Assembly (NCBI GenBank): GCA_016932475.1
Contig: JAFGCU010000107.1
Coordinates: forward strand, 1 to 45,142
Length of the DNA: 45,142 nt
DNA from: Anaerolineales bacterium
GTDB taxonomy: Bacteria; Chloroflexota; Anaerolineae; Anaerolineales; RBG-16-64-43
Reading direction: 5' to 3'
Shown: positions 1-45,142 of the stretch, in pieces
Layout of the letters: every line of letters starts with the position of its first letter
How positions within the stretch are numbered: position 1 is the stretch's first letter
Notes under the pieces: generated by a model
Database searches by the model: none
Seen by the model: only the letters and a program-made list of their open reading frames with translations
Told to the model about the DNA's origin: nothing
Position numbers and translations under genes: made by a program

Positions 1-536
1 CGAGATCGCTCCCCCCATCCCTTCGGGATGGGGGGATTAGAACCATCCTCTGAAACGGAGGAACCCTGGGGGGAAGGGTAGTCGGGCTGTGATGCGGTAT
101 TTTCCCTGTATCCTTTGAGAACACATCAGCCCGATTGTCATATGATTATTCAGCCTAAAAAAATTTTCACTTCACCGGTAGAACCTTTTCATTCTACTCA
201 CTGCCATAGGCAGTGGTTTTGAAACCTAATAAGCTCCGACCATGGATTTTGGACGATAGACCATAGCTGTCGTCCATGGTCCCCCTCCTCTGACCTCCCC
301 CGTTGTTCAGCGATCGAGGAGCGGCCAACGGGAGAGGATTTCCGATAGTCTTTCTCTCCTCTGCGTACATGTATTCGCCCATGCACCCCTCGGCCATCAT
401 CCAAGATCCTTCCTTCAGGATCAGGTTTTTCGATGGCCTATGGTCGGTTTTCTCCGTCCCTGATCTGTCGTTTGATAGTCAATTGGTAGATCAAGATACC
501 GGCTAATTTAGACTCTATTCCTCCTATTAACCTTTC
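1..536. other. Intergenic region with hairpins and repeat copy, no gene
   Basis: No credible gene is visible. The stretch holds several hairpins. Positions 11-21 pair with 25-35 (11 bp, C-rich/G-rich). 82-92 pairs imperfectly with 126-136. 199-205 (CACTGCC) pairs with 209-215. GACCATGGA near 238 pairs with TCCATGGTC near 282. Copy A of the palindromic repeat lies at about 281-370. Short open frames here have no recognisable family and run through these repeats, so I treat them as non-coding. Confidence 0.6.
281..372. repeat. Palindromic repeat family, copy A
   Basis: Arms CCTCCCCCGTTG (294-305) and CAACGGGAGAGG (326-337) are complementary with one mismatch. The flanks (cccctcctctg before, ctctgcg after) match copy B at about 1504-1597, so the repeat is roughly 90 bp and in the same orientation. 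Copy C, which keeps only the palindrome core, is at 12481-12523. Confidence 0.75.
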
Positions 537-565
537 TTGACACAGAACGATTGTTCGTGTACGAT
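537..565 (+). promoter_or_regulatory. lexA promoter with embedded SOS box
   Basis: A -35 element TTGACA (537-542) and a -10 element TACGAT (560-565) are 17 bp apart. Between them, 544-557 reads AGAACGATTGTTCG. This fits the GAAC-N4-GTTC LexA box known from Firmicutes and Actinobacteria. A repressor bound here would block RNA polymerase, so lexA is probably autoregulated. Promoter and box are seen directly; the regulation is inferred. Confidence 0.85.
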
Positions 566-606
566 ATTTTCAATAAGAAACAGTCAATTTTGGCAAGGAG
601 GTTTCG

Positions 607-1266
607 ATGCGAGAAGGCGGAATAACCGATCGCCAGACCCGGATGAAGGCCTTCATCGAGGAATACTTCTCCGAGCACGGCTATGCCCCTTCCTACCGGG
701 AGATCATGAAGCACGTCGGGATCCCGTCGCTTTCCGTTGTGCGCTACAACCTCGACCGCCTTCAGCGGGAGGGTCTCCTGGAACGCGATCCGCGCGTCGC
801 CCGCGGCATCCGTCCGCGGCGCGCCCCCGAGCAGCAATCCATCCGCGTCTGGGGCTACATCCAGGCCGGCGAACCCACCCCGGTCCCCGGCGTCACCGAA
901 CCGCTCTTCGGCGAAGACGAAGCCCTCTCCATCTCCCAGGATCTCCTCCCGCGGGATGCCGATCTGTTCGCCCTCGTCGTCCGCGGGGATTCGATGATCG
1001 ACGCCATGGTTCACGACGGGGATTACGTCATCCTCAAACCCCAGCACGAAGCCCGCAACGGCGAGATGGTCGCCATCTGGCTGAAGAACCGGGAAGAAAC
1101 GACCCTGAAATATTTCTTCTCCGAAAACGGGAAGGTCCGTCTCCAGCCCGCCAATCCGGCGATGCAGCCCATCCTGATCGACAACCCGGATGAAAACCTG
1201 GAAATCCGCGGCAAGGTGGTGATGGTCATCCGTCCGATGGAAAAACGCCTTCCGCTCGCGCAGTAG
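607..1266 (+). CDS. lexA: LexA repressor, SOS regulator (S24 peptidase)
   Basis: LexA represses DNA-damage genes and cleaves itself when RecA filaments form. This 219-residue protein has the usual layout. Residues about 8-70 are the winged helix-turn-helix DNA-binding domain (QTRMKAF through VARGIRP). An Ala87-Gly88 cleavage site lies in YIQAGEP. The C-terminal S24 peptidase carries Ser129 (GDSMID) and Lys168 (TTLKYF) as the catalytic dyad. The ATG at 607 follows an AAGGAGG ribosome binding site at 595-601. The gene stands alone behind a promoter holding its own SOS box. Length and catalytic residues are all normal. Confidence 0.96.
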   Translation: MREGGITDRQTRMKAFIEEYFSEHGYAPSYREIMKHVGIPSLSVVRYNLDRLQREGLLERDPRVARGIRPRRAPEQQSIRVWGYIQAGEPTPVPGVTEPLFGEDEALSISQDLLPRDADLFALVVRGDSMIDAMVHDGDYVILKPQHEARNGEMVAIWLKNREETTLKYFFSENGKVRLQPANPAMQPILIDNPDENLEIRGKVVMVIRPMEKRLPLAQ

Positions 1267-1686
1267 TTCGGCCATCGACCATGGACGATGGCCGCGGATC
1301 CTTCATTGAGTGTTATACGCGTCCAGTTGGGGAACCGATTGTGAAGTTACTTGATATTCTACAGTTTACCCAAAACCACTTCCTCATCTCATTACTGCAA
1401 TAGGTTCTCAAATACTCAACGGCCATGGTCTATCCTCCATGGTCAGAATTCACTTCGGCCATAGTCCAAGATCGATCGTCGGTATCCATACAACCGGAAA
1501 ATCCCCCCTCCTCTGTCCTCCCCCGTTAGCCATAGATCAAGGAACGGCTAACGGGGGAGGAAATGGGAAGGCCGTTTCTTTGCTCTGCGCACGCATAACC
1601 GCTCAAACAATTCTCGGCAATCGTCCGTGGTCCATCGTCCACCGTCCGCCTTTCTGGTAAACTCGTGCAATTCGGACGGACCCGTT
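1267..1686. other. Intergenic region with repeats, no gene
   Basis: This 420-bp gap holds no convincing gene. It contains an inverted repeat just after lexA (GGCCATCG / CGATGGCC around 1270-1293, no T-run), several degenerate copies of the words CCATGGTC and CCATCGTCC (near 1280, 1425 and 1625-1645), and copy B of the palindromic repeat. I see no manganese riboswitch ahead of mntP. Confidence 0.55.
1504..1597. repeat. Palindromic repeat family, copy B
   Basis: Perfect 15-bp arms: CCTCCCCCGTTAGCC (1517-1531) and GGCTAACGGGGGAGG (1546-1560), loop 1532-1545. It lies downstream of lexA in the same orientation as copy A, about 1.2 kb away. The inner arm bases differ from copies A and C but remain paired. 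Confidence 0.8.
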
Positions 1687-2250
1687 ATGTCGCTGATCGA
1701 GATCCTCTCCATTGCCGTTGGGCTTTCCATGGACGCCGTCGCGGTCTCCCTGTGCGCGGGCGCGTCGGGCTTTGCTTCCAGTCCGCGGTCCGCCCTCCGG
1801 ATCGCCTTCCACTTCGGGTTGTTCCAGGGGGTCATGCCGCTGCTCGGGTGGCTGGCCGGCAGCACCATCGCCCCCTACATCGCCGGGGTCGATCACTGGC
1901 TGGCATTCCTGCTCCTGGCGTTCGTCGCGTTCCGCATGTTCCGCTCCGGCCTTTCGAAGGAAGATCCCGACCCGTCTTGCGATCCCACCCGCGGCTCCAC
2001 ACTCGTCATGCTTTCGGTCGCCACCAGCATCGACGCCATGGCAATCGGCTTCTCCCTGGCGCTGCTTGCGGCGCCGATCCTGGCCCCCTGTCTGGTGATC
2101 GGGCTGGTCACCTTCGCCCTGTCCTTTGCGGCCACCCATCTCGGCGGCCGGCTCAGTCTCCGCTTCGGAAAGCGGATGGAATTGCTGGGCGGCATCGTCC
2201 TCCTGATCATCGGGGGGCGGATCCTGATCTCGCACCTGCAGGCCCTGTAA
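1687..2250 (+). CDS. mntP: Manganese efflux pump MntP
   Basis: MntP (YebN, formerly DUF204) exports Mn2+ across the cytoplasmic membrane. At 187 residues the protein has the family length and about six membrane segments. The two inverted halves each carry the expected acidic membrane residue: Asp16 in GLSMDAVAVS and Asp in ATSIDAMAIG. I chose the ATG at 1687 because homologues begin right at the first membrane helix. An upstream in-frame ATG at 1627 would add 20 unrelated residues encoded by repeat sequence. The ribosome binding site is weak. It stands alone between lexA and the next gene. Confidence 0.92.
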   Translation: MSLIEILSIAVGLSMDAVAVSLCAGASGFASSPRSALRIAFHFGLFQGVMPLLGWLAGSTIAPYIAGVDHWLAFLLLAFVAFRMFRSGLSKEDPDPSCDPTRGSTLVMLSVATSIDAMAIGFSLALLAAPILAPCLVIGLVTFALSFAATHLGGRLSLRFGKRMELLGGIVLLIIGGRILISHLQAL

Positions 2251-2334
2251 TCCCCCCTTTCTCCGTACCTCCGGGTACTGGCTTAATCAATTGGCCAAAC
2301 GTATAATCCTTTTCGGGACCCGAAGGAACCTGGA

Positions 2335-3288
2335 ATGAAGATCATCGATCTCACCACGCAGGCCGCCGACGAAGGAAAACCCTCGGTCTTCTCCTTCATT
2401 AATAAGCTCTTCCCAGAAGACAAGCAGAAGCAGACCGAACTGGACGCCCAGAATGAGGTGATTTCCCGCATGGATGTGGCGCTGGGGAATGACTTCACCC
2501 TGATCCGGGATATCAAGATCCCCGGCCTCGGCACGTCGATTCCGATGGCGCTCGTCGGGCCGCCCGGCGTCTTCGTCCTCTACGCCAGCCCCGTGAAGGG
2601 GACCTTCCGCGCCCGCGGCGACGCCTGGCTGAAGCTGGATAATTCCGGGAACATGCGCAATACGAACCCGAACCTGCCCAACCGCACCCGGCTGTATGCC
2701 GAGGCGATCCGCAAGTTTCTGGCCCAGAACGGTTTCCCGGGCGCCGAGATCGAGCCGATCCTGCTCTTCACCCAGCCGGAAGCCTTCGTCGAAAACATCA
2801 AAGCCCCGATCCGCATGGTCATGTGCGATGGCATGGAAAGTTACAGCGAGAGTCTCCGGCTCCTCAACCCTACCTTTTCCCCGGAGGAGCAAGAGTCGGT
2901 CGTGCGCTGGCTATCCAATCCGGAGGGGAAACTCACCATCTCCGATGAGATCGCCGCCGAGGGGGACGAAATCGCCCCCCAGCCGGTGATCATGCCGTCC
3001 GAAGAACCGCCGGCCGACGAGCCGGTTCAGGAACTGGATTTCATCACCGAAGACGTGATGCGCAACGCCTTTGCCGCGCAGCGCGAAGAACCCGTCGATA
3101 TTCCGATCCCGCCGGTCATCGAAGAAGCGGTCGAGCAGGCGCCGGGCATCGGTTTTTCGGTCTCCGCCCTGCTCGCCAAAACGCGCATGTCCACCAGCCA
3201 GATCACCATTCTGGGCGCCTTCGCGCTTTTGGATTTGCTGGTGATCTGCGTGGGGTTTGTTTTTGTGGCTTGGAACATGATGCGTTGA
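2335..3288 (+). CDS. NERD-like domain membrane protein
   Basis: This 317-residue protein has a first half (about 35-200) resembling the nuclease-related NERD fold seen in Chloroflexota proteins: an ALGNDFTLIRDIKIPGLG start, a VGPPGVFVLYASPVKG strand pair, then a helix and an LLFTQPEAFV strand. An acidic, Pro-rich linker follows (about 205-275). One C-terminal membrane helix (about 290-314) should anchor it with the globular part in the cytoplasm. Catalytic activity cannot be judged; the canonical nuclease residues are not clear. The glycosyltransferase starts 34 bases downstream, so they may be co-transcribed. Family assignment is from pattern recognition only. Confidence 0.6.
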   Translation: MKIIDLTTQAADEGKPSVFSFINKLFPEDKQKQTELDAQNEVISRMDVALGNDFTLIRDIKIPGLGTSIPMALVGPPGVFVLYASPVKGTFRARGDAWLKLDNSGNMRNTNPNLPNRTRLYAEAIRKFLAQNGFPGAEIEPILLFTQPEAFVENIKAPIRMVMCDGMESYSESLRLLNPTFSPEEQESVVRWLSNPEGKLTISDEIAAEGDEIAPQPVIMPSEEPPADEPVQELDFITEDVMRNAFAAQREEPVDIPIPPVIEEAVEQAPGIGFSVSALLAKTRMSTSQITILGAFALLDLLVICVGFVFVAWNMMR

Positions 3289-3322
3289 TGCCGCCCCGCG
3301 GTCTCTCCGCCGCAACCCTCCC

Positions 3323-4087
3323 ATGACCAATACAGGCGACGCTCCCTGGCTGTCCGTCATCATTCCCGCCTACAACGAGGAGCGGCGCCTGCCCGCCACG
3401 CTGGATAAAATCCTGGCCTACCTCTCGGACCGTCCCTTCTCGCACGACGTGTGGGTGGTCGATAACGGCTCGACCGATCGCACCGCCGATGTGGTCCGCG
3501 AGTACGCCCGCCGGCATCCTTCCCTGCGCCTGGAACAGATCGCCATGCGCGGCAAGGGCGTCGCGGTCCGCACCGGAATGCTGCGTGCCAAAGGGGCCTA
3601 CCGTTTCCTGTGCGATGCCGATCTGTCCATGCCGGTCGGGGAATTCGAACGCTTCTATCCGCCCTCCCTGAAGGATGCCGACGTCGTGATCGGCTCGCGC
3701 GAGGTCCGCGGCGCCCGGCGTTTCGACGAACCCGGATACCGGCACCTCACCGGGCGGGTGTTTTCGCTGGCGGTCAAGCTCCTTGTCATGCGCGGTTTCG
3801 AGGATACGCAGTGCGGCTTTAAGTGCTTTCGCGCCGCCGCCGCCGAGGATCTTTTCTCGCGTCAGCGGTTCAACGGATGGTCCTTCGACGTGGAAGTGCT
3901 CTACCTCGCCCGCCGGCGCGGTTATCACGTCCGCGAAGTCCCCGTCTCCTGGTACTATCAATCCGACAGCCGGATCCGGCTGGCCGCAGACTCCTTCAAC
4001 ATGTTCGCCGATCTCATCCGCATCCGCTGGTTTGACCTGCGCGGGATGTATGCCCGGCCTAATCCGCACGCCCTGCCCGACTCTTAA
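3323..4087 (+). CDS. Family 2 glycosyltransferase, dolichyl-phosphate glucosyltransferase-like
   Basis: This 254-residue GT-A enzyme should transfer a sugar from a nucleotide sugar to a polyprenyl phosphate or similar lipid carrier on the inner membrane face. Signatures: LSVIIPAYNEERRL at the N-terminus, VDNGSTDRTADVV, MRGKGVAVRTGML, the metal-binding DADLSMP (DxD equivalent), and DTQCGFKCF plus WSFDVEVLYLARRRGY in the acceptor half. This set matches ALG5/DPG synthase-type GT2 proteins. There is no C-terminal GtrA or membrane domain. Its 3' end overlaps rnhB by 38 bases. The acceptor is unknown. Confidence 0.88.
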   Translation: MTNTGDAPWLSVIIPAYNEERRLPATLDKILAYLSDRPFSHDVWVVDNGSTDRTADVVREYARRHPSLRLEQIAMRGKGVAVRTGMLRAKGAYRFLCDADLSMPVGEFERFYPPSLKDADVVIGSREVRGARRFDEPGYRHLTGRVFSLAVKLLVMRGFEDTQCGFKCFRAAAAEDLFSRQRFNGWSFDVEVLYLARRRGYHVREVPVSWYYQSDSRIRLAADSFNMFADLIRIRWFDLRGMYARPNPHALPDS

Positions 4088-4706
4088 CCGCGAGCGGCGC
4101 CTGCTGCGCCGGGGGTGCACCCTGATCGCGGGGCTCGACGAAGCCGGCCGCGGCGCCTGGGCCGGCCCGCTGTCGGCCGGCGCGGTGATCCTCCCCCTCC
4201 GTCTGCCCGGCCTGCGCGCCGTCCTCTCCGGAATCCGCGATTCCAAACAGATGACCCCCCGCCAGCGGACTCTTGCCGCCGGGGTGATCCGCTCCGTCGC
4301 CGTCGCCTGGGCGGTCGGTTCGGCCACCGCCGCCGAGGTCGACCGGATCGGCCCGCTGCGGGCCACCCATCTGGCGATGCGGCGCGCCGTGGACGGCCTT
4401 ACCTCCGTTCCGGATCACCTGTTGATCGATTATCTGCGGCTGCCCGGGATCACCCTGCCCCAGACGGCGATCACCCACGGGGATGCGCTTTCCCTTTCGA
4501 TCGCCGCGGCGTCGATCCTGGCCAAGACCTGGCGCGACGAGCTTATGACCGCCATGGATGCGCGTTACCCGGGATACGGTTTCGCCGCGCACAAGGGGTA
4601 CGGGACCAGCGGCCACTCCGACGGGCTCGCCCGCCTGGGCGCCTGTCCGGAACACCGCCGCTCCTATGCGCCGGTCCGCCGCGTGCTGGAGTCCTCTCCG
4701 GTATAA
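4050..4706 (+). CDS. rnhB: Ribonuclease HII
   Basis: RNase HII cuts RNA in RNA-DNA hybrids and removes misincorporated ribonucleotides. Key motifs are present: GLDEAGRGAWAGP (catalytic Asp-Glu), IRDSKQMTPRQR, LLIDYL, and GDALSLSIAAASILAKTWRDELM with the later catalytic Asp. The C-terminal YGFAAHKGYGTSGH is also typical. With the ATG at 4050 it has 218 residues, a normal size. This start lies inside the glycosyltransferase gene, which suggests translational coupling. No later ATG, GTG or TTG precedes the catalytic motif well. The family identity is secure; the exact start is less so. Confidence 0.93.
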   Translation: MPGLIRTPCPTLNRERRLLRRGCTLIAGLDEAGRGAWAGPLSAGAVILPLRLPGLRAVLSGIRDSKQMTPRQRTLAAGVIRSVAVAWAVGSATAAEVDRIGPLRATHLAMRRAVDGLTSVPDHLLIDYLRLPGITLPQTAITHGDALSLSIAAASILAKTWRDELMTAMDARYPGYGFAAHKGYGTSGHSDGLARLGACPEHRRSYAPVRRVLESSPV

Positions 4707-4726
4707 TCCTTCCGGATCGGAATGCC

Positions 4727-5596
4727 ATGAGCCCACGCGACCCGAATGACCTCTCGGTCGAAGAACTGGAGCGCCTGCTGTCCGCCAAACGGCAAGCCGC
4801 CCGGCGGGAACGCATCCGCCGCTTCGGCCGTTCGGGGCGCGCCGTGTTCACCGAGCCGCCCTCCTCCGCCTCCGCCCCGCCGCCCGCCGCGGCCGCCGCG
4901 CCCGCCCGCAGGAATATTTTCGACCGTCTCCTCCTGGCCGTGGAAATCGGCGCCGTGATCGTCCTCGGGCTGGTCGTCCTGCAATTCGTTTTCCAGCTCC
5001 AGGAACTCAACCGCGAATCTCTCGCCGGCATCCTTTCCGGAACCCCATCCGCCACCCCGCTGATCACCGCCGTCGTGCTCCCCTCCGGGCACACGCCCCC
5101 GACCTCGCCCGGCGGCGCGGCGCTCAACGAGGAGGAGATTCCCTCCGGCCTTCGTCCGCAGATGCAATCCTATCTGTCCCTCGCCATCCCCACCCGCGGC
5201 CCGGAGCAGCCGGTGCGCCTGGATCTTCCCAGCCTCGGAAAATTCAACCTGCCGGTCGTGGAGGGCGACGGCTGGGAGCAGCTCAAGCAGGGAGTCGGCC
5301 ACCACATCGGGAGCGCCAATCCGGGCACAACCGGCAACATCGTGCTCTCCGCCCATAACGATATTTTCGGCGAGCTGTTCCGCGATCTGGACCGCCTCCA
5401 GCCCGGCGATGAGGCGATCGTCTACACCGCCTCGCAGAAATTCACCTACCGGGTCATCCGCATCCGGATCGTCGAACCAACCGATGTTTCCGTCATGGCT
5501 CCCACCGGGCGCCCGACCCTCACCCTCGTTTCCTGCTACCCCTACATGATCGACAACCAGCGGATCGTCGTCACCGCTGAGTTGGCCTCCTTCTAA
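4727..5596 (+). CDS. Sortase (class D-like) with N-terminal membrane anchor
   Basis: Sortases are membrane transpeptidases that join sorting-signal proteins to the cell wall. The 289-residue protein has a charged cytoplasmic N-terminus, a Pro/Ala stretch, one membrane helix (about 68-91), a Pro/Thr linker and a C-terminal sortase barrel (about 165-289). The catalytic trio is visible: His210 (VLSAHNDIF), Cys270 (TLVSCYPY) and Arg279 (NQRIVV). The ATG at 4727 is 21 bases after rnhB ends. No protein with an LPxTG-type sorting signal is visible in the window. Class assignment is tentative. An LCP ligase lies two genes downstream, which fits a cell-wall role. Confidence 0.88.
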   Translation: MSPRDPNDLSVEELERLLSAKRQAARRERIRRFGRSGRAVFTEPPSSASAPPPAAAAAPARRNIFDRLLLAVEIGAVIVLGLVVLQFVFQLQELNRESLAGILSGTPSATPLITAVVLPSGHTPPTSPGGAALNEEEIPSGLRPQMQSYLSLAIPTRGPEQPVRLDLPSLGKFNLPVVEGDGWEQLKQGVGHHIGSANPGTTGNIVLSAHNDIFGELFRDLDRLQPGDEAIVYTASQKFTYRVIRIRIVEPTDVSVMAPTGRPTLTLVSCYPYMIDNQRIVVTAELASF

Positions 5597-5738
5597 GAAA
5601 ACCGCTGGTCGAGTAGCCCGGGACGGTTAACCGGTCCTGGGCGTATCGAGGCCTGGATGTGAAAATACAAAATATTCACCAAATTATTAGGCTTTTCTGA
5701 GGAAATCCGGGCTTCGTTACCGGCTGGCATTCTTATGC

Positions 5739-5744
5739 TACAAT
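5739..5744 (+). promoter_or_regulatory. Possible extended -10 promoter before small membrane protein/LCP
   Basis: TACAAT at 5739-5744 is preceded by TG plus one base, an extended -10 arrangement. The -35 region (around 5716-5722) is poor. It lies 127 bases ahead of the 48-residue gene and is the best candidate promoter in the 5597-5870 gap. That gap otherwise shows only a short repeat word (ctggtcgag, also near 7645). Confidence 0.4.
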
Positions 5745-5870
5745 TCGCGCGATTTCACCCCGAGATAGCCGAAACCCCCAGGCGAACTGCGTGGATAACC
5801 CACGGGATTGCATTTCCGGAAACCGCCGGGGTGTGCCTTGTTCCGGGTGAAGCGAGGGAAAGGATATTCC

Positions 5871-6017
5871 ATGTCGGAAAAAAAATACCGCTCGTCGGGC
5901 CGCGATGACCTTAAGAATCCGGATTACTCCCATATCAAGCGCGATCTGCGCCGGATCCTCGTGATCGCCGGTTCTTTTGTCGTCGTCATGGTCGTATTGG
6001 CGTTCATCCTTCAATAA
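5871..6017 (+). CDS. Small single-pass membrane protein (48 aa)
   Basis: Forty-eight residues: a charged, Lys/Arg/Asp-rich N-terminus (about 1-28) followed by one membrane helix (about 29-47) that ends the protein. AAGGA around 5858-5862 is a good ribosome binding site for the ATG at 5871. An in-frame ATG at 5808 lacks one. It ends 21 bases before the LCP gene, so the two are probably one transcript. I do not recognise a characterised family; it may be an accessory to the LCP protein. Confidence 0.7.
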   Translation: MSEKKYRSSGRDDLKNPDYSHIKRDLRRILVIAGSFVVVMVVLAFILQ

Positions 6018-6038
6018 CTTCGGGAAAGCGATAATCGA

Positions 6039-7565
6039 ATGTCTTCTTATCTGCCCACTCCGAAATCCAAAAAACCAAAGCCGGAAAAAGCCGCCCCGAC
6101 TCCTCCGCCGCCGGTATCGGCGCCGGAACCCGCACCGGAACCCTCGCCCGCCCCGGCCGCCGAAAAACCGGTCCGCCGCAAGGGCCTTCCGGAATGGGCC
6201 AAAGGCATGCTGATGACCTTGGCGGTCGCCGTGCTCGTGTTTTCGGGTGCGAGTGCGTACGCATTAATGCGCAATTTCTTCGGCAGCGGGGGCACCTCCA
6301 TTGGGATTGGTCCGTTATCGGGGGATAACACCCCGCTTCCGCCCGGCGTCACCCCCACTGTGCCAATTCCCGTCACCAGCTACAAGCCGTGGAACGGTGT
6401 GGACCGCGTGACCATCCTCGCGCTCGGCCTCGACGCCCGGGATTGGGGCCCGGAAGCGAACTCCACCGCGACGCGGTCGGATTCGATGATCGTCCTGACC
6501 ATGGACCCGGTGATGAAGACCGCCTCCATGCTCTCCATTCCGCGCGATCTGTACGTCGAGATCCCCGGATACGGGTTCGACAAGATCAACAAGGCTTACT
6601 TCTACGCCGAAAAGGACCGCCTGCCGATCGGCGGGCCCGGCCTGGCGATGCAGACGGTGGAAAACCTGCTCGGCGTGCCGATCGATTATTACGCCGTGGT
6701 GGATTTCAACTCCTTCACCACCGTGGTCGATGAAATCGGCGGGATCGACGTTTACATTCCCTTCGACAACATGATCATCGATCCGGTCGGCGACGAGGAA
6801 GTAAAGGAACTTCACTTCGGCATGAACCACCTGACCGGCTCCGAGGCGCTGGCCTTCGCCCGGGCTCGCTCCACCGAGGGCGGGGATTTCGACCGTGCCG
6901 CCCGGCTCCAGCAGGTGATCCTCGCCATCCGGGATAAAATCCTGAGCCTGAATATGGTCGGAACCCTCCTTACGAAAGCGCCGGCGCTTTATACCCAGAT
7001 CTCGAGCGGGATCAAGACCAACCTGACTCTCGAACAGATCCTCCAGCTGGCCATGGTCGTCACGGATATCCAGCGCCAGAATATCCACCAGGGCGTGATC
7101 GACGAGTCTTGCCTGCTCGCGTTCGAAGACTTCGGCGAGGAATCCGTGCTCGTCCCGGATCTCGGCAAGGTCCGCGACCTGCGTAACAAGCTGATCACCT
7201 CCGGCGGCGTGCTCGGGTATGCCACTCCGCCGGCGGACCTGGGGGAGCTCGCCCTGCGGGAGAACGCCAGGATCGAGATCGTCAACGCATCCGGGAAGGA
7301 CGGAATGGCCGGGGCGACCAAGGAATTCCTTGTCCGCAAAGGTTTCACCGACGCCAATATCACCACCCGCACCGCAACCGCGGATGAGATCTTCACGTAC
7401 CCGCAGTACACGCTCATCACGGATTACACCGGCAGGCCGTATACGGTCGGTCTCCTGCTGGAAATAATGGGATATACGGCGGCGAACATAAAAACCAGCA
7501 TATGGCTGGACAGCCCGGTGGACGTTCAGATATTCCTGAAGGCGGATTGGGAAATCCCCGCCTAG
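6039..7565 (+). CDS. LytR-CpsA-Psr family cell-envelope ligase
   Basis: LCP enzymes move lipid-linked polymers onto peptidoglycan or proteins outside the cell. The 508-residue protein has a Pro/Lys-rich cytoplasmic tail (1-50), a membrane helix (about 57-77), the LCP catalytic domain (about 115-290) and a LytR_C domain (about 410-505, starting ARIEIVNASG). LCP signatures include ATRSDSMIVLTMDP, SMLSIPRDLYVEIPGYGFDKINKAY and ALAFARARSTEGGDFDRAARLQQV, with the Arg and Asp residues that bind the pyrophosphate. It is preceded by a small membrane protein and followed by a strong terminator at 7591-7622. Confidence 0.93.
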   Translation: MSSYLPTPKSKKPKPEKAAPTPPPPVSAPEPAPEPSPAPAAEKPVRRKGLPEWAKGMLMTLAVAVLVFSGASAYALMRNFFGSGGTSIGIGPLSGDNTPLPPGVTPTVPIPVTSYKPWNGVDRVTILALGLDARDWGPEANSTATRSDSMIVLTMDPVMKTASMLSIPRDLYVEIPGYGFDKINKAYFYAEKDRLPIGGPGLAMQTVENLLGVPIDYYAVVDFNSFTTVVDEIGGIDVYIPFDNMIIDPVGDEEVKELHFGMNHLTGSEALAFARARSTEGGDFDRAARLQQVILAIRDKILSLNMVGTLLTKAPALYTQISSGIKTNLTLEQILQLAMVVTDIQRQNIHQGVIDESCLLAFEDFGEESVLVPDLGKVRDLRNKLITSGGVLGYATPPADLGELALRENARIEIVNASGKDGMAGATKEFLVRKGFTDANITTRTATADEIFTYPQYTLITDYTGRPYTVGLLLEIMGYTAANIKTSIWLDSPVDVQIFLKADWEIPA

Positions 7566-7590
7566 GGTCAACCGGCGCGACAATAAAAAA

Positions 7591-7622
7591 AGGACGCGGC
7601 CTCAATCGCCGCGTCCTTTTTA
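7591..7622 (+). terminator. Intrinsic terminator after LCP gene
   Basis: Perfect 10-bp stem AGGACGCGGC (7591-7600) with GCCGCGTCCT (7608-7617), 7-base loop, T-run to 7620. An A-run precedes it, so it could also stop minus-strand transcription coming from purA. Confidence 0.93.
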
Positions 7623-7819
7623 CTTACCCGGTTATAAAAAAAACTGGTCGAGCCCTGCCCCGGCTTCGCCGTGGAGGTGCCGGGGTAGCCCGCGTTCTAT
7701 GCGGGCACATCCCTGGCCCCGCCCGCCAGGGCGGGCGAGACCGCGCCAAATTACCGGTGGTCTCGATATGCAAGAACCGCTGCTCGGCCACCTTCAATCC
7801 CGTTTTCATCACCCCGTTA

Positions 7820-7852
7820 CCCGAAAATCCTGTAAATCCTGTTAACAAAAGG
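7820..7852. repeat. AATCCTGT-type dispersed repeat
   Basis: The words AAATCCTGTAAATCCTGTTAAC lie just downstream of purA (7824-7845). The same 9-mer family (AATCCTGT, in both orientations) recurs at 43926-44014. From general knowledge, repeats of this sequence occur in many environmental bacterial genomes; their role is unknown. Confidence 0.6.
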
Positions 7853-7853
7853 T

Positions 7854-9146
7854 CTATTTCTTCCAGTGGATGATCTCTTCCCGCTCCGAGCCGACGGATA
7901 CGAGTGAAACCGGCACCCCGGTCTCCTTTTCTATCCGTTCCACGTAGCGGCGCGCCGCCGCCGGCAGGTCTTCCTTTGTCCGCGCGTTGCGGATATCCTC
8001 ATCCCACCCGGGCAAGTCGGTATACACCGGGCGGAACGTCTCCAGCCCGGACATGCCCAGCGGCAGTTCCGGGTATGTTTTTCCGCCCCGCTCGTAGGCG
8101 GCGCAGATCCGGACGGGGTTGAGCCCGCTGAGGATGTCGAGCTTGGTGAGCACAAACTCGGTCATTCCGTTCTGGCGCGCCGAGTAGCGCAGCAGCATCA
8201 GGTCGAGCCATCCGCAACGCCGCGGCCTGCCCGTCGTCGTGCCGAATTCGTCCCACGGCATGGATCCGGTGCCGCGCAGCCGGTTGCCAATTTCCCCGGT
8301 CTGCTCGGTCGGGAACGGCCCTTCTCCCACGCGGGTCTGGAACGCCTTCACCACGCCGATCACCCGTCCCAGCTCCCGCGCGCCGACTCCCAAACCGGAA
8401 AACGCCCCCGCGATCCCGGTCGGGGAACTTGTCACGAACGGGTACGTTCCCTGGTCCAGGTCCAGGAGCGTTCCCTGCGCGCCTTCCGCCAGCACCGTCT
8501 TGCCGCTGCGCAGCGCGTCCGCCACCAGCGCGGAGGTGTCCGCGATGTGCGGGCCGAAGGTTTGCGCGAATTGAAAGAAGGTTGCGGCGATCGCGTCCGC
8601 GTCCAGCGGCGGCTGGGAATACAGCTTCTCCAGAGTCCGGTTTCCGCGCAGGATGTGCGCCTTGATCTTGTCGGCGCATTCTTCGGGCTGAGTCAGTGTT
8701 TCCGCGCGCAATCCGCAGCGCGCCGTCTTTTCGGAAAACGCCGGGCCGATTCCCCGCCCGGTGGTCCCGATCTTCTTCTCGCGCGCGCCTTCCTCCGCCT
8801 GATCCAGCGCGATATGCAGCGGGGTCAGGATGTGCGCCGCGTGCGAAATCTTGATCCGCTCCGGGGAGCAATCCACCCCCTGCGCGCGCAACTGGTCCAT
8901 CTCCGCCAGCAGCCGCTGGGGATTGATCACCATGCCGCTCCCCAGGATGCACAGCGGTCCGGGATGCACAATCCCGGACGGGATCAGGTGCAGCCGAAAG
9001 ATCTTCCCGTCAGCGGTGACGGTATGGCCGGCGTTGTCTCCGCCGGAAAAGCGGGCGACGATGGCCGCCTCGCCGGCGATCGCATCCAGGATGCGTCCCT
9101 TGCCTTCGTCGCCCCATTGGGCCCCGATGATGACATGCAGCGGCAT
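7854..9146 (-). CDS. purA: Adenylosuccinate synthetase
   Basis: PurA joins IMP and aspartate using GTP, the first committed step to AMP. The 430-residue length is standard. The N-terminus holds the P-loop-like GDEGKG (residues 12-17, catalytic Asp13), followed by FSGGDNAGHTV with the catalytic His. Later blocks include TTGRGIGPAFSEKTAR, EGAQGTLLDLDQGTYPFVTSS, GVGPFPTE-like RVGEGPFPTEQ and GRPRRCGWLDLMLLRYSARQNG. The ATG at 9146 follows AAGGAG about 7 bases upstream; the longer frame to 9206 is not needed. It stands alone, transcribed toward the LCP terminator. Confidence 0.97.
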   Translation of the reverse strand: MPLHVIIGAQWGDEGKGRILDAIAGEAAIVARFSGGDNAGHTVTADGKIFRLHLIPSGIVHPGPLCILGSGMVINPQRLLAEMDQLRAQGVDCSPERIKISHAAHILTPLHIALDQAEEGAREKKIGTTGRGIGPAFSEKTARCGLRAETLTQPEECADKIKAHILRGNRTLEKLYSQPPLDADAIAATFFQFAQTFGPHIADTSALVADALRSGKTVLAEGAQGTLLDLDQGTYPFVTSSPTGIAGAFSGLGVGARELGRVIGVVKAFQTRVGEGPFPTEQTGEIGNRLRGTGSMPWDEFGTTTGRPRRCGWLDLMLLRYSARQNGMTEFVLTKLDILSGLNPVRICAAYERGGKTYPELPLGMSGLETFRPVYTDLPGWDEDIRNARTKEDLPAAARRYVERIEKETGVPVSLVSVGSEREEIIHWKK

Positions 9147-9534
9147 AAGCCATTCTCCTTCCGGACCGGCGTCGTCGTGCAGGCGCCAAACGAGGGCGTT
9201 TTGCAACGCCCTCGTCCTCGGACTCTGCCGAAATCCTCAGATCACTTTTCTTAAGTATGCCACAAATTCGCCGGCTGCGCACCCCCCGCCGGAAGGCGCC
9301 CGCGGCGCGCGCCTCGAACAAAACCTGCGGGAAATGCGTAGATTAATAGTATGAACGGCAAATCGGAATTGCGCGCCGTGGGCGCCTTTCACATTCGGTT
9401 TTCTTTGCCCGCCGGTCTTGCGGGTGCGATCGGCGCTCGCACCGACCACTTCCCTACCGCTGATTTCCGTCCCCCGGAAGGCTACCGCCTGCTTCCTGAA
9501 AGCGATAGAATATCCGCCGAAGGAATACACGACG
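9147..9534. other. Divergent gap between purA and DUF2085 gene
   Basis: No gene is seen in these 388 bp. The one clear structure is a 10-bp hairpin, CGAGGGCGTT (9191-9200) with AACGCCCTCG (9205-9214) and a TTGC loop, in the purA leader about 45 bases before its start. It has no T-run, so it may be an RNA stem or a repeat rather than a terminator. No purine riboswitch is apparent. Confidence 0.5.
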
Positions 9535-10389
9535 GTGACTTCGCTGCCATCCGAAACCGCGACGCCCGCGAAAAATATTTTTCAGCGCCTGCGCATGCTT
9601 CCCAAGGCGCACGCGCTGCTGTTGCTCACGCTGCTGGCCGTCATGCTCGCCGGGCTCTTGCTCTCCCCCCCGGGGTTGCTCGGGAAGGCGGATGCGATCG
9701 GGTACGCCGTCTGCCACCGGATCGATCTGCGCTCGCTGCACCTTGGGGAACGTCAAATGCCGCTGTGCGCGCGCTGCACGGGCACGTTTCTGGGCACGAT
9801 CGTGGGAGCGCTTCTCCTGATCGGATTCGGCCGCGGTCGTTCCGCCGCCTGGCCGCGGCGCGGAATTCTGATCCTGCTGGCGCTGACCGCCGTGCCCTGG
9901 GGATTGGACGGGCTCAACTCGTACGTCTCGCTTTTCCCCCGCCTCCCGCACGTGTACGAACCGCAGAATTGGCTGCGGCTGACGACCGGCATGCTGCTCG
10001 GGTTCGCGATGGCCGCGGTGTTTGTGCCGGCGGTGAATCAGAGTTTATGGAAATCGCCTTCGTCCGAACCCGTCATCCGCGGCTTCCGGGAACTCATTTG
10101 GTATTTCCTGCCCGCGCCGATCCTGATCGGGCTCGCGCTGACGGAGAATCCGATCATCCTCTACCCGCTGGCGATTCTCAGCGTCGCAGGGATCCTGTTC
10201 CTGCTGACCGGCGTGTATACGGCTTTGCTGCTGATGGCGCTTCGCCGGGAAGGCTTGGCGGAATCCTGGGCCCAGGCCTGGCCGTCTTTGGCCGCCGGAT
10301 TCCTGCTCGGGCTGCTCCAGATCTACGCCATCGACGCCGTTCGTTTTCAGCTCACCCGCACGTGGGGCGGGTTTGGCCTGGGGGGATGA
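9535..10389 (+). CDS. DUF2085 integral membrane protein
   Basis: A membrane protein of about 284 residues with seven or so hydrophobic segments. The DUF2085 signature CHRIDLRSLHLGERQMPLCARCTG is clear; its Cys/His residues look like a metal or redox site at the membrane edge. Function is unknown. I chose GTG at 9535, 10 bases after AAGGA. An upstream in-frame ATG at 9418 would add 39 non-membrane residues with low-complexity codon content. The C-terminal half (VLFGVYTALLL region) is ordinary membrane helix. The DUF4126 gene follows 62 bases later. Confidence 0.75.
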   Translation: MTSLPSETATPAKNIFQRLRMLPKAHALLLLTLLAVMLAGLLLSPPGLLGKADAIGYAVCHRIDLRSLHLGERQMPLCARCTGTFLGTIVGALLLIGFGRGRSAAWPRRGILILLALTAVPWGLDGLNSYVSLFPRLPHVYEPQNWLRLTTGMLLGFAMAAVFVPAVNQSLWKSPSSEPVIRGFRELIWYFLPAPILIGLALTENPIILYPLAILSVAGILFLLTGVYTALLLMALRREGLAESWAQAWPSLAAGFLLGLLQIYAIDAVRFQLTRTWGGFGLGG

Positions 10390-10451
10390 ATTTCACCTGC
10401 CGGATTTCCCCGCCGTTCGCGGACTGATCCGGTCACTTTTGGAGGTGCATC

Positions 10452-11012
10452 ATGGATATCTTTTCCGCTTTTGGGTTGTCGGCCAGCGCCGGGTTGAACG
10501 CCTACATCCCTCTGCTCATCGTCGGGCTCCTGGCGCGCTACACCAATACGATCAAGCTCACCGAGCCGTGGGATACCCTCACCGAGCCGTGGGTCCTGCT
10601 GGTGCTCGCGGTCCTGCTGCTGATCGAGATCCTCGCCGATAAAATCCCGGCGGTGAATCACTTCAACGACGCCCTGCAGACGCTCATCCGCCCGGTCGCC
10701 GGCGCGATCACCTTCGCCGCCAGCGCCCACGTCATCACCGAGCTCAACCCGGTCGTGGCGATGATCTGCGGGTTGTTTGTCGCCGGCACGGTTCACGGCA
10801 TCAAAGCCCTGGCGATCCGTCCCGCGGTGACGGCCACGACCGGCGGCACGGCCAACCCGATCGTCTCCACCGCCGAGGATGTCATTGCGACGGTGCTGTC
10901 GATTGTCGCCATCCTGATCCCCGTCGTCCTCGGGGCGCTGATCTGCATCATCTCCGCCTGGATCATCTGGTTGATTCTGCGGAAGATCAATCGCGAGGCA
11001 AAACAGGCTTAA
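10452..11012 (+). CDS. DUF4126 membrane protein
   Basis: This 186-residue protein matches DUF4126: the N-terminal GLSASAGLNAYIPLLIVGLLAR, the ADKIPAVNHFNDALQTLIRPVAGA motif and a Gly/Thr-rich TATTGGTANPIVSTAED loop, separated by four or five membrane helices. Function is unknown; a channel or scaffold is possible. GGAGGTG six bases ahead of the ATG is a strong ribosome binding site. It probably shares a transcript with the DUF2085 gene. Confidence 0.85.
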   Translation: MDIFSAFGLSASAGLNAYIPLLIVGLLARYTNTIKLTEPWDTLTEPWVLLVLAVLLLIEILADKIPAVNHFNDALQTLIRPVAGAITFAASAHVITELNPVVAMICGLFVAGTVHGIKALAIRPAVTATTGGTANPIVSTAEDVIATVLSIVAILIPVVLGALICIISAWIIWLILRKINREAKQA

Positions 11013-11190
11013 CCGCCGCGGGGAAAAACCCGTTTCTCCGCATAAAATACGGAATGGGCTTGGCCAAAACCGCCCGGGAGAAGAATCCCGGCGGTTTTCG
11101 ATTCGCGGCCGGGCGGCCCGGTTTTTGGATTATCGTGTACAATAGGTGTCACCCGTTGTTTGGGAAACATCGCCCTCCAGGAGGATATTC

Positions 11191-11355
11191 ATGGAACAGC
11201 CTGCACCCGCTCCCGCACCTGCCAAGAAATCGAATAAAGCCCTCATGATCATCGTCGCCATCATCGCTGTCTTGGTTATCTGCTGCGTCTGCATCGGCCT
11301 GCCTTTGGGTTATTATTGCGGCGATCTGCTTACCGGCGGTGAGTGCGGCTTTTAG
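11191..11355 (+). CDS. Small Cys-rich single-pass membrane protein (54 aa)
   Basis: Fifty-four residues: a Pro/Ala-rich N-terminus, a Lys-rich junction, one membrane helix (about 18-38) holding CCVC, then a short tail with two more Cys (YYCGDLLTGGECGF). AGGAGG 8 bases before the ATG supports translation. No family recognised. The Cys pair outside the helix could form a disulfide in the periplasm or cell wall zone. It ends just before a terminator. Confidence 0.65.
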   Translation: MEQPAPAPAPAKKSNKALMIIVAIIAVLVICCVCIGLPLGYYCGDLLTGGECGF

Positions 11356-11394
11356 CTCACCTTTCAATCGATCCATCGCTTGGGAATATCCTCG

Positions 11395-11421
11395 GGCGGC
11401 CTGATGGGCCGCCTTTTATTT
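11395..11421 (+). terminator. Intrinsic terminator, overlaps end of convergent ABC gene
   Basis: Perfect 7-bp stem GGCGGCC (11395-11401) with GGCCGCC (11407-11413) followed by TTTTATTT. The minus-strand ABC ATPase stop codon (11416-11418) sits inside the T-run. Confidence 0.85.
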
Positions 11422-12465
11422 ACCCTGCTCCCGGATCCAGGTCCCCGCGGCCGGCGTCCAGATCAGGTCCTCGCCTTCTTCCACCGGTTGATCCTGCGCG
11501 CAGATCACTTCCCCGCCGCCGGCGGTGCGCAGCCGGATCCGGTATGCCTCCCCCTTGCGGATGGATTCCACCACCGTGCCGCGGAACCCCTCCGCGCATT
11601 TCCCTCCCACCTTATGAAGGCTTCCCCCGCTTGGGCGCAAAAGGAGCCACCCCGGGTCGCCCCGCTTCGGGCCGGGCGGATCCGTCTGGGCTTCGTGTTC
11701 GCCCAGCGCTGTTTTAATCCTCAGCGGCCGGATGCTTGTTACCGTGCCGCGCAGCACCGTTCCCAATCCGAGAAAATCCGCCGCCCAGGCCGAAGCCGGC
11801 CTTGCGATCAACTCCTCCGGCCGCCCCGATTGCACGATCCGACCGTCGTGCAGCAGCGCAATCCGCTGCGCCGCGCCGAATGCTTCCTCCTGATCGTGGG
11901 TGACATACAACGCCGGGATCTGAAGTTCCCGCAGCAGGCGGTGCAGCTGGCCGGCCAGCTGTTCACGCAACGCGCGGTCCAGCGCGCCAAGCGGTTCGTC
12001 AAACATCATCAGTTTCGGACGCGGCGCGAGCGCCCGGGCCAGCGCCACCCGCTGCTGCTCTCCTCCGGATAGGTCCGCCGTCCGGCGTCGTTCGAACCCG
12101 GCCAGCTCCACCCGCGCCAACGCTTCCGTGGTTTCCCTCCGAATCCGGTCCTTGGGCAGATTCTGCATCCGCAGCCCGAAAGCCACGTTTTCCGCGACGC
12201 TTAGGTGCGGGAACAGGGCGTAATCCTGAAACATCAATCCGAATCCGCGCCGGTTCGCTGGCGTGTGTGTGATATCCGCGCCGTTCCACAGCACGCGCCC
12301 GGATTCGGGCTGCTCCAGTCCGGCCGCGATCCGCAGCAGCGTGCTTTTTCCGCCGCCCGAAGGCCCGAGCAGGCAGACGGTTTCGCCGCGGTCGACGCGC
12401 ATCGTCACGCCCTCCAGCAGAGGCTTGCCTTCGTAACTCTTGCGGATGTCGATCAGTTCAAGCAT
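11416..12465 (-). CDS. ABC transporter ATPase of the thiamine uptake system
   Basis: A 349-residue ATPase of the spermidine/iron/thiamine importer class. Walker A is GPSGGGKST (34-42), the Q-loop is MFQDYALFPHLSV, the signature is LSGGEQQRVALARAL, Walker B ends MMFDEPLGALD, and the switch His is in YVTHDQEEA. The last 110 residues form a TOBE-type domain starting near TVLRGTVTSI. It is longer than E. coli ThiQ and resembles PotA/FbpC, so I give no symbol. It should power the ThiP permease encoded upstream, but a 150-bp repeat-filled gap separates the two genes. Transport of thiamine is inferred from the operon and riboswitch. Confidence 0.88.
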   Translation of the reverse strand: MLELIDIRKSYEGKPLLEGVTMRVDRGETVCLLGPSGGGKSTLLRIAAGLEQPESGRVLWNGADITHTPANRRGFGLMFQDYALFPHLSVAENVAFGLRMQNLPKDRIRRETTEALARVELAGFERRRTADLSGGEQQRVALARALAPRPKLMMFDEPLGALDRALREQLAGQLHRLLRELQIPALYVTHDQEEAFGAAQRIALLHDGRIVQSGRPEELIARPASAWAADFLGLGTVLRGTVTSIRPLRIKTALGEHEAQTDPPGPKRGDPGWLLLRPSGGSLHKVGGKCAEGFRGTVVESIRKGEAYRIRLRTAGGGEVICAQDQPVEEGEDLIWTPAAGTWIREQGK

Positions 12466-12616
12466 GTATACCTTTTCCCACCTCCCCCGTTTACCGCTCT
12501 TGTTCTTTGGTAAACGGGGGAGCCTGCCCTCGCGGAGGGCGCAGGTTTGGTTTGTTTTATAAACCTGCGCGATCCCGAAGCGAGGGGATAAAGGAGGGGG
12601 TTAGGGGAAGGTGGGG
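12466..12616. repeat. Composite repeat inside the thiamine operon (copy C)
   Basis: The gap between permease and ATPase is made of repeats. Arms CTCCCCCGTTTACC (12482-12495) and GGTAAACGGGGGAG (12509-12522) form copy C of the palindromic family. A second inverted repeat, GCGCAGGTTT with AAACCTGCGC, lies at about 12539-12570. A G-rich stretch follows (12590-12616). It looks like an intergenic element that entered the operon without an obvious terminator. Confidence 0.7.
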
Positions 12617-14317
12617 TCAGGTCTGCGCCTTCTCCTGTTCGATCGCCAGCACCACCCCCGCGCAGAAAAGCATCAGGAGCGTCGTCATCGCCATCGCCTG
12701 CCCGTAATTCAAACCGCCGGGCTGGGAAAGCAGCCGGTAGATTCCAACCGGCATCGTCGGGAAATCCGGCCGGACGATGATCGAGGTTGCGCCGAACTCG
12801 CCGAGCGAAATGGCGAACGCAAACGCCGAGGAGGAGAGAATCGCCCGCCGGACGATCGGAATATCCACCGTCCACCGGATCCGCCACGGATCCGCCCCGA
12901 GCACCGCCGCCGCTTCCCGCAGCCGCACAGGGATTCCCGCGAAGGCGGGTTTCAATCCGCGCACCACGAACGGGAACGCCACCAGGCTGTGGGCAGCCGG
13001 AATCATCCACGGCGAGCGAATCCAATCCGCCGGGGGACGGGAAAAAACCAGCAGCATTCCCAATCCGAGCGATACCGCGGACGTTCCGAGCGGGAGAAGC
13101 AGGAACGGTTCGAGAAATCGGTCGAACCGGTTCGGCCGGGCCAGCAGCGCCGCCGCGGGGATTCCGAGGAGCAGCGCCAGGACCGCCGTCGCCGCGGCCG
13201 CCATCAGCGAATTTCCCGCCATCTCGACCGGGGTCGCGAAGAAGGCCGATCCCCTGCGGTTGTGGAACAACTCGCGGTAATAATCCAGCGTCCATCCCGT
13301 TTCCACCGCCGACCTCGCGCCTTGTGCCGGATCCGTCCGCAGGAACGACCTCGCCGCGGGGGCGGCCAGCGGCAGGAAGAAAAGGAGGCACAGCATCAGC
13401 GCCAGCACTCCCACGGCGGTTTTCTCCGCGATCGATCCGGGTTTTCGCGCGGCGCGGAAACCCACCCGCCCGGATCCGGCCTGCGCGCGCTCCGAAAGCC
13501 GCGAGGAGATGACGATCAGGGTCAGTGTGCAGGCAATCTGCAGGATCGAAAGGAGCGCGGCGGCCGGCAGGTTGAGCGCCTGCAGCGCCTGGATGTAGAT
13601 CTCCACTTCGATGGTCGAGAAGGCCGGCCCGCCAAGGATCAGGACCACCCCGAATGAGGTGAAGTCGAACAGGAAGACCAGCGCCGCGGCCGCCAGCAAA
13701 TGCGGCATGAGCAGCGGGAATGTAATCCGGGTGAAAGCCTGCCATGGGCCGGCCCCCAACACGCGTGCGGCGGCGGTCAGGCGCGGATCCAACCGCTCCC
13801 AGGCGTTGCCCACCAGCCGCAGGACGATCGAGGTGTTGTAGAAAACGTGGGCGAGGAGTATCGCGCCCAGCGTGTGCAGGAACTGTATCGGCGCTTCGAT
13901 CAGCCCGGATTGCATGAGTGCCAGGTTGACCCATCCGCGCGACCCAAGCAGCGCTTCGAAGCCCGCCGCCACCACCACCGTCGGTAGGATGAAAGGAACG
14001 AGCGTAAACGCGCGCAGGATCCGCTTAATTGGAAAATCAAACCGGGCAAAGAGGTATGCCCCGGGCAGGCCGACGATCAGCGTCAGCACCGTGGAGAGCG
14101 CCGCCTGCAGGACGGTGAACCCAAGCACGTCGATGGCGCGCCGGATCGGGAGCGACTCCCAGCCGCTTTCCCGTGCCGCGTCGATCCCCGTCCGCAGAAT
14201 CGCCGCCAGCGGGGTGTAGAAAAACACGCCGATAAACAGCACGGCGGGCATCCACAGCAGGAGACGCTTCACCGGAACCCGGGAGAGCCGGCCGCGGAGC
14301 GTTTTTCCTCCCGTCAC
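12617..14317 (-). CDS. thiP: Thiamine ABC transporter permease (fused two-domain, ThiP-like)
   Basis: A membrane protein of about 566 residues with two MetI-type permease halves of about six helices each. Both EAA loops are visible: LTAAARVLGAGPWQAFTRITFPLL in the first half and REAAAVLGADPWRIRWTVDIPIV in the second. The duplicated architecture and the second-half GEFGATSIIVRPDFPTMPVGIYRL match ThiP and related iron permeases. I place the start at GTG 14317, whose GTGA overlaps the thiB stop; ATG codons at 14338 and 14350 are alternatives. Substrate is inferred from thiN, thiB and the TPP riboswitch in the same transcript. Confidence 0.86.
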   Translation of the reverse strand: MTGGKTLRGRLSRVPVKRLLLWMPAVLFIGVFFYTPLAAILRTGIDAARESGWESLPIRRAIDVLGFTVLQAALSTVLTLIVGLPGAYLFARFDFPIKRILRAFTLVPFILPTVVVAAGFEALLGSRGWVNLALMQSGLIEAPIQFLHTLGAILLAHVFYNTSIVLRLVGNAWERLDPRLTAAARVLGAGPWQAFTRITFPLLMPHLLAAAALVFLFDFTSFGVVLILGGPAFSTIEVEIYIQALQALNLPAAALLSILQIACTLTLIVISSRLSERAQAGSGRVGFRAARKPGSIAEKTAVGVLALMLCLLFFLPLAAPAARSFLRTDPAQGARSAVETGWTLDYYRELFHNRRGSAFFATPVEMAGNSLMAAAATAVLALLLGIPAAALLARPNRFDRFLEPFLLLPLGTSAVSLGLGMLLVFSRPPADWIRSPWMIPAAHSLVAFPFVVRGLKPAFAGIPVRLREAAAVLGADPWRIRWTVDIPIVRRAILSSSAFAFAISLGEFGATSIIVRPDFPTMPVGIYRLLSQPGGLNYGQAMAMTTLLMLFCAGVVLAIEQEKAQT

Positions 14318-15411
14318 GGCAACATGATTTCCTTCCATGCTTCCATCCATTCCTCGCGATGCGCGCGGATCTCATCCGGCGCAAGCACAGCGGGCGTTTC
14401 GGGGAGCGGTGCGAACCGGAGAAAAGCCTCCGGGAGCGCAGCCTGCGGATTGACCGGGTACACCGCCATCTGCAAAGGAATATCCTCCTGGAATGGAACG
14501 CTCAAAAGGAAGTCCACCAGTTTTTCCGCCAGGGCGCGATTGGGCGTGCCGGCCAGGATCCCGGCGAATTCGATCTGCCGGAAGCACATGCCGGGGCCGG
14601 TAAGCGAAGCGGTCGGCGGTTCGTCGCGCGGCGGATCGGCGTAGATGAATTCGAACGCCGGACTGGATGCGTAAGAGACCACCATCGGCTGCGGGCCTTT
14701 GCCGGAGGACGCGCTGAAGTTGGTGTAATACGCCGTTTCCCAACCGTCGACGACCGCCGCCCGGTTGGCCTTCAACGATTTCCAGAAATCCGCAAAACCC
14801 TCCGGTCCGAAATGCGCCACCGTGGCGAGCAGAAAAGCCAGCCCGGGCGAGGACGTGTAGGGGTTCTCCACCGCCAGAAGCCCTTCGTATTCGGGCAAAG
14901 TCAGGTCCTCGAGCGCCTGCGGCACGGCGAGCATTTGCGAAGAGAACCATTCCCGGTCGTAATTGATGCACACGTCGCCGAAATCCACCGGTAATGCGCG
15001 GTTCTCCGGATCCAGCCGGAAATCGGCCGAGATGCTTTCCGCCAGCGGCGAGGAGTACGGTTCGAAGATCCCCTCCTCCAGCGCGCGGCTCAGGAAGGTG
15101 TTATCCACCCCGTAGAACACGTCCGCCAGCGGCGCGGCCTTGGTCAGGATGGCTTTGTTGAGCGCCGCGCCGGTATCGCCGCTTTCCAGAACGATCACCT
15201 TCGCACCGGCCGCTTGCTCGAACTGCTGCAGAACCGATTCGCTGACGGCGAAGGAATCGTGGGTCATCAGCGTGATGGTGCGCTCCGGATTTGCTTTTTG
15301 GCAGGCCGGGAGCAACAGCACGAGCAGCACGGATACCGTTCCAAAGATTGAGCGGATTCGGGCGGCGTGCGCGCTTTCGCGGATCAGGCGGCGGTTCGGG
15401 TATGTATGCAC
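14314..15411 (-). CDS. thiB: Thiamine-binding lipoprotein of ABC importer
   Basis: A 365-residue extracellular solute-binding protein. It has a long n-region, a hydrophobic stretch and a lipobox LLPAC with lipidated Cys37. The ThiB-type fold is recognised by TITLMTHDSFAVSESVLQQFEQ, SGDTGAALNKAILTK, ADVFYGVDNTFLSRAL, VDFGDVCINYDREWF and ENPYTSSPGLAFLL, which shape the thiamine site in E. coli ThiB. A GAGGAG motif precedes the ATG at 15411, which lies inside the end of thiN (28-base overlap). It should deliver thiamine or its phosphates to the permease. Confidence 0.92.
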   Translation of the reverse strand: MHTYPNRRLIRESAHAARIRSIFGTVSVLLVLLLPACQKANPERTITLMTHDSFAVSESVLQQFEQAAGAKVIVLESGDTGAALNKAILTKAAPLADVFYGVDNTFLSRALEEGIFEPYSSPLAESISADFRLDPENRALPVDFGDVCINYDREWFSSQMLAVPQALEDLTLPEYEGLLAVENPYTSSPGLAFLLATVAHFGPEGFADFWKSLKANRAAVVDGWETAYYTNFSASSGKGPQPMVVSYASSPAFEFIYADPPRDEPPTASLTGPGMCFRQIEFAGILAGTPNRALAEKLVDFLLSVPFQEDIPLQMAVYPVNPQAALPEAFLRFAPLPETPAVLAPDEIRAHREEWMEAWKEIMLP

Positions 15412-16034
15412 AACAGCACTCCTCTTTCGACGGTTATGGTGGCGCGCGCCTCCAGCATCCGGTTGCTTACGCCGCGCGTCCGGTGGGGAATAAGCGTTTC
15501 GCCTCGCAGCGGGAATTTCAATCCGTCGGTGGTAACCCCCTCGGCGGGAACCCCGATCGGCAGCAGGGAGACGATATCTCCGGCGGTTCCGCGCACGGCG
15601 CTTTCCTTACCGATCCGGAAAACCTCCTCGCATCCGTCATCGATGCGGACGTCGATGGATTCCAGCGCCGGGTCGGTCAGCAGCGAAAGGTTCGCCAGGA
15701 TCTGGTCGGTTCTGCCGCCCAGCCCGGCCAGGATCAGGATGACGGGATACCCCTCCCGCACCGCGTAAGCCAGCGCGAGTTCGAGATCCGTTTCATCTTT
15801 TTCCGCGGAGAAGGATTGAATTTTGGTGCCGGCATGGATAAGGGAATCCCGGACCGGATTCGGGAGCGAGTCTAGGTCGCCGATCAGCACATCCGGCGCG
15901 CGCCCCAGCGCCAGCGCATGCCGGCTGCCGCCGTCGGCCGCGATCCACTCGTCGTCGTTTTGCAGCAAACGTTTGGCGGCATCCGGATCCGGAAGCGACC
16001 CGTTGGCGAAGATCACAGCGCGTTTGTGCGGCAT
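15384..16034 (-). CDS. thiN: Thiamine pyrophosphokinase
   Basis: ThiN converts thiamine plus ATP to TPP, the active cofactor and the ligand of the riboswitch upstream. The 216-residue protein shows the family blocks: an N-terminal AVIFANGSLP, WIAADGGSRHAL, PDVLIGDLDSLP, EKDETDLELALAYAV (metal-binding Asp/Glu), ILILAGLGGRTDQILANLSLL and a C-terminal half with VSLLPIGVPAEGVTTDGLKFPL and SNRMLEARATITVERGVLLCI. The ATG at 16034 is chosen because GGAGGG lies 10 bases upstream. A longer frame to 16076 would start within the leader RNA. It heads the operon, overlapping thiB. Confidence 0.94.
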   Translation of the reverse strand: MPHKRAVIFANGSLPDPDAAKRLLQNDDEWIAADGGSRHALALGRAPDVLIGDLDSLPNPVRDSLIHAGTKIQSFSAEKDETDLELALAYAVREGYPVILILAGLGGRTDQILANLSLLTDPALESIDVRIDDGCEEVFRIGKESAVRGTAGDIVSLLPIGVPAEGVTTDGLKFPLRGETLIPHRTRGVSNRMLEARATITVERGVLLCIHTRTAA

Positions 16035-16063
16035 AAAATAAAAACCCTCCGCCGATGGAGGGT
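16035..16063 (-). terminator. Riboswitch-controlled terminator sequestering thiN RBS
   Basis: In transcript order CCCTCC (16062-16057) pairs with GGAGGG (16050-16045), loop of six, then TTTTTATTTT to the thiN ATG. The 3' arm is also the thiN ribosome binding site, so folding would stop transcription and hide the start. Confidence 0.85.
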
Positions 16064-16075
16064 GAGGGTGAGTCA

Positions 16076-16166
16076 CACGATCCCTCCGCCGGCATTACCC
16101 GGAGCAGGTTCTGCGGGTCGAAGGCTGTGCGCCTCCCTCTCAGCCCGGATACGGGCTCCCCGTGAA
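16076..16166 (-). ncRNA. TPP riboswitch (THI element)
   Basis: The minus-strand leader of thiN matches the THI-box core: GGGGAGC (16161-16155), CTGAGA (16143-16138), GAACCTG (16111-16105), then CCGGGTAATGCCGGC (16102-16088) and GGAGGGA (16086-16080). These are the diagnostic parts of the TPP aptamer. It sits between a promoter and a terminator/RBS hairpin. TPP binding should switch off thiN-thiB-thiP and the ATPase. The motif is seen directly; the OFF response is inferred from the terminator. Confidence 0.96.
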
Positions 16167-16175
16167 TATGATCCA

Positions 16176-16204
16176 ATTCTACGTGAGGGTCACCCTCCGG
16201 TCAA
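16176..16204 (-). promoter_or_regulatory. Promoter of the thiamine operon
   Basis: On the minus strand a -35 TTGACC (16204-16199) and a -10 TAGAAT (16181-16176) are separated by exactly 17 bp. The predicted start is about 10 bases before the riboswitch. The -35 lies immediately after the 46-bp palindrome. Confidence 0.85.
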
Positions 16205-16208
16205 GGAG

Positions 16209-16254
16209 GTTTTTACGACCGACGCGGTCTTAAGACCGCGTCGGTCGTAAAAAC
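16209..16254. terminator. 46-bp perfect palindrome, likely bidirectional terminator
   Basis: Positions 16209-16231 and 16232-16254 are exact reverse complements, with T-run and A-run at the outer ends of the stem and CTTAAG at the centre. It separates the relic/tsaD transcript from the thiamine promoter. Rather than a loop it has a fully paired centre, so the RNA would form a stem with a tight turn. Confidence 0.75.
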
Positions 16255-16256
16255 GC

Positions 16257-16509
16257 GCAATCCGTCGCGAAAGATACTTTGGGTCGCCGAACTCCCAATC
16301 CTTCCATGCCATAAATGCCCTTTCGGCTGGAATCGTCCTTGGTGGTCCGCTCCGGATTCAAGCGCCCGGATCATCCGCAGGAAGCGCGGATCTTCCCGGG
16401 CCGGCCCGTAATGGGAAAGCCGCCTCCGGCACCATGAATGCCGCATCATCCTGTCCCGCGGCAATACCTTGATTCCGGAATTTGTATTCGGATACCGAAA
16501 TACAATCAT
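16257..16509 (-). pseudogene. Frameshifted 3' relic of an uncharacterised gene
   Basis: Read on the minus strand, 16509 to about 16322 encodes a stretch including DPRFLRMIRALESGADHQGRF. At an AAAGGG run near 16318-16323 the reading frame shifts. In the other frame the text continues as AFMAWKDWEFGDPKYLSRRIARF. The combined pattern resembles the C-terminal tail of long hypothetical proteins common in Chloroflexota (a DPRF...LxxxxDxQGRW...WKxWxFG tail, sometimes linked to terpene-cyclase-like folds). The upstream body of such a gene is absent, so this looks like a decayed fragment. It lies between tsaD and the palindrome. Positions 16510-16687 show nothing else. Confidence 0.55.
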
Positions 16510-16687
16510 GGGGAAATTTCCATCAGATCAACTTAAAAATAATACAGTAAAAATGATTGTGTGATTGATTTTTTCGAAAAGTGCGCGGAGAATTCCGGAT
16601 TCCAATGTAATTTCTTTGCGCCCTTTGGGTCGCCGCGGTGAGATTTGATTTTCCCCAGGACACTTTCCGGTGATCAGAAGTTAAGCA

Positions 16688-17743
16688 TTAATTCTGCACC
16701 AGCTCCAAATCCGGACTCACATCCATGTTCAACGCCGATCGCTGCCCGGCTTGAAAACGGAAATAGCCGGCGGCGGCGACCATCGCCGCGTTATCGGTGC
16801 ACAATTCGAGCGGCGGCGTTCGCACCGGGCATGGCGCCAGCTTCTGCAGCGCAGTCCGCAACTCCTGGTTGGCCGATACGCCGCCCGCCACCAGGATCTC
16901 CTTCGCGGCGAATTCCCGCGCGGCGCGGACGGCTTTCTGCGCCAGCACGTCCACCACCGCCGCCTGAAAGGATGCCGCGAGATTCGGGATGGGCAGGCCG
17001 GGCTCCGGCGGATTTACCCCCGCCGCAAGCGCCGGCTGGTATTTCCGGACTTCGCGCAAGACGGCGGTCTTCAATCCGCTGAAGGAAAAATCCCACGTGT
17101 CTTCCAGCCAGGCGCGCGGGAAGCGGATCGATTCGGGGTCGCCCAACTTGGCGGCCTCCTCGATCGCCGGGCCGCCGGGATACGGCAATCCGAGCAGGCG
17201 CGCGACCTTGTCAAACGCCTCGCCCGCCGCGTCGTCGAGAGTCCCGCCGAGCCGCCGGTAGTCTCCGTGGCCGTGCATCAGGTACAGGTCGCTGTGTCCG
17301 CCGGAAACGATCAGGCACAGCACGGGGAAGGTTTCTTCCTCGTCCCGCCCGAGCCAGAGCGAATAGATGTGCGCTTCCAAATGATGAATGCCCAGGATCG
17401 GAAGGCCCGCCGCCAGCGCCAGCCCCTTGGCCGCGTTCACCCCGACCACCAGCGAACCGGCCAGCCCGGGCCCGCGCGTGACCGCCACCGCGTCGAGTTC
17501 GTCCACGCTCAGGTGGGCTTCTTCAAGCGCGCGCCGGATGGCGGGCTCGATCGTCTCCACATGGCTGCGCGATGCCATTTCCGGAAACACGCCGCCGTAG
17601 CGCGCATGCAGTTCGCTTTGCGAGAGCAGCACATTGGAGAGGATGCGCGTGCCGTCGCCGACGACGGCCGCCCCGGTATCGTCGCAGGATGTTTCGATTC
17701 CGAGCACCCGGATCTCGGGCTTGGCGGATTTGGCGGCGCTCAT
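16688..17743 (-). CDS. tsaD: tRNA N6-adenosine threonylcarbamoyltransferase TsaD
   Basis: TsaD transfers threonylcarbamoyl to A37 of ANN-decoding tRNAs, working with TsaB and TsaE (not in this window). The 351-residue protein has the ASKHA core: GIETSCDDTGAAVV near the N-terminus, FPEMASRSHVE, the metal-binding HLEAH (His121, His125), LIVSGGHSDL, GGTLDDAAGEAFDKVARLLGLPYPGGP and VAGGVSANQELR. The ATG at 17743 overlaps the stop of the upstream peptidase gene as ATGA, so the two are translationally coupled. Confidence 0.96.
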   Translation of the reverse strand: MSAAKSAKPEIRVLGIETSCDDTGAAVVGDGTRILSNVLLSQSELHARYGGVFPEMASRSHVETIEPAIRRALEEAHLSVDELDAVAVTRGPGLAGSLVVGVNAAKGLALAAGLPILGIHHLEAHIYSLWLGRDEEETFPVLCLIVSGGHSDLYLMHGHGDYRRLGGTLDDAAGEAFDKVARLLGLPYPGGPAIEEAAKLGDPESIRFPRAWLEDTWDFSFSGLKTAVLREVRKYQPALAAGVNPPEPGLPIPNLAASFQAAVVDVLAQKAVRAAREFAAKEILVAGGVSANQELRTALQKLAPCPVRTPPLELCTDNAAMVAAAGYFRFQAGQRSALNMDVSPDLELVQN

Positions 17744-19083
17744 CTTGCCTTCTTTCGGGTTCGGGCCGCGGGCTTTTTTACTCGGCCGGCCGCTCGCGCG
17801 CGTTTTCCGCGCGCGGAAGTCTTCTGTTGGCGGGCGGCCCGCCGCCGCGATCCGCCCCGCACCGGGAGAACCAGGTTCAAGGGGTATGGCGCGACCACTT
17901 CCACCGCACCGTCCGGCCGGATCCACACGGTGTTCTCCAGCCGCACGCCCATGCCGCGCTCCGGATAGTACAACCCCGGCTCGATGGTGAACACCGCGCC
18001 CGTCTGAAGCACGTCCCGGTTGGATTCCGCAAACAGGAAGGAGGGCGATTCATGAACGTTCAACCCCAACCCGTGTCCGATCAGGTGCACGTACCCGCGC
18101 TCTGTTTTTGGATCGCTGCGGATCGTCGGATGGCCTTTCGATTCGAACAGAGCGCAGACCGCCGGCTGGATCTCGTTCGCGCGCATCCCGGCGCGGATCC
18201 GCTCCTCCGCGTCCGCATACGCGAGGAGGACCTGGTGGTGCAGGTCTTCCACTTCTTCCGGAGCATAGCCCATGCACCAGGTGCGGGTGACGTCGTAAAA
18301 ATATCCGCCGCCCATTTCGCACGGGAAGAGGTCGAACACGAGCGTCTTCCCCATGCAGACCGGTTCCGCGTCCGTGCCGGTCGAGTGCGGGATCGCGGCG
18401 TCGCGCCCCTGTGCGAAGATGGTCCCTTCCGGAGCCTCGGCGCCGTGCCCGGCCAGAGCGCGCCGGATGAAGGCTTTCACCTCGCCGATCGTGAGCGTTT
18501 TGCCGCCGCGCCCGACGAGCACTTCTCCCCGCGCCGAATGCGAAGAAAGAAATTCGGCCGTTTCCCCGATTACCGCCGTGGAAACCTTGCCGATCGACCG
18601 GATCCGGTCGATCTCGTCCGGGCTCTTCGTGGAGCGCGCCCGCATCAGGACCGGGTCTTCTCCTTCGGAAACGAGCTGGATATCCGGCGCCTGGGAGGGC
18701 AGCGCGGCGAGCATGGCATACATCGAGGATAGTTCCACATTGCCCCCGATCGCTACGCGTCCGCGGATGCCCATCTCCCGGAATATCCGCGCCATGCGGA
18801 TCGCTCCGGCTCTGGCCGCGTTCCCTCCCGCTTCCTTCAGGATTTCCTCGGGATTGAACTCGCTTAGGTTGCGGCAGCGTAATCCGGTCCGCGCCGCCTC
18901 CTCCCGCTCCATCGGGTAATGAAAAAGCACCGGAGGTTCACCCTGTTTTTTAATTAAATCCGCGCGGGTGATATTGGCCACGCCCGTGAAATAGACCATG
19001 GCCGGATTATGGTTGGCCGGTCCCGTAATCCACATGGCATCCAGGCCGCGTTCCTGCATCAGGCGATCCAGATCTTGTTTCAT
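17740..19083 (-). CDS. M24 family Xaa-Pro peptidase with basic C-terminal tail
   Basis: A 447-residue metallopeptidase of the pita-bread fold that removes residues next to proline. The N-terminal creatinase-like domain covers about 1-165. The catalytic half keeps the five metal ligands: two Asp in VFDLFPCEMGGGYFYDVTRTW, His in HLIGHGLGLNVHES, Glu in TIEPGLYYPE and Glu in VRLENTV. The last 38 or so residues are very rich in Arg, Lys and Ala, unlike normal family members, and could bind nucleic acid or the membrane. A perfect -10 (TATAAT, minus strand, 19158-19153) lies about 70 bases upstream. It is coupled to tsaD. Confidence 0.92.
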   Translation of the reverse strand: MKQDLDRLMQERGLDAMWITGPANHNPAMVYFTGVANITRADLIKKQGEPPVLFHYPMEREEAARTGLRCRNLSEFNPEEILKEAGGNAARAGAIRMARIFREMGIRGRVAIGGNVELSSMYAMLAALPSQAPDIQLVSEGEDPVLMRARSTKSPDEIDRIRSIGKVSTAVIGETAEFLSSHSARGEVLVGRGGKTLTIGEVKAFIRRALAGHGAEAPEGTIFAQGRDAAIPHSTGTDAEPVCMGKTLVFDLFPCEMGGGYFYDVTRTWCMGYAPEEVEDLHHQVLLAYADAEERIRAGMRANEIQPAVCALFESKGHPTIRSDPKTERGYVHLIGHGLGLNVHESPSFLFAESNRDVLQTGAVFTIEPGLYYPERGMGVRLENTVWIRPDGAVEVVAPYPLNLVLPVRGGSRRRAARQQKTSARGKRARAAGRVKKPAARTRKKAR

Positions 19084-19258
19084 GGCCCACCCCGTATATT
19101 TCGGATTAATTCAATGTAATGCCTTACGGTCCCGCCCGTTTTCCCATTAAAGATTATAGCAGTGGTGCGTTGGAATGGAGGCGGGCATGGTCGGCTTCTT
19201 CAGGCGGTTTTTTAGCGTCGGGGACGGCAATCGTGGTATTATGAGGCCGCGAAGACAT

Positions 19259-19600
19259 ATGAGCGCACAACAGAAAATCACCATTATCGAGGGTCCACCG
19301 CCCGTTTTTGAGGATCCGGGTGCGGCATGGCCCGCCAGTCTGGGGGACAGCATCCGCCCTTATCGTTCCGCCTTGACGCGGATGCGCACGTTTAACGGAC
19401 CGGCGCTGGTCGAACGCTGCTACCATGCCTGGAAAAAACGGGAGCCGATTGTGCTCGAGTTCCGCGCCCCCGACGGCCGGATCACCCAGGCCCCCATTCA
19501 AGCCGCCCGGTACGTCCCCACGGCGGAAGGGCAGCTGCTGATGCTCTGGGTGCGGCTCGATCCGGAGGAAGTGGAGACCGAGCGCGACTCCGGGGATTGA
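19259..19600 (+). CDS. Hypothetical protein, 113 aa
   Basis: A soluble protein of 113 residues with a conserved-looking start (ITIIEGPPPVFE) and a core containing RTFNGPALVERCYHAW, IVLEFRAPDG and LLMLWVRLD. I have the impression of a family restricted to Chloroflexota, but no function is known. The ATG at 19259 is preferred because upstream in-frame starts (19175) would cover the divergent promoter region. It ends eight bases before the next gene, suggesting one transcript. Confidence 0.65.
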   Translation: MSAQQKITIIEGPPPVFEDPGAAWPASLGDSIRPYRSALTRMRTFNGPALVERCYHAWKKREPIVLEFRAPDGRITQAPIQAARYVPTAEGQLLMLWVRLDPEEVETERDSGD

Positions 19601-19608
19601 GAGGTTGC

Positions 19609-20103
19609 ATGCACTACGGTCCAACGAGTTCCGAGATCGACTCCACCCGTTACCCCGAACTCCGCAAGTGGGTGGTTGGATGCCTCTCCGGGCACAAAAA
19701 ACCAAACGAAATCATTTTTCAATTATGCCGCCGGACGGGCTGGGATTGGGGCCAGGCCAAGAAGTTCGTGGAACAGGTCGTCGAGATGGACCAGAAACAA
19801 GTCCATCAGAAGCGGATGCCGCTGCTGCTGTTTTTCGGCGTCCTTTTAATTGTTAGCGGGGCAATTTCCTTCATATCCGCTTTTTACGACATGACTGCGG
19901 TTCTTTCGACTCTAGAACCTCCCCTGGACGCTCAAAAAATCGTCAATGCGGCGCTCATGTCCCGGTCTATTTATTTGATGCTTCTCAAATTGTTTTACGG
20001 ATTGCTCGGGGTCATCGGCGGAAGCTACGGGACCTTAAGCGCTGTGAAAGCCGCGATGACCGGCGAAGGGGATGACCTGCTTAAAAGCGAAACCCAGCCT
20101 TAG
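19609..20103 (+). CDS. Hypothetical two-helix membrane protein
   Basis: A 164-residue protein. The N-terminal 65 residues are soluble and Trp-rich (KWVVGCLSGHKKPNEIIFQLCRRTGWDWGQAKKFVEQVV), resembling a small helical domain. Two membrane helices follow (about 72-92 and 125-145). GAGAGG 6 bases ahead supports the ATG at 19609; a TTG at 19597 is possible. The function is unknown. It belongs to the 19.2-20.7 kb cluster of small proteins. Confidence 0.6.
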   Translation: MHYGPTSSEIDSTRYPELRKWVVGCLSGHKKPNEIIFQLCRRTGWDWGQAKKFVEQVVEMDQKQVHQKRMPLLLFFGVLLIVSGAISFISAFYDMTAVLSTLEPPLDAQKIVNAALMSRSIYLMLLKLFYGLLGVIGGSYGTLSAVKAAMTGEGDDLLKSETQP

Positions 20104-20209
20104 CGCGCAGCAGCGCCGCAATCTCGATCGCGCAGGCGTTTGGAAACCATTCCGTCATCCGCAGTTTGAAAATCCGTCGATGTCCGGAAATCCACCAAGG
20201 AGGAGTTCA

Positions 20210-20725
20210 ATGAATACCAAGTCCATGCTTCTGGCCGGGGGACTGGCGGGGATTGCAATGGGCGTCCTCGCCGCAATACCATTAATCGGCATTCTAAGTT
20301 CGTGTTGTTGTCTCTGGGCGGGCCTTTGGGGCGCCGGCATCCTGGCCGTTTGGATCTACCGCCTCAGCAATAAAACCCAGCCAAGCCTGACCGTCGGCCA
20401 GGGAGTGCTGTTGGGATTGGGCGCAGGCCTGGTCGGCGCGGTGATTGTTTCGATCTTCGGCGCCATCTCCAGCGTCCTCTTCAGCGGCTCCTCCGCCGCC
20501 CAGTACACTCAGATGATTGAGCAGATGGAAAGCATGGGCACGGAAATCCCCGCGGAATACGCTCAGATACTCGAGCAGTATTCCTCCGCCGCCGGCAACA
20601 TATTGGTCAGCACGCTTTGCAACTTCTTCGTCTTCCCGCTTTTCGGCATGATCGGCGGCCTGATCGGCACGGCTCTGATCTGGAAAAATAACGCGCCCGC
20701 GGCTCAACCGCCGGCGGTTCAGTAG
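20210..20725 (+). CDS. Hypothetical four-helix membrane protein
   Basis: A 171-residue membrane protein with Gly/Ala-rich helices, a CCC cluster (LSSCCCLWAGLWGAG), a Gly-rich GQGVLLGLGAGLVGAV helix and a polar insert rich in Met/Gln (QYTQMIEQMESMG). Such DUF-like membrane proteins are frequent in Anaerolineae; function unknown. AAGGAGG 6 bases upstream selects the ATG at 20210. A strong terminator follows. Confidence 0.65.
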   Translation: MNTKSMLLAGGLAGIAMGVLAAIPLIGILSSCCCLWAGLWGAGILAVWIYRLSNKTQPSLTVGQGVLLGLGAGLVGAVIVSIFGAISSVLFSGSSAAQYTQMIEQMESMGTEIPAEYAQILEQYSSAAGNILVSTLCNFFVFPLFGMIGGLIGTALIWKNNAPAAQPPAVQ

Positions 20726-20737
20726 CCCGCGCTTTGG

Positions 20738-20783
20738 TAAAAAAAAAAGCGACCGGGGTCCGCGCGGACCCCGGTCGCTTTTT
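20738..20783. terminator. Bidirectional intrinsic terminator
   Basis: Perfect 30-bp palindrome (20749-20778, left half GCGACCGGGGTCCGC) flanked by an A-run at 20738-20748 and a T-run at 20779-20783. It ends the plus-strand cluster and can stop the minus-strand gene at 20996. Confidence 0.93.
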
Positions 20784-20995
20784 ATCTACCAGGTCTTTCA
20801 AAAACCTGATCAACAGGTGGCATTGCGAGCGACCCTTCGCTGTCCTCTGGACAGGCTCCGGGAGCAAATCCATCTCCCCCTCGGAAAATGGAGAGGTTCC
20901 TTCACCCGCTTCGGATGGGGGGGCCGGGGTCGCTCCGCCCCCCTGGCCTCGCCACGGGGAGCCGGGGAAACCGCCCGCGGCCGCGGGGCGGGCGA

Positions 20996-21289
20996 TTAAT
21001 CCTCGACGAATTGCCCGCCGTGGATTTCCTTTTCCCGAAGCAGCCGCTGCGGATCGTATTTCAGGATGACTTCGACGGATTGGAAGCAGCGGCCGTTGCC
21101 CTGCAAGACCTTCCGGCATGTGTAGAATTGCAGCGTCCCTTTCGGGTCGTACTCCCCGCTCAGGTCGTTGGCCAGGTTGATCCGGGCGGTGAGGATTTCT
21201 CCGCAGCGGTTGCACTTGACCGATATCGACGACGCCAAAGGCGGACGTCCGCCCGAAAGAGACCCCAATAATTTGTCCAGAAACCCCAT
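20996..21289 (-). CDS. Small zinc-ribbon-like hypothetical protein
   Basis: A 97-residue protein with KCNRCGE (CxxC, about 25-28) and two further Cys in YTCRKVLQGNGRCFQ, which together could bind one zinc ion. An amphipathic N-terminus (MGFLDKLLGSL) might touch the membrane. The ATG at 21289 follows a GGAGG-type site (seen as cctcc at about 21299 on the plus strand). The family is not known to me beyond similar Chloroflexota hypotheticals. Confidence 0.7.
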   Translation of the reverse strand: MGFLDKLLGSLSGGRPPLASSISVKCNRCGEILTARINLANDLSGEYDPKGTLQFYTCRKVLQGNGRCFQSVEVILKYDPQRLLREKEIHGGQFVED

Positions 21290-21582
21290 ACGATTAACCT
21301 CCCATGAATCTCGTCGCTACCCGCCGGCGGCGTGAATGCCGCCGTTTGTCAATTCTACTCCGGGAATACCGTTAAGAGGACCCCGTTCTTCCCGGCGTGC
21401 CGGTACCTCCGCGCTGCGGACGATGCCGCCCGCCATGCCATCCGCCGTCCGGCACGCTGCCGCACCGATGCTTGCCATTCCCACAACCCAAGCTCTCTCC
21501 ATGCCGCGGATCCCCCCTTGTACCATTTGCCCCTTGCGGTGGAACCTCCTCGTTGGGATAATCATGCTGACGGGAGCACCCC

Positions 21583-22977
21583 TTGTCGAAGACACGCACC
21601 GAATTCATCTGCCAGCAATGCGGCTATTCCAGTCCGCGCGGAATGGGCCGCTGTCCGCGTTGCAACGCATGGAACTCGATGGTCGAACAGATGACGGCCG
21701 CCCCCGCGCGCGGGTCCGCAACCGCCGGACCGGTTCTCTCCAAACCCCGCCGCCTGAGGGAAGTCGAAGGCGGAGAAGAAAGCCGTCTTCCGCTTCCGAT
21801 CGAGGAATTCTCCCGCGTCCTGGGCGGGGGCGTGGTTCCCGGCTCGATCGTCCTCATCGGCGGAGATCCCGGCATTGGAAAATCCACCCTGCTCCTGCAG
21901 GCCTCCTGGATCCTGGCCAAATCTTCGGGTCCGGTGTTGTATGTATCCGGCGAGGAATCCGAACGCCAGATGAAAATGCGCGCCGTCCGGCTGGCCGAAG
22001 GGAAGTCCAAAGGCGCGGCGGCGTATCCGGAATCGCTCTTCCTCGTCACGGAAACCCGCTTGGATGCCATCCTCGAGCATGTGCAGGCGCTCTCCCCCCG
22101 GATCCTGGTCATCGATTCGATTCAAACTGTGTACTTGCCGGAATTAACTTCCTCCGCCGGATCCGTCTCGCAGGTCCGGGAGTGCGCCGCCCGTCTGCAG
22201 GCCCTTGCCAAATCCTCCGGCTTGGCGGTGTTCCTGATCGGGCATGTGACCAAGGAGGGTGTCCTCGCCGGACCGCGGGTGCTCGAGCACATCGTCGATA
22301 CGGTCCTGTACCTGGAAGGCGACCGGTTCCAAAGCTACCGCCTGCTGCGGGCGGTGAAGAACCGCTTCGGGGCGGTTTCGGAAGTGGGTGTATTCGAGAT
22401 GCGCGGCGACGGATTGGCCGAGGTTGCCAATCCTTCGGAGGCGTTCCTGGCCGAACGCGCCGCGCAGTCGCCGGGTTCGGCGATCGCCGTGGTAATGGAA
22501 GGCACCCGGCCGCTGCTGATTGAAATCCAGGGGTTGACCAGCCCGGCCGCCTACGGAACCCCGCGCCGCACGCCGAACGGGGTGGACCTGTACCGGTTGC
22601 TGCTGATCGCGGCCGTGCTCACCCGGCGCGCGGGATTGCGGGTCGCGGAGGAGGACATCTTCCTCAACGTGGTCGGCGGCATGCGGATCAACGAACCGGC
22701 GGCGGATCTTGCCATGGCCGTTGCGATCGCGTCGTCGGTGAAGGACCGTCCGGTGGCCGCCGATCTGGTGCTCATCGGCGAGATCGGCCTGTCGGGCGAA
22801 CTCCGCGCCGTGAGCCAGACCAACGCCCGGCTGCGGGAAGCGGCGGCGCTGGGCTTCCGCCGCGCCATCCTCCCCAAGACGGTCCGCCGCGGAGAGGACC
22901 CGCCCGGGGGAATCGAGATCCTCCCCTGCCGAACGCTCCGGGAAGCGATCGAGACGGCGCTGGTGCCGAATGCATAA
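21583..22977 (+). CDS. radA: DNA repair protein RadA
   Basis: RadA is a RecA-like helicase that processes recombination intermediates. The 464-residue protein has the zinc finger (Cys10, Cys13, Cys24, Cys27), Walker A GGDPGIGKST (93-102), Walker B ILVIDSIQT, the family-specific KNRFG (259-263), and a C-terminal Lon-like domain (from about 300, LTSPAAYGTPRR... MRINEPAADLAMAVAIASS). The start is TTG at 21583 with GGGAG just upstream; this keeps the zinc finger complete. It overlaps the carboxypeptidase gene by eight bases. The preceding 290-bp gap shows nothing definite. Confidence 0.96.
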   Translation: MSKTRTEFICQQCGYSSPRGMGRCPRCNAWNSMVEQMTAAPARGSATAGPVLSKPRRLREVEGGEESRLPLPIEEFSRVLGGGVVPGSIVLIGGDPGIGKSTLLLQASWILAKSSGPVLYVSGEESERQMKMRAVRLAEGKSKGAAAYPESLFLVTETRLDAILEHVQALSPRILVIDSIQTVYLPELTSSAGSVSQVRECAARLQALAKSSGLAVFLIGHVTKEGVLAGPRVLEHIVDTVLYLEGDRFQSYRLLRAVKNRFGAVSEVGVFEMRGDGLAEVANPSEAFLAERAAQSPGSAIAVVMEGTRPLLIEIQGLTSPAAYGTPRRTPNGVDLYRLLLIAAVLTRRAGLRVAEEDIFLNVVGGMRINEPAADLAMAVAIASSVKDRPVAADLVLIGEIGLSGELRAVSQTNARLREAAALGFRRAILPKTVRRGEDPPGGIEILPCRTLREAIETALVPNA

Positions 22978-23956
22978 CACCCGGACTCTCAAACAGATTG
23001 CGTTTACGATCTGGGGAATCTGCTTTCTCCTGATCGCGGCGTTCCTGGTGGTGTGGAGCGGTTTGGGGAGCACGCTGGCGGCCGCCATGTTCCCCCCGCC
23101 CACCGCCACCCCGACGGTCACCGCCACCCCGACCCGCACTTCCACATTCACGCGCACCTTCACCCTTACGCCGACGCAAACCCGCACGCCCACCCGCACC
23201 CTGATCCCGTCAAACACGCCCACGGTTACCATCACCCCCACCGACACCCCGCTCCCGTATGCCTCCGGCCCGGTCATCATCGGGCACTCTGTGGAAGGCC
23301 GCCCGATCGAGGTGTACCGTTTCGGTACGGGCCCTTCGGAACGGCTGACCGTTCACGGGATCCACGGCGGAAGCGAATGGAACACGATCGCCCTGGCCGA
23401 TCAGTTGATCAAGGAATTGACCGATCATCCCGAGATGATCCCCGAACAGACGGTGCTGTACATCGTCCGTTCGCTGAATCCGGACGGGGAAGCCAAAGCA
23501 CACGGCCCGGAAGGGCGGGCCAACGCCAACGGCGTGGATTTAAACCGCAACTGGGACGCCTTCTGGCAGGCGAAATGGCCGCTCGACGGCTGCTGGGTGA
23601 TCACCCCCGTATCCGCCGGTCCGTTTCCATTTTCGGAACCGGAGAGCGTCGCGCTCCGGGATTTCATCCTGGAACATCAATTTACTGCGATGATAAATTA
23701 TCACAGCGCGGCGCTTGGAGTTTTCGCCGCCGGGCAGCCCCCCGATCCGGCGTCCGTCCGCCTGGCGAAGGCAATCGCCGCGATATCCCCCTACCAATAT
23801 CCCCCGATCAATACCGGGTGCAAATACACCGGGAACCTCGTCGACTGGGCGGCGTTTCAGGGAATTGCCGCGGTGGATCTTGAATTAATGACCCACACCA
23901 GTACCGATTTCGCCGTGAATTTAAAAGTTCTCGAAATCCTGCTCCACTTCAAATAA
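22970..23956 (+). CDS. Secreted M14 family zinc carboxypeptidase
   Basis: A 328-residue exported enzyme, probably acting on peptides or murein at the cell surface. A hydrophobic signal/anchor spans about 10-35, followed by a Thr/Pro-rich linker (about 43-93) with repeats of the TPTxT type. The catalytic domain has HGIHGGSEWN (zinc His and Glu), RSLNPDGEAKAHGPEGRANANGVDLNRNWD, the third ligand in INYHSA, and the catalytic Glu in AVDLELMTHT. This is MpaA/DD-carboxypeptidase-like. Its start overlaps radA, though the functions are unrelated. Confidence 0.9.
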   Translation: MHNTRTLKQIAFTIWGICFLLIAAFLVVWSGLGSTLAAAMFPPPTATPTVTATPTRTSTFTRTFTLTPTQTRTPTRTLIPSNTPTVTITPTDTPLPYASGPVIIGHSVEGRPIEVYRFGTGPSERLTVHGIHGGSEWNTIALADQLIKELTDHPEMIPEQTVLYIVRSLNPDGEAKAHGPEGRANANGVDLNRNWDAFWQAKWPLDGCWVITPVSAGPFPFSEPESVALRDFILEHQFTAMINYHSAALGVFAAGQPPDPASVRLAKAIAAISPYQYPPINTGCKYTGNLVDWAAFQGIAAVDLELMTHTSTDFAVNLKVLEILLHFK

Positions 23957-24443
23957 AAACCGGCCGTGTCCGAAACCCCGGTCTCTTTTCTTCGGTTGTT
24001 CACTCCCTCCATTTCTTACCAAAAAAGGCACATGGACACGAACAAGGTGTTGAAAAACGCGCGTGACGTCGTTGCGAACGGCCCCTTCGCCGCGCTCAGG
24101 ATGGACGCCGGATGCAAAACCCCGGCCCCGCCGGGATAGGGCTCGCATTGGCACTCTGTTCGTTTTTCAGCAGCCTGCCATGGCTCTACTTGTCCTGCCT
24201 TTCTGTCTTTGCGGTGGAAATAGACGCTCATCAATCAACGCGGGGAACACCGGAACCGGTTCCTCCATTTGAGCCTCCGGGGTCCCTTGCAACTCCGAGC
24301 CCGCCTCCATATTGCACCCGGGCGGAATTTCGCCGATAATCCACTTCCATATGGTTGCGGCCACCGGCTGAGATCCGCGGGATGCGGGCGGGTTCATAAT
24401 CTCGGCCGGCCGCCTGGCCGGATGACCCTTACGGGAGCGGCGG
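23957..24443. other. Intergenic region, degenerate repeats, no gene
   Basis: No gene or RNA is supported in these 487 bp. A stretch at about 24070-24110 (ccccttcgccgcgctcaggatgga) resembles the 'cttcgctcaggatga' repeat words also seen at 26640-26665. Short open frames exist on both strands but have no recognisable domains. Confidence 0.45.
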
Positions 24444-26501
24444 ATGAAAAAATTTCGGCTGGGCGATATCCTTTCGGACTGGATGGAGATCCGGCAGCAG
24501 GATACGGTCCTGCTTTGGCGCGGACAGCTGTTAAGCCTGGTTCTGCTCGGCAGCCTGCATGTCTCCATATTTTTATTTATTTTCAATTACATCCGCTGGA
24601 TCCAATCCCGCGATCCCCTCGCGCTGCGGTTCGTCATGGTTAATGCTGCGGGTATCTTCTCGATCGCCGGTCTGTGGTGGCTCAACCGCAAGGGTTGGAA
24701 TCGTTCGGCATCGATCATCTTCATCCTCCTGGTATCGGTCCTGCCGTTCCTTTCCATCCCCGCCGCCGAATACGAACGCACACTGATCGGCGCGTCCATC
24801 TCGATTGCGCTGGCTTCATTCCTGTTCGCCCCGACCGGATCCTTTATGGTGATGGCGCTTCAGACCGCCCTCTACACGGCGAGATATATTCAAAGCGGAA
24901 CCCCATTTACCTATAATTATTTCTCCGTTGTCGTCATGGGCCTTCTGGCCTTTATTTCCTGGATTTGCGCCACCTGGTTCGAGGCCGCCCTGCTTCAGGC
25001 GCACGCCTTTCAGGACCGGCTGCGGATGGTCACCGAAAACATGGCCGGGGTCATCGGGCACATCAACACCCACAGCATCCTCCTGTATGCCAGCCCCTCG
25101 GTGAAGAAAATGTTCGGTTGGGACCCGAAGGAAGTGGAGGGCCGGTCGGTGCTGAATAACATCCACCCCGAAGAATCCGAAGTGGTGCTGAAACAGGTGC
25201 AGGCGGCCGTCGCCCAGCACCTCCCCACGATCCGGCAGGAGTTCCGCTTCCGCTGCGCGGACGGGGAATACAAATGGATCGAATCGGAAATCCGCCTGAT
25301 GTACAAACCGTCGGGGATCTTCGACAGCGCCATCTTCGGGATCCGCGACATCTCGCGCAGGCGCCAGGCGGAGGAAGCGCTGATCCGCGAGCGCACCTTC
25401 CTGCGCGCGGTCATCGACGCCTCGCCCAACCTGATCTGCGTCCGCCAATCCGACGGCACGTTTACGCTGGTGAATAAAGCCCTGGCGGACGCGTACGGTT
25501 CCACGCCGGAGGCGATGGTCGGCCGGACGGATTCCGAGTGCCCCCATCCGCCGGAGGGAGTCGAACGGCTCCACATATCGGACCGCGACATCCTCGCCCG
25601 CAGGGAATCGATCATCATCCCCGAAGAAAAGATTGCCCTGGCCGGGATGGGCGAGCGTTGGTTCAGCGTCACCAAGATTCCGCTGCCTGAAGGGAACGGC
25701 CGCTGCGATCAGGTGTTGTGCATCTCGATGGATATCACCGACCGGAAACAGGCGGAGGAGGAAATCCGCCGCCTGAACGCCGAGCTGGAACACCGGGTGG
25801 AGGAGCGGACCGCGCAGCTGGAGGCCGCCAACAGGGAATTGGAAGCCTTCGCCTATTCCGTTTCGCACGATCTGCGCGCGCCGCTGCGCAGCATCGATGG
25901 TTTCGGGCAGGCGCTGCAGGAGGATTACGCCGCCCATCTGGACGATCAGGGGCTGGATTATCTGCAGCGGATCCGCTCCGCCAGCAAACGGATGGGGCTC
26001 CTGATCGACGACCTGCTCCAGCTCGCGCGGCTGACCCGCGGTGAGATTCGCCGCCAGCCGCTGGATCTGAGCGCCATGGCGCGCCGCGTGGCGGAGGAAT
26101 TCGAGCAGGCCGAACCCGGCCGGAATGTGCATTGGACGGTGGCCGAAAGATTATCCGCCGAGGCGGATGAACGGCTGCTGGCGGCGGTTCTTGAAAACCT
26201 GCTTGGGAACGCCTGGAAGTTCACGTCCCGCCGCAAAGAGGCAAAGATCGCATTCGAGTCGGTGGTCACTTCCGCGGGTGAACGCGCCTATTGCGTGAAG
26301 GACAATGGCGCCGGATTCCAGATGGACCATGTGGATAAGCTCTTTCACGCGTTTCAACGGCTGCACACCGTCCAGGAATTCCCCGGGAACGGGATCGGAT
26401 TGGCGACGGTCCAGCGCATCATTCACCGCCACGGGGGGAGGGTGTGGGCGGAGGGCGAACCGGAGAAAGGGGCCGCCTTTTACTTCACATTGCCGGATTG
26501 A
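24444..26501 (+). CDS. Orphan PAS sensor histidine kinase
   Basis: A 685-residue membrane kinase. Five or six membrane helices cover about 25-185. PAS domain 1 (about 190-305) and PAS domain 2 (about 318-435) follow, the first ending in the PAC motif FGIRDISRRRQAEE. A coiled coil (about 436-465) leads to HisKA with phospho-acceptor His475 in SVSHDLRAPLRSIDGF. HATPase_c has ENLLGNAWKF (N box), KDNGAGF (G1) and GNGIGLATVQRIIHRHGG (G2). The bacteriophytochrome-type HisKA fits a kinase that trims adaptation signals. No response regulator is adjacent. The start has GGGAG 7 bases upstream. Confidence 0.93.
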   Translation: MKKFRLGDILSDWMEIRQQDTVLLWRGQLLSLVLLGSLHVSIFLFIFNYIRWIQSRDPLALRFVMVNAAGIFSIAGLWWLNRKGWNRSASIIFILLVSVLPFLSIPAAEYERTLIGASISIALASFLFAPTGSFMVMALQTALYTARYIQSGTPFTYNYFSVVVMGLLAFISWICATWFEAALLQAHAFQDRLRMVTENMAGVIGHINTHSILLYASPSVKKMFGWDPKEVEGRSVLNNIHPEESEVVLKQVQAAVAQHLPTIRQEFRFRCADGEYKWIESEIRLMYKPSGIFDSAIFGIRDISRRRQAEEALIRERTFLRAVIDASPNLICVRQSDGTFTLVNKALADAYGSTPEAMVGRTDSECPHPPEGVERLHISDRDILARRESIIIPEEKIALAGMGERWFSVTKIPLPEGNGRCDQVLCISMDITDRKQAEEEIRRLNAELEHRVEERTAQLEAANRELEAFAYSVSHDLRAPLRSIDGFGQALQEDYAAHLDDQGLDYLQRIRSASKRMGLLIDDLLQLARLTRGEIRRQPLDLSAMARRVAEEFEQAEPGRNVHWTVAERLSAEADERLLAAVLENLLGNAWKFTSRRKEAKIAFESVVTSAGERAYCVKDNGAGFQMDHVDKLFHAFQRLHTVQEFPGNGIGLATVQRIIHRHGGRVWAEGEPEKGAAFYFTLPD

Positions 26502-26569
26502 CGCAGGGGGAAACAGAAAACCACAAGTCGAACGCGGATAACTCAATCCCCAAGCAATACTATCGGAAT

Positions 26570-26675
26570 AACCCTGCCCTGCTGAGCGCCTGCCCCCGCG
26601 AAGCGGGGATAGCGAAGCATCTACTCTTGCTTATATAAACTCTTCGCTTCGCTCAGGGTGACATTACCAATAATT
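26570..26675. repeat. Dispersed 'cgaagcgaag' intergenic repeat
   Basis: The gap after the kinase contains a CCCCGC-GAA-GCGGGG hairpin (about 26592-26606) and the words gcgaagcatctactcttgc and cttcgcttcgctcagggtgaca. This resembles the GCGAAGC/CTTCGCTCAGGATGACA repeat seen in many Chloroflexota gaps, with fragments at 20820-20840 and 24070-24110. Confidence 0.5.
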
Positions 26676-26690
26676 TTCCTTCGTGTTCTT

Positions 26691-27275
26691 TCAATCTTCC
26701 TCGTGTCCTCCGCGGATTCTCTTTTCCATCAACCAAGCCGGTTCCAGGACCTCCCGGATATTTCCCTCATGATCGACGTAAGACCAGCGGCCGGGATCCT
26801 CGGCGATGACGCGGTATCCCAGCCGTTCGTACAAAGCGCGCGCCCGCGGATTGTCTTTCTCCACGCCGATCGACGCCGTGTCCATCCCGCGCCGGTGCAA
26901 TTCGTTCTCCGCCGCGGCGAGGATTCGGGTGCCCAGACCCCGGCACCGGAAAGCGGGCTTGATGCGCAGCGCGTACAGATACCCGCGCCGGGTGCCGTCG
27001 GCGAACCGCGGATCGCTGCTGCTCCACTGGATGAAAATCTGCCCGACCATCCCGCCGGTCGGCGTGTGTTCCACCATCAATAAATGCCGTGTGCCGATCC
27101 GCATATCCTCGTACGCCTGCCGGAAAAGGCGGCGGAAATGGAGATACACCCCGTCCCATTCCAAGCCCGGCAGGTCTTTTTCTTCGATCGGCCGGATGGC
27201 AAACTCGTTTGCTTCCCGCCGGCCGTTTCCGACGGCAGCCTCCGCCGCCTCGTTCCGGAAGGTCTGTGCCGTCAT
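26691..27275 (-). CDS. GNAT family N-acetyltransferase
   Basis: A 194-residue acetyltransferase that should move an acetyl group from acetyl-CoA to an amine. The acetyl-CoA-binding motif A is visible as LYALRIKPAFRCRGLGTRILAAAENEL (RGLGT loop), and motif B as GVEKDNPRARALYERLGYRVI. The substrate is unknown. The ATG at 27275 overlaps the stop of the upstream tRNA nucleotidyltransferase fusion (ATGA), so the two are translationally coupled. A role linked to tRNA or nucleotide turnover is possible but not shown. Confidence 0.88.
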   Translation of the reverse strand: MTAQTFRNEAAEAAVGNGRREANEFAIRPIEEKDLPGLEWDGVYLHFRRLFRQAYEDMRIGTRHLLMVEHTPTGGMVGQIFIQWSSSDPRFADGTRRGYLYALRIKPAFRCRGLGTRILAAAENELHRRGMDTASIGVEKDNPRARALYERLGYRVIAEDPGRWSYVDHEGNIREVLEPAWLMEKRIRGGHEED

Positions 27276-29911
27276 CGGGTTGCACCCCCGTGGTCTTTCT
27301 TCGGAAGATCCGCAAGCAGCATATCCAGCATCCGCGCCTCGTCCTCCGCCGTGGAGATCCGGCCGTCCAGGCGGGCGCTGCGAAGCGTGTGCAGGATTTC
27401 CCGATAGCGCGGCCCCGGCGGCAAACCGCGTGTCCGCAGCAGCGAACCATCGGTCTCCGGCTGGACGGCGCGCCATTCCGCCAGGTAACACGCCAGCCGG
27501 TCGCGGACCAACCCATCCGATTGCAGGATGGCTCCCACCAGCGCCGGTTCCGGCACATCCTCGAGAAGATCGGCCACGCGGCTGGGGGGGGCTTCCGCGG
27601 GTAGAACCGCCAGCCGGTCTACCGACTGGCGGGCGGCGAGAATGTTCGTGGCTTCCCGTTTTGGAAGATTGAGGCGCTCGAGGATTCCCGCCAGCGCGTC
27701 GCACGGATGCCCGGTCAGCCAGGCGGAGAGCGGCGGCACCATATCGCGGCCGCCGCCGGCCAATCTCCACTTCGGGTCCGGCACGAACGCACGCGCGCGG
27801 CGGACATGCTCCGCGTGGATCGGATCCCAAGTCAGGTCCGGATGGATCTGGCCGAGGATTTCCAGTTCCTGCAAACGATGCAGCGCGTTTTCCGGAGCGG
27901 TTTCTTTCAAGATGGCTTCCAGCTCATGGCGGATCCGGTCGCCGCTCACCCGGTGCAGGAGCGGCAGCGCGCGCGTGATCAGATCCCGGGTGCGGGGCTC
28001 GATCGCAAATCCCAGCCGCTGCTCCAGCCGGACGGCGCGCAGAATCCTCGTCGGATCGTCGACGAAGGAAATCGAATGCAGCACCCGGATCCGTTTCTCC
28101 TCCAGATCGCGCAGCCCGCCCCAGAAATCGCTGACCTCCCCGAAATGGGCGGCATTCAAAGACAGCGCGAGGGTGTTAATGGTGAAATCGCGGCGGTGAA
28201 GATCCAGCTTAAGGTTTCCGCGTTCCACTTCCGGAAGCGCCGAAGGGTGCGGATAGAATTCCGCCCGGGCGGACACCAAATCCAGAGAATCCGGAAGCTC
28301 GGAAACCGCCTCCGCGCTCAGCCCGAGTTTCGCCGGATCGACGCCGCGCAGCAGCCATTTGGCCGTGCCGAATCGGTCATGACTGCGGATCCGCCCGCCG
28401 AATTCCTTCGCCACCGAACGCACAAGCCCGATCGCATCCCCCTCGACCACCAGATCGAGGTCGTGCGAGGGGATCCCAAGGATCAGATCGCGGACCACGC
28501 CGCCCACCAAGTACAGCGGCATGCGCTGCCGGTCCGCCACAGACGCCATGGCCTGCAGCAAAGCCCGCCGCGCCGCCGGGAAATTCTGCTCCAGCGCTTC
28601 GCGCAGGTTCCGCCGGGCGGCGGGCATCCCGCCCTTCCCGGGCGCCAGCGCTTTGATCAGGTCGGTGCGGGTGACGATTCCCACCACGTGATCGCCCTCG
28701 GGCGAGACGACCGGAATCTGCCCCCAACCCTGCTCTACCATCAGTTGCTGCAGGTGGGTGATCGAATCGGCGAGTTGGACAGTGACCGAACCGCCTTCCA
28801 TCACGGTTTCCACGTGCGCGCGCTTCATCCCGTGCGCGACCGCGCGGTCCACCGCGCGCCGCGTGAGCAATCCGACCACCCGTCCGTCGCGGACGACGGG
28901 GAAACCCTCGTATCCGTAGCGTGCCATCCTCTCCGCGGCCTCGGCGACGGTCAGGTCGGAGGCCACCACCTGCGGGCGCGGCGAGTAGATCTGTGCCACC
29001 GACAACGGCGGGGTGATGGCGGCGGGCAGCAGCTCCTCCAGCTCGCGGCGTATTTCGTCCCGCGTGCGCCCGCGGATGAGGGCCGCCGCGGCGCGCTCGT
29101 GCCCGCCGCCGCCGAAATGCGCGGCGATCTCCGAGACGTCGATCGAATCCGTCGCGGCACGCGCCACCATCTGGATGTGCGATCCCAGATCCACCAGGAC
29201 GAACAGTCCATCGGGGGTGTACAGGTCGCGCAGTTTATGGGCCAGGGTGGAGATTTCCTCGACTTCCGCCGGAGCGGCGGCTTGGGCGATCAGTATCCGG
29301 CGGCCCTGAACGGTCAGGAATTCCGTGCTGTCCAGAAGGCGGTCGTACAGTTCGCGCTGTGACGCCGAAAGCGGATGGTTGAGGAAAGGGGCGGCGAGGG
29401 TCAGGCTGGCGCCCTGCTCGATCAATCCGGCGGCAGCGCGCACATCGCGCGGTGTCGTGCCGGCGTAGGAAAGCGATCCGGTGTCTTCGTAAATCCCCAG
29501 AAGGAGGAGTGTGGCTTCCTCCGGAGTCAGCGGATAGGGGAGGGCCTGCAGGGATTCGACCAGCAGCGTGGTGCACGCGCCGACCGTATCCACCGCGCTG
29601 GTCCAACCCTGCGGCATCGTCTTGTGCGGCGGGTGATGATCCACCGCGTGCACGCGCGTTGCGGCGCTTACGCCGCGGACGGTCGGCATCGACTGCGTAT
29701 CCACCAGCGTCACCCGGTCGACCCGCCCGCGCGGCAGGTCGTCCATGGTTTCGAACGGCAGCGCATCGCCGTACAGCGCCAGGAAAGCGTGCACGTTGCG
29801 ATTCGTCCGGTGCGGGAGCACGGCGTGCGAATCCGCTTCCAACAGACGCGCGGCGAGCATGGCGGCCAGTGCGTCGAAATCGGCTTGTTCGTGCGTCAGG
29901 ATCAGGTGCAT
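27272..29911 (-). CDS. DHH phosphoesterase-CBS-CBS-tRNA nucleotidyltransferase fusion
   Basis: An 879-residue fusion. Residues 1-285 are a DHH/DHHA1 nanoRNase-like unit (Asp11, Asp13, VDTQS, VDHHPP at 90-95, GGGGHE at 267-272). Two CBS domains follow (about 312-365 and 370-425), which sense adenine nucleotides in other proteins. A class II nucleotidyltransferase head has LVGGVVRDLILG (468-479) and the catalytic DLDLVVEGD (Asp484, Asp486), then RRDFTINTLAL and DDPTRILRAVRLEQRLGF. The same arrangement is known for A-adding tRNA enzymes in some phyla, so this may add only the terminal A. I chose ATG 29911 because the DHH fold begins there. Confidence 0.92.
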   Translation of the reverse strand: MHLILTHEQADFDALAAMLAARLLEADSHAVLPHRTNRNVHAFLALYGDALPFETMDDLPRGRVDRVTLVDTQSMPTVRGVSAATRVHAVDHHPPHKTMPQGWTSAVDTVGACTTLLVESLQALPYPLTPEEATLLLLGIYEDTGSLSYAGTTPRDVRAAAGLIEQGASLTLAAPFLNHPLSASQRELYDRLLDSTEFLTVQGRRILIAQAAAPAEVEEISTLAHKLRDLYTPDGLFVLVDLGSHIQMVARAATDSIDVSEIAAHFGGGGHERAAAALIRGRTRDEIRRELEELLPAAITPPLSVAQIYSPRPQVVASDLTVAEAAERMARYGYEGFPVVRDGRVVGLLTRRAVDRAVAHGMKRAHVETVMEGGSVTVQLADSITHLQQLMVEQGWGQIPVVSPEGDHVVGIVTRTDLIKALAPGKGGMPAARRNLREALEQNFPAARRALLQAMASVADRQRMPLYLVGGVVRDLILGIPSHDLDLVVEGDAIGLVRSVAKEFGGRIRSHDRFGTAKWLLRGVDPAKLGLSAEAVSELPDSLDLVSARAEFYPHPSALPEVERGNLKLDLHRRDFTINTLALSLNAAHFGEVSDFWGGLRDLEEKRIRVLHSISFVDDPTRILRAVRLEQRLGFAIEPRTRDLITRALPLLHRVSGDRIRHELEAILKETAPENALHRLQELEILGQIHPDLTWDPIHAEHVRRARAFVPDPKWRLAGGGRDMVPPLSAWLTGHPCDALAGILERLNLPKREATNILAARQSVDRLAVLPAEAPPSRVADLLEDVPEPALVGAILQSDGLVRDRLACYLAEWRAVQPETDGSLLRTRGLPPGPRYREILHTLRSARLDGRISTAEDEARMLDMLLADLPKKDHGGATR

Positions 29912-29962
29912 GTCGGCATCCGGTTCGATTATACTTCCGTGACAATGGATCGAGGCTGCCCG

Positions 29963-30205
29963 ATGACCGAGACGCTGGACCCCGAACTTCTCTGGAGCCG
30001 CCTGCTTTCCGGTGAACCGGATCTCATCCGCGCCGCATGGGAATCGCTTGATGCCGCGGGACGGGAGGGCGTCCGCCGGCATCTGCAGACAATGGCGGAG
30101 GAGCCGGGCTGGCAGCCCGGCCAGCGCCAGGCCGCGCGCTCGGCGCTGGATTGCCTGGAGCCGGATCGCGGCCGCAAGGCCGGGCCGGATTCAAAAAGCC
30201 GTTAG
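29963..30205 (+). CDS. Hypothetical protein, 80 aa
   Basis: An 80-residue soluble protein, mostly helical, Arg/Glu/Trp-containing (LLWSRLLSGEPDLIRAAWESL, GREGVRRHLQTM), with a basic C-terminus. The ATG at 29963 is 7 bases after GAGG; an ATG at 29945 is less well placed. It is divergent from the nucleotidyltransferase fusion with a 51-bp gap and precedes the acetyltransferase by 37 bases. Some small Chloroflexota proteins have this HEAT-like pattern, but no function is known. Confidence 0.6.
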   Translation: MTETLDPELLWSRLLSGEPDLIRAAWESLDAAGREGVRRHLQTMAEEPGWQPGQRQAARSALDCLEPDRGRKAGPDSKSR

Positions 30206-30242
30206 TGTCCATCCACGCCGATCATGAATCGAGGAGCGCTTC

Positions 30243-31247
30243 ATGCCGATAGAATTCATCCGCGACGTTGCGTCGTGGGATAACCTGACCGCCGAATGGA
30301 ACGAGCTCCTGTCCCGCAGCGCAGTGGAATATCCGTTTCTACGCTGCGAATTTCTGCGCGCCTGGTGGGATCACCTCGGCGGAGGGGAATGGCCGTCGGG
30401 CGAATTGCAGATCGCGGTCTGGAAGGAAAACGGCGCCCTCCAGGGGATCGCCCCTTTGTTCCGAAGCCGCCGCGACGGCGATCCGGGGCTGTTCCTGATC
30501 GGCAGCGTGGAAATATCGGATTACCTGGATGTGATGGCCGCTCCGGACCGGCTCCCCGAGTTTTGCGCGCATCTGCTGGACGCGCTGGCGGCGCTGCCGA
30601 CGCAGGAGTTCCGCGCGCTCGATTTTTCCAATCTGCAGGCGGGTTCGCCCACCATTCCGATCCTCGAGCAGGAAACCGCGCGCCGGGGATGGACGCTGGA
30701 ACGCGCGCCGCTTCAGGTTTGTCCGGTGATCGACCTGCCCCCGACCTGGGAAGAGCATCTCTCGGCGCTAGAGAAAAAATCCCGCCATGAAATCCGGCGC
30801 AAGCTGAGGCGCGCCGAAGGCGGGGAGGAAAAATTGGAGTTGAAAATCCGCGGGGCTTCCGGGATGGAGGAATTCTTTCGCCTGATGGCATGCGACAAGC
30901 ACAAGGCGTCATTCCTCACCCCGCTGATGCGGACTCAATTCCTGGCGATCGCCGAAGCCGCCGCGCAGGCCGGAATGCTGGAACTGGCCTTCCTGGAAAT
31001 CGGCGGGCGAAGCGCCGCCGCCTACATGAACTTTGCCTTTCGAAACCGGATCTGGGTTTACAACTCGGGAATGGATCCGCAATATGCGGCTTCGTCGCCG
31101 GGCTGGGTGTTGTTGGCCATATTGATCCGGCGCGCGATCGAATCCGGGTATCGCGCGTTTGATTTTATGCGCGGCGACGAGCCTTATAAATTTCAATGGG
31201 GCGGCAAGGGCGAACCGATCCTGCGCCTGACGGTCCGCAGACCGTAA
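30243..31247 (+). CDS. CelD/BcsL-type GNAT acetyltransferase
   Basis: A 334-residue double-GNAT protein of the CelD/BcsL or FemAB-like group, which often modify polysaccharides or aminoacylate cell-wall precursors. Signs: an N-terminal half with WNELLSRSAVEYPFLRCEFLRAWWDHL and GIAPLF, a linker with SRHEIRRKLRRAEGG, and a C-terminal half with AAAYMNFAFRNRIWVYNSGMDPQYAASSPGWVLLAILIRRAIESGYRAFDFMRGDEPYKFQWG. This ending is diagnostic for the family. AGGAG occurs 8 bases before the ATG. The substrate is unknown. Confidence 0.88.
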   Translation: MPIEFIRDVASWDNLTAEWNELLSRSAVEYPFLRCEFLRAWWDHLGGGEWPSGELQIAVWKENGALQGIAPLFRSRRDGDPGLFLIGSVEISDYLDVMAAPDRLPEFCAHLLDALAALPTQEFRALDFSNLQAGSPTIPILEQETARRGWTLERAPLQVCPVIDLPPTWEEHLSALEKKSRHEIRRKLRRAEGGEEKLELKIRGASGMEEFFRLMACDKHKASFLTPLMRTQFLAIAEAAAQAGMLELAFLEIGGRSAAAYMNFAFRNRIWVYNSGMDPQYAASSPGWVLLAILIRRAIESGYRAFDFMRGDEPYKFQWGGKGEPILRLTVRRP

Positions 31248-31540
31248 TCGAAGGATGTCATTCCCGCGCCTGCCCTCGTGCTTGCCCCCCGAGCGGTGAG
31301 TACCGGGGATTATCCGATACGAAGGTATCGCGAGCGCGGGAAGCTCGCAGGTTCGTCTTTGATCTTTGGATCTGCGCGGACGCGAAGTGAGGGTTTTCGT
31401 AGCGGAAATCCATAACTCATCCACCGATAAACCGCCGGAAACCCGCAAAACCCCCGCGGGCATATTGATCAAACCCTGTCATCCCCTCAACACCCCCTAA
31501 TCCTCCTATTCCACCAATTTCGGTCCGATTATCTTCCTCC
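31248..31540. repeat. Intergenic repeat-rich segment
   Basis: Downstream of the acetyltransferase there is a repeat stretch. The core TACGAAGGTATCGCGAGCGC (31318-31337) matches sites at 37049-37071 and, inverted, 45111-45132. No gene is supported here. The AT-rich DnaA-box cluster follows at 31541. Confidence 0.5.
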
Positions 31541-31673
31541 TGTGGATAAGTGGTTAAAAATTGTGGAAAAGTCGGGAAAAAGCAGGGGAAAATGTAGATA
31601 ATTCTTGGGAATGTGTGGACACAAAATTAGGGCAAATCCTACTTGCACCGCGAATCCGGTTTTTTTCCGGATT
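31541..31673. other. AT-rich cluster of DnaA-box-like sites
   Basis: Four same-orientation sites: TGTGGATAA (31541-31549, perfect complement of TTATCCACA), TGTGGAAAA (31562-31570, one mismatch), TGTAGATAA (31593-31601, one mismatch) and TGTGGACAC (31614-31622, two mismatches). Starts are spaced 21, 31 and 21 bp, all near whole helical turns. The segment is visibly richer in A and T than its neighbours, and an inverted repeat AATCCGG/CCGGATT with a T7 loop sits at 31653-31673. This could be a DnaA-binding locus or origin; there is no dnaA nearby and the flanking genes converge, which argues against a textbook origin. Confidence 0.45.
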
Positions 31674-32580
31674 AATTTATTGTTATCAAAGAAACGGCTG
31701 CCGCCCACAGGCCGATCGTCACAATAAATGAAACCGCCCAAAGCGCATACGCCGATGGCTTTTGCCCCATTCTCCATGCCAACCATCCAAGGATCGCATT
31801 CAACAGCCAGACAAAACCTCCGGCCAACGGAAGGATTAACAGCCGGCTTGGATCGCCGGGGCTTGTCGGTACGCCGGCCGGGTCAAACCGGAACGGTTGA
31901 TCCATCGCCAGTTGGGATTGGATTGCCGTCAGGAAAGCGCCCAGCGCGGTCATTCCAACGGATCCGCCGATCAGCAATCCAAGCGCGGGCGGATTTTTTA
32001 GAATCTCCACCAGAATCGAGGGCGGTTGGATGGAAGAAGACTCAATTTTTTCAAGGCTTCCGTGGGCGGAAAGGTCGGTCAGTCTCGTGGCGAACCCCGC
32101 CGGATCTGCCGGAGAAACCGCCAGATGCCGGTTCTTTGTCACCAAAAGCAACAACCGCTGTCCGCGGTCGGTGGCCAGCCAGTCGACTTGTGTTTCCCCT
32201 TCCGCCGCCGCCCGCCCATGCCACACCTCCAGCCATCCCGGAGCCGCGGAGCGGATCGCCGCCGGGATCCGCCCTCCGGAACGGATTTCTTCGATCTCTT
32301 CGATGGGAAGAATCTCCCGCCACGGGCCGAACCGCAGAGTCAGTGAACCGGAGCTGGAAATCTCATACCCGGCGTTGAGCAGGAATACAATTCGATAGAG
32401 GACCGCCGGCAGCAGGAACAAACCGGCAATAGCGATGATCAGGCCGGCCGCGGCGGCGGTATCCGGGGGATAAGCGAACAACCGCCAGCCGGCGGCACCG
32501 ATCAATCCGCACAGAAAAACGCCCAGGAGAATGTGGAGTACAAGCAGGCGGGTCCGGACGGCCGGGAAGCGTGTCAGCAT
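31672..32580 (-). CDS. Membrane protein with PH-like domain
   Basis: A 302-residue protein with two N-terminal membrane helices (about 15-60), a soluble middle domain resembling a bacterial PH fold (GYEISSSGSLTLRFGPWREILPIEEIEEI... RLLLLVTKNRHLAVSPADPAGFATRL), and two C-terminal membrane helices (about 205-290). Bacterial PH proteins of this kind are usually of unknown role. I start at ATG 32580 because the frame further upstream runs antisense-phase through ilvE codons; no strong ribosome binding site is seen. It lies 109 bases downstream of ilvE and may be co-transcribed. Confidence 0.65.
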   Translation of the reverse strand: MLTRFPAVRTRLLVLHILLGVFLCGLIGAAGWRLFAYPPDTAAAAGLIIAIAGLFLLPAVLYRIVFLLNAGYEISSSGSLTLRFGPWREILPIEEIEEIRSGGRIPAAIRSAAPGWLEVWHGRAAAEGETQVDWLATDRGQRLLLLVTKNRHLAVSPADPAGFATRLTDLSAHGSLEKIESSSIQPPSILVEILKNPPALGLLIGGSVGMTALGAFLTAIQSQLAMDQPFRFDPAGVPTSPGDPSRLLILPLAGGFVWLLNAILGWLAWRMGQKPSAYALWAVSFIVTIGLWAAAVSLITIN

Positions 32581-32689
32581 CGGGGAGAAAGCGATTCCGA
32601 ATTTTTCATGCGCGGGCGTGCCATATCCAATTTTTCCGTTGGGGTAAAAAAACGCCGCCAGCGTACTTTCGCTCAGGCTCCGGGAGCTT

Positions 32690-33619
32690 TCAGGATTTCG
32701 GGTAGATCGGCACATTCCACGCGTGGAACTTCGGCTCCATCCCGCGCACAATCCGGAAATACAGATCGCGAAGCTTGCCGACGAAGGGTCCCATCTTCCC
32801 ATCGGCGATCGGGCGCTTGTCCACGTGCGCGATGGCGGCGATCTGCACGCCGGTCCCGCAGAAGAAGGCCTCTTCGGCGAGGTAAACTTCGGTCCGGTCG
32901 ATCGGCCGCTCCACAACCGTCATGCCGAGTTCTTCCTGCGCCAGCTGGATCACGGTGCGGCGGGTGATGCCTTCCAGGATGTTATCGGTGACCGGCGGGG
33001 TAACCAGCACGCCGCCCTTGACCATGAAGAAATTCTCGGCGCTGCCTTCGGAGATGTGCCCGTCGGCGTTGAGGACAAGCGCTTCGTCGTACCCGGCGCG
33101 GATCGCATCGGTCTTGATGAACGCCGAGTTGACATACGCACCAATGATCTTTCCGCGGGCGGGAATGCTGTTGTCGTCGATCCGGCGCCAGGAGGAAAAG
33201 GTCACCGACGATCCCTCCTCGCTCTCGATGTATCGGCCGAAAGGGATCGAGACGATCGTGATGTCGGCGTGCAGATCGTGCAGCCGCACACCGACCGTCT
33301 CATCCGGCACAAAAGCCAGCGGCCGGACGTAGGTGTCTTCCTTGCGGGCCTCGGCGCGCAGGAGTTCGATCGTCACGTCGGCCAGCTGCTGCGGTGTGTG
33401 CGGGAGCTCCATGCTCAGAAGACGCGTCGAATCCAGGAATCGGCGGAAGTGGTCCAGCGGCCGGAACAGATAGAGTTGTTCGTCCTTTTCATTCCAGTAC
33501 GCCCGCACGCCGCCGAAGACGCCGGTGCCGTAATTAAACGTGTGATTGAGCACGCCCACCTTCGCCTGCTCATAGGGTACGATTTTTCCTTTGAAGTAAG
33601 CAAACTTGGGCAACGTCAT
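32690..33619 (-). CDS. ilvE: Branched-chain amino acid aminotransferase
   Basis: IlvE makes or degrades Leu, Ile and Val by PLP-dependent transamination. The 309-residue protein fits class IV aminotransferases: an N-terminal VGVLNHTFNYGTGVFGGVRAYW, the PLP Lys157 (IPARGKIIGAY), VLNADGHISEGSAENFFMVKGG, and GITRRTVIQLAQEELG plus FFCGTGVQIAAI for the phosphate and substrate sites. GGAGGAG sits 8 bases upstream of the ATG. A minus-strand -10 TATAAT lies at 33679-33674, with a weak -35. It is divergent from the lipoprotein esterase. Confidence 0.95.
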   Translation of the reverse strand: MTLPKFAYFKGKIVPYEQAKVGVLNHTFNYGTGVFGGVRAYWNEKDEQLYLFRPLDHFRRFLDSTRLLSMELPHTPQQLADVTIELLRAEARKEDTYVRPLAFVPDETVGVRLHDLHADITIVSIPFGRYIESEEGSSVTFSSWRRIDDNSIPARGKIIGAYVNSAFIKTDAIRAGYDEALVLNADGHISEGSAENFFMVKGGVLVTPPVTDNILEGITRRTVIQLAQEELGMTVVERPIDRTEVYLAEEAFFCGTGVQIAAIAHVDKRPIADGKMGPFVGKLRDLYFRIVRGMEPKFHAWNVPIYPKS

Positions 33620-33687
33620 AATCGTCTCTCCTCCGGGGCGGGGGTTCGGGGAAAATCGATCCCAGGTTGCCCCATTATATCCCGGCC

Positions 33688-33716
33688 TTGACGACTCCCA
33701 TCGGCCGGTCTACACT
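33688..33716 (+). promoter_or_regulatory. Strong promoter immediately before a terminator
   Basis: TTGACG (33688-33693) and TACACT (33711-33716) are separated by 17 bp. Predicted transcription starts near 33723, only about 10 bases before the terminator stem at 33732. The esterase gene starts at 33800. Confidence 0.75.
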
Positions 33717-33731
33717 ACGCATAACAGGCGC

Positions 33732-33778
33732 CCCCGTCCGCCCGCAAGAAGCTTTGTCTTCGGGCGGGCGGGGTTTTT
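33732..33778 (+). terminator. Terminator/attenuator upstream of esterase gene
   Basis: CCCCGTCCGCCCG (33732-33744) pairs with CGGGCGGGCGGGG (33761-33773), 13 bp with one G-U pair, 16-base loop, then TTTTT (33774-33778). No plus-strand gene ends here, so it should act on the transcript from the promoter at 33688, as an attenuator or as the end of a 50-60-nt RNA. Confidence 0.8.
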
Positions 33779-33799
33779 CAAACCGCAACTACGGGATCC

Positions 33800-34735
33800 A
33801 TGAATACTTCGGATGCATCGACTTCGCCTCGGATAAAAATATTCTGCGCGTGGGGCGTTTCCCTGCTGCTGGCATCCTGCGCGATCGCCGGACGCAGCGA
33901 GAAGCGCGCCCGCATGGCAACCGCGTTCCCCAGCCCGACCGTCACCCCGCTCTCGGCTCCGCTGCGGCCGACCGGGACCCTGCCCCCGGCGCTTTCGGCG
34001 ACGGAAACGCCAGAAAGCGTGCTGGCCTGCCCGGATCGAAAAGGCGTACTCCGGGCGGAGACCGTCCCCAGCACCGTCACCGGATCATCCGCGGAATTCT
34101 ACATCTACCTTCCCCCCTGCTATGATTCCGATCCCCAGGTCCGCTACCCCGTCCTGTTCCTTTTTCACGGCTTGGGACGGACCCCCGAACAATGGCACGA
34201 CCTGGGATTGGAGGCAACCGCCGATCATCTAATCGTATCCGGGCGGATCGCTCCGCTCCTGATCATTCTGCCGAATATCCCCGGAGAAGACTCGAACGAT
34301 GCCGTTTTTCTGGCCGATCTTCTCCCGGCGGTCGAGGCCCGCTTCCGGATTCTGGCCGGCCGGGATCACCGCGCCGTCGGGGGCGTTTCGCGCGGTGCGG
34401 AATGGGCGCTGCGCCTGGCCCTGCGCCGGGCGGATCTGTTCGGGGCGGCGGGCGTGCACAGCATCTCCCCCAGCCCGAAAGCCCTCGCGGATTTCTACTT
34501 GTGGGCGGAGGCCGTGCCGGAATCGGTGTGGCCGCGGGTGTATTTCGACGCCGGGTATTCGGATCCGCAGCTCCCGCAAATGCAGGCGATCGTCCAGGTG
34601 TTCGATCTCCTTTCGCGCCCGTACGAGAAGCATGTCCCGCCCGGCGACCACAGCGACAACTATTGGAGCGGGCACATCAGCGATTATCTGCTCTGGTACG
34701 CCGCCGGCTGGTTAACCAAAAACGCGCCCGCCTGA
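33800..34735 (+). CDS. Lipoprotein alpha/beta-hydrolase, esterase D-like
   Basis: A 311-residue exported lipoprotein: a signal sequence ending in lipobox LASC (Cys27), a Ser/Pro/Thr linker (about 40-75), then an esterase-D/enterochelin-esterase-like hydrolase. FYIYLPPCYDSDPQVRYPVLFLFHGLGRTPEQW gives the oxyanion region, the nucleophile is Ser197 in GGVSRGAEW, and a His follows in HSDNYWSGHI. The substrate is unknown; acyl esters on polysaccharides are a typical target. The gene is read through a leader hairpin at 33732-33778. Its stop codon lies in the loop of the terminator at 34721. Confidence 0.88.
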   Translation: MNTSDASTSPRIKIFCAWGVSLLLASCAIAGRSEKRARMATAFPSPTVTPLSAPLRPTGTLPPALSATETPESVLACPDRKGVLRAETVPSTVTGSSAEFYIYLPPCYDSDPQVRYPVLFLFHGLGRTPEQWHDLGLEATADHLIVSGRIAPLLIILPNIPGEDSNDAVFLADLLPAVEARFRILAGRDHRAVGGVSRGAEWALRLALRRADLFGAAGVHSISPSPKALADFYLWAEAVPESVWPRVYFDAGYSDPQLPQMQAIVQVFDLLSRPYEKHVPPGDHSDNYWSGHISDYLLWYAAGWLTKNAPA

Positions 34736-34756
34736 ACGATGGCGGGCGCGTTCATT
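34721..34756. terminator. Shared terminator between convergent genes
   Basis: AACGCGCCCGCC (34721-34732) pairs with GGCGGGCGCGTT (34741-34752), 8-base loop containing the esterase stop codon, followed by CATTTT. AAAA upstream (34717-34722) makes it usable by the minus-strand gene ending at 34771. Confidence 0.85.
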
Positions 34757-34770
34757 TTCCGGTTGGACTT

Positions 34771-35076
34771 CTATTTCTTCTCTTCTTTTTTCTTGGCCGG
34801 CTGCATTTGCCTCACGACCAGGAATACCGCGGCCGCCCCGGCTCCGAGCGCGAAGAGCCCGGTCGTGGCGAGACCGGAATAGATGTGCAGGCAAATGAAC
34901 GCGCCGAGCACGCCGAGAAAAATCGCGATCTTCAGCTGCCATTCCCTGGCCGCATCCAGAAACGTCGAAGTGGTAAGCCAGCCGATCATAATGCCGAACA
35001 CCAAACTGCCCAGCGGTCGTATCAGGGATCCGAAGATGTACGCCAGTTGATCCCATCCTTCAATAAAACCTTCCAT
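34771..35076 (-). CDS. Small membrane protein (101 aa)
   Basis: A 101-residue protein with three membrane helices (about 12-32, 48-68 and 72-90) and a Lys/Glu-rich C-terminal tail. GGAGGG six bases upstream supports the ATG at 35076; a longer frame to 35124 lacks one. I do not recognise the family. It stands alone and shares a terminator with the convergent esterase. Confidence 0.65.
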   Translation of the reverse strand: MEGFIEGWDQLAYIFGSLIRPLGSLVFGIMIGWLTTSTFLDAAREWQLKIAIFLGVLGAFICLHIYSGLATTGLFALGAGAAAVFLVVRQMQPAKKKEEKK

Positions 35077-35277
35077 GGTGGCCCTCCCGCACAAGGATTC
35101 CCGTGCGAACACGGGTACCGGCAAGTCTAAACCCGATTTTTAGGATGTGCAAGCCGGAAGGTACTTGGAATAGCCCTATCGCAATGTCGCCAAGCCGCAT
35201 CGTGGTAAAAGGAAAACCGAGGAATTGATTTTTTCTGCGCTTCTTCCCCATCGCGTCAAAGCTCCAAATCCCCCGGC

Positions 35278-35330
35278 TTGACAACGCCCCAAACAGCGAT
35301 ACAATTAGTTCAGTGATACAATTGATACAA
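35278..35330 (+). promoter_or_regulatory. gntR promoter with three GATACAA repeats
   Basis: -35 TTGACA (35278-35283) and -10 TACAAT (35300-35305) are 16 bp apart. GATACAA occurs three times in the same direction, at 35298-35304, 35315-35321 and 35324-35330, overlapping the -10 and the start region. This is a plausible operator for the GntR regulator it precedes (autorepression is inferred). Confidence 0.75.
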
Positions 35331-35341
35331 GAGGTGCGCTC

Positions 35342-35728
35342 TTGCAGCTCCGATTGGATTTTCAGGAACGGGAGCCGATCTACCTGCAAATCGTCGAACA
35401 GGTGAAAAGCATGGTTGCCTCGGGCGCGCTCAAGCCCGGCAGCCAGCTTCCCACGGTTCGCGAAGTTGCCGCGGATTTGCGCATTAATTTCAATACCGCC
35501 GCGCGCGCCTACCGGCTGCTGCATGAGGAAGGGATCATCTCCACCCAGCAGGGGCGCGGGACGTATGTCTTGGAAGCCCCGCCTCCCGCGGAAGCCCGGC
35601 GGACGAAACGCGAACGCCTTCAGTCGATGATCCACGGCTGGCTGGAGGAGGCCAAACGGCTCGGCTTTGCCCCGGATGAGGTCGAAAAAGCCTGGCTCGA
35701 TGGATTTGCGCGCTGGTCGAAAGGGTAA
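35342..35728 (+). CDS. GntR family regulator, YtrA-type
   Basis: A 128-residue repressor. The winged helix-turn-helix covers about 8-75 (EREPIYLQIVEQVKSMVASGALKPGSQLPTVREVAADLRINFNTAARAYRLLHEEGII, then QQGRGTYV). The short C-terminal tail of about 45 helical residues defines the YtrA subfamily, which often controls ABC transporters. The start is TTG at 35342 with AGAGGTG upstream. No ATG is available in frame. It heads a plus-strand block with an ABC transporter 2.6 kb downstream, so it probably regulates this cluster as well as itself. Confidence 0.9.
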   Translation: MQLRLDFQEREPIYLQIVEQVKSMVASGALKPGSQLPTVREVAADLRINFNTAARAYRLLHEEGIISTQQGRGTYVLEAPPPAEARRTKRERLQSMIHGWLEEAKRLGFAPDEVEKAWLDGFARWSKG

Positions 35729-35778
35729 GCGGTAAAAATCCCCGGCGCGGGAATAATCGAAATAATGGAGAAACCAAA

Positions 35779-36720
35779 ATGACGGACAACGGGATGGCTG
35801 GTTCGAGAAGGGGAAAGACCGGTGCGGGCGCAACCTACCGGGTCAGCCCGATCGGATATTTTCTGTTTATGACGATTGTCACCCTGGTGGTAATCGCCGC
35901 GGTGGTCATGGATTACGCCCGCGTGCCGGATGTCATCATCGCGGCGGTCACGATCCCCGGAATTCTCCTGGCGACGTCCATCATGGCTTCCTTAAAAATG
36001 GCCAACCAGTGGGAAAAGGCCGTCATCCTGCGGATGGGAAAATTCCGCGGCCTGCGCGGACCGGGAATGTTCTGGATCCTGCCGGTTGTGGATACGATCG
36101 CGGCATGGATCGATCACCGCGTGATGGTCACCCCGTTCAACGCCGAAAAGACGCTCACCAAGGATACGGTGCCGGTCGATGTGGATGCGGTCCTCTTCTG
36201 GATGGTATGGGACGCGGAAAAAGCGTCCCTCGAGGTGGAGAACTACCGCCAGGCGATCGCCTGGGCAGCCCAGACCGCGCTGCGCGAGATCATCGGCCAG
36301 ATGACCCTCGCGGATATCCTCGTCGGGCGCGCCAAGATGGACGCGGATCTGCAAAAAATCATCGACGAACGCACCACGCCCTGGGGCGTGACCGTCCAAT
36401 CGGTCGAGATCCGCGACATCATCATCCCGCAGGACCTTGAAGATGCCATGAGCCGCCAGGCCCAGGCCGAACGCGAACGACAGGCGCGCGTCATTCTCGG
36501 CGAATCCGAGCGACAGATCGCCGATTCCTTCGCGGAAGCTTCCAAGGCATACCACGGCAATCCGACCGCGCTGCACTTGCGGGCGATGAACATGCTGTTC
36601 GAAGGGCTCAAGGAAAAAGGCGCGCTGGTCATCGTGCCCTCCAGCGCGGTGGACACCATGAACCTGGGCGGCCTCGTCGGACTGGCTACGCTTGAGAAGC
36701 AACTGGTAAAAAAGGAATAA
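35779..36720 (+). CDS. Slipin/stomatin-like SPFH membrane protein
   Basis: A 313-residue SPFH protein that organises membrane domains and may affect membrane proteases or transporters. Two hydrophobic segments (about 25-70) precede the SPFH domain (about 72-250): NQWEKAVILRMGKFRGLRGPGMFWILPVVDTIAAWIDHRV, DVDAVLFWMVWDAEKA, WAAQTALREIIGQMTLADIL and VTVQSVEIRDIIIPQDLEDAMSRQAQAERERQARVILGE. A helical tail follows. This slipin form is usual in prokaryotes. It sits 51 bases after gntR. No NfeD partner is visible next to it. Confidence 0.94.
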   Translation: MTDNGMAGSRRGKTGAGATYRVSPIGYFLFMTIVTLVVIAAVVMDYARVPDVIIAAVTIPGILLATSIMASLKMANQWEKAVILRMGKFRGLRGPGMFWILPVVDTIAAWIDHRVMVTPFNAEKTLTKDTVPVDVDAVLFWMVWDAEKASLEVENYRQAIAWAAQTALREIIGQMTLADILVGRAKMDADLQKIIDERTTPWGVTVQSVEIRDIIIPQDLEDAMSRQAQAERERQARVILGESERQIADSFAEASKAYHGNPTALHLRAMNMLFEGLKEKGALVIVPSSAVDTMNLGGLVGLATLEKQLVKKE

Positions 36721-36723
36721 ACC

Positions 36724-36969
36724 ATGGCCACGCCTGATTATCCGCTCTGGGAATACCGCGTGGGTGAATTCGGCGGGATCCTGAGACACGAACCCGGTAA
36801 AGCGGAATTGGAAACCGTCCTGAATGCCTGGGGCGAAGAAGGGTGGGAAGTCATCGGCACCGTGTATTCCGACAACACCTCCCGCCTGCGGATCATCGCC
36901 AAACGCCCGCTGTCTCACGCCGCCCGCAGAAAGCGCAGCATGCCCGGGCTGGACGGCGAAATGACGTAG
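36724..36969 (+). CDS. DUF4177 protein (81 aa)
   Basis: An 81-residue protein with the DUF4177 pattern: WEYRVGEF at the start, a helix KAELETVLNAWGEEGWEVIGTV, then a basic tail with AARRKRS. DUF4177 proteins are small and of unknown role. It begins three bases after the slipin stop, which indicates co-translation. A 150-bp gap with a dispersed repeat follows. Confidence 0.82.
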   Translation: MATPDYPLWEYRVGEFGGILRHEPGKAELETVLNAWGEEGWEVIGTVYSDNTSRLRIIAKRPLSHAARRKRSMPGLDGEMT

Positions 36970-37040
36970 GCCCCGAGTTCGCTCCAAGTTGGAACGGGAA
37001 ATCCGCCCCGGAAGCCCCCCGGGCGATTAGCATCGGTGAT

Positions 37041-37085
37041 TTTCAAACGCGAAGATTTCGCGAGCGGGGGGAGCCGGATTTTTCG
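37041..37085. repeat. GCGAAG-CGCGAGCGGGGG repeat copy
   Basis: CGCGAAGATTTCGCGAGCGG (37049-37068) shares its core with 31318-31341 and with the reverse complement of 45111-45132. It sits in the gap between the DUF4177 gene and the YhfC gene. Confidence 0.6.
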
Positions 37086-37120
37086 GCGATGCCCGGCCGC
37101 GTGAATCCATCGAAGGTTCT

Positions 37121-37987
37121 ATGGACATCCTTCCAATCGCACATTTTCTCAACGGCCTGCTGATGATCGTTCTCCCGGTCGGGCTGGGGATCTACCTGAC
37201 CCGCCGCTGGAAGCTGGGTTGGAGACTCTGGTTTATCGGCGCGGGAACCTTCATCCTTTCGCAGGTCGGCCATATCCCGTTCAATCTGGTGATGAATCTG
37301 CTGCTCAACCGGACCGCGCTCGTCGACCTTTCCCCAACCGGGCAGTTGATTTTCAACGCGGTGTTCCTCGGACTCAGCGCCGGCCTGTTCGAGGAGCTGT
37401 TCCGGTACGGCATGTTCCGTTGGTGGGCCCGTGATGCGCGTTCGTGGCGGACGGGAATCCTGATCGGCGCCGGCCACGGCGGGATCGAAGCAATTCTCCT
37501 CGGCCTGCTGGCGCTTCTGGCGCTTCTCCAATTGGCGGCGTATCGCGGGGTGGATCTCGCCGCGCTCGTCCCGGCCGACCAGCTGGCGCTCGCCCGGGAG
37601 CAGATAGCCGCGTACTGGTCGATGGCCTGGTACGACTCGCTCCTCGGCGCGGCCGAGCGCCTGTTCACCCTCCCGATCCATATCGCCTGCGCCGTGCTCG
37701 TGCTCCAGTGTTTCACACGGCGCCAGGGCTATTGGCTGTGGCTGGCAGTGGGATTTCACGCGTTGATCGATGCGACAGCCGTACTCGCCATCAAGGAGAT
37801 CGGGGTGTACGGCACCGAAGCGATCGTCGCGGGATTTTCGCTCCTGAGCCTGTTCATCATCTTCCGGCTGCGGCAGCCCGAACCGGCGCCGGACTCCGGG
37901 CCGCCGCCCGCGCTTCCCTTGGCGGATTTCACCCCGCAGCCGATTGCGGAAACATCCGAGAAACTCGACGATACTCGATTTGCGTAG
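37121..37987 (+). CDS. YhfC family putative intramembrane metalloprotease
   Basis: A 288-residue membrane protein with about seven helices. The EE motif GLFEELFRYGMFRWW, GAGHGGIEAI and a later FHALIDATAV carry the Glu and His residues expected of the YhfC/CPBP-like intramembrane protease group. The C-terminus is Pro-rich and soluble. Its target is unknown; similar proteins are often encoded near ABC transporters and stress genes. It lies six bases ahead of the ABC ATPase gene, so it is part of the same operon. Confidence 0.88.
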   Translation: MDILPIAHFLNGLLMIVLPVGLGIYLTRRWKLGWRLWFIGAGTFILSQVGHIPFNLVMNLLLNRTALVDLSPTGQLIFNAVFLGLSAGLFEELFRYGMFRWWARDARSWRTGILIGAGHGGIEAILLGLLALLALLQLAAYRGVDLAALVPADQLALAREQIAAYWSMAWYDSLLGAAERLFTLPIHIACAVLVLQCFTRRQGYWLWLAVGFHALIDATAVLAIKEIGVYGTEAIVAGFSLLSLFIIFRLRQPEPAPDSGPPPALPLADFTPQPIAETSEKLDDTRFA

Positions 37988-37993
37988 GCGCAT

Positions 37994-38902
37994 ATGATCC
38001 ATACCGAGAAAATCACCAAGCAGTTCGGGAAAGTCCTGGCGGTCGACAGCCTCAGCCTCGACGTGCGCGAAGGCGAAGTGTTCGGATTTCTGGGCCCGAA
38101 CGGCGCCGGGAAAACGACGACCGTGCGCATGCTGACCAGCCTGATCGGAATCACCCACGGATCGGCGACCGTTGCCGGTTTTGAAGTGGGCCGGCAGGAC
38201 ACCGACATCCGCCGGACGGTCGGCGTGCTGACCGAGACTCCCGGAATGTACGACAACCTTTCGGCGGAGACCAATCTGCGCATCTTCGCGGAGCTCCAGG
38301 AAGTTAAAGACGCGAAGGGGCAGGTCGAAAAATACCTGAAGATGCTCGGGCTCTGGGATCGCCGGCTGGACGCGGCCGGGACCTTCTCCAAGGGGATGAA
38401 ACAGAAGCTTGCGATCGCGCGCGCGCTCCTGCACGAGCCGCGGATCCTGTTCCTCGACGAGCCGACCGCCGCGCTGGATCCGGAGGCCTCACACCTGGTC
38501 CGCGAGTTCATCGCCGATCTGAAGAAGGAAGGCCGGACGATTTTCCTGTGCACCCACAACCTGGACGAAGCCGACCGGCTGTGCGACCGGGTCGGCGTCT
38601 TCAAGACGCGCCTGCTGGTCCTGGATACTCCGGCCAATCTGCGAAAATCGGCGTTTGGCCGGAAGGTCGTGGTCCATCTGCGAGCGGCGGACGAAAGCCT
38701 CGCCGGCGGACTGCGCCAACTGCCTTACGTCCGGGACGTGAAAATCGTGGAGAACAAACTGGTGATCACGCTCGACGATCCCGAGCGGCAAAACCCCGGG
38801 ATGATCCGCGCGCTCATCCAAGCCGGGGCGGAGGTGGTGTTCGTCGGGGAGCTGCGCCACTCGCTGGAAGATGTTTATCTGCAATTGGTGAAGAACGCCT
38901 GA
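37994..38902 (+). CDS. ABC-2 type transporter ATPase
   Basis: A 302-residue ATPase of the CcmA/NatA drug and lipid exporter type. Walker A is GPNGAGKTT, then the Q-loop VLTETPGMYDNLS, signature FSKGMKQKLAIARALL, Walker B RILFLDEPTAALDPEA, and the switch His in CTHNLDEADRL. The last 80 residues form a DUF4162-like tail. The permease gene starts eight bases later. Regulation by the YtrA-type repressor upstream is likely, since such repressors usually control ABC genes. Confidence 0.95.
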   Translation: MIHTEKITKQFGKVLAVDSLSLDVREGEVFGFLGPNGAGKTTTVRMLTSLIGITHGSATVAGFEVGRQDTDIRRTVGVLTETPGMYDNLSAETNLRIFAELQEVKDAKGQVEKYLKMLGLWDRRLDAAGTFSKGMKQKLAIARALLHEPRILFLDEPTAALDPEASHLVREFIADLKKEGRTIFLCTHNLDEADRLCDRVGVFKTRLLVLDTPANLRKSAFGRKVVVHLRAADESLAGGLRQLPYVRDVKIVENKLVITLDDPERQNPGMIRALIQAGAEVVFVGELRHSLEDVYLQLVKNA

Positions 38903-38909
38903 GGTGGAT

Positions 38910-39710
38910 ATGGACAAGGTACGGACGATCATCCGCAAGGAATGGCTGGAAGTGTTCCAGAACAAGCTCGTGATCTTCATGGTGATTTTTCTGCCGCTGA
39001 TGATGGCCGCCATCCCGCTCGGGATTCTCTACGGCATGAAGGAAACGATTCCGGCCTCCGCCCAGGCCGTTTCTTCCGAGGCGCTTCCGAAGGAAATGGC
39101 CGCCCTGTGCCCGAGCACGCTCGATACCGGCGACTGCATGAAGGTGTTCATCGTCAATGAATTCATGATCCTGTTCATGATCATCCCGGTCGCGATCCCC
39201 GGAGCGATCGCCGGTTATTCGGTGGTGGGCGAAAAAACCACCCGCTCGCTCGAACCGCTCCTGGCGACACCGATTACCACCTTCGAGCTCCTGACCGGGA
39301 AATGCCTGGCGGCGGTCATCCCCGCGGTCCTGGCAACCTTCGGCGCATTCGGAATTTTCGCGGTCGGCGCGGCGGCCATCCTGGCCAATCCCGCCCTGCT
39401 CTCGGTGATCCTCGATTTTCGCTGGCTGCTGGCGGTCTTCGCCGTGGGCCCGCTGCTGGCGTTCCTGGCCGTGACCTTCGCGCTGATGGTTTCCTCGCGC
39501 GTCAACGATCCGCGCGTCGCCGAGCAGATCTCGATGGTCATTATCGTTCCGGTCATGGTCGGATTCTTCGGGCAGATTTCCGGCCTGTTCATCCTGAACA
39601 AGGAAATTATCCTCGTCACAGCGGTTGTCATGCTGGTCCTGGATGTTGTGATGTTCTATCTGGCGACCAAGGTGTTCCAGCGCGAATCGATCCTCACCCG
39701 GTGGAGATAA
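38910..39710 (+). CDS. ABC-2 type permease
   Basis: A 266-residue permease with about six helices. It begins with an amphipathic IIRKEWLEVFQNKLVIFMVIFLPLMMAAIPL, followed by a large extracellular loop with two Cys (LCPSTLDTGDC), then GYSVVGEKTTRSLEPLLATPITTFELLTGKCLAAV, the motif typical of NatB/ABC-2 exporters. I chose ATG 38910 over GTG 38904 because GAGGTGG lies just upstream. It works with the ATPase encoded before it; the exported substrate is unknown. Confidence 0.93.
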   Translation: MDKVRTIIRKEWLEVFQNKLVIFMVIFLPLMMAAIPLGILYGMKETIPASAQAVSSEALPKEMAALCPSTLDTGDCMKVFIVNEFMILFMIIPVAIPGAIAGYSVVGEKTTRSLEPLLATPITTFELLTGKCLAAVIPAVLATFGAFGIFAVGAAAILANPALLSVILDFRWLLAVFAVGPLLAFLAVTFALMVSSRVNDPRVAEQISMVIIVPVMVGFFGQISGLFILNKEIILVTAVVMLVLDVVMFYLATKVFQRESILTRWR

Positions 39711-39714
39711 TGTC

Positions 39715-40470
39715 ATGAAGCATATTCGGCTGGCATTTGTCCTGGCTCTTCTGGCCGGGTTGATCACCATCCTCCCGGTCCTGGCGCAGGAGGAAACCCT
39801 CACCATGAGTTTGTCGCGGGATTGGGGCTACGGGGGGTTCGGCGGCGACATCCAGGGCACTTTTTCCTTCCACGTGCGCGGGCCGGCCAACCTTGCGCGC
39901 GTGGAATTCTATATCGACGAAATGAAAATCGGCGAGGATACGGCGGCGCCGTTCGATCTGCAGTTTGTGACCGATAATTATGCGCTCGGAACGCACGAAC
40001 TATACGCGCTCGGGCACACCGAAGACGGAAAAATCCTTCGCTCAAATTCCATGAATCGCACCTTCGTCCCGGCTGCGGAGGGCGGAGCGGCGGCCATTAA
40101 AATCCTCGTCCCCCTCTTCGCGTTGATTTTCGGCGCGATGGCGCTGTCCGCGGTCCTCCCCCTGCTGCTGGGCCGCAAGACCGTTTCTCTGGCGGCGGGA
40201 ACTCCGCGCAGCTACACCTTCGGCGGCGGGATCTGCCCGAAATGCAGGCGCCCGTTTGCTTTCTCCTTGTTTACGCCGCATCTGCTTGCGGTAAAAATCG
40301 CCCGCTGCCCGTTCTGCGGCCGGTGGGGCCTTATGCAACCGGCGCCGCTGCACGAACTGCGCGCCTCCGAACAGGCGGAACTGGAATCCGCCCAGGGGCA
40401 GATTCCGGAAGCGTCCGAGGAGGAAAAATTAAAGAAGGCGTTGGACGATTCCAAATTCCAGGGACTATGA
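39715..40470 (+). CDS. Exported Ig-like protein with membrane helix and zinc ribbon
   Basis: A 251-residue protein. A signal peptide (about 1-24, ending VLAQE) is followed by an immunoglobulin-like beta domain (about 40-115, ARVEFYIDEMKIGEDTAAPFDLQF... GTHELYALGHTEDGK), one membrane helix (about 125-150), then a cytoplasmic zinc ribbon with CPKC (about 178) and CPFC (about 203) and an acidic tail. It starts four bases after the permease, so it probably belongs to the exporter. I know no characterised family; a sensor linking both membrane sides is a guess. Confidence 0.7.
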   Translation: MKHIRLAFVLALLAGLITILPVLAQEETLTMSLSRDWGYGGFGGDIQGTFSFHVRGPANLARVEFYIDEMKIGEDTAAPFDLQFVTDNYALGTHELYALGHTEDGKILRSNSMNRTFVPAAEGGAAAIKILVPLFALIFGAMALSAVLPLLLGRKTVSLAAGTPRSYTFGGGICPKCRRPFAFSLFTPHLLAVKIARCPFCGRWGLMQPAPLHELRASEQAELESAQGQIPEASEEEKLKKALDDSKFQGL

Positions 40471-40620
40471 GCCGCCGGCAATCGAAACGGATTATCCTGG
40501 CGATCTGTCTTGGAAAACGGTCCGGGCTGCGCGACCCGGGCTGTTGGAGTTAATTCCTCCTGTTGCTTCGGGAATCCTTCGGAGTATGATTACCGCATGC
40601 TGGAGGAGGAACCGGCCTTC

Positions 40621-41568
40621 ATGCGCCCCGCAATGAAATTACATGCCGTCCGTCTGGCTCTTTTTCTTCTCGGGACCGGGATCCTTGCCGGATGCCGGGT
40701 TTCCGATTCCACGCAGCCGCTGTCGAATGCCGCTACGTTAATCGAACGCACGGTCGACGTCGCGGGAATGAAACGCTCGTATCTCCTGTACATCCCCGAA
40801 AATATCCGCAGCGCCCCATTGGTTCCATTGGTTCTGGTCTTTCATGGCGGAGGCGGCCGTCCGGAAAACATGCCGACCATCACGGGATTCACCAACCGGG
40901 CCGAAACGGAAGGGTTCGCGGTGGTGTATCCGCGCGGCACGTCCAGGCTGGGTTTCATCCCCATGTTCACATGGAACGCCGGGTTTTGCTGCGGCTGGTC
41001 CCAGCGCGAGGAGATTGACGACATCGGATTCGTCCGCGCGCTGCTTGACGATCTGGAAAGCGTCTTCCCCGTGGATCCGCGCAGGATTTATGCGACCGGC
41101 CTCTCGAACGGAGCAATCCTCTCCTACCGGCTGGCCTGCGAACTGGCAGACCGGATCGCGGCCATCGGCCCCGTGGCGGGCACCCAAAACATCATCGCAT
41201 GCCATCCCTCCCGGGCCGTGTCGGTGATCCATTTCCACGGGACGGCCGATCCGAACGAACCGTACGAGGGAGGGCGCGGCAGCGGACCAAGCAGCGTCTC
41301 GTTTGCCCCGGTCAGAGATACGATCGCATTCTGGATCCAGGCTGACGGATGCCCGGAAACCGCCTTACGGGAGGAATCAGGGCCGGCCCTACGGGAAGCG
41401 TACGGCCCCTGTCGTGACGGGAGCGCGGTGGAGCTTTATTCGATTGCGGGCGGAGGCCATAGCTGGCCGGGCGGCGAGCGATGGGCTCCCTTCGCGGAAG
41501 AACCTACCGGGGCGATCGACGCGACGGAAGTAATGTGGGAATTCTTCCAGGCGCACCCCAAGCCGTAA
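40621..41568 (+). CDS. Lipoprotein esterase, LpqC/PHB-depolymerase family
   Basis: A 315-residue lipoprotein with lipobox LAGC (Cys25) and a CE1/LpqC-type hydrolase. Signs: LVFHGGGGRPENM (oxyanion hole), FTWNAGFCCGWSQREEIDDIGFVRALLDDLE (Cys pair and Asp), nucleophile Ser162 in YATGLSNGAIL, and the His in GGGHSWPG. Feruloyl esterases and PHB depolymerases share this fold; the substrate is likely a plant-type or polyester ester. I start at ATG 40621, since GGAGGAGG precedes it; ATG 40597 is possible. Confidence 0.88.
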   Translation: MRPAMKLHAVRLALFLLGTGILAGCRVSDSTQPLSNAATLIERTVDVAGMKRSYLLYIPENIRSAPLVPLVLVFHGGGGRPENMPTITGFTNRAETEGFAVVYPRGTSRLGFIPMFTWNAGFCCGWSQREEIDDIGFVRALLDDLESVFPVDPRRIYATGLSNGAILSYRLACELADRIAAIGPVAGTQNIIACHPSRAVSVIHFHGTADPNEPYEGGRGSGPSSVSFAPVRDTIAFWIQADGCPETALREESGPALREAYGPCRDGSAVELYSIAGGGHSWPGGERWAPFAEEPTGAIDATEVMWEFFQAHPKP

Positions 41569-41588
41569 ACAGCGGGGGATAAACCTTT

Positions 41589-41661
41589 TCACCGCAGAGA
41601 CGCGGAGAATCCAGAAAAATTCTGTAGTTTTCTTTGCATCCTCTGCATCTCTGCGGTGAAG
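41589..41661. repeat. CACCGCAGAGA inverted repeat
   Basis: Left arm TTCACCGCAGAGACGCGGAG (41589-41608) pairs imperfectly with CTCTGCATCTCTGCGGTGAA (41642-41661). A small inner hairpin CAGAA/TTCTG lies around 41613-41625. From general knowledge, sequences of this type are common in gaps of many environmental bacteria, with unknown role. Confidence 0.8.
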
Positions 41662-41740
41662 TATTTCGTAAAAACACTCCAAAAAAAGTTGATCCTCAGG
41701 CATTCTCCCCTATCGGTGTAAAATTACGTGCAGAGTATTT

Positions 41741-43399
41741 ATGGCACCCAACAACCTCACCCCTTCAAGGCTCGCAACCTTCGAGTTGTTCGTCGACATG
41801 CCCGCGGAAGAAATCACCGCGCTCGAATCGGCTCTGGAGGAGAAGCGCCTCCCGAAGGGGAAGGATGTGTTCCGTGAAGGCGAGAAAGCCCGTTATGTCT
41901 ACTTCCTCCTCGAAGGCCGGGTCAGCATCTGGTACCGGCGCGGCGATGAAGAAGAGCAGGTCCGGGTGCTGGAACCCGGGGAGCTGTTCGGCGAGGAAGC
42001 GATTCTTGGAACAGGGCTCCGGCATGCCTCCGCGTTTGTGGAGGCGGATTCCCGTGTGTTGCGGATTTCCCATCCTGCGCTCCACGAACGGCTGCGCGGC
42101 CTGCCCCTGACGGCGGAAATGCTGCGGACCGCGGCCCGCGGGCGGCAGCTGGTGCGCGGCCGCTCCTTCCACTGGCTGACTCCCGACGAAACGGTGTACC
42201 TCGCCACCCGGAAAACCAATCTTCTGCTGGTTCCTAACCTTGCGCCGCCGGTTCTGTTCGGATTGCTCAGCCTGGGCGGGGTGGTCGTCATACGCCAGCA
42301 GAGCTGGCCGGATGCCGCCTACCTGATAGCGGGCGCGGGATTGCTGGCGGCGCTTGCCTACGGCGCCTGGTCGGCGGTCGATTGGGGCAACGATTTCTAT
42401 CTGGTTACCAACCGGCGGGTGGTCGCGCTGCGCCGGGTGCCGCTCATCTACGACGACCGGCAGGAGACGCCGCTCGACATGATTCAATCCGTCTCGTCCG
42501 CGAGCACCGTCAGCCAGCGCGCGTTCGGGTACGGCGACGTGACCGTGCGCACCTACACGCGGCCGATCGTCCTGCGATCCATTCCCAATCCGAAAGCCGC
42601 CGCCCGGCTGATCGAAACGATCTGGAAGCGCCGCCAAGTCCGCGAGGAACAGGATGACCGCGCGGAGATCGGCCGCCTGTTGGAGAGCCGGTTGAATCAG
42701 AAACATTCGGCCGAAGCGAGTCTGGAAGGAACCGAAGCCCCGGAGACGGGGGCCGGCCAAACGGCGCCGTCCGCACCGCCCGCGCCGGCGCTGGGCGGGA
42801 TGCAGACCCGGGTCGAACAGGGCGGTGTGGTCACATACCGCAAGCACAAGTTCTTCCTGATGCGAAACTTGTTCCTCCCGGTCCTGCTTATCCTGGCCGC
42901 CATCCCGATCGGGGCACTTTTGACTTCGGGGGTTCTTCCGGTGGACCCGCTGTTGGGAATCACTGTGGTGATCGGCGTCCTTGCAGCCGGTCTGGGTTGG
43001 AGCGCATACGAATACCTGGATTGGGCCAACGACCTGTACCAGGTCACACCCGAACAGATCCTCGCGCTGCACCGCAAACCCCTCGGAGATGAAGAACGGC
43101 GCGCGGCGGGCCTGGAGAACATCCTCAGCCTGGAATACGACCGGCCGTCGCTCTTGGCGCGCCTCCTGAATTTCGGCACGCTGAAGGCCGTCGTCGGCCA
43201 GGTGAACTTCACCTTCGATGAAATCGGCGATCCGGTCCATGTTCAGGAGGATATCTTCCGGCGGATGGAAGTAAAGAAGCGCCGCGCCTCGGATTCCCAG
43301 CGGCGCCAGCGGCGCGAGGAAATCGCGGATTGGATCGAAACCTATCACAACCTGACCCGCCCCGGCGCGGGCGGCGCGGAACCCAAGGAGCAGAAATGA
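41741..43399 (+). CDS. cNMP-binding protein with two membrane/PH-like modules
   Basis: A 552-residue protein. Residues about 12-130 form a cyclic-nucleotide-binding domain (VFREGEKARYVYFLLEGRVSIWYRR; phosphate-binding cassette FGEEAILGTGLRHAS with Arg94). Module 1 has two membrane helices (about 167-210) followed by a PH-like part (DWGNDFYLVTNRRVVALRRVPL). Module 2, after a Pro/Ala linker (about 325-365), repeats it with helices (about 380-430) and DWANDLYQVTPEQILALHRKPLG. The two modules are clearly duplicates. No effector DNA-binding domain is present, so it should act at the membrane. def overlaps its stop (ATGA). Confidence 0.85.
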   Translation: MAPNNLTPSRLATFELFVDMPAEEITALESALEEKRLPKGKDVFREGEKARYVYFLLEGRVSIWYRRGDEEEQVRVLEPGELFGEEAILGTGLRHASAFVEADSRVLRISHPALHERLRGLPLTAEMLRTAARGRQLVRGRSFHWLTPDETVYLATRKTNLLLVPNLAPPVLFGLLSLGGVVVIRQQSWPDAAYLIAGAGLLAALAYGAWSAVDWGNDFYLVTNRRVVALRRVPLIYDDRQETPLDMIQSVSSASTVSQRAFGYGDVTVRTYTRPIVLRSIPNPKAAARLIETIWKRRQVREEQDDRAEIGRLLESRLNQKHSAEASLEGTEAPETGAGQTAPSAPPAPALGGMQTRVEQGGVVTYRKHKFFLMRNLFLPVLLILAAIPIGALLTSGVLPVDPLLGITVVIGVLAAGLGWSAYEYLDWANDLYQVTPEQILALHRKPLGDEERRAAGLENILSLEYDRPSLLARLLNFGTLKAVVGQVNFTFDEIGDPVHVQEDIFRRMEVKKRRASDSQRRQRREEIADWIETYHNLTRPGAGGAEPKEQK

Positions 43400-43923
43400 C
43401 CATTCGAGAAATTATTTCTGAGCCGACCCCGGTGCTTCGGAAAAAAGCCAAGAAGGTGGATAAAGTCACCTCCGAAATCCGGCGGCTGATCGACGATATG
43501 GTGGAAACCATGCGCGTCGCGCCGGGCGTGGGCCTGGCGGCGAATCAAATCGGCGTCTTGCACCGGGTGATAACCGTCGAGTACGCGGAGGAACCCGAGC
43601 AGCCCGCCCCCGAGGGCGCCCCGCCGCCAAAACCGGCGCTTTACCTGCTGATCAATCCGGAAATCTCCCGCGCTTCGCGGGAGAAGATTGCCGGGATCGA
43701 GGCCTGCCTTTCGGTTCCGGGCTTTGCCGGCGAGGTCGAACGCCACACGGAAGTCGTCGTCAAGGGCTTTAATCCCCAAGGCGCGCCGGTGCGGATCAAA
43801 GCCAAAGGCTGGTTGGCGCGCATCTTCCAGCACGAGATCGACCATCTGGACGGGATTTTATATGTGGACCGGGCCGAAAAAGTATGGGAGATCAATCCGG
43901 GAGAGATGGAAGATAACGTGTGA
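43396..43923 (+). CDS. def: Peptide deformylase
   Basis: Def removes the formyl group from new proteins. This 175-residue protein has motif 1 GVGLAANQ (44-51), motif 2 EACLS (102-106; metal Cys104) and motif 3 QHEIDHLDG (145-153; His146, Glu147, His150). Motif 2 is normally EGCLS, so here Ala replaces Gly. A Pro-rich insert (EEPEQPAPEGAPPPKP, about 65-80) follows strand 3. AAGGAG sits 5 bases ahead of the ATG at 43396, which overlaps the stop of the cNMP gene. It probably remains active. Confidence 0.95.
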   Translation: MTIREIISEPTPVLRKKAKKVDKVTSEIRRLIDDMVETMRVAPGVGLAANQIGVLHRVITVEYAEEPEQPAPEGAPPPKPALYLLINPEISRASREKIAGIEACLSVPGFAGEVERHTEVVVKGFNPQGAPVRIKAKGWLARIFQHEIDHLDGILYVDRAEKVWEINPGEMEDNV

Positions 43924-43925
43924 AT

Positions 43926-44014
43926 GGACAAGATTTACAGGATTTGCTCGGGGTGTCAGATATATAAAAGAAATAATCCTGTGAATCCGAAAACAAATCC
44001 TGTCAATCCTGTCC
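43926..44014. repeat. ATCCTGT inverted repeat, overlaps GH16 stop
   Basis: GGACAAGATTTACAGGATTT (43926-43945) pairs with AAATCCTGTCAATCCTGTCC (43995-44014) with two mismatches. Left arm begins two bases after def; the right arm encodes the last residues and stop codon of the GH16 gene. The same words occur at 7824-7845. Confidence 0.8.
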
Positions 44015-44887
44015 ACGATTTCTCTCCCACACCGCCACCCAATCGATCCGCACATGTCCGGCCGTTTCGTCGGCCGGTTCGTAGCCGTCGAGGGTCGTTG
44101 TCACCTCCAGCACCCAGTGCATGGGCGTGTCGGGGATCCGGTCCATTGTCGCACCGATGACTTTTCCGTCGAGAATGAAGACCACCGAATCCTTGGTCCA
44201 TTCGATGACCGCCGTATGCCACGCGCCGCTGAGACGGACCCCGGATGAGAATCCGGCCGCATCGTTGCCCGCGGTCGCATCCTGCCGGTGCATGTAGGCC
44301 TCGATGACCATATCGAGGTTACCCTCCGGGAAGTCGATCTCCCCGTCGCGTGGCCAGGTCTCGCTGTCCGGCCAGAGCAGCCAGGCGATCTTGTACCCGT
44401 GCAGCGCATCCGATTGAAAACGGACGGCGTACCGTCCGTACAGCTGCCCGAGCGGACCGGCGCGCCCGTGGATCAGCGGCACAGGCGCCGCGGCCAGATG
44501 CGCCCCTCCTACCGTATGAACATAAACGTCCATGACCCCATTGGCGATGGAAAGCGTTCTGAATGGGCTGTACAGGCCGCTGGCCTGATCAGTCCAGCCT
44601 TCTAGAAACGCCCACCAACGGTCCCGATAGGATTCGGGCAGGCCGGTGCAGATCATCGGTTCCATCCCGCAATCGGACCATTCCCCAAGCGCGAGATCCT
44701 CGGTGAAATCGTCGGTAAAGATCTGCCGCCAACCCGGCAGGTCGCCGAGCGGCAGGCATTCCCCGCCGGGGCAGGTGTTCTCCGGCGTGGGAGTGGCGAA
44801 AGGCGATGGAGATGGCTCCGGATGCGCGGCAGAACATCCCGTAAGAATGTTGACGAGAATAACGAACAGGAAAAAAATAATTCGCAT
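44003..44887 (-). CDS. Lipoprotein glycoside hydrolase family 16
   Basis: A 294-residue exported lipoprotein: a short signal and lipobox LTGC (Cys18), then a Pro/Thr linker. The GH16 jelly-roll domain has the catalytic ExDxxE as DGEIDFPEGN (Glu183, Asp185, Glu188), with flanking GRYAVRFQSD and IEWTKDSVVFILDGKVI strands. It should hydrolyse a beta-glucan or similar polysaccharide (laminarin-like substrates are usual). I start at ATG 44887, eight bases after GGAG; ATG 44914 is an alternative. Its last residues (GQD) lie in a dispersed repeat. Confidence 0.92.
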   Translation of the reverse strand: MRIIFFLFVILVNILTGCSAAHPEPSPSPFATPTPENTCPGGECLPLGDLPGWRQIFTDDFTEDLALGEWSDCGMEPMICTGLPESYRDRWWAFLEGWTDQASGLYSPFRTLSIANGVMDVYVHTVGGAHLAAAPVPLIHGRAGPLGQLYGRYAVRFQSDALHGYKIAWLLWPDSETWPRDGEIDFPEGNLDMVIEAYMHRQDATAGNDAAGFSSGVRLSGAWHTAVIEWTKDSVVFILDGKVIGATMDRIPDTPMHWVLEVTTTLDGYEPADETAGHVRIDWVAVWERNRGQD

Positions 44888-44914
44888 CACTGGACTCCAG
44901 AAAGCGGTCACCAT

Positions 44915-45142
44915 TTTTGTACCAGCTCAGGCCGCTATTTCCACGGATTATTTTCAACGTAGCGTCACATGCGTTCTTGGTGTTGTCCGTCACCCCGGCG
45001 TGCTCGAAGCCGGGGTCCGGTGATTTTCGGCGATTCCATGGACGCCGACTAAGTCCACCCCCGCTTTGCATTCATCCCGGCTCATGAACCAGAAGCGAGC
45101 CGGGATGCGTCCCCCGCTCGCGAGAACTTCGCACCGGGAAAC
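44915..45142. repeat. Dispersed repeat at window end
   Basis: The gap upstream of GH16 contains hairpins CCCCGGC/GCCGGGG (about 44993-45016) and CATCCCGGCTC/GAGCCGGGATG (45073-45083 with 45097-45107). The end, 45111-45132, is the reverse complement of the repeat core at 37049-37071. It is cut by the window end. Confidence 0.6.

Follow-up and report, generated by a model that had tools for sequence, protein, structure and literature searches.

The DnaA-box array and its surroundings

The window, that is, the whole 45,142-bp stretch of DNA analysed here, is the entire contig C6 of a MAG of 3.65 Mb in 129 contigs (G000). It contains an array of DnaA boxes in the gap between a FemAB-like acetyltransferase gene and the gene of a membrane protein with a bacterial PH domain, which converge as stated in the original prediction. 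The array lies ∼50 bp 3' of the bPH_5 stop.

30243..31247, + strand: FemAB-like acetyltransferase (PF13480), convergent with the bPH_5 gene
31541..31549, - strand: DnaA box 1, TTATCCACA (TGTGGATAA on the + strand), perfect; position shared with G001 and G003
31562..31570, - strand: DnaA box 2, TTTTCCACA (TGTGGAAAA on the + strand), 1 mismatch; 21 bp from box 1
31574..31581, - strand: weak half-site TTTTTCCC, ∼10 bp from box 2; conserved among G000, G001 and G003
31593..31601, - strand: DnaA box 3, TTATCTACA (TGTAGATAA on the + strand), 1 mismatch; 31 bp from box 2
31614..31622, - strand: DnaA box 4, GTGTCCACA (TGTGGACAC on the + strand), 2 mismatches; 21 bp from box 3
31653..31673, + strand: inverted repeat AATCCGG-T7-CCGGATT with a T7 loop, adjoining the bPH_5 stop; probably incidental
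31672..32580, - strand: membrane protein with a bacterial PH domain (bPH_5, PF10882), 302 aa, start taken at MLTRFPAV

The coordinates originally given for four same-strand sites, starting at 31541, 31562, 31593 and 31614, are all correct. The spacings of 21, 31 and 21 bp were reproduced, and the first site, said to be a perfect DnaA box, has 0 mismatches to the consensus. With four sites in 82 bp, the clustering is above chance. In first-order Markov sequences, three boxes on one strand within ∼74 bp, none with more than one mismatch, occurred in 0/300 versions of the whole window, 0/4000 of the gap and 0/4000 of the 130-bp element.

Two further elements of the original prediction hold in part. 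The segment described as AT-rich in a GC-rich window is 62% A+T at 31541-31640, in a window of 62% G+C, but at 31248-31540, the leftmost 293 bp of the gap, the DNA is 56% G+C; AT-richness is confined to the right third of the gap. The inverted repeat with its T7 loop exists, but is no better than shuffled sequence: one terminator-like site was observed against 1.1 expected from shuffles, and the fold z of the region is -0.95. It is absent from the same place in G001 and G003, and Rfam gave no match at the array. On these grounds we rejected a conserved terminator or RNA structure.

Two other regions of the window deserve mention. Rfam places a TPP riboswitch (RF00059, 66 bits) at 16063-16172 on the - strand, and an ORF 3' of it on that strand, starting MPHKRAVIFANGSLPD, looks by eye like a thiamine pyrophosphokinase. 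A 936-aa ORF at 27272-30082 (- strand) combines a DHH/DHHA1 phosphoesterase with a pair of CBS domains and a CCA-adding/poly(A) polymerase; conserved counterparts occur in G001 and G003.

Conservation of pitch and place

The boxes are conserved in close relatives, where their absence would have counted against the original reading, and so is their spacing. In G003, from another genus of the same family, alignment on the perfect box places boxes at the identical four positions, 21-31-21, with further near-boxes beyond. Box 3 reads TTTTCTACA there, and box 4, which is weak in G000, reads TTATCCACA. In G001, a sister species in the same genus, 3/4 boxes are in register: in the aligned orthologous gaps, the counterparts of boxes 2 and 4 read TCTTCCACA and TTCTCCACA, and box 3 is degraded. 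A DNA-level search of relatives with the 301-bp gap returned only a 33-bp match, in G027 and at another place. Thus, the boxes and their pitch are conserved, not the whole gap sequence.

The same pitch recurs throughout the order. We surveyed 121 of its genomes for perfect same-strand boxes 13-42 bp apart and found 111 pairs, 81 of them at exactly 21 bp and 102 at 20-22 bp. Six of the remaining pairs lie at 31-34 bp and three at 41 bp, with none elsewhere; the reversed-pattern control gave zero pairs across the order. In the rest of the phylum the peaks are broader, with 57 of 118 pairs at 20-22 bp and others at 24, 31-32 and 41 bp. These peaks correspond to roughly 2, 3 and 4 turns of the helix. 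As the pitch is conserved order-wide, the helical phasing suggested by the window is backed by conservation, beyond a single sequence. The spacing spectrum also fits observations at oriC, where changes of box spacing by full helical turns are tolerated and part-turn changes are not (PMC4285127). The places carrying 21-bp pairs are seemingly few, at 1-3 per genome.

One of these places is the 3' side of the bPH_5 gene. Homologues of this gene occur in 102/121 genomes of the order, those in distant families being only 25-35% identical. Among the 30 best loci, 18 have at least two boxes within 200 bp 3' of the bPH_5 stop, oriented with the gene except for one stray site; box density after the stop is 8.42/kb, compared with 0.25/kb elsewhere in the same loci. 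A perfect pair lies within 150 bp 3' of bPH_5 in 23 genomes. Both counts combined, the array is found 3' of bPH_5 in at least 37 genomes from six families (f1, f4, f5, f7, f8 and f14). In f5, f7, f8 and G002, bPH_5 is followed by a codirectional gene for DUF92, an integral membrane protein; the array occupies the space between the two genes, often within a few dozen bases of the DUF92 start. In G000, G001 and G003, DUF92 is replaced by the opposite-facing FemAB-like gene; the array is still kept, in register. The FemAB-like protein of G000 has four homologues in the species collection, all in Chloroflexi MAGs, so that G000 is probably a member of this phylum.

Among the loci read, the array was not seen beside bPH_5 in f2, f3, f10, f11 and f13, and the complete genome G014 has no box pair beside its bPH_5 gene. 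The array is therefore not essential to the order. The array-bearing families fall in several places in a DnaA tree of the order; f2, f3, f9, f10 and f15, with no array seen at bPH_5, form one clade. This distribution fits an old element with losses, in a tree in which many forks are weak.

Box pairs were also observed at other sites. A second recurrent 21-bp pair adjoins a gene pair for an ArsR-like regulator and an MFS transporter (L170, L171, L182, L153 and L158; families by blastp grouping, functions by eye). At G000:C121:27548-27578 (L013 1049-1079), in non-coding-looking DNA, two perfect boxes face each other as TTATCCACA-N13-TGTGGATAA, unlike the head-to-tail arrays.

Position relative to the replication origin

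A chromosome origin was among the functions originally proposed for the array, with the absence of dnaA and dnaN noted against it. Indeed, no dnaA, dnaN or other replication gene lies near the array, its neighbours being bPH_5, the FemAB-like gene and IlvE. In G000, dnaA (TIGR00362) is found outside the window, on contig C45; linked to it are a perfect 21-bp pair at G000:C45:4412-4441 and four near-boxes within 400 bp. Over the whole of the syntenic contig in the sister species, cumulative GC skew reaches its minimum at G001:C15:128041; the dnaA-linked pair, at 128274, is 233 bp away. Skew is -0.040 before this minimum and +0.028 after it. To the right of dnaA on G000:C45, skew is positive at 4/4 sampled points. 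The occurrence of the same motif and 21-bp pair beside dnaA, at an origin defined by skew, ties the motif to DnaA.

At the array itself, GC skew never turns over. The values to its left and right are -0.053/-0.006 in G000, +0.009/+0.052 in G001, -0.033/-0.000 in G003 and -0.019/-0.017 in G011. Of the hallmarks of an oriC, the array has the DnaA boxes, and it has neither a skew minimum nor linkage to dnaA/dnaN. Phased boxes in an AT-rich stretch, with a 21-bp pair like that beside dnaA, are what an origin or part of one might look like. Against this stand the skew minimum of G001 beside dnaA on another contig, the constant sign of skew across the array contigs of G000, G001 and G011, the convergent flanking genes and the lack of replication genes nearby. 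We therefore regard it as highly improbable that the array is oriC; GC skew and the separate dnaA-linked pair both speak against an origin here. The sister-species skew, together with the lack of a sign change at the array, places the array outside oriC.

The origin itself may not always lie beside dnaA. In G011, the array and the skew minimum are 123 kb apart, and a second box pair, at 307.5 kb, is located 13 kb from that minimum. This 22-bp pair (G011:C1 307520-307550) marks a likely origin without dnaA, which is on contig C34. In G085 and G048, of the same genus, a second pair is ∼105 kb from the array and dnaA ∼236-238 kb. In the complete 4.40-Mb genome G014 (G014:C1), dnaA is at 3.07 Mb, away from any extremum of the sampled GC or AT skew, and DnaA-box clusters at 150 kb and 505 kb fall inside the range where the sampled skew turns. 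The origin may thus be distant from dnaA in some families of the order. The GC skew of G024 is too weak to place its origin.

Proposed function and relation to known systems

The array occupies a conserved non-origin place and has a conserved 21-31-21 pitch. We consider it reasonably likely that it is an extra-origin DnaA-box cluster, which binds DnaA away from oriC and thereby delays or times initiation. Of the three options originally offered, a DnaA-titrating or extra-origin locus is best supported, a DnaA-controlled switch is weighed below and a chromosome origin is contradicted. DnaA occupancy, co-operative binding and titration or datA-like inactivation are drawn from known biology and would operate as follows. 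Head-to-tail non-coding sites at two and three helical turns would let DnaA load on one face of the DNA, where neighbouring molecules could touch and bind co-operatively. The array would then hold a share of the cellular DnaA away from oriC, restraining initiation until the pool is refilled, and passage of the fork would double its sites, so that free DnaA drops. Alternatively, the array may promote DnaA inactivation, as datA does. In either case, it probably helps to set the timing of replication start.

The idea that the array is a DnaA-controlled switch, regulating bPH_5 from its 3' end or, ancestrally, the downstream DUF92 gene, draws on the codirectional order bPH_5-array-DUF92 in f5, f7, f8 and G002, often close to the DUF92 start, and on the known role of DnaA as a transcription factor (PMC4447404). 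Yet DUF92 is gone in G000, G001 and G003, where the array is kept in register and sits between two convergent gene ends; in G000 this position is ill-suited to a promoter switch, and the sole promoter-like site is at chance level. We hold such a switch to be unlikely. A bolder proposal starts from the array's place, in many families of the order, between the genes of two membrane proteins, the PH-domain protein and DUF92: DnaA on the phased array would act jointly with these neighbouring gene products, linking its control to the membrane in an undescribed kind of initiation-control site. We give this little credence.

That the array is a relic, or the second half, of an older and disused origin could explain why its motif and pitch match those of the origin pair, and would fit its location in the genus of G011, ∼105-137 kb away from the likely origin. 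A relic would decay, and here six families, dispersed in the DnaA tree, have retained both boxes and pitch, which makes this explanation improbable. Box-like words are commoner in AT-rich gaps, which speaks for a chance cluster or an assembly artefact, but the simulations yielded none and the array is conserved in independently assembled relatives; this conservation already refutes the idea, and its probability is negligible.

Limits on initiation are poorly known in bacteria beyond the model species. The retention of one place and one pitch across many families suggests that extra-origin control of DnaA is old and selected in this order too. The coordinates of the array provide a precise target to delete or move, and its strict 21-bp pitch a clean test of DnaA assembly on duplex DNA.

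The cluster boxes of Bacillus subtilis are of the TTATCCACA type. Six such clusters lie outside oriC (Okumura 2012), and their joint deletion leads to early initiation, according to PMC13220808 and PMC5295017. Like the array, they group several DnaA boxes outside oriC; the array differs in its 21-31-21 same-strand pitch and its fixed place 3' of bPH_5 across families. Streptomyces coelicolor also has a DnaA-box cluster (Smulczyk-Krawczyszyn 2006, as cited in PMC5742627). Both are single extra-origin clusters, but they come from different phyla, and their places are not shown to be homologous.

In E. coli, the positions and binding sites of datA and the DARS loci are conserved (PMC4585315, PMC5742627). 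With Escherichia coli datA the array shares a non-coding nature, several DnaA boxes and a conserved place (PMC4585315). An IHF site is required by datA, which promotes DnaA-ATP hydrolysis. DARS1 and DARS2 resemble the array in being intergenic, with conserved spacer lengths and place (PMC5742627, PMC4585315), but DARS frees ADP from DnaA via a specific box arrangement, whereas the boxes of the array all point in one direction.

For Anaerolineae, or for Chloroflexi with DnaA and origin (the latter judged by title and abstract), the part of the literature covered yielded no paper on such clusters. Within G000, the array shares its box sequence and 21-bp pair with the dnaA-side oriC; the latter is dnaA-linked and its sister-species counterpart marks the GC-skew minimum, whereas neither holds for the array.

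Follow-up and report, generated by a model that had tools for sequence, protein, structure and literature searches.

A conserved promoter and hairpin preceding an esterase gene in Anaerolineae: a candidate family of short, terminated RNAs

The window analyzed here is the whole of a 45,142-nucleotide stretch of an Anaerolineales bacterium genome (contig JAFGCU010000107.1), and it contains a compact promoter–hairpin unit located between two divergently transcribed genes (Table 1). The leftwards-transcribed gene encodes a class IV aminotransferase, which we take to be of the branched-chain type, and the rightwards-transcribed gene encodes a putative esterase with a lipoprotein-like signal. A sequence-only reading had described a TTGACG-17-TACACT promoter, a 13 bp hairpin with a 16-base loop, a T5 tract and the esterase ATG, and direct reading confirms all of these. 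It had also remarked that no plus-strand gene here needs such a terminator; none lies upstream in the window, and we have therefore rejected an assignment of the hairpin as the terminator of an upstream gene. The predicted RNA of the window has no start codon 5’ of the hairpin. The putative aminotransferase -10 is a perfect TATAAT on the opposite strand, 7 bases from the -35 of the unit, and the surrounding CATTATATCCC is kept in G000, G003 and (as ATTATATCCC) G001; with this spacing and its retention in relatives, the two divergent promoters may interfere. Elsewhere in the window there is a sigma-70-like promoter shortly 5’ of a GntR-type regulator, and a TPP riboswitch 5’ of a gene that presumably codes for thiamine pyrophosphokinase, which together with the gene for what we assume to be a lipoprotein-like binding protein form an ordinary thiamine operon.

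Table 1. Features of the promoter–hairpin unit, its neighbors and other elements in the 45,142-nucleotide window.
Feature	Position	Strand	Basis
-35 element TTGACG	33688-33693	+	read directly
-10 element TACACT	33711-33716	+	read directly; 17 bp spacer from TTGACG
Predicted start of transcription (A, following a pyrimidine)	33723	+	predicted from distance to -10
Unpaired, near-invariant 5’ end of predicted RNA, AACAGGCGC	33723-33731	+	folding and comparison
Hairpin, 13 bp stem plus further 4 bp inner stem	33732-33773	+	folding; compensating changes in members
Stem arms CCCCGTCCGCCCG / CGGGCGGGCGGGG	33732-33744 / 33761-33773	+	13 pairs, one of them G-U
Loop of 16 bases	33745-33760	+	4 more pairs possible inside
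T5 tract, presumed end of short RNA	33774-33778	+	read directly; U-rich tail in most members
Putative esterase, PF00756, lipoprotein-like signal LLASC	33800-34735 (ATG 33800)	+	PF00756, E 3e-17; lipobox by eye
Class IV aminotransferase, PF01063, divergent from the unit	32690-33619	-	domain match
Putative aminotransferase -10, TATAAT	33676-33681	-	perfect match; 7 bases from -35 of the unit
Sigma-70-like promoter TTGACA-16-TACAAT	35278-35305	+	11 of 12 matches
GntR-type regulator	35342 (start)		
TPP riboswitch	16063-16172	-	66.2 bits
Presumed thiamine pyrophosphokinase	15384-16076	-	resemblance
Presumed lipoprotein-like binding protein	14314-15411		

The segment from 33720 to 33785 is predicted to fold with a free energy of -33.7 kcal/mol (z -3.9), and none of 200 shuffled sequences folds as well. 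A terminator scan recovers just part of this hairpin because it admits loops of no more than 8 bases and the actual loop has 16. The promoter matches the consensus at 9 of 12 positions; six comparably scoring sites occur in 8 kb (2.1 are expected), and the promoter motif by itself is weak evidence. Of the 15 promoter-like sites in the entire window, two are followed within 75 nt by a hairpin and U tract, one being the unit (-33.0 kcal/mol) and the other a much weaker structure (-14.2 kcal/mol), and the same combination was seen at 2 of 214 sites in 20 Markov-1 random windows. Promoter-like sites are common, whereas a promoter this close to so strong a hairpin is not, and the case from the window alone is a modest one.

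Comparison with other genomes identifies the unit in 21 genomes belonging to three families of one order. The esterase has matches in 52 of 61 genomes and the aminotransferase in 56 of 61, and the divergent pair is retained in G001, G003 and G004, whose intergenic DNA contains the same promoter, AACAGGCGCCCC(C)GTC, a hairpin and T’s. Reading of 30 esterase loci revealed the unit in six (G000, G001, G003, G004, G007 and G060), and a pattern search added G002, in which it lies at a contig end. In a 400-genome sample of the order the patterns matched ten genomes, adding G066, G020 and G050; a further one of the ten, G026, has neither promoter nor esterase and is a chance match. Of the other pattern matches, that in G054 lies inside a coding frame and was dropped, and those in G048 and at G004:C347 were dropped as having the pattern only. 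A scan of public contigs for TTGAC-N18-TANACT-N7/8-ACAGGCGC returned 22 loci, of which the 13 from Chloroflexota all have a CYCC continuation and a hairpin, whereas the nine from other phyla lack the continuation and were discarded; G759 (L087), G760 (L089), G761 (L096), G762 (L097), G763 (L100) and G764 (L105) were new. A covariance model (R1), built from 11 of the 16 members then known and with no rows from the window’s own family, recovers the window at 45.2 bits (E 2.8e-7) and matches 14 of 27 genomes in the family of L100, where it gave five new members (G765, G767, G785, G779 and G775). The unit is also present in two of six genomes of family f10. A class-wide sample of 396 genomes, searched with stricter filters that may have missed some members, gave 17 matches, two of them accepted (G000 and G003) and 15 lacking the promoter or the motif on reading. 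Each of 14 member genomes has a single true copy, the additional weak matches being either a reverse reading of that hairpin or two unrelated sites, and the window’s own genome has a single copy at up to three mismatches; a dispersed repeat or mobile element is ruled out by this copy number.

The promoter and hairpin are more than a chance pairing because they are conserved across these members, the shared unit being TTGAC-N18, a TANACT-like -10, a predicted first base A, the nearly invariant AACAGGCGCYCCC as an unpaired 5’ end, and a hairpin, followed in most cases by a U-rich tail. When the 21 members are aligned at the predicted start, the information content is 0 to 0.35 bits over columns -60 to -39 and 1.7 to 2.0 bits in the five TTGAC columns, with similar values at the -10; the conserved blocks are the -35, the -10, the pyrimidine at -1, the A at +1, and +1 to +13, and the flanks are near background. 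TTGAC is present at the matching spacing in 20 members (G779 has no recognizable -35), and the fixed positions of the -10 are T in 20, A in 21, A in 19, C in 18 and T in 20. Every member has C or T at -1, and at +1 there are 20 with A and one with G; a pyrimidine and then CCC come after ACAGGCGC, and any similarity between this sequence and part of 16S rRNA is presumably fortuitous. The way in which members were found accounts for part of these figures, ACAGGCGC and, in some cases, the promoter having served as search anchors. Thirteen members were found without any promoter criterion, through esterase synteny, hairpin patterns or the RNA model (G001, G003, G004, G007, G066, G020, G060, G050, G765, G767, G785, G779 and G775); TTGAC lies exactly N18 before the -10 in 12 of these, G779 being the exception, and the -10 has at least four of six matches in all 13. 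AACAGGCGC is likewise present in all four genomes reached by the esterase protein alone (G001, G003, G004 and G060). The start near 33723 proposed earlier thus gains support, as a predicted start, from conservation of promoter, start and hairpin over three families.

Chance is ruled out as the origin of the arrangement by its conservation over 21 members, and we have considered whether the conserved block could instead be coding, as an N-R-R-P-R-R peptide. The AAC-AGG-CGC frame is indeed open into the esterase in G050, G759, G761, G765, G767, G775 and G785, with an in-frame ATG or a long open frame further upstream, judged by eye, in six of them (not counted for G050). Other members use the other two frames or have an intervening stop, the hairpin covaries, and the conserved bases fall in differing frames relative to the esterase from genome to genome, so that what is conserved is not protein. 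An origin in either chance or coding constraint is, we think, barely credible.

In the hairpin, 6 of 14 pairs have changed on both sides in the 11-row alignment, and the covariation score (0.230) exceeds those of all 500 shuffles (mean 0.151) and of every slid control (highest 0.143). Over the 21 members the sixth pair is UG in 11, UA in seven and CG in three, and the outermost is CG in 15, UA in two and unpaired in four; the fifth is broken in G762 and the length of the inner stem varies. The loop varies too, contrary to the suggestion that homologous leaders might share a conserved loop, and it is the unpaired 5’ end that is conserved instead. Single-sequence folds predict this end to be unpaired, with some whole-length folds pairing part of it with downstream bases. 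The conserved block adjoins the promoter, its first base being the predicted start itself, as might be expected if +1 to +16 were an operator acting at the DNA level on the esterase promoter and the inverted repeat were incidental. However, the block is not palindromic, its downstream part is kept as pairing and not as sequence, which an operator does not need, and U-rich tails follow it, and we regard such a site as improbable.

At least five of the eight bases after the stem are T in 14 of the 20 members with a readable tail, and the mean T content there is 4.85 of 8 compared with 1.85 of 8 further downstream. Tails are weak in the other six, with four T’s in G020 and G761, three in G759, G764 and G775, and two in G762, where a second hairpin with T’s is visible by eye a little downstream. 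A strict terminator everywhere is not supported. Weak U tracts, together with start codons near the hairpin in some genomes, would suit a 5’ untranslated hairpin whose effect is to shield the esterase mRNA or to prevent its translation, with no termination involved; the 14 T-rich tails and the members that have no esterase argue against this, and we think it quite unlikely.

When the 1400 bases after each predicted start are searched by tblastn with the window’s esterase, 16 of the 21 members give a homologue, and two more, G002 (53 bases) and G066 (305 bases), are undecidable at contig ends. In G763, G762 and G779 there is no esterase, nor any remnant of one detectable by tblastn, within 1400, 1400 and 1354 bases of the start, the sole match in G763 (L100; E 1.4e-4) being the unit itself read through. 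In these three genomes the unit sits between what are presumably a pstB-like gene and a convergent Sua5-like gene, and the upstream neighbors of esterase-linked units also differ, being either the aminotransferase or pst genes. In pst-linked members the hairpin could terminate the pst operon, a reading that we set aside as it leaves the promoter unexplained. A PstB tree places G762 and G763 together (80/78 support) and G779 apart, while the rows for G769 and G783, taken in the wrong frame and on very long branches, are not interpreted; with this weak support G762 and G763 may be sisters and the three cases may reflect two events, and between one and three losses of the esterase are possible. 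Conversely, G772 and G777 have the esterase directly behind pstB with no unit, so the unit and the gene are separable in both directions. Both are missing from the stretches examined in G771 and G780; in G771 (L158) the pstB gene is nearly identical to that of G775 and a transposase frame, which we take to be IS200-like, begins at this point, suggestive of a recent loss.

This distribution bears on what we consider the main rival explanation, a purely cis-acting attenuator in which the unit yields nothing but the terminated leader of the esterase mRNA, and a ligand, protein or other RNA controls read-through by way of the conserved 5’ end. As in an attenuator, a promoter leads to a terminator hairpin and U tract and on to a same-strand gene, and the 16 of 21 adjacencies, with differing upstream neighbors, are what is expected of a cis leader and count against an RNA with a role of its own. 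In G007, G020, G060 and G050 no more than about 5-15 nt separate the U tract from an ATG, too little to accommodate a second promoter, so that the esterase would be reachable via the hairpin alone and the hairpin would also throttle its expression. Against a purely cis-acting role are the three esterase-less members, in which linkage to the regulated gene is broken, the two genomes whose esterase follows pstB without a leader of this kind, and the predicted folds, in which inspection by eye reveals no competing antiterminator structure. It is also disfavored by five members (G761, G759, G765, G767 and G785) that have no convincing canonical start codon between hairpin and lipobox, where the unit would make an odd mRNA leader; G759 has a GTG within the loop, and in G765 and G785 a mere 10-12 residues separate a TTG or ATG from the cysteine (the lipoboxes of G765 and G767 were placed by eye). 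The esterase frame of these five (L087, L096, L145, L146 and L149) is open through the promoter and hairpin, and translation may begin further upstream, from an ATG that overlaps the promoter, or from an unusual or non-AUG codon. We think attenuation in cis alone unlikely, if a serious contender.

The interpretation that we prefer is that the promoter makes a terminated RNA of approximately 50-56 nt with a role of its own and that the esterase, where adjacent, is served by read-through; we see the arguments for and against it as evenly balanced. The promoter, start and free 5’ end are kept but the loop and the exact stem are not, and this holds also where there is no esterase, which points to a product with its own role, acting through the 5’ end; that three esterase-less genomes retain the unit likewise favors an RNA that is itself the product. 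As would be anticipated for a small RNA, the unit has, judging by its sequence, its own promoter and terminator (the U tract being weak in 6 of 20), and a conserved seed that is predicted to be unpaired. A sigma-70-type promoter would start the RNA at the predicted A (5’-AACAGGCGCCCCCGUC...), the hairpin would form at once, and RNA polymerase would mostly stop in the U tract, giving an unpaired 9 nt 5’ end attached to a stable hairpin. Its role would most likely be in trans via the invariant 5’ end, either as a base-pairing seed or as a protein-binding end, and at loci with an adjacent esterase read-through past the hairpin would yield the mRNA, with the same hairpin capping expression. G779, with no recognizable -35, also counts against this reading, since retention there could be decay.

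Sites complementary to the first 11 bases are about twice as frequent as those of a reversed-pattern control and commoner in most of 20 genomes, the unit itself counting once per genome; the excess is absent in G003 (equal) and G762. The 30 such loci examined lie inside long coding frames with no shared gene, and there is no recurrent antisense target among them. The fuller proposal, of a lineage-restricted, minimal (approximately 50 nt) Anaerolineae RNA family in which AACAGGCGCYCCC, issued from a fixed promoter, acts in trans and has been kept after esterase loss, with the hairpin both terminator and read-through valve for the esterase, is one that we advance tentatively and with rather more doubt than belief. 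The sequence-only reading had offered a 50-60 nt RNA or an attenuator as alternatives; the esterase-less genomes favor the former, attenuation alone is less favored, the 16 adjacencies lend it some weight, and both may hold.

A search of Rfam 15 at gathering thresholds finds no family in the window except the TPP riboswitch elsewhere in it, and weak hairpin matches alone, far below threshold, at E values up to 10, so that no riboswitch or other RNA of Rfam 15 accounts for the unit. A literature search lying mostly outside the subscription journals gave no account of a comparable RNA from Anaerolineae, and to our knowledge the small RNAs of Chloroflexota are barely charted. The unit thus looks ordinary in kind, a short terminated RNA of the terminated-leader or small-RNA type, and probably new as an RNA family. 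Because it is defined to the base over three families and is separable from the neighboring gene, the questions as to whether it is a terminated leader, a trans-acting RNA, or both are directly testable. Among known systems, rnTrpL of Sinorhizobium meliloti is a trans-acting attenuator RNA and thus similar to the product proposed here in being an attenuated leader with a terminated product acting in trans, but it encodes a leader peptide whereas the window RNA lacks a start codon before its hairpin. SreA and SreB of Listeria are terminated riboswitches acting in trans, the reuse of a terminated leader as a small RNA being what we propose here, although the Rfam search identifies no known aptamer in the window. 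The Chloroflexi-1 motif (RF01698), one of the 104 motifs of Weinberg and colleagues, is also a structured RNA candidate of this phylum, listed there for Chloroflexus aggregans only (PMC2864571), and the Rfam search gives no match to it in the window. Of the systems compared, the nearest functional analogue may be Rli51 of Listeria monocytogenes, reported to be a 121 nt attenuated leader with a proposed antiterminator that also acts in trans (PMC11394854). The Anaerolineae unit is shorter, at approximately 50-56 nt, has no evident antiterminator and belongs to an unrelated organism, and no homology is claimed, but it would share with Rli51 a terminated 5’ leader released as a short RNA, read-through to the downstream gene and a separate role in trans, all three of which are proposals here.
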